Positions 1 through 36,008 of a stretch of DNA of 36,008 nucleotides are shown in pieces. The notes under the pieces were generated by a model. It was given only the letters and a program-made list of their open reading frames with translations. It was not told where the DNA came from and did not search any database. Location of the stretch: the IMG/VR virus record IMGVR_UViG_3300024518_003797, positions 1 through 36,008 of that record. The stretch is one strand, 5' to 3'. How positions within the stretch are numbered: the stretch's first letter is position 1; every line of letters begins with the position of its first letter. Source of the DNA: a virus. The position numbers and the translations under genes were made by a program.

Positions 1-142
1 GTCCATGTCCCTGTCCTTGACCTTGACCCTGACCCTGACCATGACCTTGACCATGACCCTGACCTTGACCTTGACCCTGACCCTGACCATGACCCTGACC
101 ATGACCTTGACCCTGACCATGACCCTGACCTTGACCTTGACC
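1..142. repeat. Left-end hexamer tandem array (C-N-TGAC)
   Basis: About 23 tandem hexamers of the form CCTGAC, CATGAC or CTTGAC fill the left end. Only the second base varies, apart from the two outermost units (positions 4-15), which end in GTC instead of GAC. Writing units by their second base, positions 28-75 spell C-C-A-T-A-C-T-T, an eight-unit (48-bp) higher-order repeat that also occurs twice in the right-end array at 35859-35954. Both arrays have the same strand orientation, so they are direct and not inverted repeats. The edge at 142-148 coincides with a possible start codon on the minus strand. Confidence 0.97.
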
Positions 143-148
143 TTTCAT
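1..148 (-). CDS. Gly-Gln/Gly-His repeat protein, N-terminal part, runs off the left end
   Basis: On the minus strand an ATG at 148-146 is preceded by AAGGG six bases upstream, and by an in-frame stop at 158-160, only 25 bases after the preceding gene ends at 173. It opens M-K and then reads Gly-Gln or Gly-His dipeptides to the edge of the window. The variable array base is the third base of the CAG/CAA (Gln) or CAT (His) codon, and the GAC-to-GTC change of the outermost units is GGT to GGA, still Gly. All three minus-strand frames of this array lack stops, so openness alone proves nothing; the start site and third-position variation are the support. If the molecule closes on itself, the frame continues into the right-end array and the helix-turn-helix gene at 35775. 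No function can be assigned; a Gly/Gln/His low-complexity segment could be a flexible or self-associating region. Confidence 0.45.
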   Translation of the reverse strand, partial: MKGQGQGQGHGQGQGHGQGHGQGQGQGQGQGHGQGHGQGQGQGQGQGHG

Positions 149-172
149 AGCCAGCCCTTAATATTGCTGAAT

Positions 173-484
173 TCACTTTGTTTCACCACAAACAGAACTA
201 ACTAAAGTCATATCCACTACTGACCCACGTCCGATGATTACATCATTTTTAAAAAGTTCATTTTCTTTTGCTTTGCTGGTATCTCGTAGATATTCATTAA
301 ATCTTCCACTGTCAGCAACCCATGAAGCGTCACTAAACACAAGTTCTTGCCCGTGTACAGCTTTTAACTTTCCAGCAATTGCCATTGTAACAGTTCTCAC
401 ATGGTAGAAAGAACCAACATTAAACGGGTGTGAATTGTCACCACCCTGTAATAAATCTTTTAAGTCTTTAAATGAAATTTCCAT
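173..484 (-). CDS. Conserved-type small hypothetical protein (103 aa)
   Basis: This 103-residue soluble protein starts at an ATG with a GGAG site eight bases upstream. The centre has the pattern H-P-F-N-V-G-x-x-Y-x-V-R-T-V-T followed by E-L-V-F-x-D-A-S-W-V-A-D-S-G-R-F, and the end carries an I-I-G-R-G-S-V-V-D segment. From memory this resembles a small beta-rich protein common in phages and metagenomic contigs, but I cannot attach a function. It is the last conventional gene of the leftward unit before the hexamer array and lies 55 bases after the metalloprotein gene. A real gene is likely because of the ribosome binding site, the operon position and protein-like composition. Confidence 0.8.
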   Translation of the reverse strand: MEISFKDLKDLLQGGDNSHPFNVGSFYHVRTVTMAIAGKLKAVHGQELVFSDASWVADSGRFNEYLRDTSKAKENELFKNDVIIGRGSVVDMTLVSSVCGETK

Positions 485-539
485 TTTGTCTCCATTTGTT
501 TGTCAATTTACAAAAATCTATTAAATTTGAACTACTATG

Positions 540-1241
540 TCAACGCCTAAAAACTCTCCTGAAAAAGCCTCGGACTCTTCGCCATAATGAAGGCTTAGGC
601 ACAAAGGCTACTTCTCCTGGTGTCGCCGTAGTAATATTGTGCTTTTTAAAATACCAAAATTGGAAAGATTTTCCTCTGCTATAGGGTCGAGTGAACGGCC
701 AAAGAGTAGATCGCCTAAAAGAATGGTTACCACTCATTAAATGATCTTGCTCGTGGACTAAAGTACAGCCAATTTCTGACCTTTTTCTATTAGAATATTT
801 AGTGTTTAAATGGGTAACAACTCCGCCAACATTAACATAAGCGATTACCCTTCTCCTGGAATAATAAAAGGTAAATTTGATACTCCAAACGTTATCGGCT
901 TCCGAACTTCTTTCTCTGCCTTCCACCATATCCCTTAAATGCTCCCAATTTTCCCTTGAGTCCTGACTATACCCATAAGTCCCATCTTTTCTTTTGTGGG
1001 ATAAAACTGCCCTTCTTTCGTTGATGTCATTGGCGAATTCTTGTATATCATTAACGAGATCTATAATTTTCTTAGCCCTCTTTATTATTAAGGTACTGTT
1101 AATTTTAGCGTTTATATGCTCAATTTCAATTTTCACCTTCTTATTAAGATAATATTGAAGCTCAAAATGTGTGGGTATTTTTAAATCTTCTGGTAGTTTG
1201 TGTTTTCTTAAAGTTAATTTACTGTGAAATAATGCGTCCAT
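540..1241 (-). CDS. Putative zinc metallopeptidase-like protein with HExxHxxxxxH motif
   Basis: This 233-residue protein contains H-E-Q-D-H at residues 163-167 and a further His at 173. The HExxHxxxxxH spacing is that of three-histidine zinc peptidases of the metzincin type, although the Gly normally three residues after the second His is one place late. The preceding segment (about 128-160) reads like a beta strand followed by the active-site helix. Residues 35-110 are charged and helical. The last dozen residues are strongly basic and aromatic (W-R-R-V-R-G-F-F-R-R-V-F-R-R), suggesting membrane or nucleic-acid binding. No signal peptide is visible, so it acts in the cytoplasm or in the virion. 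The start is preceded by AGAGG and overlaps the upstream gene by 23 bases. Peptidase activity is inferred only from the motif. Confidence 0.72.
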   Translation of the reverse strand: MDALFHSKLTLRKHKLPEDLKIPTHFELQYYLNKKVKIEIEHINAKINSTLIIKRAKKIIDLVNDIQEFANDINERRAVLSHKRKDGTYGYSQDSRENWEHLRDMVEGRERSSEADNVWSIKFTFYYSRRRVIAYVNVGGVVTHLNTKYSNRKRSEIGCTLVHEQDHLMSGNHSFRRSTLWPFTRPYSRGKSFQFWYFKKHNITTATPGEVAFVPKPSLWRRVRGFFRRVFRR

Positions 1242-1437
1242 GAGAAACCTCTCTTATATGGTCTGGTAATAGTTTTAATTTCCTATCCGTAGAAAATTGT
1301 ATTCCTTCAATATTAGGTAAAGTAATTATATTTAGTGGCACGGTGTTGTTTTCTGAGCATATTCGTTTGATAAAATGCCTTTGAGATTCTTTGTATTCGG
1401 TTTTGGCATATTTTCTAATGCTAAGGACATATTTCAT
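1219..1437 (-). CDS. Small hypothetical protein (72 aa)
   Basis: A 72-residue basic protein with no motif I recognise. Its ATG overlaps the stop of the HNH nuclease gene by four bases (ATGA), which suggests translational coupling, and its 3' end overlaps the metalloprotein gene by 23 bases. The first 25 residues are rich in Lys, Arg and Tyr (I-R-K-Y-A-K-T-E-Y-K) and could bind nucleic acid, but that is speculation. It sits between a nuclease gene and a metalloprotein gene in the leftward unit. Confidence 0.65.
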   Translation of the reverse strand: MKYVLSIRKYAKTEYKESQRHFIKRICSENNTVPLNIITLPNIEGIQFSTDRKLKLLPDHIREVSHGRIISQ

Positions 1438-1712
1438 CTTCTCGCCCTTTCGATAATGTCATCTCTATTAAATTTTAGTAACCATTTAAAATATTCAGGA
1501 TATTTTTTGATCATTCCACTAAAGGCAATCTGCCCTTTTTCTGTGTGGTGCTTTCTGCATAATGGCATTAAGTTCTCTCTTACATCATTTCCACCACCGC
1601 CCCGAGTCGTAACATGGTCAACGTCAACGCAGCCTAAGCAATCGTTTCCAATAGTACACCCTTCTAATCTTATTTCCTCTATAAGCGCCCTGTTAATGAT
1701 GCGTTTTTTCAT
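1434..1712 (-). CDS. HNH endonuclease
   Basis: A 92-residue HNH nuclease. It has a C-x-x-C pair (Cys25, Cys28), D-V-D-H-V at residues 30-34 with His33, a central Asn47, and L-C-R-K-H-H at 51-56. This is the D-H...N...H beta-beta-alpha metal fold of small phage HNH enzymes, with Cys residues that could bind structural zinc. In phages such enzymes often assist terminase or act as homing nucleases; here the gene lies far from terminase in the leftward unit. I place the start at the ATG at 1712 (M-K-K-R), overlapping the upstream gene by 20 bases. A TTG at 1742 would add ten residues but has no clear ribosome binding site. Confidence 0.88.
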   Translation of the reverse strand: MKKRIINRALIEEIRLEGCTIGNDCLGCVDVDHVTTRGGGGNDVRENLMPLCRKHHTEKGQIAFSGMIKKYPEYFKWLLKFNRDDIIERARR

Positions 1713-1992
1713 TTGCCACCATTGCCTTATAAGCTGGATCAATCGTCATTTTGGACTCGTAGAGAGCTAATAAAGCATCTTTTTCAGAGAAGCCAAGAAT
1801 TCGCCCAAAAGCCTTTTCCAGTGCCTTGTCTTTTAACTGACATTCGTAGCCATTATCGTTTGTGACACTCCAAATAAATTCTCCAGGTGTAACAACACAA
1901 ACCTTTTTGGCCAAATAGAAATGTCCAGTTGTAAATTTAGAATTTCGCGGAACTTCCACACATTCTAATATCAAAAGATCTGTTTTTTTCAT
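1693..1992 (-). CDS. Hypothetical protein (99 aa)
   Basis: A 99-residue protein with a beta-rich first half (short strands around I-L-E-C-V-E-V and T-G-H-F-Y-L-A-K-K-V) and a helical C-terminal half. No domain recognised. The ATG overlaps the stop of the 40-residue membrane protein gene by three bases, and the 3' end overlaps the HNH gene by 20 bases, so it is part of the coupled leftward unit. Confidence 0.75.
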   Translation of the reverse strand: MKKTDLLILECVEVPRNSKFTTGHFYLAKKVCVVTPGEFIWSVTNDNGYECQLKDKALEKAFGRILGFSEKDALLALYESKMTIDPAYKAMVANEKTHH

Positions 1993-2111
1993 TTAATGAT
2001 TCCTAATACCAATAAAATAATAAAACTTACCATAAAGGCAAAGCCTATTTCTAAGGTCATTTTTACGCACTCTATAAGGTCGTGGCTTACTATGTAAGGA
2101 TAATTTTCCAT
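1989..2111 (-). CDS. Small single-span membrane protein (40 aa)
   Basis: A 40-residue reading frame linking two neighbours exactly: its ATG (2111-2109) shares one base with the upstream stop (TAATG), and its TGA stop overlaps the ATG of the next gene. Residues about 20-39 form a hydrophobic helix (M-T-L-E-I-G-F-A-F-M-V-S-F-I-I-L-L-V-L-G), after a polar N-terminus. This looks like a small inner-membrane protein of unknown role. The precise fit between neighbours and the clean hydrophobic segment argue that it is real. Confidence 0.72.
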   Translation of the reverse strand: MENYPYIVSHDLIECVKMTLEIGFAFMVSFIILLVLGIIK

Positions 2112-2305
2112 TAGAGTTCCCCTAAATATTCCCACTGTTCAATCTGATACAAGTGTTCTGGAAGACGATATCTATTAATAATCCAAAATCCAGTTTTTAT
2201 ATTCACCCTAGCAATATCCTTAAACCTATTGTCCTCAAGTGTGATAGTGGCCAATTCACCACTTGATCTCAAATAAACACCTAATCTAACTTTTTTGTGT
2301 TCCAT
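2111..2305 (-). CDS. Hypothetical protein (64 aa), first gene of the left leftward unit
   Basis: A 64-residue beta-rich protein (K-V-R-L-G-V-Y-L-R-S and a G-F-W-I-I-N-R-Y-R-L-P segment) with no recognised family. The start is secure: a strong AAGGAGG site lies five bases upstream. It is the first gene of the leftward unit, directly downstream of the palindrome and DnaA boxes at 2323-2404. A regulatory role is possible from its position only. Confidence 0.78.
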   Translation of the reverse strand: MEHKKVRLGVYLRSSGELATITLEDNRFKDIARVNIKTGFWIINRYRLPEHLYQIEQWEYLGEL

Positions 2306-2322
2306 ATATCCTCCTTTTCGTG

Positions 2323-2333
2323 ATTGTTACAAT
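2323..2333. promoter_or_regulatory. Operator-like 11-bp palindrome
   Basis: ATTGT-N-ACAAT is a perfect palindrome around one central base. It lies 18 bases upstream of the first leftward gene and overlaps the place where a leftward transcript would begin. This geometry is typical of a repressor site, but no matching protein is identified. A convincing -10 element could not be placed next to it. Confidence 0.4.
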
Positions 2334-2375
2334 ATTTGTCAATAAAGTAAAAGAGTTTTTCTGCTTTTAGTGGAA

Positions 2376-2404
2376 TGTGGATAACTTTCTAAAAATGTGG
2401 ATAA
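2376..2404 (-). promoter_or_regulatory. Two perfect DnaA boxes, candidate origin
   Basis: TTATCCACA occurs twice on the minus strand (2384-2376 and 2404-2396), exactly 20 bp apart. The direct repeat extends to 13 bases (AATGTGGATAACT). TTATCCACA is the high-affinity E. coli DnaA box. Next to it, 2420-2460 is a very AT-rich stretch that could unwind. The pair sits between divergent transcription units, and no phage replication initiator, helicase or primase is visible, so host DnaA-dependent initiation is a reasonable inference. Confidence 0.6.
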
Positions 2405-2459
2405 CTAACTTAAATGGCTGTTTTTATTAAGCCTTTTTGCTTTTAAAATAAAAGAAAAA

Positions 2460-2614
2460 TTGATTGGAGGTATCCCCTTAAGGTGTGATAGTTTGCGTTT
2501 GTTTATTGCTATTAAGGTTGCTGTAGGCGGGCTATACCTGTGAAAGGTTACGCCGCTACCAGTTGAAGGATACTCAAATCCTGTGAAGTTTTGATAGGGT
2601 AGCACGTTTTTTTT
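2460..2614 (+). other. Structured non-coding segment ending in T8 (possible small RNA or attenuator)
   Basis: This segment is visibly richer in G and C than its surroundings and has no convincing gene on either strand. On the plus strand three helices can be drawn. One pairs GTA+GGCG (2524-2531) with CGCC+TAC around 2550-2558, enclosing ACCT/AGGT (about 2537-2549). A second is AGGAT/ATCCT (2567-2582). A third pairs GCTACC (2554-2559) with GGTAGC (2598-2603), three bases before T8 at 2607-2614. The first and third share the GCTAC strand and exclude each other, as in a terminator/antiterminator. No known riboswitch is recognised. A GTG-started minus-strand frame (2605-2405, 66 codons) also crosses it and cannot be fully excluded. 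Confidence 0.35.
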
Positions 2615-2690
2615 GAGATTAAAATATTAACGCTTTGAGCTTAGTTCATTATTTTTGCTAATGTGCTTAAGTTTATCCCATTATTCTAAA

Positions 2691-2744
2691 CAATGACATT
2701 GGTGGTCTTATTTACTTGACGTGTAATCGCTTGACTCATATAAC
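2691..2744 (+). promoter_or_regulatory. Sigma70-type promoter of the RecT unit with upstream palindrome
   Basis: TTGACG (2716-2721) and TATAAC (2739-2744) are separated by exactly 17 bp, giving a strong sigma70-type promoter with transcription start near 2751. The leader to the RecT start is about 115 bases. CAATGACATTG (2691-2701), a palindrome around one base, lies 14 bp upstream of the -35 and could be an activator or repressor site. The same -35 sequence and spacing recur at 29083-29111. Confidence 0.75.
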
Positions 2745-2866
2745 TTGTTCATGGCGATTCGGGAGCACTTCAAGTTTGCCGGTTTGAACGTGTACCGCTC
2801 CAGCATAAGCAAAAAATGAAGACAATAAAACCGGCTCTATTAAGAGCATTAAAAAAGGAGACAAAA

Positions 2867-3826
2867 ATGCAGGAATTAACAATCACAAGCTCATCGGACT
2901 TACTTGACGGTGACTTTCTAAAGAAGCTCTTTAGCTTCTCAGAAATGGTGTCAAAATCACCAATTATCCCTTATACGTTGCGTGGAAAGCCTGACGCAGT
3001 TTTCACCATTCTTTTGATGGCTAAGGAAATAAACTTACCACCAATGCAGGCACTTAATAATGTTGATGTTATTAGCGGAAAGCCAACGATGAATGGGAAA
3101 CTAATGCTTGCCATGGTTCACAGGGCCTTTCCAGGCAAAGTAAAGGTTGACACAAAGACAGACCATTCGCTACAAACTGCGGAAGTAACTCTCGAGATAG
3201 AGGGCAGAGGGTCTTTCACTTCTTTTTGGGATATGGACAGAGCAAAAATGCTTGGCCTGGCCAATAAGGATAACTATAAAAAACAGCCCGTCACTATGCT
3301 AATGTGGCGAGCTACTTCGGAAGCTATAAGAGTTATGGCCTCCGATGTTGTTCTTGGCTTTTACGTTCCAGAAGAACTACAGGATTTTGACGGCAATGTG
3401 ATTGAAGAAACAACACCAGCCGAACAATTAGAAGAAGATTTTCCTATACCAGAAGAAGAAAAAGTAAAAGGTCCCTTTTATAGGATGCAAAATGGGAAGT
3501 TTAGAAGTAAGCAACTAGGGGAATTTTTAGACGAAGGAATTGATCATTTAGAGAAATACCATGTGAGACTTTGTTTAAGAATTGAAAAGCCTGATGTGAA
3601 AGATTGGGAAGGAACTTTGCACTACTTTATAGGTGACTTTTTAGAGAATAAAGAAATTTACCAGGAATGTTGGGAAGAACAGAAAGCAAAGATGATGCTA
3701 AATGGAACCTTATGTGAATGTTGTGGAGTTTTTTTAGGACCAAAGCCTAGAAGTAGTTTTGACAAAACAGCGCAAAATTGGGAGCCGCGTGGCTGCCCAC
3801 AGAAATGCGTGGACTGTGGACAATGA
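2867..3826 (+). CDS. recT: RecT-family single-strand annealing protein
   Basis: A 319-residue protein of the RecT type, which anneals complementary DNA strands during phage recombination and replication. The diagnostic stretch is residues about 45-85, with L-P-P-M-Q-A-L and G-K-P-T-M-N-G-K-L-M-L-A-M-V. It is followed by a W-D-M-D-R-A-K-M-L-G-L segment and M-L-M-W-R-A-T-S-E-A-I-R, which ends in a Y-V-P-E-E-L motif. The C-terminal third carries C-E-C-C...C-P-x-K-C-V-D-C, probably a zinc-binding tail, unusual for RecT. I use the ATG at 2867 because AAAGGAG lies just upstream; an in-frame ATG at 2816 would add 17 residues without a ribosome binding site. It is the first gene of the rightward unit. 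No partner exonuclease is visible. Confidence 0.88.
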   Translation: MQELTITSSSDLLDGDFLKKLFSFSEMVSKSPIIPYTLRGKPDAVFTILLMAKEINLPPMQALNNVDVISGKPTMNGKLMLAMVHRAFPGKVKVDTKTDHSLQTAEVTLEIEGRGSFTSFWDMDRAKMLGLANKDNYKKQPVTMLMWRATSEAIRVMASDVVLGFYVPEELQDFDGNVIEETTPAEQLEEDFPIPEEEKVKGPFYRMQNGKFRSKQLGEFLDEGIDHLEKYHVRLCLRIEKPDVKDWEGTLHYFIGDFLENKEIYQECWEEQKAKMMLNGTLCECCGVFLGPKPRSSFDKTAQNWEPRGCPQKCVDCGQ

Positions 3827-4038
3827 AACAAGAAGAAAAATTTCTAATACTTTTAATGTGGTTTGAGTGGAAGGGGCTTTTGGACGCTTACATTGAAGAG
3901 GTCAATGATACGTGTTGGCACAAAGACCGCATACCTCCTAATTTAGGCAGTTCTTTTCCTTGGAAGGGAAGTAAACAGGGCGATAAGTTTTGGCGTGATT
4001 TAGATAATGAGCACAGAAGGGATACGGGCATATGGTAA
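3823..4038 (+). CDS. Hypothetical protein (71 aa)
   Basis: A 71-residue protein rich in Trp (about six) and acidic residues; no family recognised. Its ATG overlaps the stop of the RecT gene by four bases (ATGA), so translation is probably coupled. An upstream in-frame start at 3778 lies inside the RecT gene and is less likely. Position next to the annealing protein suggests a role in DNA metabolism, by context only. Confidence 0.7.
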   Translation: MKQEEKFLILLMWFEWKGLLDAYIEEVNDTCWHKDRIPPNLGSSFPWKGSKQGDKFWRDLDNEHRRDTGIW

Positions 4039-4262
4039 CTGTTTACACTTATTTTGTTTTTTACAGAGGGCTTGAAAGCCTTGGAAGTTGTGTAATGTAC
4101 ACGAAAAGGCCCATTGACTCCATAGAGAAAATAAGAGATTTTGAGAAAAAACGGTTTAATAAAAATATGAGAGTCCAAAATTTCCAACTTCTAAAAACAA
4201 AACTAATAACAAAAAAGGAATGGGAAGAAGAGTATTCTGAAGAAGCCGTTTATGGAAACTAA
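4032..4262 (+). CDS. Hypothetical protein (76 aa)
   Basis: A 76-residue protein with a short hydrophobic beta-type start (V-T-V-Y-T-Y-F-V-F-Y) and a highly charged Lys/Glu-rich second half. The start overlaps the preceding gene by seven bases. No motif recognised. Confidence 0.65.
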   Translation: MVTVYTYFVFYRGLESLGSCVMYTKRPIDSIEKIRDFEKKRFNKNMRVQNFQLLKTKLITKKEWEEEYSEEAVYGN

Positions 4263-4308
4263 TTACGGCTCCCCTTCAGCGTTACTTTCAAGATTTGGAG
4301 ATAAAACA

Positions 4309-4503
4309 ATGATAAAAATCAGCGAATCAGAAAAAGAAATATTAAAAAGTATGTTAGAAGATATCGAAATGATAACAAGAAGCTGGAAAGGCTTTAAAAA
4401 TGATTTTTACGCTAGCATTTACGATCAACTAGTGTCGGGAAAGGACATTAGTCCCAAACAACGCGACTCCGTGGCAAAATTCCATAAGAAACATTGTGGT
4501 TAA
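4309..4503 (+). CDS. Small helical hypothetical protein (64 aa)
   Basis: A 64-residue, mostly helical, charged protein; no family recognised. I choose the ATG at 4309 because GGAG lies eight bases upstream. An in-frame ATG at 4252 would add 19 residues and overlap the preceding gene by 11 bases. The C-terminus (S-P-K-Q-R-D-S-V-A-K-F-H-K-K-H) is typical of small phage proteins encoded beside replication genes. It is the last clear gene of the RecT unit. Confidence 0.65.
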   Translation: MIKISESEKEILKSMLEDIEMITRSWKGFKNDFYASIYDQLVSGKDISPKQRDSVAKFHKKHCG

Positions 4504-4510
4504 GTGTTAG

Positions 4511-4658
4511 TTTAAATTTTACATAATAGCCTGGAGCGGCTAAGCCGAGAGTGCTTCCATTTGACGACTCGGACGGGCTTTTACTGATAACCAATGTGTT
4601 TCCCGACAAAGAACAACTAACGGTTCGAAAAGAGTGGCTTTCTAGTCGTAAAAAATAA
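4511..4658 (+). pseudogene. Possible small or frameshifted gene between the RecT unit and the terminator
   Basis: Positions 4551-4658 read from a GTG as 35 protein-like residues (V-L-P-F-D-D-S-D-G-L-L-L-I-T-N-V-F-P and so on) ending in TAA, with no good ribosome binding site. Just upstream, 4511-4540 reads F-K-F-Y-I-I-A-W-S-G in the other frame before a TAA at 4541. A +1 shift at that stop would join both into one peptide of about 50 residues, so this may be a decayed or frameshifted gene, a recoded gene, or chance. Low certainty. Confidence 0.3.
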
Positions 4659-4671
4659 AAGAAGCCTGACG

Positions 4672-4700
4672 GCTCGGAAAGACGAGCATTTTGGTTTTTC
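4672..4700 (+). terminator. Weak intrinsic terminator candidate of the RecT unit
   Basis: GCTCG (4672-4676) and CGAGC (4683-4687) form a five-pair hairpin with a GAAAGA loop, followed by ATTTTGGTTTTT. It lies after the last rightward gene and before the convergent 4733-4918 gene. A second inverted repeat, GGGGCCTAG/CTAGGCTCC at 4728-4757 with a T-rich loop, overlaps the end of that gene and could stop transcription from either side, but has no U-tract. Confidence 0.4.
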
Positions 4701-4732
4701 CTCCGAAGATGAACCATTTTGCAACTTGGGGC

Positions 4733-4918
4733 CTAGTTTTTCCTTTTTCTAGGCTCCTTTGTAAAAAATACAGCATCTTTTTCTACCATTAAACACTCTC
4801 CATTAAAGAAAATTTCCTGTAAATAATTCCTGACTATTGACATATATTCGTTTTCGTCTTCGATATCGAGTGGAACTATCACTATTATGGTATCATCACG
4901 TGTAGAAGAGTTTCTCAT
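4733..4918 (-). CDS. Hypothetical protein (61 aa)
   Basis: A 61-residue acidic protein with a beta-type hydrophobic stretch (T-I-I-V-I-V-P-L-D-I) and a basic tail (P-R-K-R-K-N). The composition looks protein-like, but there is no obvious ribosome binding site. The gene stands alone on the minus strand between two plus-strand genes, and its 28-base start region is shared with the M15 peptidase start. Function unknown. Confidence 0.45.
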   Translation of the reverse strand: MRNSSTRDDTIIVIVPLDIEDENEYMSIVRNYLQEIFFNGECLMVEKDAVFFTKEPRKRKN

Positions 4919-4946
4919 AATTCATTTTAACTTATATTGAGGTTCT

Positions 4947-5369
4947 ATGAGCATACAAATCTTAGATAAAAGGCTTATACCTGATAAAACGATGCTGTGC
5001 GAAGGGCTTTCTGTTAAAGAATTTCGCTGTAAATGCCTACACCCTTCATGCTGCCTTGTGATAATTACAGATAATTTACGGTTAGCTTATGAGATTTCCA
5101 GAAGGACGTTCCAGCTTCCTTTAAAGATTAATTCAGGCCATAGGTGCGCCTGGTATAACCACTATCTAAGAGAAAAAGGGAAGGCGAAAACGGCCACTTT
5201 AAGCAGACATGTGACTGGTGAAGCTATAGATATTTCAAAGCACCATATCGAGCATTTAGATAAAGAGTATGTTCGTCAAACTTTTAGAGACTCAGGCTTT
5301 TCAACCGTAATCGAATACGAAAACTTTTGGCATTGTGACGTTAGAAAAGAGCTTTTAAGAGCCTTTTGA
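4947..5369 (+). CDS. M15-family peptidase, likely endolysin
   Basis: A 140-residue peptidase of the M15 (D-Ala-D-Ala carboxypeptidase-like) fold, the small single-domain form used by many phages as endolysin or virion lysin. The zinc motifs are present: S-G-H-R at 63-66, S-R-H-V-T-G-E-A-I-D at 86-95 (S-x-H-x-x-G-x-A-x-D, with His88 and Asp95), and W-H-C-D at 128-131. It should cut peptidoglycan cross-bridges in the periplasm. No signal peptide is seen, so it needs a holin; a holin-like gene lies at 6111-6305. It is encoded on the opposite strand from the other lysis genes and overlaps the end of the convergent 5355-5675 gene by 15 bases. GAGG precedes the ATG. Confidence 0.88.
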   Translation: MSIQILDKRLIPDKTMLCEGLSVKEFRCKCLHPSCCLVIITDNLRLAYEISRRTFQLPLKINSGHRCAWYNHYLREKGKAKTATLSRHVTGEAIDISKHHIEHLDKEYVRQTFRDSGFSTVIEYENFWHCDVRKELLRAF

Positions 5370-5675
5370 TCCAACATTGAGGGTTAAGTCCCCAGCGCCA
5401 CCAGTTACGGCCGCTCTGAATCTAATTAGATCAAAGGCCACAACGTCGTATTCTGCTAAAACAGTCCCTATAGCGCCGCCAAATGCAGTTGAGGTTTTAG
5501 TGTGCCAGGTAGTCCCCTTGTCATTTGATACCTCTGCGATTAGGTTTCCTACAAGGTTTCCTGTCCATGTGGCATCGTAACAAAATGAATATGTCGTTTT
5601 TAGATCAATCGGGTCAGATGTTAGGCTTCCCGCCGCCGCTTCTGTTGTGTAAAGTTCGCTGGTTCGTCCTCTCAT
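5355..5675 (-). CDS. Small beta-rich virion-type protein (106 aa)
   Basis: A 106-residue beta-rich protein with the core W-T-G-N-L-V-G-N-L-I-A-E-V-S-N-D-K-G and W-H-T-K-T, then a R-F-R-A-A-V-T-G-G-A-G-D-L-T-L segment. This layout matches small phage beta-sandwich proteins of the virion surface or tail tip, and it parallels the protein at 9319-9687 in this genome (W-T-G-G-A-G-V-D-G-E-I-I-F-E-A-S-N-E). The two may be distant paralogues. It is the last gene of the late unit, adjoining the lysis genes. The exact virion position is unknown. Confidence 0.68.
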   Translation of the reverse strand: MRGRTSELYTTEAAAGSLTSDPIDLKTTYSFCYDATWTGNLVGNLIAEVSNDKGTTWHTKTSTAFGGAIGTVLAEYDVVAFDLIRFRAAVTGGAGDLTLNVGSKGS

Positions 5676-5953
5676 TATCTTCCCCTACATTGTTCAAGTT
5701 CTTCAATTTTTTCTTCGGTCCATACCCTGATTCTATCATAATCGCCAGGATTCGTGGCTATGTAATTAACACACTCGGCCAATGGGATGTCATACTCTTG
5801 TTGCCTTCTTGGGAGCCTTGGATCAAAACAAAGACAAGCATCGTCGCCGATTATACACCTTTCAACCATGGGAAAATTATGCTTTCTACAGCTAGACATA
5901 CCCATACTAAGGTAGCTTACTAAGAGCGCGATTAAGACGCCTTCTTTCTTCAT
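5675..5953 (-). CDS. Putative lipoprotein, outer-membrane spanin candidate
   Basis: A 92-residue protein with a short basic N-terminus, a hydrophobic segment, and Cys22 in the context M-G-M-S-S-C, which resembles a lipobox although Met at -3 is uncommon. The mature part is Cys-rich (two Cys in A-C-L-C, then E-C-V-N and Q-C-R) and ends in a charged helix. Its start lies 47 bases inside the upstream gene, recalling the overlapping Rz/Rz1 arrangement of phage spanins, and it sits beside a holin-like gene. The spanin role is inferred from architecture and context. Confidence 0.55.
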   Translation of the reverse strand: MKKEGVLIALLVSYLSMGMSSCRKHNFPMVERCIIGDDACLCFDPRLPRRQQEYDIPLAECVNYIATNPGDYDRIRVWTEEKIEELEQCRGR

Positions 5954-6110
5954 CCGTTTTTGCCTTTTTGAGTCGTGTGATTATTGTGTTTCTTTTAATT
6001 TGTGTACGGTTTTTTCGCCACGTTCTCACGTAGCTTTTTAAAGAGTCAATTTGTGAGGTTCCCCATAACAAGAGCTTGCCTATTATGGGGATAGCTTTTA
6101 AAAATTCCAC
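5907..6110 (-). CDS. Small membrane-associated basic protein of the lysis region (67 aa)
   Basis: A 67-residue protein with a short hydrophobic N-terminus (I-P-I-I-G-K-L-L-L-W) followed by a long, very basic helix (many Arg/Lys; K-T-D-E-E-R-R-R-L-N-R-A-L near the end). It starts at GTG immediately after the stop of the holin-like gene and overlaps the lipoprotein gene by 47 bases. By position it could be the inner-membrane partner of a spanin pair, but it is short for that; function uncertain. Confidence 0.55.
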   Translation of the reverse strand: MEFLKAIPIIGKLLLWGTSQIDSLKSYVRTWRKNRTQIKRNTIITRLKKAKTDEERRRLNRALSKLP

Positions 6111-6305
6111 TTATTCGATGGCCTTTTTTGTTGTCGCTCTCAAGATTAAGTTGATAACCGAGATAATTAGAATAAGGTTAGATTCATTCATTATGCTGTC
6201 TAAGCCTGACTCTGGAAAAAGTTTCATAAATAGACCAGCAATAGCAAGTAAAAGGTTTACCCACATGGTCTTCGATTGCCACCACTTCTTTTTTTCTTCG
6301 TTCAT
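6111..6305 (-). CDS. Putative holin
   Basis: A 64-residue protein beginning with a charged stretch and then K-W-W-Q-S-K-T-M-W-V-N, a pattern I associate with small phage holins. Two hydrophobic helices follow (about 15-30 and 42-57, the latter L-I-L-I-I-S-V-I-N-L-I-L), joined by a short polar loop. It should sit in the inner membrane and release the M15 endolysin. The ATG has AAGGAGTAAGGA upstream. Lysis-type genes lie on both sides. Confidence 0.7.
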   Translation of the reverse strand: MNEEKKKWWQSKTMWVNLLLAIAGLFMKLFPESGLDSIMNESNLILIISVINLILRATTKKAIE

Positions 6306-6348
6306 TCCTTACTCCTTGGTTTGAATTCTGTTTGGAATTGAGGTTAAA

Positions 6349-6528
6349 TTATCTTTTTTTTTGGTAAATTATTTTCCTTAAATCATTTAGCTCGACTCTA
6401 AGCTCTTTGATATCTTCTCTTAGTAAGGTAATCATACTTTTTGTAGGAAAGTTAGCATAAGCATATCCTACTAAGCTTCCGCCCAAAACTATTAAGTAAA
6501 TAACTTGTTTCGCCGTTTCATTATTCAA
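6349..6528 (-). CDS. Small membrane protein with coiled coil (59 aa, TTG start)
   Basis: A 59-residue reading frame starting at TTG (6528-6526), six bases after AAGGA that overlaps the stop of the upstream gene. Residues about 9-27 form a membrane helix (V-I-Y-L-I-V-L-G-G-S-L-V-G-Y). A charged heptad-like helix follows (L-L-R-E-D-I-K-E-L-R-V-E-L-N-D-L-R-K). Membrane anchor plus coiled coil is the layout of holin-accessory or inner spanin proteins. It lies directly upstream of the holin-like gene. Confidence 0.65.
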   Translation of the reverse strand: MNNETAKQVIYLIVLGGSLVGYAYANFPTKSMITLLREDIKELRVELNDLRKIIYQKKR

Positions 6529-6537
6529 GAAGAATCC

Positions 6538-6909
6538 TTACTTACAAAGTGATTGTCTCCATGACCACGTTCTAAATTGAACACTGTCAAAGTTAGTTAC
6601 AACTTGAGCTTTAGTTACGCTTTTTAACTGATCGCAGGCCGTTGTCTTAGCTTCTTTCTTTGCCTCTGCTTTAGCAACGTCTGAATTATGAATTGCCACC
6701 GCCGCCGTTAAGCAATTCCTGGCAGCTTCATTCTTTGAGACAAAGTCAACAATCATCTTTCTAGGGCCTCCATGGGCTTGCCTACAGTTTGTATTGTAAA
6801 CAGACCTAATATTGCCCTGTGTGTGCAGTTCAGCTTTGATAAAGGCCAATTCTGCCTCTACTGTGGCCATAACATTAAATGAGAATAAAAAGAGTAGTAA
6901 AATTTTCAT
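6538..6909 (-). CDS. Secreted cysteine-containing protein (123 aa)
   Basis: A 123-residue protein with a clear Sec signal peptide (M-K-I-L-L-L-F-L-F-S-F-N-V-M-A, cleavage after Ala15). The mature part is helical and Ala/Lys-rich with four cysteines (T-N-C-R, R-N-C-L, T-A-C-D, S-L-C-K), enough for two disulfides in the periplasm. I start it at the ATG at 6909, which shares one base with the stop of the preceding fibre gene (TAATG) and has AAGGTGG five bases upstream. The fibre protein just upstream also carries a signal peptide, so the pair may act together outside the cytoplasm. No family recognised. Confidence 0.78.
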   Translation of the reverse strand: MKILLLFLFSFNVMATVEAELAFIKAELHTQGNIRSVYNTNCRQAHGGPRKMIVDFVSKNEAARNCLTAAVAIHNSDVAKAEAKKEAKTTACDQLKSVTKAQVVTNFDSVQFRTWSWRQSLCK

Positions 6910-8615
6910 TAATCCACCTTGCAAAATTTGTAGTTTTCAGCGTCTACGTTTTCAACGGTAATACTTTGAACATCACCAAACATAGCTGAGTTTGATCCAC
7001 TGGTTCTTGTTATAAATTCGTATGCCTTTCCACTAGTTAATGTAACCTCTGTGCTAATAGGGCAATGTGTATTTTCCGTACCAGTTGTATCAGTATCAGA
7101 GCACGTTCCCCCAACATAAAAATCAGTGGCATCTGTTACATTGTTTATAAGTAAAACAGCGTGCTGGGCATTATTGAATGTATTATACCCCTCAATCGAA
7201 TAGTCGCCTGTAGTTGTAACACTGAATTCATCGTTAGTTATATCAACACTAAGGTCCATGCTAGTGCAGTCTGATCTAATGCCTGTGAAGTCAGAAATAT
7301 TATCCCCTGTGGAACCACTTATAGAAAAAGCGGAAGTATGTTGTCTTACAATCCAACAACAATCACCGGCAACACCTGCGCCGCCTCCCGATATCCCAGA
7401 CCCATCTAAAATAATTTGAGTGGCATCACTTGAGACTACCAAGCCGCCCTCGCCAACAATGGACTTCATTAGAAGAGTATTATTGGTGATTGAATCACCT
7501 ATGCCTTCGCCAGGGCCAATGTTTTGAAAGTCGGTAACATCAGAGGTTGATGCTGCCACGTTGATATAAATTTGAGTCGCGTCGCTTGAAACTGTCGCTT
7601 GGTCTTCACCTACTATTGTTTTCGAAATAAGAGTGTTATTTGCAATGCTATCGAGCATGGCGGAACCACCGCCGATATTCTGAAAACCTGTTACGTCGGA
7701 AACCTTCGTTGAGCTTATATAAACTTGCGTGGCATCTGACGACAAAGACAGATCCGTACCAGCTATTAAGGACAAGTCTTGAATAGTTCCGTTTGCTAAT
7801 ACTGATAAGAAATTTTCTCCAGCTCCTAAATTTTGAAAGTCGGTAACAGATTGAATCGAGTCGTCGACACTTAAAAGTATGCTTGTGGCATCACTTGAAA
7901 TACTTAAAAGACCACCACCATAAAGAGATTTAGAAAGGAGAGTACTATTAGCGATGCTATCCAAGATAGATTCACCGTCACCAATGTTTTGGAAGCCTGT
8001 AATATCACTAGAACTTAAAACGGTGAGTGTTGTTGCGTCAGCGACAATAGAAGAATTCCCTCCAGCAAACAGAGATTTAAGCCTTAAAGTGCTATTAGTT
8101 ATTGACTCTCCTATTCCGTCACCATCTCCAATGTTCTCAAAAGTAGTGATGTCGGAAGCTCCTGTACTGACAGTCACATAAACTTGAGTGGCATCCGAAG
8201 TTATTGAGGCAGCGCCTTGGCCTATAAGTGTTTTAGAAATTAATGTGTTGTTTTGGACAGTAGTATGTAGACCTTCTCCGGCTCCTATATCCTGGAAGTC
8301 AGTAACATCTGAAATTCCACCAGCACCGGCTCCATTTACTACAATAGAATAGTCAGTCGTAGCAGAGCCACGTTTAACATACATTGAAGCGTCGTCGCTT
8401 GCAGGGTCTTGCCAGAGTATTAAAGAGCCAGCCGTTGCATCAACTCCGACAACTGTAGGATCTTCATAAACCGTGTAAATCCCAATAGCGTTTGTTTTAA
8501 ACGTGATCTGTCGACTTTGGATTTCCGGCGTGTCTCCTCTCCATACAATAGGCCCGTATGCACTAAATACATTTGAACTACATATTAAAAAGATTAATAA
8601 AATAATTGATTTCAT
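6909..8615 (-). CDS. Fibre-like protein with Sec signal peptide and six tandem repeats
   Basis: A 568-residue protein. Residues 1-19 form a canonical Sec signal peptide (basic start, hydrophobic core, cleavage near V-F-S-A). Residues about 102-405 hold six repeats of about 50 residues with the pattern F-Q-N-I-G-x-G-E-x-(I/L)-x-x-x-(I/V)-x-N-x-T-L, then K-S-(L/I), then S-S-D-A-T-Q-(I/V), as in elongated beta fibres of phage tails. The C-terminal 150 residues look like a beta jelly-roll tip with several cysteines (D-C-C-W, S-D-C-T, G-T-C-S, T-H-C-P, F-C-K). A signal peptide on a phage fibre is unusual: virion proteins are normally made in the cytoplasm. It could be a fibre exported for periplasmic folding, or a phage-encoded adhesin. 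Confidence 0.82.
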   Translation of the reverse strand: MKSIILLIFLICSSNVFSAYGPIVWRGDTPEIQSRQITFKTNAIGIYTVYEDPTVVGVDATAGSLILWQDPASDDASMYVKRGSATTDYSIVVNGAGAGGISDVTDFQDIGAGEGLHTTVQNNTLISKTLIGQGAASITSDATQVYVTVSTGASDITTFENIGDGDGIGESITNSTLRLKSLFAGGNSSIVADATTLTVLSSSDITGFQNIGDGESILDSIANSTLLSKSLYGGGLLSISSDATSILLSVDDSIQSVTDFQNLGAGENFLSVLANGTIQDLSLIAGTDLSLSSDATQVYISSTKVSDVTGFQNIGGGSAMLDSIANNTLISKTIVGEDQATVSSDATQIYINVAASTSDVTDFQNIGPGEGIGDSITNNTLLMKSIVGEGGLVVSSDATQIILDGSGISGGGAGVAGDCCWIVRQHTSAFSISGSTGDNISDFTGIRSDCTSMDLSVDITNDEFSVTTTGDYSIEGYNTFNNAQHAVLLINNVTDATDFYVGGTCSDTDTTGTENTHCPISTEVTLTSGKAYEFITRTSGSNSAMFGDVQSITVENVDAENYKFCKVD

Positions 8616-8624
8616 GTTTCACCC

Positions 8625-9317
8625 TTATCCAAATAAGTTAATTATTACTTCACCGACCACCGCGTCTGCGCTAACCGCTCTTGCCCATAAATTTTGGCCC
8701 ATAGCTGAACTGAAATCAATTAGCTGGCTTGAACCTCCTCTTCCTGACGTGTAAACAGCATTAGCGCCGTCAAGGCTGTATTCTATTACTTCCGCGCTCG
8801 AATCTAAAATTTCCATTTTTGTCGTTGCGGCCACGGCCCCTGCAATTAACTGCACCCACACGCCGGTAGTTATTGGCGTTGTTCCGTAGTCATTTATTAC
8901 AGTTTGTTGAACTGAGACAGTTGAGCTATTGCCGCCGAATCCGTTTATCGATATTTGCTTATCTCCGTCAGCCGCAGCTAGCTGATCAGCACCTACAACT
9001 TTAACATCGATACTTCCGCCTGCAGCAAGAACAAACGGAACTAATCCGTCAGTTCCGTTCAATCCCACATGCATGTGTACGGTGACACCACCGTCTGTGC
9101 TAAGCTGTAAAATTTCACCGATATTGTGACTTATTTCTATTTCTGTTATGTCCGCCGTAGTGGCCGCGATTAAAGTTGACCATGTATTTGTACCAGTTGT
9201 CCCTTCTAAGTTTCCGCCACCATCTGTAAAAACGTCCCAATTGCTAGTGAATTGCTGACTATTACTTGTAGTGGTCGCTGAGCTTGAAGAAAGTACCGGA
9301 AATCTTTTGTAACCCAT
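8625..9317 (-). CDS. Beta-rich virion protein with an internal duplication (230 aa)
   Basis: A 230-residue protein without charged clusters or catalytic motif. Two similar halves of about 90 residues are visible, beginning around residues 45 and 150. Each has W-x-x-L-I-A followed by an E-I core and an S-x-D-G turn, and each ends in a short strand with I-x-(I/L)-F-G or I-N-x-F-G. This suggests two copies of one beta-sandwich domain. Its place between other fibre-type genes suggests a tail or head surface component. A GGGGG run six bases before the ATG serves as ribosome binding site; the upstream gene ends one base earlier. Confidence 0.72.
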   Translation of the reverse strand: MGYKRFPVLSSSSATTTSNSQQFTSNWDVFTDGGGNLEGTTGTNTWSTLIAATTADITEIEISHNIGEILQLSTDGGVTVHMHVGLNGTDGLVPFVLAAGGSIDVKVVGADQLAAADGDKQISINGFGGNSSTVSVQQTVINDYGTTPITTGVWVQLIAGAVAATTKMEILDSSAEVIEYSLDGANAVYTSGRGGSSQLIDFSSAMGQNLWARAVSADAVVGEVIINLFG

Positions 9318-9318
9318 C

Positions 9319-9687
9319 TTAAGCCCCCTTCACTTTTGAAACTAAAAAGCCTTGCATCGTTCCAACACCCGCAGTAAAAGCATATCTACATCTGAGCCAT
9401 TTAAAATTAAGCTCGGCCAAGTCAAATATCCATGAAGTGTCAGAGTCGTCTAGATCGTTAGTTGTTCCAAAATCAAGAGCTGTCCATTGTGTGACATCTG
9501 CGCCGTCTTTTACTTGTTCGTTAGAAGCTTCAAAGATGATTTCACCATCAACGCCAGCACCACCTGTCCAAAAAAGGTGATAAGTAGCTGCGTCCATGTT
9601 CATTATATTTGTAACATTTGAAGTGATATTTGCCGACATGTCACCGTCAGTTATCGCCTGGTGATCTACGGTGTGTTTCCGTGACAT
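9319..9687 (-). CDS. Small beta-rich virion-type protein (122 aa)
   Basis: A 122-residue beta-rich protein with W-T-G-G-A-G-V-D-G, an F-E-A-S-N-E strand-turn, and W-L-R-C-R-Y-A-F-T-A-G-V-G-T. The same plan occurs in the protein at 5355-5675. It resembles short phage beta-sandwich proteins on virion surfaces, but no specific role can be given. AAGGAGGT lies upstream of the ATG, the strongest ribosome binding site in this block, consistent with high expression. Confidence 0.7.
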   Translation of the reverse strand: MSRKHTVDHQAITDGDMSANITSNVTNIMNMDAATYHLFWTGGAGVDGEIIFEASNEQVKDGADVTQWTALDFGTTNDLDDSDTSWIFDLAELNFKWLRCRYAFTAGVGTMQGFLVSKVKGA

Positions 9688-9722
9688 TTTCCTACCTCCT
9701 TGTGGGTAAAATGCTTATGGCA

Positions 9723-12629
9723 TTAGGTCTTGGATAGTATTCTATCACCTGGAGTCTGTGCGCGTCCAGCCGCTTTTAATTTATCAGCTTTTACAGTAGG
9801 TTGCGCCCGTTGAGTTCCTAACCTTTTAGCCATATTCATTTGCTGTAAAGCGACAAGATTTAAAGGTTGTAGCTGCGTATCTGTCACAATTCCAAAGATA
9901 TTTTTCAATTGTACCTTTTGCGAATAATTAAGTTTTTCCGTGGCCATCTTATCAACGACCCCCATTTCCATTAAATCTTTTAATGATGGGTAGATTTCGT
10001 TTAAGACTTCGATTTCTTCCGTAGACATATATCCCTGCTCAAGGCTATCAAGCATCGTGGAAGGGTCTTCTACTGCTCTTCTGTATCTATTAAATTTGTC
10101 CATTTCAGACCTAGAAGGCTCCCAATCGCTAAATTCTGGCATTGGTGATCTATCTTGTGGAAGTTTTTCCATTAGAAAAGACGAGCTTTGAATGATTTTA
10201 TTTTGCAAAAATTCCGTAGTATCTGGCGCAGCCTCTTGGAGTAATTGATTATTTTGCTGCATTTCTTCGATTCTTGCGCCCACATTTGAATTAAAGTCTT
10301 CTATTTCTTTGGCCACTTCTTTGTAAGATTTGTCTTCATATTTTGTTGTTGTGGCATTTATAAGAGCAGATTTAACACCGGCTGTTTTTTTGTTGAAAAA
10401 TCCATCTACTGCCTTTGAAGTTTTTGTAAGTGCATTAACTTGATTATTTTGAACCTTACTTAAAACTAGGGCCAAAGCATTATCGCCGTATTTTTTTGCT
10501 AAGGTTCTTCCACCAGCCGCAGCAATTGCTCCGCCGATCCCGCCGGCTTGGGCCCCTGCAGATGCTGAGATATATCCAGTTAAAGGGATTAAATTATTTC
10601 CCGCTGCTCCTGCCATGGTGTCTTCTAAAATTTCATTGGCCATTGAAGCAAGGTGATATTCTCTTTTTGAATCTTTATATAGTTTTGAAATGTCCTTTCC
10701 TGACTTATCAGATAGGTGATCCATAAGGTCTACAATGTCATTTTCCATTTTAAAACGAACATCACGAATCATTGACCTTGTTTCTGGTAGCTGATTATTA
10801 AAATCTTTGATTATTGAATCGTAAGTTTTTCTCATTGAGCGCATTTCTTTTACGGTGAAAGGAACCTGTTTAGGAGGTCCAATTTCACTTGGCTCTACTT
10901 TAAAATGCCTCATTCTGTCGCTGAAATCATCGACTTCCGCAGCTATTTTTTCCATTTTAGGGATTACTTTCCCGTTAATTCTAAACTTTTGACCCCATGT
11001 CCGATCAATATAGTCGGCTATTTTTTCACCAGTTAATTGTTTACTCGCTGGGACCTGAGCTAAATCAACTTGCTGCATAGAAGAAAGGACAGCTTCCTGC
11101 ATCCCATCAAAAGAGTCATCTAGAGTTCTATGGATGTTCATATAATAGTCATCTAAATCCGTGCCTAAAGCGCCAAGGCCTTTGCCACTATTTTTCATGT
11201 GCCTTTTAATAAAGTCACCTAATTCAGCTTGCTTGGCAGCAGTTAACTTCTTAAAATGCTTCTTCGTGGCCCCTAAAGACTTTATAAAATGCCTATCGCC
11301 AAGTGTTCCACCTTTAAATGGAGCGCCCTTTCTTTTGCTGATAGTTTCAAGAACAGCATTATCTAAAAGGTCTATATTTTTTAATTCCGCTTTTGTTTTT
11401 GATAAAACTAAATCAAATTCATTTAGGGCTTCTTGAGTATCCCTTTTAATCTTGGAGAGTATTGGCCTTTCGCCAGCTATTGATAATTGTCTGACTCTTT
11501 CCGTTGCTAAGCGATCCATGGTGACACTGTCAGAATCCCACTTATCTAGGCCTTCGATTTCAAGCCTTCTGCCTAAAGATGCTCTTTGTTTAGCATCTCT
11601 CAAATCTAAAATATTCCCCTCTATTAAATCAGGGTCAAACTTCACTTCTGTATTTTTGCCAAAAGTTGTGGCCCTTCCGAAACTTGGGTCACCCTCAACA
11701 TCATTCATGGCAGCTTTTATATGCTTTGCTTTTCTTCCAAAATATGAGCTTTTCGCCTCTTGTACTAAATCAGTTCTTTTGTCGAATGTCTTTTTAAGGT
11801 TATCGTCGGAAATTCCAGCAAACCTTTTATGAGCATTTGCTACTTTGCTCTTTGCCGCCGCTGCTGTTTTATTAATTGCCCTTCCAGTTAAACTTAGACC
11901 ACCACCTAAAGCACCACCAAATAAAACTGTGGGGCCCATCATTGCTAAGGCGCTTTCTGCGTTCAATTCCGCATCACCTATGGCATGTTCCGAGATAAGT
12001 TGGCCAGTTCCAAATAGACCAGCTTCCGCGGCTCCTGTGACGCCCTTTTCTGTTAGGGTTCTAACCGCTGAATCTTTGGCTTTTCTCCCTAACAATGCTC
12101 TGGTCGCTAACTGTCCAGCTTTTTTAGAAGCTAATTCTGCAGCTAAAACACCTGTTCCTGCTTTTGTTGCTATCTTGGCACCTATCGAAGCACCGCCAGA
12201 GAAAATGGCCGGGATAATAATCCCTCCAGCTTCACCTGAAAAGCTAGCTACTGGATTTCTTTTCTTTATTTCTTCTAATGTTTTTTTCTCTGCTATTCCT
12301 GTTTCTGTCAGAGCAACGTCAGAGAGTCCAAAAGTTAGGCCTCTTGCTGCGCCTAAAGCGCCGGCCCTCATGTCGTTTATTATCCCGTCACCAAATTCCT
12401 TTTCAAGTCTTCGGTCTTCTCTCATGCTTGAAGTGTCGTAAGAAAATCCTTCCTGGAGAGCTTTAGGGGCTTCTGTGGCGTCCATTGTTCCACTTTCACC
12501 ATCTAAGTTAATTACGGGAATTCTTGAGCCTCTACGGAAGCCAAACCTCCCTGACTGAATAGCACTTGAAACGGATTCGTCTGGCACATCCTCAAAAACT
12601 TTTGATTTAAAATTAAAAAGCTCGGCCAT
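9723..12629 (-). CDS. Large internal virion (DNA-ejection) protein
   Basis: A 968-residue protein. The N-terminal 65 residues carry a pattern I know from podoviral internal proteins: V-P-x-E-x-V-x-x-A-I-x-S-G-x-F-G, then a strand ending D-G-E-S-G-T-M and A-x-x-A-L-x-x-G-F. A Gly/Ala-rich, probably membrane-active stretch follows (about 90-260; A-A-R-G-L-T-F-G-L-S-D). The rest is long charged helices with another Gly/Ala segment near 690-725. I do not see a lysozyme or transglycosylase active site. By analogy with T7-type internal proteins it would be packaged in the head and injected to help DNA cross the envelope. It shares one base with the preceding gene (TAATG). Confidence 0.75.
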   Translation of the reverse strand: MAELFNFKSKVFEDVPDESVSSAIQSGRFGFRRGSRIPVINLDGESGTMDATEAPKALQEGFSYDTSSMREDRRLEKEFGDGIINDMRAGALGAARGLTFGLSDVALTETGIAEKKTLEEIKKRNPVASFSGEAGGIIIPAIFSGGASIGAKIATKAGTGVLAAELASKKAGQLATRALLGRKAKDSAVRTLTEKGVTGAAEAGLFGTGQLISEHAIGDAELNAESALAMMGPTVLFGGALGGGLSLTGRAINKTAAAAKSKVANAHKRFAGISDDNLKKTFDKRTDLVQEAKSSYFGRKAKHIKAAMNDVEGDPSFGRATTFGKNTEVKFDPDLIEGNILDLRDAKQRASLGRRLEIEGLDKWDSDSVTMDRLATERVRQLSIAGERPILSKIKRDTQEALNEFDLVLSKTKAELKNIDLLDNAVLETISKRKGAPFKGGTLGDRHFIKSLGATKKHFKKLTAAKQAELGDFIKRHMKNSGKGLGALGTDLDDYYMNIHRTLDDSFDGMQEAVLSSMQQVDLAQVPASKQLTGEKIADYIDRTWGQKFRINGKVIPKMEKIAAEVDDFSDRMRHFKVEPSEIGPPKQVPFTVKEMRSMRKTYDSIIKDFNNQLPETRSMIRDVRFKMENDIVDLMDHLSDKSGKDISKLYKDSKREYHLASMANEILEDTMAGAAGNNLIPLTGYISASAGAQAGGIGGAIAAAGGRTLAKKYGDNALALVLSKVQNNQVNALTKTSKAVDGFFNKKTAGVKSALINATTTKYEDKSYKEVAKEIEDFNSNVGARIEEMQQNNQLLQEAAPDTTEFLQNKIIQSSSFLMEKLPQDRSPMPEFSDWEPSRSEMDKFNRYRRAVEDPSTMLDSLEQGYMSTEEIEVLNEIYPSLKDLMEMGVVDKMATEKLNYSQKVQLKNIFGIVTDTQLQPLNLVALQQMNMAKRLGTQRAQPTVKADKLKAAGRAQTPGDRILSKT

Positions 12630-14119
12630 TAATTACCCCGAAAAGTTCTAAATTGATTACCTCTTTGGTCATTTTCCCATGCAGGACCAGAAGCTTTTTT
12701 AAACGAATCTATTAAAATTTTCCTAATCTTATTTTTAAAACGAACTGTTTTGTCGTCGTCGCCTCTTACTGGGAAAATTCTGGCCAGATCTTCTTCTGCC
12801 TCGATTTTTCCGATAACTGCCCCTGATTCGTCTCTGAGCTTAGCACCAACGAATACATTCGCAAGGGCGTTATATCTCTTGAGGTCTGCGGGCATCCATT
12901 CATTAGGAACAAACCGCGAGGAGAGCGCCGCATTTGCTATGCTTGTCGGGTCAAAGTCACCAGCTAGTAATTTACCTAGTTCCGCCTCTGACTCTTGCAT
13001 CTGTCTACCAAACTTAGCTGACTCCGCTTGCTTCGCAGAAAATGACGTCTTTTTAGCACTTGCCGCCGCTACTTTTGATATAAGGTCAACTTTCTTAGCG
13101 TTTAAATCTGCAATCATTCCTTCCGCTCTTAATCTCTGGTCGGCCGTTTTTGTTCTTGAAGCAAACTTTTGAACTTTCATTTTCATTAAGTCCAAAGACC
13201 ATGCTCTTGTAGCTAGATCTGCGGTTCTTTCGTCGCCATATGTTTGTCTTAATCTTGAATAAGCATTATTTGCCGCAGCTCCTCTTCTGGCAAAATCGGC
13301 CTTTTGCATATTGATATCCCTATCAACGGCTTTGTCTAGCATTTCAAAAACACCATTTCTTTGCTGGCCAGTTAGAAGAACACCAATGGCTATAGCTATT
13401 TTGTTTCCCGTGGTTTTGCTATTCATAAACCTGTTAGGATCAATTTTTGAGTTCATTAGCTCGTCAGATACTTTATTGTATTTTTCCGTAGCTTCACGCA
13501 TTTTATCTTGGCGCGACTGCTCTTTTTGTTCAAATTCGTCGAATCTTCTTTGTGCGGCTTGCTCTTGGGAAAGCCTTAGCTCGTCTTCGGCCACTTGATT
13601 GGCTTCTTGATCTGCCACAACCTTTCTGATATTTCGCTTAGATTCGGCCACTTCGTTAGTGAATTGCTTCACAAAATTATTAGTTGTTCCTCTAAATTGC
13701 TTTTGAGCTTTATCAATTCCAACGGCCACATCATCGCCGACTAATTGGCTTTCACCAGCTTTTTGAATCTTTTTCTTGGCAGCGTCTTCGGTTCCCTGGT
13801 CCAGGAATTCTTTCTTTGGCGCTTGCTCTTCTGCTTTTTTTGCCAGTTCTTCCTTCTTCTTATCCATTGGTAAAGGATCAATCTTCAGAGCATCAAGAAC
13901 ATTTACCTTCTCTTGAACTTTTCCAAATTTAGACTTATCCCTTCCAGTTGGCTTATCAAGCGTAAAAAACCCCGAAGGCTCGCGCCCAGAAGCTCCTATG
14001 CTTTCTAAAAATTCAGGAGAAACCTTGTCTTTTACGACTTTGATATCTTTGCCACCACCTGACCTAACAGTGATTGTGGTTTCATCTTGATCAACTATTG
14101 TCGGAGTATTTTCTGCCAT
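12629..14119 (-). CDS. Coiled-coil internal virion protein
   Basis: A 496-residue, highly charged protein, mostly helical and coiled coil at about 80-260 (repeated K-K-E-E-L-A-K-K and Q-E-Q-A-A-Q-R-R-F-D-E-F-E types). A central hydrophobic patch (K-I-A-I-A-I-G-V-L-L-T-G-Q-Q) is followed by L-D-K-A-V-D-R-D-I-N-M-Q, a pattern I associate with podoviral ejection proteins. It lies between the other two internal-type proteins. The start is the ATG at 14119 with GGGAGAG just upstream; an earlier in-frame ATG at 14209 would overlap the preceding gene by 80 bases. Confidence 0.72.
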   Translation of the reverse strand: MAENTPTIVDQDETTITVRSGGGKDIKVVKDKVSPEFLESIGASGREPSGFFTLDKPTGRDKSKFGKVQEKVNVLDALKIDPLPMDKKKEELAKKAEEQAPKKEFLDQGTEDAAKKKIQKAGESQLVGDDVAVGIDKAQKQFRGTTNNFVKQFTNEVAESKRNIRKVVADQEANQVAEDELRLSQEQAAQRRFDEFEQKEQSRQDKMREATEKYNKVSDELMNSKIDPNRFMNSKTTGNKIAIAIGVLLTGQQRNGVFEMLDKAVDRDINMQKADFARRGAAANNAYSRLRQTYGDERTADLATRAWSLDLMKMKVQKFASRTKTADQRLRAEGMIADLNAKKVDLISKVAAASAKKTSFSAKQAESAKFGRQMQESEAELGKLLAGDFDPTSIANAALSSRFVPNEWMPADLKRYNALANVFVGAKLRDESGAVIGKIEAEEDLARIFPVRGDDDKTVRFKNKIRKILIDSFKKASGPAWENDQRGNQFRTFRGN

Positions 14120-14129
14120 TTCGCTCTCC

Positions 14130-14696
14130 CTATCCCATGCCCATGCCGCCGCCACCGCCGCCCATTCCACCACCAAACATTGAGGCAATGAATTTACCGG
14201 CTGATTCACCAGCGCCTTTTCTATTCTCTAAGCCTTTTTGAAAATTTCCGCCCTTTATATCTTGAAACCTTAAATCTCCAGATCTTCCAGAGCCTAAAAC
14301 TTCTGCTAAGGTTCTTTGTGCTGACTCTTGTTCTTGCGCTCTTAATAGTGCGCCTTTAGCTGCTAACTCTTGCCCTAAGTCGGCTTGTGTCGATAATGCT
14401 TGCCTAGCTGCTAGCGCAGGGTTCAAACCTCTTGATGCTTGAGCTTGTGCAAAGTTTTGCGCAACATTCTTTTCTAGGGCATCTCTAAGCTGTAGCTCTG
14501 CAATGCTTGTGCCTTCACCTCTCGCTCTTGCTTCAAGCTGAGAAGCCAAGTTCAATTGCTTATCTTTAAACTCAGATGATTCTGGAACAAATCTACCCCC
14601 GCCAAGAATACCCGCCTGATTTTCACCGCCAAAAGGACTCAAGAGGTCTTTAGAAAGCCCTTCGTGTTGCCCTAAAAAACTATCGAAAAAACCCAT
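14130..14696 (-). CDS. Small internal or tail-associated protein with Gly-Met-rich tail
   Basis: A 188-residue helical protein starting G-F-F-D-S-F-L-G. Ala/Gln-rich middle (A-Q-A-Q-A-S-R-G-L-N-P-A-L-A-A-R-Q-A), and a flexible end made almost only of Gly and Met (G-G-G-M-G-G-G-G-G-G-M-G-M-G). The middle R-G-x-N-P-A-x-A-A-R-x-A pattern is shared with small podoviral virion proteins encoded beside ejection proteins. It is followed after ten bases by the 496-residue internal protein. The exact role is unknown. Confidence 0.7.
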   Translation of the reverse strand: MGFFDSFLGQHEGLSKDLLSPFGGENQAGILGGGRFVPESSEFKDKQLNLASQLEARARGEGTSIAELQLRDALEKNVAQNFAQAQASRGLNPALAARQALSTQADLGQELAAKGALLRAQEQESAQRTLAEVLGSGRSGDLRFQDIKGGNFQKGLENRKGAGESAGKFIASMFGGGMGGGGGGMGMG

Positions 14697-14707
14697 GTTT
14701 CACTCCT

Positions 14708-17689
14708 TTAAAACTTTTTCTTATCCGTAAGTCTATGTGGTCCTTTCTTAACTCCTACCTGTAAAGTTAGGTCAGTTAGTGAAAAAGACTCTCCATAAGG
14801 TGTTTTTGGTACTTCTGTAATGATGAATTTTATCGCTTGGCACCTTTGTTTTTCAAGGTGAACATCAAATTGATAAACTCCGTCATTTATTCCTTCTTCT
14901 AAATCTGTATCCGAAGGCTTGCTTGTAATATTATACGCCGATCCGCTTTGTGGCACCAGTGTATGTGTCTCCGTATAGTAATCTTGATAATTATATCTGA
15001 CACTTAGAGTTATCTCATGGTCAGATTTATAATCACCTAGAAGGAAAGCTCTATAAATTCTTTGATAGCCCTGCACACCTTTTAATTGGATCCAGCCCGT
15101 TTCTATAGTTTGAGCAACACTCGCAGCATCGTCAGTAAAAACAGTAGCGTCTGATTTCTTGGCCACTCCAGCACTTGTTAAAATATAATAATCATTTACG
15201 ACTAGCGCAGCATCTACGGCTTCGTGATTATCGGCTGTCTGCCATTGATCAAAGAAATAGTTATAAACTAGGGCCTGACCACTTATAGTTGTGAACTTTA
15301 CCTGATTTTTCTTTTTAATGAGAATTGCGCTTGAAATAGTTTCATCGTTAAACTCTTCTACGGCCTCACCTATGTACTTAACAGACAGTGCCCTTGTGAG
15401 AATATATATTCCTTTGTCGGACTTAAACATAAGCCCTAAGGGCGTCAAAACAACTGATTTAGGATCTTTTACGCCTACATCTGTGCTGATAAGTTGAGGT
15501 CTAGAAAAAGTATTTTGAGTTCCTAGATCATTTGGGCCATCTCCTGAAACTGCCAGTATCGAATTATCTTTGAAAATTATAAGCCTTTCATCCATTGAGC
15601 CCAGGGCCTTAACTTCCCCAGAAGCGGAAACTGGACTTGAATCTGCTCTCATATCTAAGAAATCGTTAAATAAAGCAGGCTCCCTTGGAAACCTTGTTTT
15701 TGAATAACCTATTCGGTTTCGATCTTCCGCATCTATATAAAAAATTCTGTTAGCGTGGGAAACTAGCCCGACACTTGGGGCCGGTGAAGCATTTTCAAGG
15801 ACTCCGCCAGTTGTATATAAAAGTTCGTTATCGACTAAGGCCACATCTGTCGTTGAATCAGTGTAAGAAACTACTGTAGAAGTGGAATTAGAAACTCCCT
15901 CTTGAGGTGTCACTTTATAAAAAATGTCGCCGCCGTCTACTGTCCTATAAAAATGAACCCTGACGTTTGATCTTGAGCTTGATTTTTTAGTCGCCACAAG
16001 TCCGTTTGTTTGAGCTATTACGTTACTTGCTCCGCCCAGTGTTATCGTATCCGTTAAACTTGGCGCAGATCTATGCTTTTGACCTCTGGCATCTGTCCAC
16101 TCATAAACTGCTTTATAAGAATATGTTCCTGCAGCAAGTCCCGCTCCCGCAGTTAACGAAAGAGCTGTTACATCTGGAAAAAGCATGAAACCTAATTCTG
16201 CCCCTGCTTCACCATCATAAGTCCCCATGAATCCGCCACTGAAATTATGTAAATCTCCAAATGTGACAGATTGCTGAATATTTGAGGTGTCAAACGAAAG
16301 TTTTATCCTTTGAACACCCTTGGTTAATGTAAATTCTTTGTCATCACTAACAATTCTATTGATTTCTTGCTGTACAAAGACTACGTCGCTGCCAGAAATA
16401 ATTGCTTCACTTGTAAAATAATCAGAATGGCCAAGCGCCACGTTTGGTTGAATCTTTGAAGCTAGCGACGAAGTAGTGAGATCGTCATTAAAAGTAAACA
16501 AGAATGAAGTGGATTGGCTTGAAACGCTGTAAAAAGTTCCTAAGAAGTGTTGCGCTCCGTTTATTTCAAAAATTTCCGAAGATAAATCAAACCCTTGCTT
16601 AAAAGAAGAAGAAGCACTTATGGCATAAGAAGAGATTGTCACGGTATTTACGTGCATTTCTGCATATTTTGCAATGGCCGCTGTGCTGTCACCTATTGAA
16701 TAAAATATTTTAAGTTCATCTGTGCCACTTTTGGCCATTGAAATGCTTATCCTGTCGATAGCTGCGACAACGGAAGTATGAATGTTGGTTATTGTAGCAA
16801 GATAATTGAATGAAGAATCAAGCTTGTAAAAATACATGCTCTTTCCAGATGACCAGAATGTTGTGAAATAAGTGTCGCTGGTGGCATCGTAGAAATTTTC
16901 TATTGTATTGGCCGCAGTTGTTGCTGCGACGGTGGCCGTATCTAATACTGTTAACGTGCTATCTACTAAAAGGTTTTCAATTGTTGCGCTTGTGGTACCC
17001 CTTCCACTTATGAAAACATTATTTCCGACAACGGTAACGGCAAAATAGCTTCTAATTGCCGAGCTGACAGTTGTTGCCGCCCCAAAAGAATTGGTTGCCG
17101 CTATGTATTCTTGAAATTCAAGATCACCACTTGTTATTTCTATATAGAAAATACCAATTATTCCGCCAAAACTTACAACCTTTCCGTGCAACCCCGTGGC
17201 ATGAATTGGCTCTGCCATGAGTGACATTAGCCCTGTGCTGATATCGTAAACAGAAGCATTGAGACCGCTAAGTATTCCGACCCCTGCTAGGCCTCTATAA
17301 GCATAAATTTCAACATTCCCATCGGTTCCAATTGATGGATCATCGACTCCAGTGACATTGAAAAATATAGGCTTCTTGGCCACTTCTACTTGTGACAAAT
17401 CGCCCTTTTCAACCCATGTAGAGTTATTGTCAAACCTTGAATAAAGCTTGTCCTTGTCGGTCATTAAAAGTTCGCTATTATAAGAGGTAAGCGAATTCCC
17501 GTTTGTTATGGTCCCGCCGCCTTGAATATCTTGAGCTTCCGAAGTTAGCCCTGGCCTTTTAACTGGAGTGTTTCCGGTTCCAACTTCCGCATTAACGATT
17601 CTTTTAGGTTTTGGCGATAGCTTTTCATTCGTCTTTGTGTCGATGCCTTGGACAAATGGAATAGATAATTCTGTCTTTTGTATGGCCAT
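14708..17689 (-). CDS. Large beta-rich tail protein (nozzle or hub-like)
   Basis: A 993-residue, almost entirely beta-stranded protein with no signal peptide. The start (I-P-F-V-Q-G-I-D-T-K-T and a K-R-P-G-L motif near residue 45) is typical of podoviral tail-tube B or nozzle proteins and of related large tail-hub proteins. The middle repeats beta-propeller-like strands. Residues about 520-620 contain Y-S-Y-K-A-V-Y-E-W-T-D-A-R-G-Q, a fibronectin-like segment. The C-terminus ends F-S-L-T-D-L-T-L-Q-V-G-V-K-K-G, a tail often seen in this group. Located after the adaptor, it should form the tail end. Family assignment is from overall plan. Confidence 0.72.
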   Translation of the reverse strand: MAIQKTELSIPFVQGIDTKTNEKLSPKPKRIVNAEVGTGNTPVKRPGLTSEAQDIQGGGTITNGNSLTSYNSELLMTDKDKLYSRFDNNSTWVEKGDLSQVEVAKKPIFFNVTGVDDPSIGTDGNVEIYAYRGLAGVGILSGLNASVYDISTGLMSLMAEPIHATGLHGKVVSFGGIIGIFYIEITSGDLEFQEYIAATNSFGAATTVSSAIRSYFAVTVVGNNVFISGRGTTSATIENLLVDSTLTVLDTATVAATTAANTIENFYDATSDTYFTTFWSSGKSMYFYKLDSSFNYLATITNIHTSVVAAIDRISISMAKSGTDELKIFYSIGDSTAAIAKYAEMHVNTVTISSYAISASSSFKQGFDLSSEIFEINGAQHFLGTFYSVSSQSTSFLFTFNDDLTTSSLASKIQPNVALGHSDYFTSEAIISGSDVVFVQQEINRIVSDDKEFTLTKGVQRIKLSFDTSNIQQSVTFGDLHNFSGGFMGTYDGEAGAELGFMLFPDVTALSLTAGAGLAAGTYSYKAVYEWTDARGQKHRSAPSLTDTITLGGASNVIAQTNGLVATKKSSSRSNVRVHFYRTVDGGDIFYKVTPQEGVSNSTSTVVSYTDSTTDVALVDNELLYTTGGVLENASPAPSVGLVSHANRIFYIDAEDRNRIGYSKTRFPREPALFNDFLDMRADSSPVSASGEVKALGSMDERLIIFKDNSILAVSGDGPNDLGTQNTFSRPQLISTDVGVKDPKSVVLTPLGLMFKSDKGIYILTRALSVKYIGEAVEEFNDETISSAILIKKKNQVKFTTISGQALVYNYFFDQWQTADNHEAVDAALVVNDYYILTSAGVAKKSDATVFTDDAASVAQTIETGWIQLKGVQGYQRIYRAFLLGDYKSDHEITLSVRYNYQDYYTETHTLVPQSGSAYNITSKPSDTDLEEGINDGVYQFDVHLEKQRCQAIKFIITEVPKTPYGESFSLTDLTLQVGVKKGPHRLTDKKKF

Positions 17690-17994
17690 TAAAACACCAG
17701 TATTGAAATTGTTACGTTAGCGTCACTTTCTAAATTCAAAAACTTGTCAGGATTACTTGAGCCATTTGCCCATATATCCGCATTAGAGTCTTTTTGTATT
17801 ATGATCCAGCCTTCCGGTACTCTGTTAAGCTTGTGTAAAATATTTCTAGCTTTGCCAGATACAAGTGTTATTTCTGTTACTTTATTATTGCTTAATATTT
17901 CGTTATTGAGTACAGGGTTTAAGATTCTCTCTAGTTCGTCTTGAACAGCGTTGAGTTCATCGTCACCTGTGTGGATTCGTTTAAAAAGTTCCAT
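17689..17994 (-). CDS. Small tail or head-closure protein (101 aa)
   Basis: A 101-residue protein with a helical N-terminus and a beta-rich second half (L-V-S-G-K-A-R-N-I-L-H-K-L-N-R-V-P-E-G-W-I-I-I, then L-E-S-D-A-N-V-T-I-S-I-L-V-F). The H-x-L-x-R-x-P-x-G-W motif is typical of small beta-barrel proteins beside podoviral adaptors. It overlaps the adaptor gene by 14 bases and shares its last base with the start of the large tail gene. Confidence 0.68.
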   Translation of the reverse strand: MELFKRIHTGDDELNAVQDELERILNPVLNNEILSNNKVTEITLVSGKARNILHKLNRVPEGWIIIQKDSNADIWANGSSNPDKFLNLESDANVTISILVF

Positions 17995-18667
17995 AATCGT
18001 CTATGGACTCGAATCCGTTAACGTCGGAAACTCTATTCCCTTCGCCACGGTCACGCGCTTTAGCATCTGATTTGATTTCTTCCCTTATGATATTTCTTTC
18101 TAACACAAGGTCGGAAACGTCGCTTTCTTCTTTAATTCTTGCTTTAATTGCCACGTCTAGGATAACCCACTCTTCAAAGCCATTAATTCCGTCAAAAGAG
18201 TCAGAATCAACCACTAAATCGGTCGCTGTTCTTATATAGGACAAAGTCACTGTGTTCGCGCCAGTTGGCTCTGGTACAAAAATGATAGAACCCCCCATCA
18301 TTCGATATCTAAAAGATCTACCAACAAAACCACCTGGACGATAAGAGTACCTGTTTCTGTCTTTCCATAGAAACTTTTCAATACCGATTCTGTCTTGTCT
18401 TTTGGTTCCAATCTTTAAATCAACGCCTAAAAGCTTGTAAAAATCAGTTGGAAGGTCATATTCCTCTGTTCCGCTAACGATAGAAATATCAGCTTCTTTG
18501 AAATAATAATCTTCACCAAAAGATCTTACTAAAATGTTATAGAGTCGTTGAATTGATTTGTTTATCCAGCCATTCCAAACAGGGTTTTTTATGAAACCGC
18601 TGCCCGTCATGTTGGCCCTTTCTCTGGCCTCTGACCGCAAATCACCTAAAGTTACGTTTTTGGCCAT
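17981..18667 (-). CDS. Head-tail adaptor (connector) protein
   Basis: A 228-residue protein with the plan of the P22 gp4 and T7 gp11 adaptor type. A helical N-terminal half (L-R-S-E-A-R-E-R-A-N; W-I-N-K-S-I-Q-R-L-Y) leads to Y-D-L-P-T-D-F-Y-K-L-L-G-V, beta strands with I-I-F-V-P-E-P-T-G, and a C-terminal helical pair. It would bind the portal after packaging and carry the tail. The order portal, scaffold, capsid, decoration, adaptor, tail supports this. Confidence 0.78.
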   Translation of the reverse strand: MAKNVTLGDLRSEARERANMTGSGFIKNPVWNGWINKSIQRLYNILVRSFGEDYYFKEADISIVSGTEEYDLPTDFYKLLGVDLKIGTKRQDRIGIEKFLWKDRNRYSYRPGGFVGRSFRYRMMGGSIIFVPEPTGANTVTLSYIRTATDLVVDSDSFDGINGFEEWVILDVAIKARIKEESDVSDLVLERNIIREEIKSDAKARDRGEGNRVSDVNGFESIDDYGTF

Positions 18668-18694
18668 GGATTCCCCTAAAAAAGTAGGAAGGGA

Positions 18695-18919
18695 TTACTC
18701 CCCACCTACCATTGTTTGTCGCTGCATTTCTTTTTGTTCGATTAGCATTGAAATAAGACTTTCAAGCCCCTTCATTACTAGATCCTCATTGTCGGATTTT
18801 ATCCCTGCAATGATTTCCTGTGCTGCCCCACGAGCGCCTTCTGGGAGTTCTTTCCCTTCCATAAACTCAGTGGCAGCATGAGAGGCCATCTTGTCTTTAT
18901 CTAAAAAGATTAAAGGCAT
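18695..18919 (-). CDS. Small hypothetical protein of the capsid region (74 aa)
   Basis: A 74-residue acidic helical protein with several Met in the C-terminal third (M-L-I-E-Q-K-E-M-Q-R-Q-T-M). No family recognised. It lies between the decoration-like and adaptor genes, two bases after the former, with an AGGTAA ribosome binding site. Confidence 0.65.
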   Translation of the reverse strand: MPLIFLDKDKMASHAATEFMEGKELPEGARGAAQEIIAGIKSDNEDLVMKGLESLISMLIEQKEMQRQTMVGGE

Positions 18920-18921
18920 GA

Positions 18922-19296
18922 TTACCTCGCTACGCTAGTGTTTTTCATATGTAGAACAAAATGAATAACGTCCGTAGCATCTGGATCGGCGTCAACGCCT
19001 GCGGCATGTGTTCTAATATCAACCGTTCCGCCCGAAGCGGTATCAATTGAACTTCCCACAACTTGCCCAACAATGTCAGAAGCAACCGTTGCTTGCATTG
19101 TAAGTTGACAACTAACCAGCTCAGGGTAAGCGTCTTCAAGAGTAATTGTATAGAGTCCTGCGGCTGTCCTAGCTGCGCTATACCCATAACCAGAAACAGA
19201 CGAAACTACTCCAGCCGCGCCAATAGTAATACTTCCGACGAGCATGGTGTGCTTTCTGGTGTAGGATTCGACTCTGTGTAAATTTCGATTTCCCAT
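18922..19296 (-). CDS. Putative head decoration or virion surface protein (124 aa)
   Basis: A 124-residue protein with the strand-rich pattern V-G-S-I-T-I-G-A-A-G-V-V-S-S-V-S-G-Y-G and then G-L-Y-T-I-T-L-E-D-A-Y-P-E-L. It belongs to a type very common next to capsid genes, and its role is probably on the capsid surface. It follows the capsid gene across an intrinsic terminator (19308-19332), so it may be expressed at a lower level than the capsid protein. Confidence 0.7.
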   Translation of the reverse strand: MGNRNLHRVESYTRKHTMLVGSITIGAAGVVSSVSGYGYSAARTAAGLYTITLEDAYPELVSCQLTMQATVASDIVGQVVGSSIDTASGGTVDIRTHAAGVDADPDATDVIHFVLHMKNTSVAR

Positions 19297-19307
19297 AGTG
19301 TTTCCTT

Positions 19308-19332
19308 AAAAAAGGCGAGGCCGAAGCCCCGC
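19308..19332 (-). terminator. Intrinsic terminator after the capsid gene
   Basis: On the minus strand, GCGGGGC and GCCTCGC (one G-U pair) form a stem closed by a UUCG loop and followed by C and six T. It begins 15 bases after the capsid stop codon. It should partly end transcription here, giving more capsid mRNA than downstream tail mRNA. Confidence 0.85.
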
Positions 19333-19346
19333 GCTTTTAATAGTTA

Positions 19347-20555
19347 TTAGTCTAGTTGAATTCTTGCGTTAAACCCTGGGGCTCTACAGCCTAAGTTTCT
19401 GTATCCGCCGATTCTACCTTCAACACCATCTTCCGAAGTTTCACGAAGGATTCTTAGGGAGTCAGTAGTGATAAAGTCAACGGGCTCATCAATTGAATGA
19501 AGTTTCCACATATCCATTTGGATTAGGTAGGCCACGTCAGCCGTACAGTTTTGGTCGGCAATTACCGTGACGGGTCCTTTTGGAGAGGCAAGCTTGATTC
19601 CTGAGAAACCGATTCCAACATCACTCATTACAGTATTATAAACAACTTTCGAGCCTAGAGCGTTTTCTAGTTCTTCCCATTTGTCATAAGTAGTAAATAG
19701 GTGTGAAGGACGACCACCCTCTCTACAAGTTCTTGTAATTCCTTTTACGAAAGCTTCTTCGATAGGTAATCCAGTTCCGTCAATTCTTAAACCGGCCAAT
19801 CTTGTAGGATCCGCAGATCTATCAACTCCAAAGAAGTTGTCACCGGCAGTTGGTGCCGTTCCTGGTAGCCATGCTTCCAATCCAGCTTCCGCCAAATCAT
19901 AATCACCTTCTACAAACATATAATCGGTAATGGCAGCAGCAGCAACACCGGCAACAATGTTACCCGTAAAAGTTACTGTTCCAGCATCCCTGTCAACTTC
20001 AAGAACTGTCAGAGTACCGGCTCTTACAGCACCACCACCATCGGCGGCGGAAAGAACAATTGACATACCTACTTCAAAGTTTGTCACGTCTTCGGCTTCT
20101 GATAATGTTGCAATTGGAGTCGCAACACCTACGTTATTCAGTCGGCCCATTTTACCAGATCCAGAACCATATAAACCAATTGCTAGGTTTCTAGTACCGG
20201 CTTGTAAAGCCCCGTCGGCTTCTGTCGTAAGAGCTTGCATAAATGCGCCGCGATTACTTCTTGAAGCTTTCAGAGTTTCATTGTCTACTGAGAAAAGAGA
20301 ATAATCTTTAACCCTTGTTAGGTTAAATTTCTTGTGTAAGGAATTACCCTTATTTGATTGGGCCGTTGCGAAAGTTCTTGATCTACCTTGTGGGTTTCCG
20401 TAAGTAATTGGAATAGGTAGCGTGTCGCCTTCCCATGATTTGTTTTTTGGTAATAGCGCCAGAAAAGGATTATCCTTATACACTGTATTTTGTACAGCGT
20501 CGTCAGTATAAAATTCCTTCAAAGCGGCGTCGAAATTGGTCATATTAAGAGACAT
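19347..20555 (-). CDS. Major capsid protein
   Basis: A 402-residue protein of the HK97-type capsid plan. The N-terminus (F-D-A-A-L-K-E-F-Y-T-D-D-A-V-Q-N-T-V-Y-K) leads to N-P-F-L-A-L-L-P, then a G-R-S-R-T-F-A-T-A-Q E-loop-like stretch and D-Y-S-L-F-S-V-D. The core has an R-T-C-R-E-G-G-R-P-S-H-L-F-T-T segment and ends in a Y-R-N-L-G-C-R-A-P-G strand. The G-A-V-R-A-G-T-L-T-V-L-E-V segment (about 180-215) looks like an inserted beta domain. Position after portal and scaffold, the strong AAAGGA site before the ATG and the following terminator fit a highly expressed capsid protein. Confidence 0.9.
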   Translation of the reverse strand: MSLNMTNFDAALKEFYTDDAVQNTVYKDNPFLALLPKNKSWEGDTLPIPITYGNPQGRSRTFATAQSNKGNSLHKKFNLTRVKDYSLFSVDNETLKASRSNRGAFMQALTTEADGALQAGTRNLAIGLYGSGSGKMGRLNNVGVATPIATLSEAEDVTNFEVGMSIVLSAADGGGAVRAGTLTVLEVDRDAGTVTFTGNIVAGVAAAAITDYMFVEGDYDLAEAGLEAWLPGTAPTAGDNFFGVDRSADPTRLAGLRIDGTGLPIEEAFVKGITRTCREGGRPSHLFTTYDKWEELENALGSKVVYNTVMSDVGIGFSGIKLASPKGPVTVIADQNCTADVAYLIQMDMWKLHSIDEPVDFITTDSLRILRETSEDGVEGRIGGYRNLGCRAPGFNARIQLD

Positions 20556-20574
20556 TTTTCAATCCTTTGAAATA

Positions 20575-20590
20575 GACCTTCTTAAAGGTC
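20575..20590 (-). other. Hairpin ahead of the capsid gene start
   Basis: GACCTT and AAGGTC form a perfect six-pair hairpin with a four-base loop. It overlaps the scaffold stop codon and lies just upstream of the capsid ribosome binding site. There is no U-tract. It could protect the 5' end of a processed capsid mRNA or uncouple translation. Confidence 0.45.
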
Positions 20591-21416
20591 AGTTAAGTTT
20601 GCTAATTGCATTCGCCATGCGCTCCTGATCCGTCAGTGGACGTGAAGAAGCTTGAGCAGGGCGACCCTGATTAAATGTGTTATTTGTAAGGGTGTCTGGC
20701 ATTCTTAACTGCGCCGATTGATTTAACTCTGGGTTTTCTCTTGAAAGGGTTCGTTCACCTTGATGTTGTGGTGCGCCGAGTTCCCTTTGGAGAAGTGACC
20801 TTACTTTTTCCGATTTTAACAGATCTTGTAATTGCGTCAAAGCATTTTTTTCTGCCATGACAGCTGCTTGCTCTATTGGGAGGATTTTTCCACTCTTTTT
20901 ATAGACTTCTTCAATCACTCCATAGACGTCTTTTTCGTTCCCAAATGCCAGTAAAGCTTCATAACTCTCTACCTTGCTGTCTAAATGGGTCTTGATTTGA
21001 GAAAGATGCTCCTGCTCCGCTCTGCTTGTGCTGGCCTCTCTTTCTTTTTCCGCCCTTGTTTTCTCTTGATCTGCCCTGATTTCAGACATAATTTGAGCTT
21101 TCATCTCTTCTTGAGTTAATTGCTTGGGTTCTTCTTGGCCTAATTCATGGTTTACAATGTCTTCATAAGAATAACCAAAAGCATCCAAAGCACCTCTAGG
21201 GTCTTGGATATTGTCATACTTGCCCATGCGATCATTTAATTCTTTTTCCCGCTGGTTTAATTCCTGCGTTTTTTGCCATAAATCCATTTCCTTTCTGGTA
21301 ACGGCGGCAAATTGATCTGGCGCTTGTGCTGGTTCCGCTTGTGGCGCTGGATCCTGTGTTGGTAATTGTCCCGGTAATACTTGTGCTGGCTCTTGACTCG
21401 TAGCTAAATTTTCCAT
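20589..21416 (-). CDS. Putative scaffolding protein
   Basis: A 275-residue, very hydrophilic protein with no cysteine. The N-terminus is Pro/Gln/Ala-rich and unstructured (Q-A-E-P-A-Q-A-P). Long charged helices and coiled coil cover about residues 40-215 (E-L-N-Q-R-E-K-E-L-N-D-R; A-E-K-E-R-E-A). The C-terminus has a polar tail. This composition and its position between portal and capsid genes are typical of internal scaffolds that shape the procapsid and leave it before packaging. Confidence 0.78.
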   Translation of the reverse strand: MENLATSQEPAQVLPGQLPTQDPAPQAEPAQAPDQFAAVTRKEMDLWQKTQELNQREKELNDRMGKYDNIQDPRGALDAFGYSYEDIVNHELGQEEPKQLTQEEMKAQIMSEIRADQEKTRAEKEREASTSRAEQEHLSQIKTHLDSKVESYEALLAFGNEKDVYGVIEEVYKKSGKILPIEQAAVMAEKNALTQLQDLLKSEKVRSLLQRELGAPQHQGERTLSRENPELNQSAQLRMPDTLTNNTFNQGRPAQASSRPLTDQERMANAISKLN

Positions 21417-21435
21417 TTCTTAACTCCATGGTTCT

Positions 21436-23274
21436 TTATTGTTGCGGCAACGGAATTGCCTGTGCTTGTGTTAATTGTGCGGGGTCTAATGGTCCTGCGT
21501 TTTCTGGCATCACTGGCGCATCGCTTATCAAAGGAGGCGTCGGCAAGGCCGCTGGGTCCGGCTCTGGTGGCTGTGTAAGAGCAAAGGCATCTGATACCCA
21601 TCTTGTCAGAAGCTCTAATTTATTTCTATCTACATTCATCCTTTTATACTTAAGGTAGGAAGCTTGCATGAGTTCCATTCCAAGCTGTAGATCCTGCAAT
21701 GGCTCAGGCGGCAAGTATTCGCCTTTTTGAAGCATATGATCGATTGTGTTTAAAATATCATCTTGTCGGGCATTTTCTAAAGAAGTGACAGAAGCTAGAT
21801 CTGGATAATCTAATAATCTCCTGGCATCCTTTGGATCTAATAGCCCCGCTGTGGTCATTTCGATAGTAGCAGCAAGCTTTCCGGCTGGTGTGCTAGGTAA
21901 TAAATTGACTGGATGAAGTTTAAGAACATACGCACTTTCCTCAAGATCAACGTCTTTCCATTTAATCTTTTGAACAGCGGCTTCACTTAATGCCATCATC
22001 TCCCAATCTTCACCAGACGAGTTTTGTTCCTTGGCCAGATCAATAATTTTAGCAGTACACCTTAAGACGAAATCTTCCCAGGATTGCCCGACTAGAGCAA
22101 ATCTCTCTGATTCAACGTCTGAAAATTCTCTAATAGCTTTCCCGGAATCTAATCCGTCAGGCTTTTTGGATTGTGCTGAAAGGGTAGAGATCCCAATAAC
22201 TTCAAATGCCTTTTCGTATAAATATTGTAATTGAATAAAGTTTTCTGGTGGTACGGAATTTAGTGCCATTAATTGTGGCGGAATCCCTCTATATGTTCCA
22301 ATTCGCCCAATTTCGTTATTCATCTGGGCCTCTATAACTTCCGAGCCTTCTTCTACCCAATATGTAGGGACTGAGCATAGACGCATAGAGTCTTGGATTG
22401 TTCTTAAAATTCTATTGATTTCAATTTGGATAGGGGCAATTTCACGGGCAAAGCCTCTGCCATGGAAGCCTAAGATATTTTTACGAAGCCTTAGGTCTTC
22501 ATAAGGATAGTAAGCCTTCTTCCATTCTTCATCTAATAAGGTTGCGCCCTCAATGGTTATTGTGTGCCTTGATTCTGATCCCTTGATGAATTCAGGCTTG
22601 AACGACTCGACAACCTGGACCAAATCACCGTCTGTCGCTTGGACCATAAAGAGGTGTTGAGGAGATTTTGCGCTTTCTATTTGTGCTTCAAACTTAGGGT
22701 AAAGCTCTTTTAGAGTGGTTTTAGCAACATATCGGACTTCGTGAAGATTTGAAGGAAGGTTTCCCTCAATCACTTCGTCTTCGTCAAACTTAATTGCTTC
22801 CGTGAATATGTTTTCGCATTTGATTTCTTTGTCAGTTGGGCAGATATACCATTTCAGCCAGCCAGTATCGACAAGGCAGGCTCTTAAGAATTCAGACTTC
22901 GCCTTTTCATAGAATTCTGTCCTATAAAAGACACCATCAACGAATCTTTCAAGGTTCTTCGCTTTCGTTTGAAGAGAAAAGCTCCCATCATCTGTTAAAA
23001 ATCTAGGCTTAGGCTTGTTTTTAGCTATTTTTGCCGCTGCGGTATCACAGGCCGATTGGACAACATTTAAAGTGAGTCGATTATCTGTTAAGTCTGCGTT
23101 AAATCTTCCCGACTTAAATCCTAGTAGATTGATGTTCCCGTACATCTTGAGATGTTTCAGGTTAGATTTAGACCTATTTGCGTACCGAGTTTCCAACATT
23201 TTCACATGCTCAAAAACTGCTTCGTGTACACTATGCTTTGCTTTCCACCAAAAATCCTTGCCCATTGTCTTCAT
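21436..23274 (-). CDS. Portal protein
   Basis: A 612-residue portal of the podoviral P22/T7-like size class. The N-terminal region has R-L-T-L-N-V-V-Q-S-A-C-D-T-A-A-A-K-I-A-K-N-K-P-type residues (about 66-92), the usual wing signature. The centre has L-R-L-R-K-N-I-L-G-F-H-G-R-G and Q-I-E-I-N-R-I-L-R-T-I-Q. A long C-terminal helix follows, with a Pro/Ala-rich tail at 575-612. Twelve copies would form the DNA channel at one capsid vertex. It lies downstream of terminase and upstream of scaffold. Confidence 0.88.
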   Translation of the reverse strand: MKTMGKDFWWKAKHSVHEAVFEHVKMLETRYANRSKSNLKHLKMYGNINLLGFKSGRFNADLTDNRLTLNVVQSACDTAAAKIAKNKPKPRFLTDDGSFSLQTKAKNLERFVDGVFYRTEFYEKAKSEFLRACLVDTGWLKWYICPTDKEIKCENIFTEAIKFDEDEVIEGNLPSNLHEVRYVAKTTLKELYPKFEAQIESAKSPQHLFMVQATDGDLVQVVESFKPEFIKGSESRHTITIEGATLLDEEWKKAYYPYEDLRLRKNILGFHGRGFAREIAPIQIEINRILRTIQDSMRLCSVPTYWVEEGSEVIEAQMNNEIGRIGTYRGIPPQLMALNSVPPENFIQLQYLYEKAFEVIGISTLSAQSKKPDGLDSGKAIREFSDVESERFALVGQSWEDFVLRCTAKIIDLAKEQNSSGEDWEMMALSEAAVQKIKWKDVDLEESAYVLKLHPVNLLPSTPAGKLAATIEMTTAGLLDPKDARRLLDYPDLASVTSLENARQDDILNTIDHMLQKGEYLPPEPLQDLQLGMELMQASYLKYKRMNVDRNKLELLTRWVSDAFALTQPPEPDPAALPTPPLISDAPVMPENAGPLDPAQLTQAQAIPLPQQ

Positions 23275-23284
23275 GCGCTACTCC

Positions 23285-23533
23285 TTAGCTTGCTGAATGA
23301 AACATTAAGTCACTTTGTTCCTTAGTATAACCTAATTCGTCCTTATCTTGCTCATTCAAGGACTTAACTGGTCTTTTGGGCGCTGGTGCTGTTATGGACT
23401 TAAACGCCTTTTCGTGAAAAGTGACTTCAATATCTTTATATTTAAATGCCTTAACGTCCATATTAAGCATGTATTCCGTTACTTCTTTAATTTTTTCCAG
23501 GTCTGATTTTCTAGCTGCTGGTTTCTTTTTCAT
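23285..23533 (-). CDS. Small basic hypothetical protein (82 aa)
   Basis: An 82-residue Lys-rich protein (M-K-K-K-P-A-A-R-K) with a helix, a beta stretch (F-K-Y-K-D-I-E-V-T-F) and a Pro/Lys linker. No family recognised. It overlaps the upstream gene by 23 bases and ends ten bases before the portal start. Confidence 0.65.
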   Translation of the reverse strand: MKKKPAARKSDLEKIKEVTEYMLNMDVKAFKYKDIEVTFHEKAFKSITAPAPKRPVKSLNEQDKDELGYTKEQSDLMFHSAS

Positions 23534-23744
23534 GTAGCCCTCCTTGAATTATCTGAAACTTGCTAAGTCTTGATTCTTTTTCATACAACCTTATCCTCTT
23601 GGAGAGTTCATCAAGCTTTAAGTGCAGGAGCGCAATTCTTTCCTGCTCTATTGGGTTACTTGAGTCCAGAACAGAAAGGCTCCGGTCAACTTGCTCGATC
23701 TCGACTGACAGCTCAATATACCTACTCTTCTTTAATAATCCCAC
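23511..23744 (-). CDS. Small coiled-coil protein (77 aa)
   Basis: A 77-residue highly charged protein predicted as two helices (I-E-L-S-V-E-I-E-Q-V-D-R and R-I-A-L-L-H-L-K-L-D-E-L-S-K-R), probably an antiparallel coiled coil. It overlaps the genes on both sides (13 and 23 bases). Role unknown; located between terminase and portal. Confidence 0.65.
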   Translation of the reverse strand: MGLLKKSRYIELSVEIEQVDRSLSVLDSSNPIEQERIALLHLKLDELSKRIRLYEKESRLSKFQIIQGGLHEKETSS

Positions 23745-24049
23745 CCAGGGACCCCTCTTGTTTGGCAGCTTGAAGCGTGCGCAATGCGTTCTTCACGCGC
23801 TTTTTTAAGATTCACAATCTCAGCACTAAGCTCTCCGACTTCTTGCTTTAATTCCTTAATCTCATTATCCAACATCTTTTTAGTTTTAAGCCTGAATTCC
23901 GTTTCCGCGCCAAGCTCAATATTCCCTTCTGGGCGATACATATAGAGCTCATCGTCAGCAAGCTTTGAGCATCTTTCTATGATCTTAAGCTTTCCTTCGA
24001 GTTTTGGCGGATAAACTACTACTAGTTCAATTTCTTTTTGTTCGCTCAT
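23732..24049 (-). CDS. Hypothetical protein with coiled coil (105 aa)
   Basis: A 105-residue protein. A beta-type first half has E-I-E-L-V-V-V-Y-P-P and a Y-R-P-E-G-N-I-E segment. A heptad-like helix follows (L-D-N-E-I-K-E-L-K-Q-E-V-G-E-L). A strong AAGGAGAC site lies before the ATG, so this is well expressed. No family recognised. Confidence 0.7.
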   Translation of the reverse strand: MSEQKEIELVVVYPPKLEGKLKIIERCSKLADDELYMYRPEGNIELGAETEFRLKTKKMLDNEIKELKQEVGELSAEIVNLKKAREERIAHASSCQTRGVPGWDY

Positions 24050-24058
24050 TTTGTCTCC

Positions 24059-24235
24059 TTAGATTTGATCATGGTATCTAGCAGAGACGCCAGCCTGTCG
24101 CCACGGGATCATGCTTTTGCCAAAAAAGTAAAAGTTAAGCCTGCAAAACCATCTAAAATAATACGCGAATAATGTCCATACAATAACTAAGGGTATCCAC
24201 GCTAAAACCATAATTGTTCTTTTTACTAATTTCAT
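24059..24235 (-). CDS. Small membrane protein (58 aa)
   Basis: A 58-residue frame whose ATG overlaps the terminase stop by four bases (ATGA). Residues about 8-27 form a membrane helix (I-M-V-L-A-W-I-P-L-V-I-V-W-T-L-F-A-Y), followed by an aromatic, basic segment (R-W-F-C-R-L-N-F-Y-F-F). The overlap with terminase and the nine-base gap to the next gene make it a credible gene. Function unknown. Confidence 0.7.
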   Translation of the reverse strand: MKLVKRTIMVLAWIPLVIVWTLFAYYFRWFCRLNFYFFGKSMIPWRQAGVSARYHDQI

Positions 24236-25662
24236 GCTGCCTCCTGGTAATGATAATCATATCCTTCTTCTTGCTCTCTTCTTTTTCTAAGCCTTGCCAA
24301 TTGCTGTTTTTCCATTTCGTCTTCGTATCCTGGCTCGCCTGGTTTTGGCTTTCTTGTAGGTGGTTTAAACGTGTAATGCCTACATTCTCTCCAAGCGTAA
24401 AGCGTTGCATCGGAAAGGTGATTTTGACATCTTGGGTCTTCGTCTTTCTTGAGGTCGTCTTTCCAGATAAGGGAGCTCCACTCTGTTACCAATGGTCCAC
24501 ACTTGTTAGCAACGAGCTGTATTGTTCCAAGAATCGCATCATCTTTCAACATTCTTAAGTAATCGGCTTTTGCTGTTTTTTCCGCTGCATATAGAGGTAA
24601 ATGGTGCCTTCTTCGCATTTCCTCGACGCCTTGCTTGTTTGCCCCGTCTATGATTATTTTCGTGATCGGGTATTTTCCTTGGATTGCTTTAATCGCGTTT
24701 GCTGTGTCCGTGAAGTCCATTTGCGTGTCTTTCGTAGTATCGACCACGTAACAAATAGGACTGGCAGTAGAGTAAGCAATGACGCTGAAAGAGGTTGCAT
24801 CATCATGTCCAAGGTCAACGCCAAGAACAAAATTCCACTTACCACTAGGAAGCTTATCAATGTAGTTTCTCTCCGCATTGATTGGTATTATAAGTAAATT
24901 GTCGTCTGTGCACCACTCATTTAAATAATGCGTTTTATACCATGACGTTTCAATGGCATTTGGCTTCTTTTCAAGTATGTCCGCGACTTCTTCTGTCCAT
25001 TGCTCTTTCATAAAAGGATTGTCGTAAGCTGTCCATTTGTGAACACTCCAGCCTGGTTCTTTGCCTGTGGTTACGAGTTCAAAGAAAGTATTAGGGATAT
25101 TCTCACAAGTGCCGAGAAGGACTAGCTTGCCCCTTAGATCTGATAGCGCTGGTCTAATCATCTGATAAACAAGTTTGACCATATTGATAGTAAATGACCC
25201 AGCTTCGTCAATAGCAACCATTCGGTATTTTTGACCTAAAAGCTTTTTCATTTCTTTACTGCTGGAATCTGCCCCTGCTAGCTTGATCTTAGACCCATTA
25301 GGGAAGCGCATTTCGTGCTTCGTTTCATTAAACTTGGCACCTATAGAGCATCTTTCGTCAATGTCTTTTAGGGTATCCCAAATGATTTCTACCGCAGACC
25401 CAAGCGTTAAAGCCAAATAAAGGCATTTCCCTTTCTTGTACTTCTGGGCAGTTTCGATAAGTTCAATGGCCGCGCCTTCGGTTTTACCTGATCTACGTGG
25501 GCAGTTATATGCTTTGAATCGTGCAGGGTCATCGATTGCTTTGTTTTGGAGAATAAAGTCAGGCGCCCTCAAAGAAAGTCTCTTCACCTTCTTCTTGGCC
25601 TTATTACGCCTTACTAACTCTTCAAGAATTGCTCTCTTATACGAGTCTACAGCTTTCGACAT
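24232..25662 (-). CDS. terL: Terminase large subunit
   Basis: The DNA-packaging motor, 476 residues. The ATPase has the Walker A-type motif C-P-R-R-S-G-K-T at 54-61, Walker B M-V-A-I-D-E at 148-153 and the coupling motif L-L-G-T-C near 180. The nuclease domain begins L-G-V-D-L-G-H-D-D-A-T at about 282 and includes I-I-I-D-G-A-N and the late acidic motif S-D-A-T-L-Y-A-W. I start at the ATG at 25662. An in-frame ATG at 25698 lies inside a hairpin terminator and would add 12 residues. Packaging mode cannot be read from sequence alone. Confidence 0.92.
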   Translation of the reverse strand: MSKAVDSYKRAILEELVRRNKAKKKVKRLSLRAPDFILQNKAIDDPARFKAYNCPRRSGKTEGAAIELIETAQKYKKGKCLYLALTLGSAVEIIWDTLKDIDERCSIGAKFNETKHEMRFPNGSKIKLAGADSSSKEMKKLLGQKYRMVAIDEAGSFTINMVKLVYQMIRPALSDLRGKLVLLGTCENIPNTFFELVTTGKEPGWSVHKWTAYDNPFMKEQWTEEVADILEKKPNAIETSWYKTHYLNEWCTDDNLLIIPINAERNYIDKLPSGKWNFVLGVDLGHDDATSFSVIAYSTASPICYVVDTTKDTQMDFTDTANAIKAIQGKYPITKIIIDGANKQGVEEMRRRHHLPLYAAEKTAKADYLRMLKDDAILGTIQLVANKCGPLVTEWSSLIWKDDLKKDEDPRCQNHLSDATLYAWRECRHYTFKPPTRKPKPGEPGYEDEMEKQQLARLRKRREQEEGYDYHYQEAA

Positions 25663-25675
25663 ATTAGAAGCCCTA

Positions 25676-25714
25676 TAATAAAAAGGACGGTTCCACATAC
25701 TGTAAAAACCGCCC
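25676..25714 (-). terminator. Intrinsic terminator upstream of the large terminase gene
   Basis: On the minus strand GGGCGGTT (25714-25707) pairs with AACCGTCC (25692-25685) with one G-U pair. The loop is 14 bases, and TTTTTATTAT follows. It lies between the small genes (ending 25729) and the terminase start at 25662. It should separate the first part of the late unit from terminase and virion genes. Confidence 0.8.
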
Positions 25715-25728
25715 TCTCTACAAGGAGA

Positions 25729-26079
25729 TTATTGAGGTCCAGAGAGATCTCCCGAAGATTCTGTGAGACAGTCAGAATTTTCAGGCTGTGCCCCAATATC
25801 ACCATCGTACCCTTCTTTTGGGTCTGTTTCATGTTCACTTAAAATATTATCAGCAATTTCATCGTCAAACAAAAGTGCCCCAATTCCGGTATAAGCTTTA
25901 AACGAAGCTCTTGGCCCATCATCACCAAAAAAGAATGTGACTGACTTATTCTGATAATTTGTCACTATTGCATGGCCATTACGTACTTTTTGAAAGCCAT
26001 CTGGATTTACTGCCTTTGATACGTGGCAGACCCTTTGGCCTTCGATTTCTTTTAGTGCTGTTAGTTCTTCAAATTTCAT
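25729..26079 (-). CDS. Hypothetical protein (116 aa)
   Basis: A 116-residue protein with a beta-rich, folded first 75 residues (G-H-A-I-V-T-N-Y-Q-N-K-S-V-T-F-F-F-G). A long acidic tail follows (D-D-E-I-A-D-N; S-E-H-E-T-D-P-K-E). No family recognised. Start and stop are coupled to the neighbour by TAATG. It ends just before the terminator. Confidence 0.65.
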   Translation of the reverse strand: MKFEELTALKEIEGQRVCHVSKAVNPDGFQKVRNGHAIVTNYQNKSVTFFFGDDGPRASFKAYTGIGALLFDDEIADNILSEHETDPKEGYDGDIGAQPENSDCLTESSGDLSGPQ

Positions 26080-26312
26080 TATTTCTCCTTATCTCTAGGC
26101 GCCCACGGCCTCCCTGAATGGTATACGTGCTTAACGCACTCTTCTATTGTTGCTTCCTTCTCACAATCTTCACAAAGCTCAAATGTAGCCTCTTTTTTAT
26201 TTCGCCTTTTATTATCAGTCAGGGTAAACCTAACCCAATGGTTTGCAATGAAAAGACCTTCCTTGTTCGGGCTAAGAATTCCACACCTATCACACCTATA
26301 TACTTTCCCCAT
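26079..26312 (-). CDS. Zinc-ribbon-like protein (77 aa)
   Basis: A 77-residue protein with C-D-R-C (residues 7-10) and C-E-D-C (47-50), the spacing of a zinc-ribbon with four cysteine ligands. A Lys/Arg-rich segment lies between. Such small proteins often bind nucleic acid or a protein partner; the partner is unknown. It joins its neighbours by one-base overlaps. Confidence 0.7.
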   Translation of the reverse strand: MGKVYRCDRCGILSPNKEGLFIANHWVRFTLTDNKRRNKKEATFELCEDCEKEATIEECVKHVYHSGRPWAPRDKEK

Positions 26313-26572
26313 TATGCCTCCTTTAGTTCTTTTGAGATATGTTGCGCAAATTCTTCCGCCTCCCTGAGTTCTGCCGGAGTCCTTCTCGTCACTCTTTTTA
26401 ATATTTCAACACACGCCTTCCACTTCTCTTCTCTTACTTTTAGGGTTTTGATTTCGGCTTTGAGAAGCTTGACCTCAGCTTCAAGAAACCCTTGTATGTT
26501 CTCGGAACTGTCCTGCCAGAATATTTTATCTGCTCCCTTAGCGTCTTCCTTGGTTAGGTTTATCTCACTCAT
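26312..26572 (-). CDS. Small coiled-coil protein (86 aa)
   Basis: An 86-residue protein, nearly all helix, with heptads in F-L-E-A-E-V-K-L-L-K-A-E-I-K-T-L-K-V. It has one Cys and an acidic C-terminus. The ATG and the following gene share a single base. No family recognised. Confidence 0.65.
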   Translation of the reverse strand: MSEINLTKEDAKGADKIFWQDSSENIQGFLEAEVKLLKAEIKTLKVREEKWKACVEILKRVTRRTPAELREAEEFAQHISKELKEA

Positions 26573-26598
26573 TGTGGTTCTCCTTGCTTGGGGGCTTA

Positions 26599-26910
26599 TT
26601 AACGCTTAGACTTTTGTGTGTATTCTTTTATAAGTGTCCAGTTGTTACTGCCCATCCCTGCCCTTATCGTTTTCTTGGTGTATGGATCTGTAACTAAATA
26701 GCTTGGATACCATGATGGCTCATTTGTATTTTCACTAATTATTTTTTCTGGTTTCTTTTTTCTTAATATCCAAACCCCCTCTTTGTCATCTTTATACTCT
26801 CCTGATGGAATATTTTTCATTCCTGCCTCTAGAGGCGTCTCTCTTATTTTTCTTCCACAAAAGTATTCATGCAGATCGTCAAAAACTATAATACTATATT
26901 CATTGATCAT
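26599..26910 (-). CDS. Hypothetical protein (103 aa)
   Basis: A 103-residue protein with several aromatic residues (N-N-W-T-L-I-K-E-Y; P-S-W-Y-P-S-Y-L) and a V-F-D-D-L-H-E-Y start. No family recognised. The chosen ATG at 26910 shares one base with the upstream stop (TGATG) and has a GAGGGGGAG site. An earlier start at 26991 would lie inside the upstream gene. Confidence 0.65.
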   Translation of the reverse strand: MINEYSIIVFDDLHEYFCGRKIRETPLEAGMKNIPSGEYKDDKEGVWILRKKKPEKIISENTNEPSWYPSYLVTDPYTKKTIRAGMGSNNWTLIKEYTQKSKR

Positions 26911-27239
26911 CACTCCCCCTCTTCTAATGCTTGGATTGCTTTGGCAGTTGCTATTGCTGCTGCGGCTTGGATTAAATCTGAATAACCACACCCATAGGCT
27001 GCGACGTGATTGAAGCCAAAGAGAGCTACTTGATATTTATCTTGCCCGTCATAATTATGTAACAGCTTTGACTCCATTATACGCGGAAGCAATCTTAACT
27101 TCTCCCAAACAGGCACCAAAGCATTTAGATCATTCGAGTATGGCTCCCATCCTTGCCCTAGTTCTATAAGCATCCCTCTGTTAGATAGGGTGGCACCCAT
27201 ATACTCCGCTATCACTCTATCAGCCTCGCCTGCTTTCAT
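26910..27239 (-). CDS. Phage ABA-sandwich-like protein (109 aa)
   Basis: A 109-residue alpha/beta protein. The order A-D-R-V-I-A-E-Y-M-G, then W-E-P-Y-S-N-D-L-N-A-L-V-P-V-W-E-K-L, then a strand ending Q-V-A-L-F-G-F and an Ala-rich C-terminal helix recalls the small phage ABA-sandwich domain family of unknown function. The AAGGAG site lies upstream of the ATG. It directly follows the tRNA gene. Confidence 0.65.
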   Translation of the reverse strand: MKAGEADRVIAEYMGATLSNRGMLIELGQGWEPYSNDLNALVPVWEKLRLLPRIMESKLLHNYDGQDKYQVALFGFNHVAAYGCGYSDLIQAAAAIATAKAIQALEEGE

Positions 27240-27257
27240 GTCTCACTCCTTGTTATG

Positions 27258-27343
27258 TGGTGGCAAGGGTAGGAGTCGAACCTACGAAGGCCGAAGCCGA
27301 TGGGTTTACAACCCACATCCTTTAACCGCTTGGATACCTGGCC
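27258..27343 (-). tRNA. tRNA-Tyr (anticodon GUA)
   Basis: A complete class II tRNA of 86 bases including an encoded CCA end. Stems: acceptor GGCCAGG/CCTTGCC with one C-U mismatch at the fourth pair, D stem UCC/GGA, anticodon stem GUGGG/CCCAU with loop UUGUAAA and anticodon GUA, long variable arm GGC-UUCG-GCC, and T stem GUAGG/CCUAC with loop UUCGACU. The long arm plus GUA identifies Tyr. It is embedded in the late unit, 7 bases after one gene and 18 before the next, so it must be cut from the mRNA. It may supplement host Tyr tRNA. Confidence 0.95.
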
Positions 27344-27350
27344 ACGATGT

Positions 27351-27632
27351 TTACCATTTAAATTTAGTCTTAAGCAATCTAACCTCTTTTCCCTTGATCG
27401 TCCTGCTTAGCTCAATTAATAATCTCTTTTGAATTTTAGTTAATCTTTGAACCTGTCGAAAAGATAGGGTTCTTCCGTAGTGCTTTAGTGCTGATTTTTG
27501 AATCTCGGCGTAGAGACTCCTGGTCTGAGTCGTTTGCACTTCTTTCGGAAGATCTTTTTGAGGGTTAAATGGTCGGCTAAGAAGTCTTAGCTTTCTTAGG
27601 ACCTCGACTAGCCACTGGCGTAGTTTTCCCAC
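27351..27632 (-). CDS. Basic helical protein (93 aa, GTG start)
   Basis: A 93-residue, very basic, helical protein (R-Q-W-L-V-E-V-L-R-K-L-R-L-L-S-R at the start; I-Q-K-R-L-L-I-E-L-S-R-T-I-K-G-K-E near the end). GTG at 27632 is preceded by AAGGAG at good spacing, although the start lies 56 bases inside the upstream gene. It ends seven bases before the tRNA. Nucleic-acid binding is plausible from charge only. Confidence 0.6.
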   Translation of the reverse strand: MGKLRQWLVEVLRKLRLLSRPFNPQKDLPKEVQTTQTRSLYAEIQKSALKHYGRTLSFRQVQRLTKIQKRLLIELSRTIKGKEVRLLKTKFKW

Positions 27633-27891
27633 TTGCTTCTCCTTTAATATCAGCTTTCATGTAAGAAATATTTCCAAATGGCACAACAATAGGCTCAGTT
27701 GGTCTTTTTTCATGAGTGACATAGAGGAGCATTTCTTTTTCGTCGTAACGGATAGAACATCCCTTGTGGTCGGCAAGCTTTTCTGTGTGAATAGTCAAAA
27801 CTGCCTTGAGGTCAATCTTTGGATCGCCTTTTTTTCTTGGTGACCAGTGTAATTTTACTGAATCGTGAAATTTAACGCTTAAAATTTTCAT
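27577..27891 (-). CDS. Hypothetical protein (104 aa)
   Basis: A 104-residue beta-rich protein (M-K-I-L-S-V-K-F-H; L-L-Y-V-T-H-E-K; V-V-P-F-G-N-I-S-Y-M-K) with a flexible Lys/Pro tail. It resembles short phage proteins ending in a V-P-x-x-N-I motif, of unknown role. The ATG at 27891 has GGAG six bases upstream and overlaps the preceding gene by 20 bases. Confidence 0.65.
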   Translation of the reverse strand: MKILSVKFHDSVKLHWSPRKKGDPKIDLKAVLTIHTEKLADHKGCSIRYDEKEMLLYVTHEKRPTEPIVVPFGNISYMKADIKGEASGKTTPVASRGPKKAKTS

Positions 27892-28327
27892 GATAATCTC
27901 CATTTAAAAATAGATATGGGTTATAAACTGTCTCTCCATATGAGGAGAAATTATTCTCTTTCATGAACCCTTTTGTAAAGGCGTGAGTGTGAATAAGTTT
28001 GTCGGACTTTTTAAACGCCTGGACCATTTCATCCTCAAGTCCAAAATCACGCAAAGAACGCTTGGCGTAACAATAATGCAGCAAATCGCCCCACGGTTCA
28101 TTTGACCCGCATAAATAAGCAAAAATGAAATTTTCGTCTTCTTGGGAACATGCAAGTAGCACTCTACTGTTGAGCAAGATTGAATGTATGAGTTTATGAT
28201 GCTCATTGAAAAATACCTTGCTTCTGGTCGTTTGCTTCCATGTGCTCCATTCGTAGTAATGTTTTAGCCATGTAGAAGTGATAAAGCCCATATCAGAGCT
28301 TTTCAACTCCCTAATCTTTGTCTTCAA
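27872..28327 (-). CDS. GNAT-like phage protein (151 aa)
   Basis: A 151-residue protein with the start I-R-E-L-K-S-S-D-M-G-F-I-T-S-T-W-L-K. It then has F-F-N-E-H-H-K-L-I-H-S-I-L-L, a L-L-A-C-S strand, and L-L-H-Y-C-Y-A-K-R-S-L-R-D-F-G-L. This order matches a GNAT-type (acetyltransferase-like) protein common beside phage terminase genes. The usual acetyl-CoA loop is degenerate, so enzymatic activity is doubtful. It overlaps the preceding small gene by four bases. Confidence 0.7.
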   Translation of the reverse strand: MKTKIRELKSSDMGFITSTWLKHYYEWSTWKQTTRSKVFFNEHHKLIHSILLNSRVLLACSQEDENFIFAYLCGSNEPWGDLLHYCYAKRSLRDFGLEDEMVQAFKKSDKLIHTHAFTKGFMKENNFSSYGETVYNPYLFLNGDYHENFKR

Positions 28328-28521
28328 GAGTCCTGCCCTTCCTTCTTAAACTTCTTTATTCTCGCCCTGGCCGCACATTGGGCTCTGTGATCGTTGTCAC
28401 TAATAGTTGGATCGTGTATCCCTTTAAGTATTCTAAGACAATACCAGTCGACCTTATCCTCGTAGCTCATGCTTCTAATGCTATGCTTATCATTTAAGTT
28501 TTCGTTAGTCTTCGTCTTCAC
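28324..28521 (-). CDS. Small hypothetical protein (65 aa)
   Basis: A 65-residue charged helical protein (Y-E-D-K-V-D-W-Y-C-L-R-I-L-K-G; A-R-A-R-I-K-K-F-K-K). No family recognised. It overlaps the small terminase gene by 17 bases and couples by ATGA to the GNAT-like gene. Confidence 0.65.
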   Translation of the reverse strand: MKTKTNENLNDKHSIRSMSYEDKVDWYCLRILKGIHDPTISDNDHRAQCAARARIKKFKKEGQDS

Positions 28522-29005
28522 TCATTACCTTTTTGGCTATTTCTTCAAGCTCGGCGTCGGATAGCTTCTTAATAGATGTCAGCTCTATATCGTTCTTGTC
28601 TCGCCAATGCTGTGCCCTTCTGTTTTTGAGCCAAAATATCTGTGCTGCGACATTCCCAGGCATATGTTTGTTAACGGTTTCAACACCCACAGTTGGGATG
28701 ATCATATCCTCTTGGTACTCATAGCCCTTTGCTCTTTCAAACAAAGAAGCTTCGACAACCGCGTCAGCCTTCTCTTTCCAACACTTTATGGTCTGAAAGA
28801 ATTCAGGATTTGCTTTTTTCCAATTATACAAAGTTCTTAACGATGCCGGCTTCTGCCCTGATTCAACGCGCTGCTCATTAACTCTTTCCATTAACTCTTC
28901 ATCAGTCTTGCCTTGTTTGATAAGATCCCTCATAAGTTTAATGTCGCCTGAATCAAATTTGGTGGGCTGTCCTCTGGACTTCTTCTTAATCTTCTTGGCC
29001 TTCAT
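28505..29005 (-). CDS. terS: Terminase small subunit
   Basis: A 166-residue protein that should recognise phage DNA and load the large subunit. A basic N-terminus (R-G-Q-P-T-K-F) leads to a helix-turn-helix-like segment at about 30-70 (S-L-R-T-L-Y-N-W-K-K-A-N-P-E-F-F). The middle has A-D-A-V-V-E-A-S-L-F-E-R-A-K-G-Y-E-Y, then V-A-A-Q-I-F-W-L-K-N-R-R-A-Q-H-W-R-D-K, the signature of this family. First gene of the late unit, directly after the leftward promoter at 29039-29067. Confidence 0.85.
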   Translation of the reverse strand: MKAKKIKKKSRGQPTKFDSGDIKLMRDLIKQGKTDEELMERVNEQRVESGQKPASLRTLYNWKKANPEFFQTIKCWKEKADAVVEASLFERAKGYEYQEDMIIPTVGVETVNKHMPGNVAAQIFWLKNRRAQHWRDKNDIELTSIKKLSDAELEEIAKKVMSEDED

Positions 29006-29038
29006 AACTTCGCCTTATGGTTATCACTCGTTTTGATT

Positions 29039-29067
29039 AGTATAAGTAATGAGTGAGTTTGAGTCAA
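29039..29067 (-). promoter_or_regulatory. Leftward late-unit promoter with palindromic operator
   Basis: On the minus strand TTGACT (29067-29062) and TATACT (29044-29039) are exactly 17 bp apart; transcription would start near 29032, about 27 bases before the small terminase start. TTTGAGTCAAA (29058-29068), a perfect 11-bp palindrome around one base, covers the -35. TCACTC and GAGTGA arms also flank the -10. A repressor could act here; no candidate gene is identified with confidence. Confidence 0.75.
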
Positions 29068-29082
29068 ATTGAGTAGAAATGC

Positions 29083-29111
29083 TTGACGAATAATGAGAGT
29101 GTTCGTATAAA
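29083..29111 (+). promoter_or_regulatory. Rightward sigma70-type promoter
   Basis: TTGACG (29083-29088) and TATAAA (29106-29111) are 17 bp apart, the same -35 and spacing as the RecT-unit promoter. Transcription would start near 29118. The -35 element of the divergent leftward promoter lies 16 bp away. Confidence 0.8.
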
Positions 29112-29145
29112 TGACCCTCAATATCAATTTAACAAAGGAAAAATT

Positions 29146-29619
29146 TTGGGAACTATTAAGCTGAAGACAGACCCCGAGGGACTTGAAAGTCTCCTTAAGC
29201 TAGCAAAGTGTGAGACAGACCTCAGCGACGGCAAAACAAAAATAGGGACAGCTTTTTTTACTGGAGGCGAAAGGTATGGATATATCGAAGATGTCTTAAT
29301 TTTAACTGGAGAAAATGCCAAAACTGGAGAGCGTGATGAATCCGCGAAGGTTCAGGAACTAAAGAAAAGAATTTCCCAGTGTGAACATGCTCTCAAAATG
29401 GCAAAAGGCTATATAAAGAAAAATGAGAGCGCAACCTATGCAATGGGCAAGGAAATTGATGCTTTCAGGTTTTCAAAGGCGCTATTCGAAGATCAGAAGG
29501 ATATTAGGGAAAATTGGAGGGAAAACGGAACAGGGGCTTGCCCTGGCAATAGTTACGGCGACGTAATAAGAACGATTAATGAATCAATCTGCTCCAAGGG
29601 TCCGCAAAATGTCGAATAA
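29146..29619 (+). CDS. Hypothetical protein, first gene of the right rightward unit (157 aa)
   Basis: A 157-residue protein with a beta-rich start (G-T-I-K-L-K-T-D-P-E-G) and a helical centre (L-K-K-R-I-S-Q-C-E-H-A-L-K-M-A-K-G-Y-I-K-K). No family recognised. The reading frame is open back to 29083, but that TTG is the -35 element of the promoter, so the start must lie downstream. I choose TTG at 29146, seven bases after AAAGG. The short leader fits an early gene. Confidence 0.65.
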   Translation: MGTIKLKTDPEGLESLLKLAKCETDLSDGKTKIGTAFFTGGERYGYIEDVLILTGENAKTGERDESAKVQELKKRISQCEHALKMAKGYIKKNESATYAMGKEIDAFRFSKALFEDQKDIRENWRENGTGACPGNSYGDVIRTINESICSKGPQNVE

Positions 29620-29830
29620 CTACAAATCGACGACCCATTACGGACAAACAGGGAAAAGGGCGCTATGCGGTAAAATTATGACGCCCGTTCTTGAATGTCG
29701 AACTATTATCACAAGCATTACATGTAGAAATTGTAGAAGAGCTTTATGCAATGCAAAGCAAAAGACAATGAAACAAGTTTCTAGTTATGAAGAGTGGAAG
29801 CATATGAATGGAGGGAAAAATGGCAATTAG
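29609..29830 (+). CDS. Small zinc-binding protein (73 aa)
   Basis: A 73-residue basic protein with C-G-K, E-C-R-T, and T-C-R-N-C-R-R-A-L-C motifs, the layout of small phage zinc-knuckle proteins. The ATG at 29609 has AAGGG upstream and overlaps the preceding gene by 11 bases. Partner or target unknown. Confidence 0.65.
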   Translation: MSNNYKSTTHYGQTGKRALCGKIMTPVLECRTIITSITCRNCRRALCNAKQKTMKQVSSYEEWKHMNGGKNGN

Positions 29831-30173
29831 CACCAAAGAATTTAAAGAAATGGTCCCAGGAAAAAGCAGATTTACCGATGATGACGAAACTGAAAGGGTT
29901 TTAATCGAGGTAAATATTGAAAAAGGGAAAGTAGTTTACTGGTATGAGAATGCTGCCACTTATTCTTTAATCCCCGTATTTTTAAAAAAATTCACACTAG
30001 TTAAGCCAAAGCCAAAAACACGAAAAATAAAAACCTGTGATTATTATTGTGAAGACGGCACAACTATAAATTACGGGACTGTTATTCAAACTAATTCCGA
30101 GTTGGTTAAGTGGGGACCTCAATGGAAAAAAGTAATAGGCAGCGAAAGAGAAATTGAAGTAATAGATGAATAA
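29820..30173 (+). CDS. Hypothetical protein (117 aa)
   Basis: A 117-residue beta-rich protein (V-L-I-E-V-N-I-E-K-G-K-V-V-Y-W-Y) with a Lys/Pro-rich linker (V-K-P-K-P-K-T-R-K) and a Cys-containing second half. No family recognised. GGAGGG precedes the ATG at 29820. Confidence 0.65.
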   Translation: MAISTKEFKEMVPGKSRFTDDDETERVLIEVNIEKGKVVYWYENAATYSLIPVFLKKFTLVKPKPKTRKIKTCDYYCEDGTTINYGTVIQTNSELVKWGPQWKKVIGSEREIEVIDE

Positions 30174-30191
30174 TGCAAAAAAGGAGACAAA

Positions 30192-30317
30192 ATGAGAACT
30201 ATTATTTGCCTTGCTTGTAATTGTCGCCACGATGAGAACAAAAATTGCCCAGTATGCAAACTCGTAAAAGCCTGCAAGCCCAGGAGTCTCAGCTCAAAGA
30301 AGCCAAAGAAGTCATAG
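30192..30317 (+). CDS. Cysteine-rich micro-protein (41 aa)
   Basis: A 41-residue protein with six cysteines (C-L-A-C-N-C near the start, then C-P-V-C and A-C-K) and a basic tail. An AAGGAG site with good spacing precedes the ATG. The cysteine pattern suggests one or two zinc sites. It overlaps the following gene by 64 bases in another frame. Confidence 0.6.
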   Translation: MRTIICLACNCRHDENKNCPVCKLVKACKPRSLSSKKPKKS

Positions 30318-30448
30318 AATGGTACCAATACAGAGCAGAAGCCATAGACGACGAATATGGTGGGTTCAAAATAGAATTTATGGAATTAGCAGGAGATGGC
30401 GGTAAGCGCGGTCTTGCATACTTAAAAAAATTTAAGGAGACAAAATGA
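30254..30448 (+). CDS. Small hypothetical protein (64 aa)
   Basis: A 64-residue charged helical protein (A-K-E-V-I-E-W-Y-Q-Y-R-A-E-A; E-L-A-G-D-G-G-K-R-G-L), similar in type to small phage early proteins. The ATG at 30254 lacks a clear ribosome binding site, and its first third overlaps the Cys-rich micro-protein, so translation may be coupled. It overlaps the next gene by four bases (ATGA). Confidence 0.6.
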   Translation: MQTRKSLQAQESQLKEAKEVIEWYQYRAEAIDDEYGGFKIEFMELAGDGGKRGLAYLKKFKETK

Positions 30449-30654
30449 ACACAAACGAACTAGCACAACTTATTTGCAAAGCCGAAGGCAAAAGGAAACA
30501 GGTTAACATTGCTCAAGTCAAGGAGATTTTAGGGGTAATAAGCGAAATCTGCTATTTTAACCCTCTTGCGCTTGCTTTAATTATTAAAAATGGAGTGAGA
30601 AGGGCACCTAAAGTTAAGGAAAGAATGATGAGAGAATACAGGAAGAAAAAATAG
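30445..30654 (+). CDS. Small conserved-type phage protein (69 aa)
   Basis: A 69-residue basic helical protein. The E-G-K-R-K-Q-V-N-I-A-Q-V-K-E-I-L-G-V-I motif is shared, from memory, with a widespread small phage protein of unknown function. AAGGAG precedes the ATG. Confidence 0.68.
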   Translation: MNTNELAQLICKAEGKRKQVNIAQVKEILGVISEICYFNPLALALIIKNGVRRAPKVKERMMREYRKKK

Positions 30655-30662
30655 GGGAAAGT

Positions 30663-31166
30663 ATGAATAGAAGAACAAATAACTACGTTGAAATAGAATT
30701 CTATGCACTGGCTGGTCAAAACGAGACAGTCCTCTTGTCTGAACCTCAATACGATAAAAGGTATAATGATTACACAAAAGCTGTAATAGCGAAGCTGCCC
30801 CCTAAGGAATACGCCTTATTAAAAAACAAAATTAACCCAGAGTTAAAAAGACTTACGGAATTACTCGATATTCAGCAACGACTCCACCAAAAACTAACCG
30901 AAAAAGACAAAGAAATAGCCAGCCTAAGTGAGAACCTTGAGATTTGTAATAAAGAGGTGGTGAAAAAAGATGCGGTGATTGAGAAGTTGAGGGGTGGGTT
31001 GAGACATTACGCAGGAGAACCATTTGAAACTAATGATATATACATGGATATATTTGATTTGTTCGAGGTGGTAAATGGGGTAAATGGGAGTGTGGCATCT
31101 TTCGATAATGACAAGTTTGCAGCACTGGCAATTAAAGTACTAGCAGAAACAGAGGGGAAGGAATGA
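30663..31166 (+). CDS. Hypothetical coiled-coil protein (167 aa)
   Basis: A 167-residue protein. A beta-type start (Y-V-E-I-E-F-Y-A-L-A) leads to a long coiled coil at about 60-110 (L-D-I-Q-Q-R-L-H-Q-K-L-T-E-K-D-K-E-I-A-S) and a small C-terminal domain. AGGGGAAA precedes the ATG. No family recognised. Confidence 0.65.
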   Translation: MNRRTNNYVEIEFYALAGQNETVLLSEPQYDKRYNDYTKAVIAKLPPKEYALLKNKINPELKRLTELLDIQQRLHQKLTEKDKEIASLSENLEICNKEVVKKDAVIEKLRGGLRHYAGEPFETNDIYMDIFDLFEVVNGVNGSVASFDNDKFAALAIKVLAETEGKE

Positions 31167-31393
31167 ACGGAAACGAACTAAGAGACTTTGACACAAGCTA
31201 TGGAGCTACCCATAACAACGAATGCCCTAAATGCAAAACACCAACATGGATGTCTGAAAGAGTACACACAACGTATAGAGGTAAGAGATATTTTTCAGTC
31301 GAGCCAGAATCCAGGGCTGTTGGGGTAAATGATCTTAAAGGCAATGTTTGGTGCGTAGGCTGCTGGGAATTAAAGGAAAAACAAAATGACTAA
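31163..31393 (+). CDS. Zinc-ribbon-like protein (76 aa)
   Basis: A 76-residue protein with C-P-K-C (residues 21-24) and C-V-G-C (64-67), a four-cysteine zinc-ribbon layout like that of the protein at 26079-26312. It overlaps the preceding gene by four bases (ATGA). DNA, RNA or protein binding is possible. Confidence 0.68.
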   Translation: MNGNELRDFDTSYGATHNNECPKCKTPTWMSERVHTTYRGKRYFSVEPESRAVGVNDLKGNVWCVGCWELKEKQND

Positions 31394-31700
31394 ACAAATT
31401 TTTAAAGCAGGGGATATTGTAAAAATATGGGGCTTTGAATGTGTCCTCGAAGAAAACCCCCATTGCCCGCTTTATAAATTGCGAACCAAAATAGATGTTT
31501 ACGAAAGGACATTCACAGAAGAGGGCAAAATAGAGGTATGGCACAAAACTCCAGCGCTTGAACTCATCTCAAGACCAGAGGAGATTGAGGAGATAAAACT
31601 CACATGTTGGTTTAACCGCTCCAACGGTGACATAAAATTCACGGATTATAGTTGTACACTGGCCGGTAACTGGGAAAAAATAAAACCAATTTTCACATAA
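31386..31700 (+). CDS. Hypothetical protein (104 aa)
   Basis: A 104-residue beta-rich protein (G-D-I-V-K-I-W-G-F-E-C-V-L-E-E) with several Trp and Cys. No family recognised. It is the last gene of the rightward unit, before the terminator at 31756-31801. Positions 31701-31755 hold no gene. Confidence 0.65.
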   Translation: MTKQIFKAGDIVKIWGFECVLEENPHCPLYKLRTKIDVYERTFTEEGKIEVWHKTPALELISRPEEIEEIKLTCWFNRSNGDIKFTDYSCTLAGNWEKIKPIFT

Positions 31701-31755
31701 CCCCATGGCTTTCAATCCGCTTGTTATAAACGTATTGTGTGGCAAGTCATAGGCT

Positions 31756-31801
31756 CAGGGCCCAAATAACTAACTAACACACGAACTTGGGCCCTGTTTT
31801 T
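31756..31801 (+). terminator. Strong intrinsic terminator
   Basis: CAGGGCCCAA (31756-31765) and TTGGGCCCTG (31787-31796) form a perfect ten-pair stem with a 21-base loop, followed directly by five T. It closes the rightward unit starting at 29083. Confidence 0.92.
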
Positions 31802-31840
31802 ACCCTATTATTATTTCTAATGATCTTGAGTGATACCTAA

Positions 31841-32284
31841 TTAGCTCAGATTATGAACTTCTTCTAAGCTTATAAGTTCCAATGTGACAATTATTTGATA
31901 TTTATCATCTTTTGAAACTCTCTTTTTCACGAACAAATCCACAATGGCAGAATCGTCTGCCTTCTCGAAATTATCAAAAATAACGTCTTGAATACTCTTG
32001 GAATAGTTATCTACATCGTGCCGACGGCACTTTATGGCCTTATCTTTCCTCAAAATCTTAGAACTTGGCCAATGAAACTCGTAAGATGCTTTGATAGCGT
32101 GTTCTCTTGGCATAAAAGCGGCGTCAAATGCCCTTAATTCGTTGAAATGGACCAATAGCATCTTTTGTAGATCAGCGGTGTATTTGCGGTGTTTTGTGGC
32201 CTTTATGAGCCTCCCCTTGCTATATGCTAGGGCATTATTTCGATCAAGTGGTTCAATATCGTTAAAAACTAGATTCAGCTTCAT
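31841..32284 (-). CDS. rusA: RusA-family Holliday junction resolvase
   Basis: A 147-residue protein of the RusA type, which resolves four-way DNA junctions as a dimer. The key block is R-R-H-D-V-D-N-Y-S-K-S-I-Q-D-V-I (about 90-105) with the metal-binding Asp pair of D-x-D-N. It is followed by A-D-D-S-A-I-V-D-L and K-K-R-V-S-K. A strand ending I-I-V-T-L-E-L is last. It would process recombination or concatemer branches before packaging. It is the only leftward gene between the right rightward unit and the fibre gene. AAAGGAAT precedes its ATG; 47 bases separate it from the divergent fibre gene. Confidence 0.85.
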   Translation of the reverse strand: MKLNLVFNDIEPLDRNNALAYSKGRLIKATKHRKYTADLQKMLLVHFNELRAFDAAFMPREHAIKASYEFHWPSSKILRKDKAIKCRRHDVDNYSKSIQDVIFDNFEKADDSAIVDLFVKKRVSKDDKYQIIVTLELISLEEVHNLS

Positions 32285-32331
32285 AATTCCTTTAGAATAG
32301 CTTTATATGTCTTTAAAAAACAGGGGAATTT

Positions 32332-34149
32332 ATGACCTTTCAAACTACTTATAATTATAACGACGCTGCGGATTATACTTTTGACGCTGGTAAAGTGGAA
32401 ATTTCGAGCGGCAAGGCCCAACTAAAATTAACAGATGAAACTGGCAAAACTTTTACCGAAGATTTTGTTGATGATACGGGCTTCACTTATGACAACACAA
32501 AGGCAGAATTCGCCGCAGGAGTAGCTAGGCAGTTGGGTCAAAATCCCACCAATTCAATACTAGGGGCAGAATTTGGGGCTTCCCTTGATGCTTCATGGTC
32601 AACTTTTGGCGCTAACACCCATACAACGGTCGGGGCACCTGTTTTAACTGCTAACAAATTAGGTTGTCCAGCCGGCAATAACGCGATTTATTACGAACAT
32701 GCAGCAATTGGAAACATAGGTGAGCTTGGAGCAATGAAATTCAAGTTTACCCCTGGTTATACTGGTTCACCACCAGCCAATACAGGATTATCATCACTTT
32801 ACCCCGCCGCTGGACTCGCAAGCGTGATAAATTTATTTCACGGGTCTACTGGTGCTGTAAGGCTAACAACTTATAACTCCGCTGGAGGAGTAATTTTCAC
32901 AGCTTCAAACTTTGCTGTGTGGGCGCCTACCGCTGGAGTAGAATATACAATAGAACTCTTATGGGATTACGCTACTTATGGGCTTAGGCTTTATATTGAT
33001 GGTGTTAAGCTTGGTGGAGATTTGGCAGTTGGTGGGGCCACAAGAGGAACTTCCGCCACAAGGCAATACCTTGGAGCAAACCCAACATATACCAGGGCCG
33101 ATGGTGATTTTGACGATATTCTTTTACTAACAGACGATACACAGGACGAAACCTATTTAGTTCCAGCTAATTTATACGTTGAAAGCAATGTATCCTTACC
33201 GGCTTTTGTTTACGGTGGCCTTGGGAATATTCAAGCTTTCACAAATTTAGCAAGCACGGAAGTTGGAACGGTTCAATATATAATTGACAATAAGTATTGG
33301 AGTGGCGCCGCCTGGGTAGCATCTGACGGAAGTTTTGCCCAATCAAATCCAATTGCAACAATAAATACAAATATTGGTTCTTTGAACCCTTCTGATTCAC
33401 CTGTTGTGGAAGCTGTTTTTACGACTAGCGGAACACTTTCAAGCGTTGACGACTTAATTTTGACCTATACAGGACAATACTACGCAACGGATTCAACAAT
33501 TGATCCAACTATAAAAGTACAAACAAACGGGCTTAATTCCATTTCCAGCACCACCACGGAACCCGCAGGCTCAGAAATAAAATATGTAGTTTACTTTGGC
33601 TCAAGCCCTTTTTACTGGAATGGTGCCGCGTGGGTAGCTTCTGACATATCCGCGGCCCAGGCCAATACGTTAGTGGAAGTCAACACAAATGCTTCTTCGT
33701 TGGATTTAAGCGCCGGCGGCATAATGTCAATTCTTGTGGTTTTTGACACAGATGGTATTACACAGCCTTCAATTGATGAATTAAGCCTAGATTATGACTT
33801 TTCAATATCGGCGCCTAACAGCATAGCGGAAACCGTTGTCTATGTTCATTTCCATGATATATCACAAGGCGATTTTACAAATATGACAGACTCAAAGCTC
33901 CAAATTTCTAACAAAGATGCCTTTTACCATTCAGGAAAATTATTTCCCCCAACTATACAAACTGCAAGTTTTGACGCTAATGGAAGGGCGGAAATTGGAG
34001 TCGTAGAAACTGCTTCGATAAGCGAGAAAATGAGCTATAAAATTGTGTACAAAGAAAATGATCAAATTAGAGAGGTTTCTTTTGTGGACATTGAAGTCCC
34101 AAATACTGGGAGTGCTGACTTAACTTCCTTTGCGGCTATCAACAATTAA
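32332..34149 (+). CDS. Large fibre or adhesin with lectin-like domain
   Basis: A 605-residue beta-rich protein with no signal peptide. Residues about 75-285 read like a concanavalin A/LamG-type lectin domain, with strands ending G-L-R-L-Y-I-D-G-V-K-L-G-G-D-L, a hallmark of such folds, and D-G-D-F-D-D-I-L-L. Two repeats follow: Y-W-S-G-A-A-W-V-A-S-D near 327 and Y-W-N-G-A-A-W-V-A-S-D near 427, each with an L-T-Y or L-D-Y strand at its end. The C-terminal 100 residues form another beta domain. It is probably a receptor-binding fibre. It has its own transcription, away from the other virion genes. CAGGGGAA precedes the ATG. Confidence 0.78.
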   Translation: MTFQTTYNYNDAADYTFDAGKVEISSGKAQLKLTDETGKTFTEDFVDDTGFTYDNTKAEFAAGVARQLGQNPTNSILGAEFGASLDASWSTFGANTHTTVGAPVLTANKLGCPAGNNAIYYEHAAIGNIGELGAMKFKFTPGYTGSPPANTGLSSLYPAAGLASVINLFHGSTGAVRLTTYNSAGGVIFTASNFAVWAPTAGVEYTIELLWDYATYGLRLYIDGVKLGGDLAVGGATRGTSATRQYLGANPTYTRADGDFDDILLLTDDTQDETYLVPANLYVESNVSLPAFVYGGLGNIQAFTNLASTEVGTVQYIIDNKYWSGAAWVASDGSFAQSNPIATINTNIGSLNPSDSPVVEAVFTTSGTLSSVDDLILTYTGQYYATDSTIDPTIKVQTNGLNSISSTTTEPAGSEIKYVVYFGSSPFYWNGAAWVASDISAAQANTLVEVNTNASSLDLSAGGIMSILVVFDTDGITQPSIDELSLDYDFSISAPNSIAETVVYVHFHDISQGDFTNMTDSKLQISNKDAFYHSGKLFPPTIQTASFDANGRAEIGVVETASISEKMSYKIVYKENDQIREVSFVDIEVPNTGSADLTSFAAINN

Positions 34150-34230
34150 CATACAGCCTAACATCATCAAATAGGCCCAAACAACGACAAGAGAAAGAAC
34201 TACGTCAGGATTTTCATAAATCGCTGTCAT
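34120..34230 (-). CDS. Small membrane protein (36 aa)
   Basis: A 36-residue frame with one hydrophobic helix (V-V-L-S-L-V-V-V-W-A-Y-L-M-M-L-G-C). It overlaps the upstream gene by 17 bases and the end of the convergent fibre gene by 30 bases. It would be the last gene of the leftward unit. Modest support. Confidence 0.45.
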   Translation of the reverse strand: MTAIYENPDVVLSLVVVWAYLMMLGCMLIVDSRKGS

Positions 34231-34390
34231 AATTGTATTCTCTATAGTAATCCACTTCATAAATTTCTATCCCGTAAGGCACATCGTATTCATAAACAAC
34301 AATACAATAGTTTTCATAACATTCTACAGTTTCATTCTCGAAATCTTCCAGAAACACCAAAAGAGCGAAAATAGATAAAATCCACTTCAT
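34214..34390 (-). CDS. Small secreted or membrane-anchored acidic protein (58 aa)
   Basis: A 58-residue frame with an N-terminal hydrophobic segment (M-K-W-I-L-S-I-F-A-L-L-V-F-L), like an uncleaved signal anchor. A very acidic, Tyr-rich stretch follows (E-N-E-T-V-E-C-Y-E-N-Y; V-D-Y-Y-R-E-Y-N-Y-D-S-D). No ribosome binding site is strong. The composition is unusual but coherent; function unknown. Confidence 0.55.
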   Translation of the reverse strand: MKWILSIFALLVFLEDFENETVECYENYCIVVYEYDVPYGIEIYEVDYYREYNYDSDL

Positions 34391-34397
34391 TCATATA

Positions 34398-34529
34398 TTA
34401 TACACCATCTCCATATTCGAGATCGATAAGAAGCTCGGCGTAGTGAATAACCTTTTTTAAGTCTTCTTTGCCATTTTTGCTTTTATATCTACATGCGTAT
34501 TTTACAATATTACCTTGACAGAAATTCAA
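34398..34529 (-). CDS. DUF3310-like protein, short form (43 aa)
   Basis: Reads L-N-F-C-Q-G-N-I-V-K-Y-A-C-R-Y, then K-N-G-K-E-D-L-K-K-V-I-H-Y, matching the conserved C-terminal motif of the phage DUF3310 family (function unknown). The start assumed is TTG at 34529, overlapping the upstream stop by four bases (TTGA), which would give only the C-terminal half. In the same frame the upstream sequence continues Q-T-I-E-F-T-H-K-N-N back to a TAA, without ATG or GTG. The gene is either shortened or uses a rare start. Confidence 0.6.
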   Translation of the reverse strand: MNFCQGNIVKYACRYKSKNGKEDLKKVIHYAELLIDLEYGDGV

Positions 34530-35020
34530 GTTGTTTTTATGTGTAAATTCGATAGTTTGTCTAAAACCTTAGAAAGAAGGCATAATTCTGCAGTTGTTAG
34601 TGATTCGTAAAAATGAAAAAATTTTCCACTTTCGCTGTTAATACCCAATAAAACAAAACCTGTCCACCCTAGTTTTTTCTTCACTAAATCCCTAATTATT
34701 TGGCTTTCATCTTTTACTTCTTTTTTTTCTGTTTCTTCTGTTTCTTCTTTTTTTTCTACCCCTTCCACGTTTGTACTCAACTTGTCGTAAGCTAAAAGCA
34801 TCCACCCTTGATATGCAAAGCCGGACTCTTTATCCAAATAATACAAATCTTGTCTGAAAGATGTTTCGTCTACGGGAATGTCTGCAAGCCATTTTCTCAT
34901 TTTCCTCGTCAGAATACCCTTAAACTCAGAATGTGTTATATCCCCAGTTTCTTCCGATAAAACAACTTTCTTCCCATACTCTTTTTCCATTTCTTTAAAT
35001 GGCTTAATTGTAAATAACAT
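34526..35020 (-). CDS. Hypothetical protein (164 aa)
   Basis: A 164-residue acidic protein with a Glu/Lys low-complexity linker near residues 85-105 (K-K-E-E-T-E-E-T-E-K-K-E). A folded C-terminal half has L-G-W-T-G-F-V-L-L-G-I-N. No family recognised. The ATG at 35020 has GGAG six bases upstream; an earlier in-frame start at 35050 lies in the hairpin leader. It follows the nested hairpin at 35041-35090. Confidence 0.65.
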   Translation of the reverse strand: MLFTIKPFKEMEKEYGKKVVLSEETGDITHSEFKGILTRKMRKWLADIPVDETSFRQDLYYLDKESGFAYQGWMLLAYDKLSTNVEGVEKKEETEETEKKEVKDESQIIRDLVKKKLGWTGFVLLGINSESGKFFHFYESLTTAELCLLSKVLDKLSNLHIKTT

Positions 35021-35040
35021 TTTTTTCTCCAAAACCGAAT

Positions 35041-35090
35041 ACCCACCCAACTAAATCGCGATAGTAGTTGGTTAATTAAATCAGGTGGGT
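35041..35090 (-). other. Nested hairpin in the leader between two genes
   Basis: ACCCACC (35041-35047) pairs with GGTGGGT (35084-35090), and CAACTA (35048-35053) pairs with TAGTTG (35065-35070). On the minus-strand mRNA this makes a 13-pair stem interrupted by one bulge, lying 21 bases before the ATG at 35020. No U-tract follows, so it is more likely a translation or stability element than a terminator. Confidence 0.5.
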
Positions 35091-35098
35091 GCCGAAAA

Positions 35099-35482
35099 TT
35101 ATTCTTTGTCTTTAAGGCCGTCTATTAAGGCCTCTCTTATTTTTCTGGAAGGGCCACAGCTAATAAACTTTTGGGCGGAGTGGATAGAACCAAATTTTGC
35201 CTGATATCTTTCACACAAAATCACTAACGCCACATAGTCCGAGTCGTTCATATGCAGCCCAGACAAGTCTGTTACTTCCTGCGGTTTCTTTTTTCCATCT
35301 TCTTTATAAGAAAAAAATCTATTCACTAAAAGTCTTGATATATAGAAAATACTCCCAGTAGTGGATAAATAAATAATTATCTTAAATATCGCAATCCCAC
35401 CGAGTATATAAAGAGCAGTATCGGGAGTTTTACCAACGACATCCGCCAAAACCTGCAACAATTCTTTTAATTCCAAAGCCAT
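35099..35482 (-). CDS. Membrane protein of unknown function (127 aa)
   Basis: A 127-residue protein with one or two membrane helices (A-L-Y-I-L-G-G-I-A-I-F-K-I-I-I-Y-L; S-I-F-Y-I-S-R-L-L-V) in the first half and a soluble C-terminal domain (Y-V-A-L-V-I-L-C-E-R-Y-Q-A-K-F). The topology suggests an inner-membrane anchor with a cytoplasmic domain. AGGAGAC precedes the ATG. No family recognised. Confidence 0.7.
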   Translation of the reverse strand: MALELKELLQVLADVVGKTPDTALYILGGIAIFKIIIYLSTTGSIFYISRLLVNRFFSYKEDGKKKPQEVTDLSGLHMNDSDYVALVILCERYQAKFGSIHSAQKFISCGPSRKIREALIDGLKDKE

Positions 35483-35490
35483 CTTGTCTC

Positions 35491-35775
35491 CTATAAATAG
35501 TCCCTTCTACATTTACAAATAAAACTAGGACTATAACCATACTTCCTGGCCGCCTCTGTGCAGGCCATTCCTTCCGACTTAATGGCAAGAATTTCTCTGC
35601 CTTTATCGCTTAAATTCCGCGCCCTTCTAGTGCTGTTAATCCTATTGGCCATACCGATTTCTTTTGCAATTAAATGGACATATTGCCTGGTTACGCCAAA
35701 TCTATCTGCTATTTCTTGGTATGTTAAAGCTTTTTTTCTTTTTAAAAGTTTTTTAATTTCTTGTTTTAAAGTCAT
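35491..35775 (-). CDS. Double helix-turn-helix DNA-binding protein; frame open into the hexamer array
   Basis: A 94-residue basic protein with two helix-turn-helix motifs: L-T-Y-Q-E-I-A-D-R-F-G-V-T-R-Q-Y-V at about 17-33, and A-C-T-E-A-A-R-K-Y-G-Y-S-P-S-F-I at 71-86. It should bind DNA, possibly as a transcription regulator of the phage. GAGGGG lies six bases before the ATG at 35775, so it can start there. The same frame, however, stays open upstream through H-E-G-K-K and the whole Gly-Gln/Gly-His array (35776 to about 35990), and the array-start ATG at 148 would join this frame if the ends are linked. The gene may therefore be the C-terminal domain of a longer repeat protein. Confidence 0.8.
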   Translation of the reverse strand: MTLKQEIKKLLKRKKALTYQEIADRFGVTRQYVHLIAKEIGMANRINSTRRARNLSDKGREILAIKSEGMACTEAARKYGYSPSFICKCRRDYL

Positions 35776-35786
35776 CTTTTTCCCCT

Positions 35787-36008
35787 CATGACCCTGACCC
35801 TGACCATGACCTTGACCCTGACCATGACCCTGACCATGACCCTGACCTTGACCTTGACCCTGACCCTGACCATGACCTTGACCATGACCCTGACCTTGAC
35901 CTTGACCCTGACCCTGACCATGACCTTGACCATGACCCTGACCTTGACCTTGACCCTGACCTTGACCTTGACCCTGACCATCACCTACCCCCTAACCCTC
36001 ACCCTAAC
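35787..36008. repeat. Right-end hexamer tandem array (C-N-TGAC) with degenerate terminus
   Basis: Thirty-seven hexamers. Units 1-32 (35787-35978) are CCTGAC, CATGAC or CTTGAC without exception. Units 13-20 (35859-35906) and 21-28 (35907-35954) are identical 48-bp blocks with second bases C-C-A-T-A-C-T-T, the same block as at 28-75 of the left array. The last five units (35979-36008) are CATCAC, CTACCC, CCTAAC, CCTCAC and CCTAAC, drifting towards a CCCTAA-type repeat. The array ends next to the ribosome binding site of the helix-turn-helix gene. Confidence 0.97.

Follow-up and report, generated by a model that had tools for sequence, protein, structure and literature searches.

The repeat locus

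The window analysed here is the whole of IMG/VR record IMGVR_UViG_3300024518_003797, a linear viral contig of 36,008 bp. An array of the hexamer GGTCAN (TGACCN on the plus strand) is found at both of its ends, at 9-142 and 35787-35985. In the main array, the sixth base of the hexamer is the sole variable base. The array is well supported as a gene for a small protein in which serine alternates with arginine, glycine or tryptophan, read in the frame NGG-TCA. The features of the locus are as follows:

1-16, no strand: left contig end, apparently unreliable, with units reading GGACA instead of GGTCA
1-176, minus strand: repeat gene, 5' part; GTG start at 176-174, leader MNSAILRAGYER, then Ser-[Arg/Gly/Trp] repeats
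15-94 and 35846-35925, minus strand: pair of identical 80-bp stretches within the array, where the contig ends overlap
146-148, minus strand: ATG proposed in the initial annotation, out of frame within the leader of the real gene (GGC TAT GAA)
173-484, minus strand: upstream gene (open reading frame (ORF)), family A, 103 aa, predicted Sm/LSm fold; stop TGA at 175-173
35491-35775, minus strand: separate downstream helix-turn-helix (HTH) gene (ORF), 94 aa; Pfam HTH_23, E=4.9e-8
35776-35785, minus strand: spacer GGGGAAAAAG, Shine-Dalgarno-like, from the stop of the repeat gene to the HTH start
35786-36008, minus strand: repeat gene, 3' part; array proper at 35787-35985, stop TGA at 35788-35786
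35980-36008, no strand: right contig end, apparently unreliable; TTAGGG-like, with in-frame stops in two frames

The exact 80 bp shared by 15-94 and 35846-35925 suggest that the genome is circular or permuted and that the assembly was cut open inside its one repeat array. The first ~16 and last ~29 bases of the window look like unreliable contig sequence, and the latter contain TAG codons in the GGT-CAN frame and TGA codons in the NGG-TCA frame. If the ends are closed on the exact overlap, the repeat protein is ~73 aa long; the next-best overlap gives 89 aa. Its GTG start overlaps the TGA stop of the upstream gene (GTGA), and its leader fits the family consensus MNxAILRxG(F/Y)(D/E).

The initial annotation had the array begin at a minus-strand ATG at 148 with an AAGGG site and continue into the HTH domain. 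The ATG (148-146) and an upstream TAAGGG do exist, but this is not the start of the gene. Nor is there a fusion: the NGG-TCA frame stops at TGA 35788-35786, GGGGAAAAAG follows, and the HTH gene has its own ATG, so it is separate from the repeat gene. Used directly as a search query, the HTH protein found weak partial relatives only.

Elsewhere in the window, the capsid and portal genes at 19347-23274 weakly resemble those of phage SU10 (Pfam SU10_MCP, E=1e-4; SU10_portal, E=1e-6; neither reaches the curated cut-off). A 27-bp T-rich tandem repeat at 34705-34757 lies within a minus-strand ORF (34526-35050), where it encodes a Glu/Lys-rich stretch.

The upstream gene

The upstream protein of the window represents family A; a second family, B, is homologous to it (hhalign 95%, E 1.7e-8). 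AlphaFold2 models were made for both from natural alignments. The family A model, based on 78 natural homologues, has a pLDDT of 94.3 and a pTM of 0.79; family B reaches a pLDDT of 93.2. With either model, Sm/LSm proteins account for almost all of the 50 best Foldseek matches in the PDB (E about 1e-3 to 3e-2, probability about 1.0, TM (target) up to 0.79). The Sm fold consists of an N-terminal helix and a five-stranded bent barrel, and the family A model has a helix followed by strands. Small SH3-like barrels look alike, and the Foldseek E-values are modest; the predicted Sm/LSm fold is thus well supported but not proven.

Two sequence motifs of the fold were looked for. The Sm1 motif has a Gly in strand 2 and Asp..Asn in loop 3, where the Asp/Asn contacts RNA; the Sm2 motif is an Arg-Gly before strand 5. 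In family A the Sm1-like Gly is invariant (78/78) and the Asp/Asn positions are not conserved, while an Sm2-like Arg-Gly, at GRG(S/A)(I/V)(I/V)D, is common (R in 63/78, G in 54/78). Family B has an invariant Gly and a near-invariant GVN; it lacks the RG of Sm2 and has IESFG. Profiles of both families found nothing convincing in a sequence search of the PDB. Against Pfam and PHROGs, the upstream family gave at most isolated weak matches (E above 0.005), none of them convincing.

The gene pair in related phages

Viral contigs were searched with the upstream protein only, for families A and B. The scans gave 365 (A) and 155 (B) encoding stretches, and the analysis used the best 79 and 80 loci, 159 in all. 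A run of S-x of at least eight residues lies downstream in 74/78 (A) and 74/76 (B) of the loci with enough downstream DNA. This makes 148 of the 159 loci, against 77 of 1590 control windows taken from the same loci; for runs of at least 14 residues the figures are 128/159 and 19/1590 (1.2%). Most arrays fetched by the upstream protein have few GGTCA units or none. Two of the exceptions were read by eye from their sequences: one (L153) has Thr (ACT) in place of Ser downstream of the Sm-like gene, with the same Trp/Gly/Arg partners, and the other (L186) has a degraded Ser-rich version.

Codons and gene offsets were counted on 114 distinct repeat ORFs. In 64 of the 114 pairs the offset of the repeat gene is -4, an ATGA-type overlap; in many others the gene starts at +0, +1, +2, +6, +7 or +9, with its own start codon. 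The protein has a median length of 71 aa (complete ORFs of at least 45 aa), with a leader of 10-13 residues before the repeats. It is acid-poor, with a mean net charge of about +10.6 and about 12% Trp. Several loci (L007, L017, L023, L095, L108, L301) have more than one repeat gene, either in tandem or dispersed; in one fetched locus as many as seven long reading frames of Ser-[R/G/W] were counted.

Phage genomes seem to be broken by assemblers at the array. Twenty-five of the 159 loci end less than 450 nt past the Sm-like gene, at or near the array, and in one (L104) both contig ends are within it. The repeat gene is probably under-reported because so many contigs end there.

The reading frame of the array

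The initial annotation took the array as the coding sequence of a repeat protein. The conserved Ser-[R/G/W] of the relatives agrees with this. The product it proposed, a Gly-Gln/His repeat in the frame GGT-CAN, is not the one that is conserved. In the window this frame is indeed free of stops through the array and in frame with the ATG of the HTH gene, and it stays open when the contig ends are closed; the window alone therefore cannot decide the frame, and it is the sequences of the relatives that decide it. Variation at the third codon position, read earlier as a sign of selection on the protein, is uninformative. It arises automatically, because a single variable base in a hexamer is the wobble base in exactly one frame per strand. 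Of the two frames in which this is so, TGA-CCN is closed, which leaves GGT-CAN.

A scan for GGTCAN arrays gave at least 85 distinct arrays; it was biased to one codon choice and was replaced by the scans with the upstream protein. Among 85 such arrays, the GGT-CAN frame has 27 stops in 14, from units such as GGTTAG and GGTTAA. The Ser frame has six stops in four, of which at least one (L072) is a different kind of repeat. The flanks of many of the 85 share the leader MNxAILRTG(F/Y)(D/E) in the frame NGG-TCA. Most relatives use a Ser codon other than TCA, and their GGT-CAN frame reads Gly-Arg, Gly-Leu or Gly-Ala; nothing is conserved in it, because its content shifts with the Ser codon of the phage. 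The NGG-Ser frame is always Ser-[R/G/W], and the other frames of the relatives' arrays encode nothing constant. No open GGT-CAN frame running through the array into an HTH gene is conserved among the relatives.

A Val-Lys/Met/Arg frame (GTC-ANG) was also considered and rejected. It is stop-free in most GGTCAN arrays; its content follows the Ser codon, and it has stops in the TCT phages. Genuine Gly-Gln repeat ORFs are found at L013:5985-6488 and in L086 (array 1911-2456, minus strand), and are unrelated to the gene of the window. They resemble its array in having GGTCAN-type hexamers but differ in that they are coding in the other frame, with synonymous changes of the Gly codon and no His.

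Codon usage and evolution of the array

The dominant Ser codon is TCG in 48 of the 114 arrays, TCT in 30, AGC in 18, TCA in 16 and AGT in two. Within arrays it is more than 90% uniform in 94 of the 114. Mapped on trees of the Sm-like protein, the Ser codon has changed at least 22 (A) and 23 (B) times; at least eight (A) and seven (B) of these changes are between the TCN and AGY boxes. The residues between the serines are G (858), R (766) and W (714), together 92%. Their codons are NGG in 90% of cases, and GGA, GGT and GGC make up 38 of the 858 Gly codons. Units beginning with AG or GA are preceded by T in 0/94 cases against 27 expected (28.8%), counted over related arrays which are not independent, so that the binomial P value looks stronger than it is. 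A T before such units would give TAG or TGA; the Ser frame therefore has no such stop.

A single NGG letter is rare (<5%) in 88 of 104 arrays, C alone in 47 and A alone in 41; the rare codon is thus always one of the pair that encodes Arg. None of the 104 has lost Trp (TGG), and Gly is rare in three. Such patterns would be expected if selection maintains Ser along with R, G and W while the hexamers evolve in concert, so that a single Ser codon and, in most cases, a single Arg codon come to fill each array. Trp has only the codon TGG, and GGG (Gly) and AGG/CGG (Arg) are one base away from it; concerted evolution may thus explain why partner codons are limited to NGG. The restriction could also reflect selection at the nucleotide level.

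Near-identical relatives differ in array length by 6-bp steps and in the order of R, G and W. This comparison covers 17 pairs, a few of which are the same contig fetched twice and are disregarded; short-read collapse or shuffling of tandem repeats may contribute to the differences. The NGG codons were also considered as a device for peptidyl-tRNA drop-off, which is kept here as an idea only: the papers on drop-off concern the 5' end of genes, and the repeats begin after about 10-13 codons.

Distribution

INPHARED contains two relatives, MW202573 and MW202825, both metagenome-assembled and from Manatee Spring. None were found in PLSDB. Among GTDB genomes, 10 of 11 matches are real relatives, all in metagenome-assembled genomes. 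The repeat is seen in eight of these ten; the other two (L293, L297) are without it at that threshold. One of the GTDB loci (L295) is likely a prophage: its Isosphaeraceae contig is 649 kb long and carries an integrase 15 kb from the locus. A search of the open-access literature on phage Ser-Arg repeats and phage Sm-like proteins returned nothing relevant, and the gene pair was not found described there. The Sm fold is already known; the repeat protein matches no family in Pfam or PHROGs.

Function of the gene pair

The best reading of the locus is a previously undescribed phage pair of a Sm-like and a low-complexity gene, probably acting on RNA; we give this a probability of about 0.6. Translation of the two genes is probably coupled, because in the majority of phages the start of the second gene overlaps the stop of the first, as ATGA or GTGA. 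The mechanism we infer runs as follows. The Sm-like protein would form an RNA-binding ring. The basic, Trp-rich repeat protein would act in trans, in the manner of an RS domain or of the RG-rich tails found on eukaryotic Sm proteins, and may bind RNA and protein multivalently. During infection it could thereby draw the RNA targets of the ring, or factors of the host, together into a ribonucleoprotein assembly.

The closest known systems differ in several respects. Eukaryotic SmB, SmD1 and SmD3 carry RG-rich C-terminal tails (PMC10578488), and so combine the Sm fold, which is predicted here, with an Arg/Gly-rich low-complexity stretch. In contrast, the pair described here is phage-encoded, and its low-complexity part is a separate overlapping gene which alternates with Ser and has Trp as abundant as Arg. 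SR proteins have alternating Ser-Arg stretches in their RS domains together with an RNA-recognition motif; the phage protein consists of its short leader and the repeat, without such a motif, and its partner residues are about a third Gly and a third Trp. Hfq and the archaeal SmAP/LSm proteins are alike in fold, the matches of the predicted models including archaeal 1i8f, 1h64 and 1lnx, and Hfq also has a disordered C-terminal tail (PMC5606850). No sequence similarity to them was detected, however, and both phage families are set apart by C-terminal ends of their own and by their partner gene. Rof, an Sm-like inhibitor of Rho, is likewise a small stand-alone bacterial protein (PMC11018626); it is compared here by fold type alone, and has no repeat partner.

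The example of Rof suggests another possibility. The Sm-like protein may act on a host machine and not as an RNA chaperone, with the repeat protein as its accessory or inhibitor. The small size and predicted Sm fold of the protein are consistent with this, as are neighbouring genes in the relatives, which include endonucleases, single-strand binding proteins, exonucleases, resolvases and terminases. Rof has no counterpart of the repeat protein, however, and we consider this explanation unlikely.

The two genes might also yield one protein. A ribosomal -1 slip at an AAA-TGA overlap would append a Ser-[R/G/W] tail to the Sm domain, an arrangement like that of SmD1 or SmB. A C-terminal Lys before the stop, the frequent ATGA overlap and an A-rich ...AAAAATGA in many pairs could serve such a slip. 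It is improbable, as the many repeat genes at offsets of +0 to +9 have start codons of their own, and the window itself has AAG-TGA and a GTG start. Similarly improbable is a repeat protein that is toxic or membrane-active and is regulated by the Sm-like protein. Its positive charge and Trp content, the coupled gene order and the several copies in some phages would suit a toxin, but the strict alternation of Ser is not amphipathic-helical, and the repeat protein matches no Pfam or PHROG family.

It is very improbable that the array is a DNA or RNA element (iterons, a two-tier G-quadruplex array or a recombination site) and the open frame a by-product. The conservation of GG every six bases and the scarcity of Gly codons other than GGG are what such an element would give. 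However, serine persists whether its codons are TCN or AGY, and none of R, G and W has been dropped, even with four letters open to NGG. One frame avoids stop codons, the positions of starts and stops are gene-like, and L153 exchanges Ser for Thr with its W/G/R partners unchanged. As for a single (Gly-Gln/His)n protein running from ATG 148 into the HTH domain, the open frame in the window is compatible with it, but the model is already contradicted by the relatives, with their stops and shifting residues, by the HTH gene having its own GGGG site and ATG, and by an overlap of upstream and repeat genes that is conserved for the Ser frame only, and it is hardly tenable.

Tentatively, and with more doubt than confidence, we suggest a previously undescribed and widespread phage ribonucleoprotein system, in which a Sm-like ring is joined by a translationally coupled but separately encoded (Ser-[Arg/Gly/Trp])n protein that acts as its exchangeable tail of the RG/RS type and perhaps forms RNA condensates. 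If so, these condensates would perhaps take over host RNA, and the system would be a phage parallel to the spliceosomal Sm core with its RG tails; the hypervariable order of its repeats would evolve by concerted turnover of hexamers.

Well over a hundred uncultivated phages carry the gene pair, which also occurs in diverse bacteria known from metagenome-assembled genomes and falls convincingly into no Pfam or PHROG family. The Sm fold is a core fold of RNA biology. A predicted Sm-fold protein paired with a strictly alternating Ser-[Arg/Gly/Trp] protein is a testable candidate for phage control of RNA. The array may also be considered a natural experiment, in which a low-complexity protein pattern is kept while the DNA that encodes it is constantly rebuilt in six-base units.
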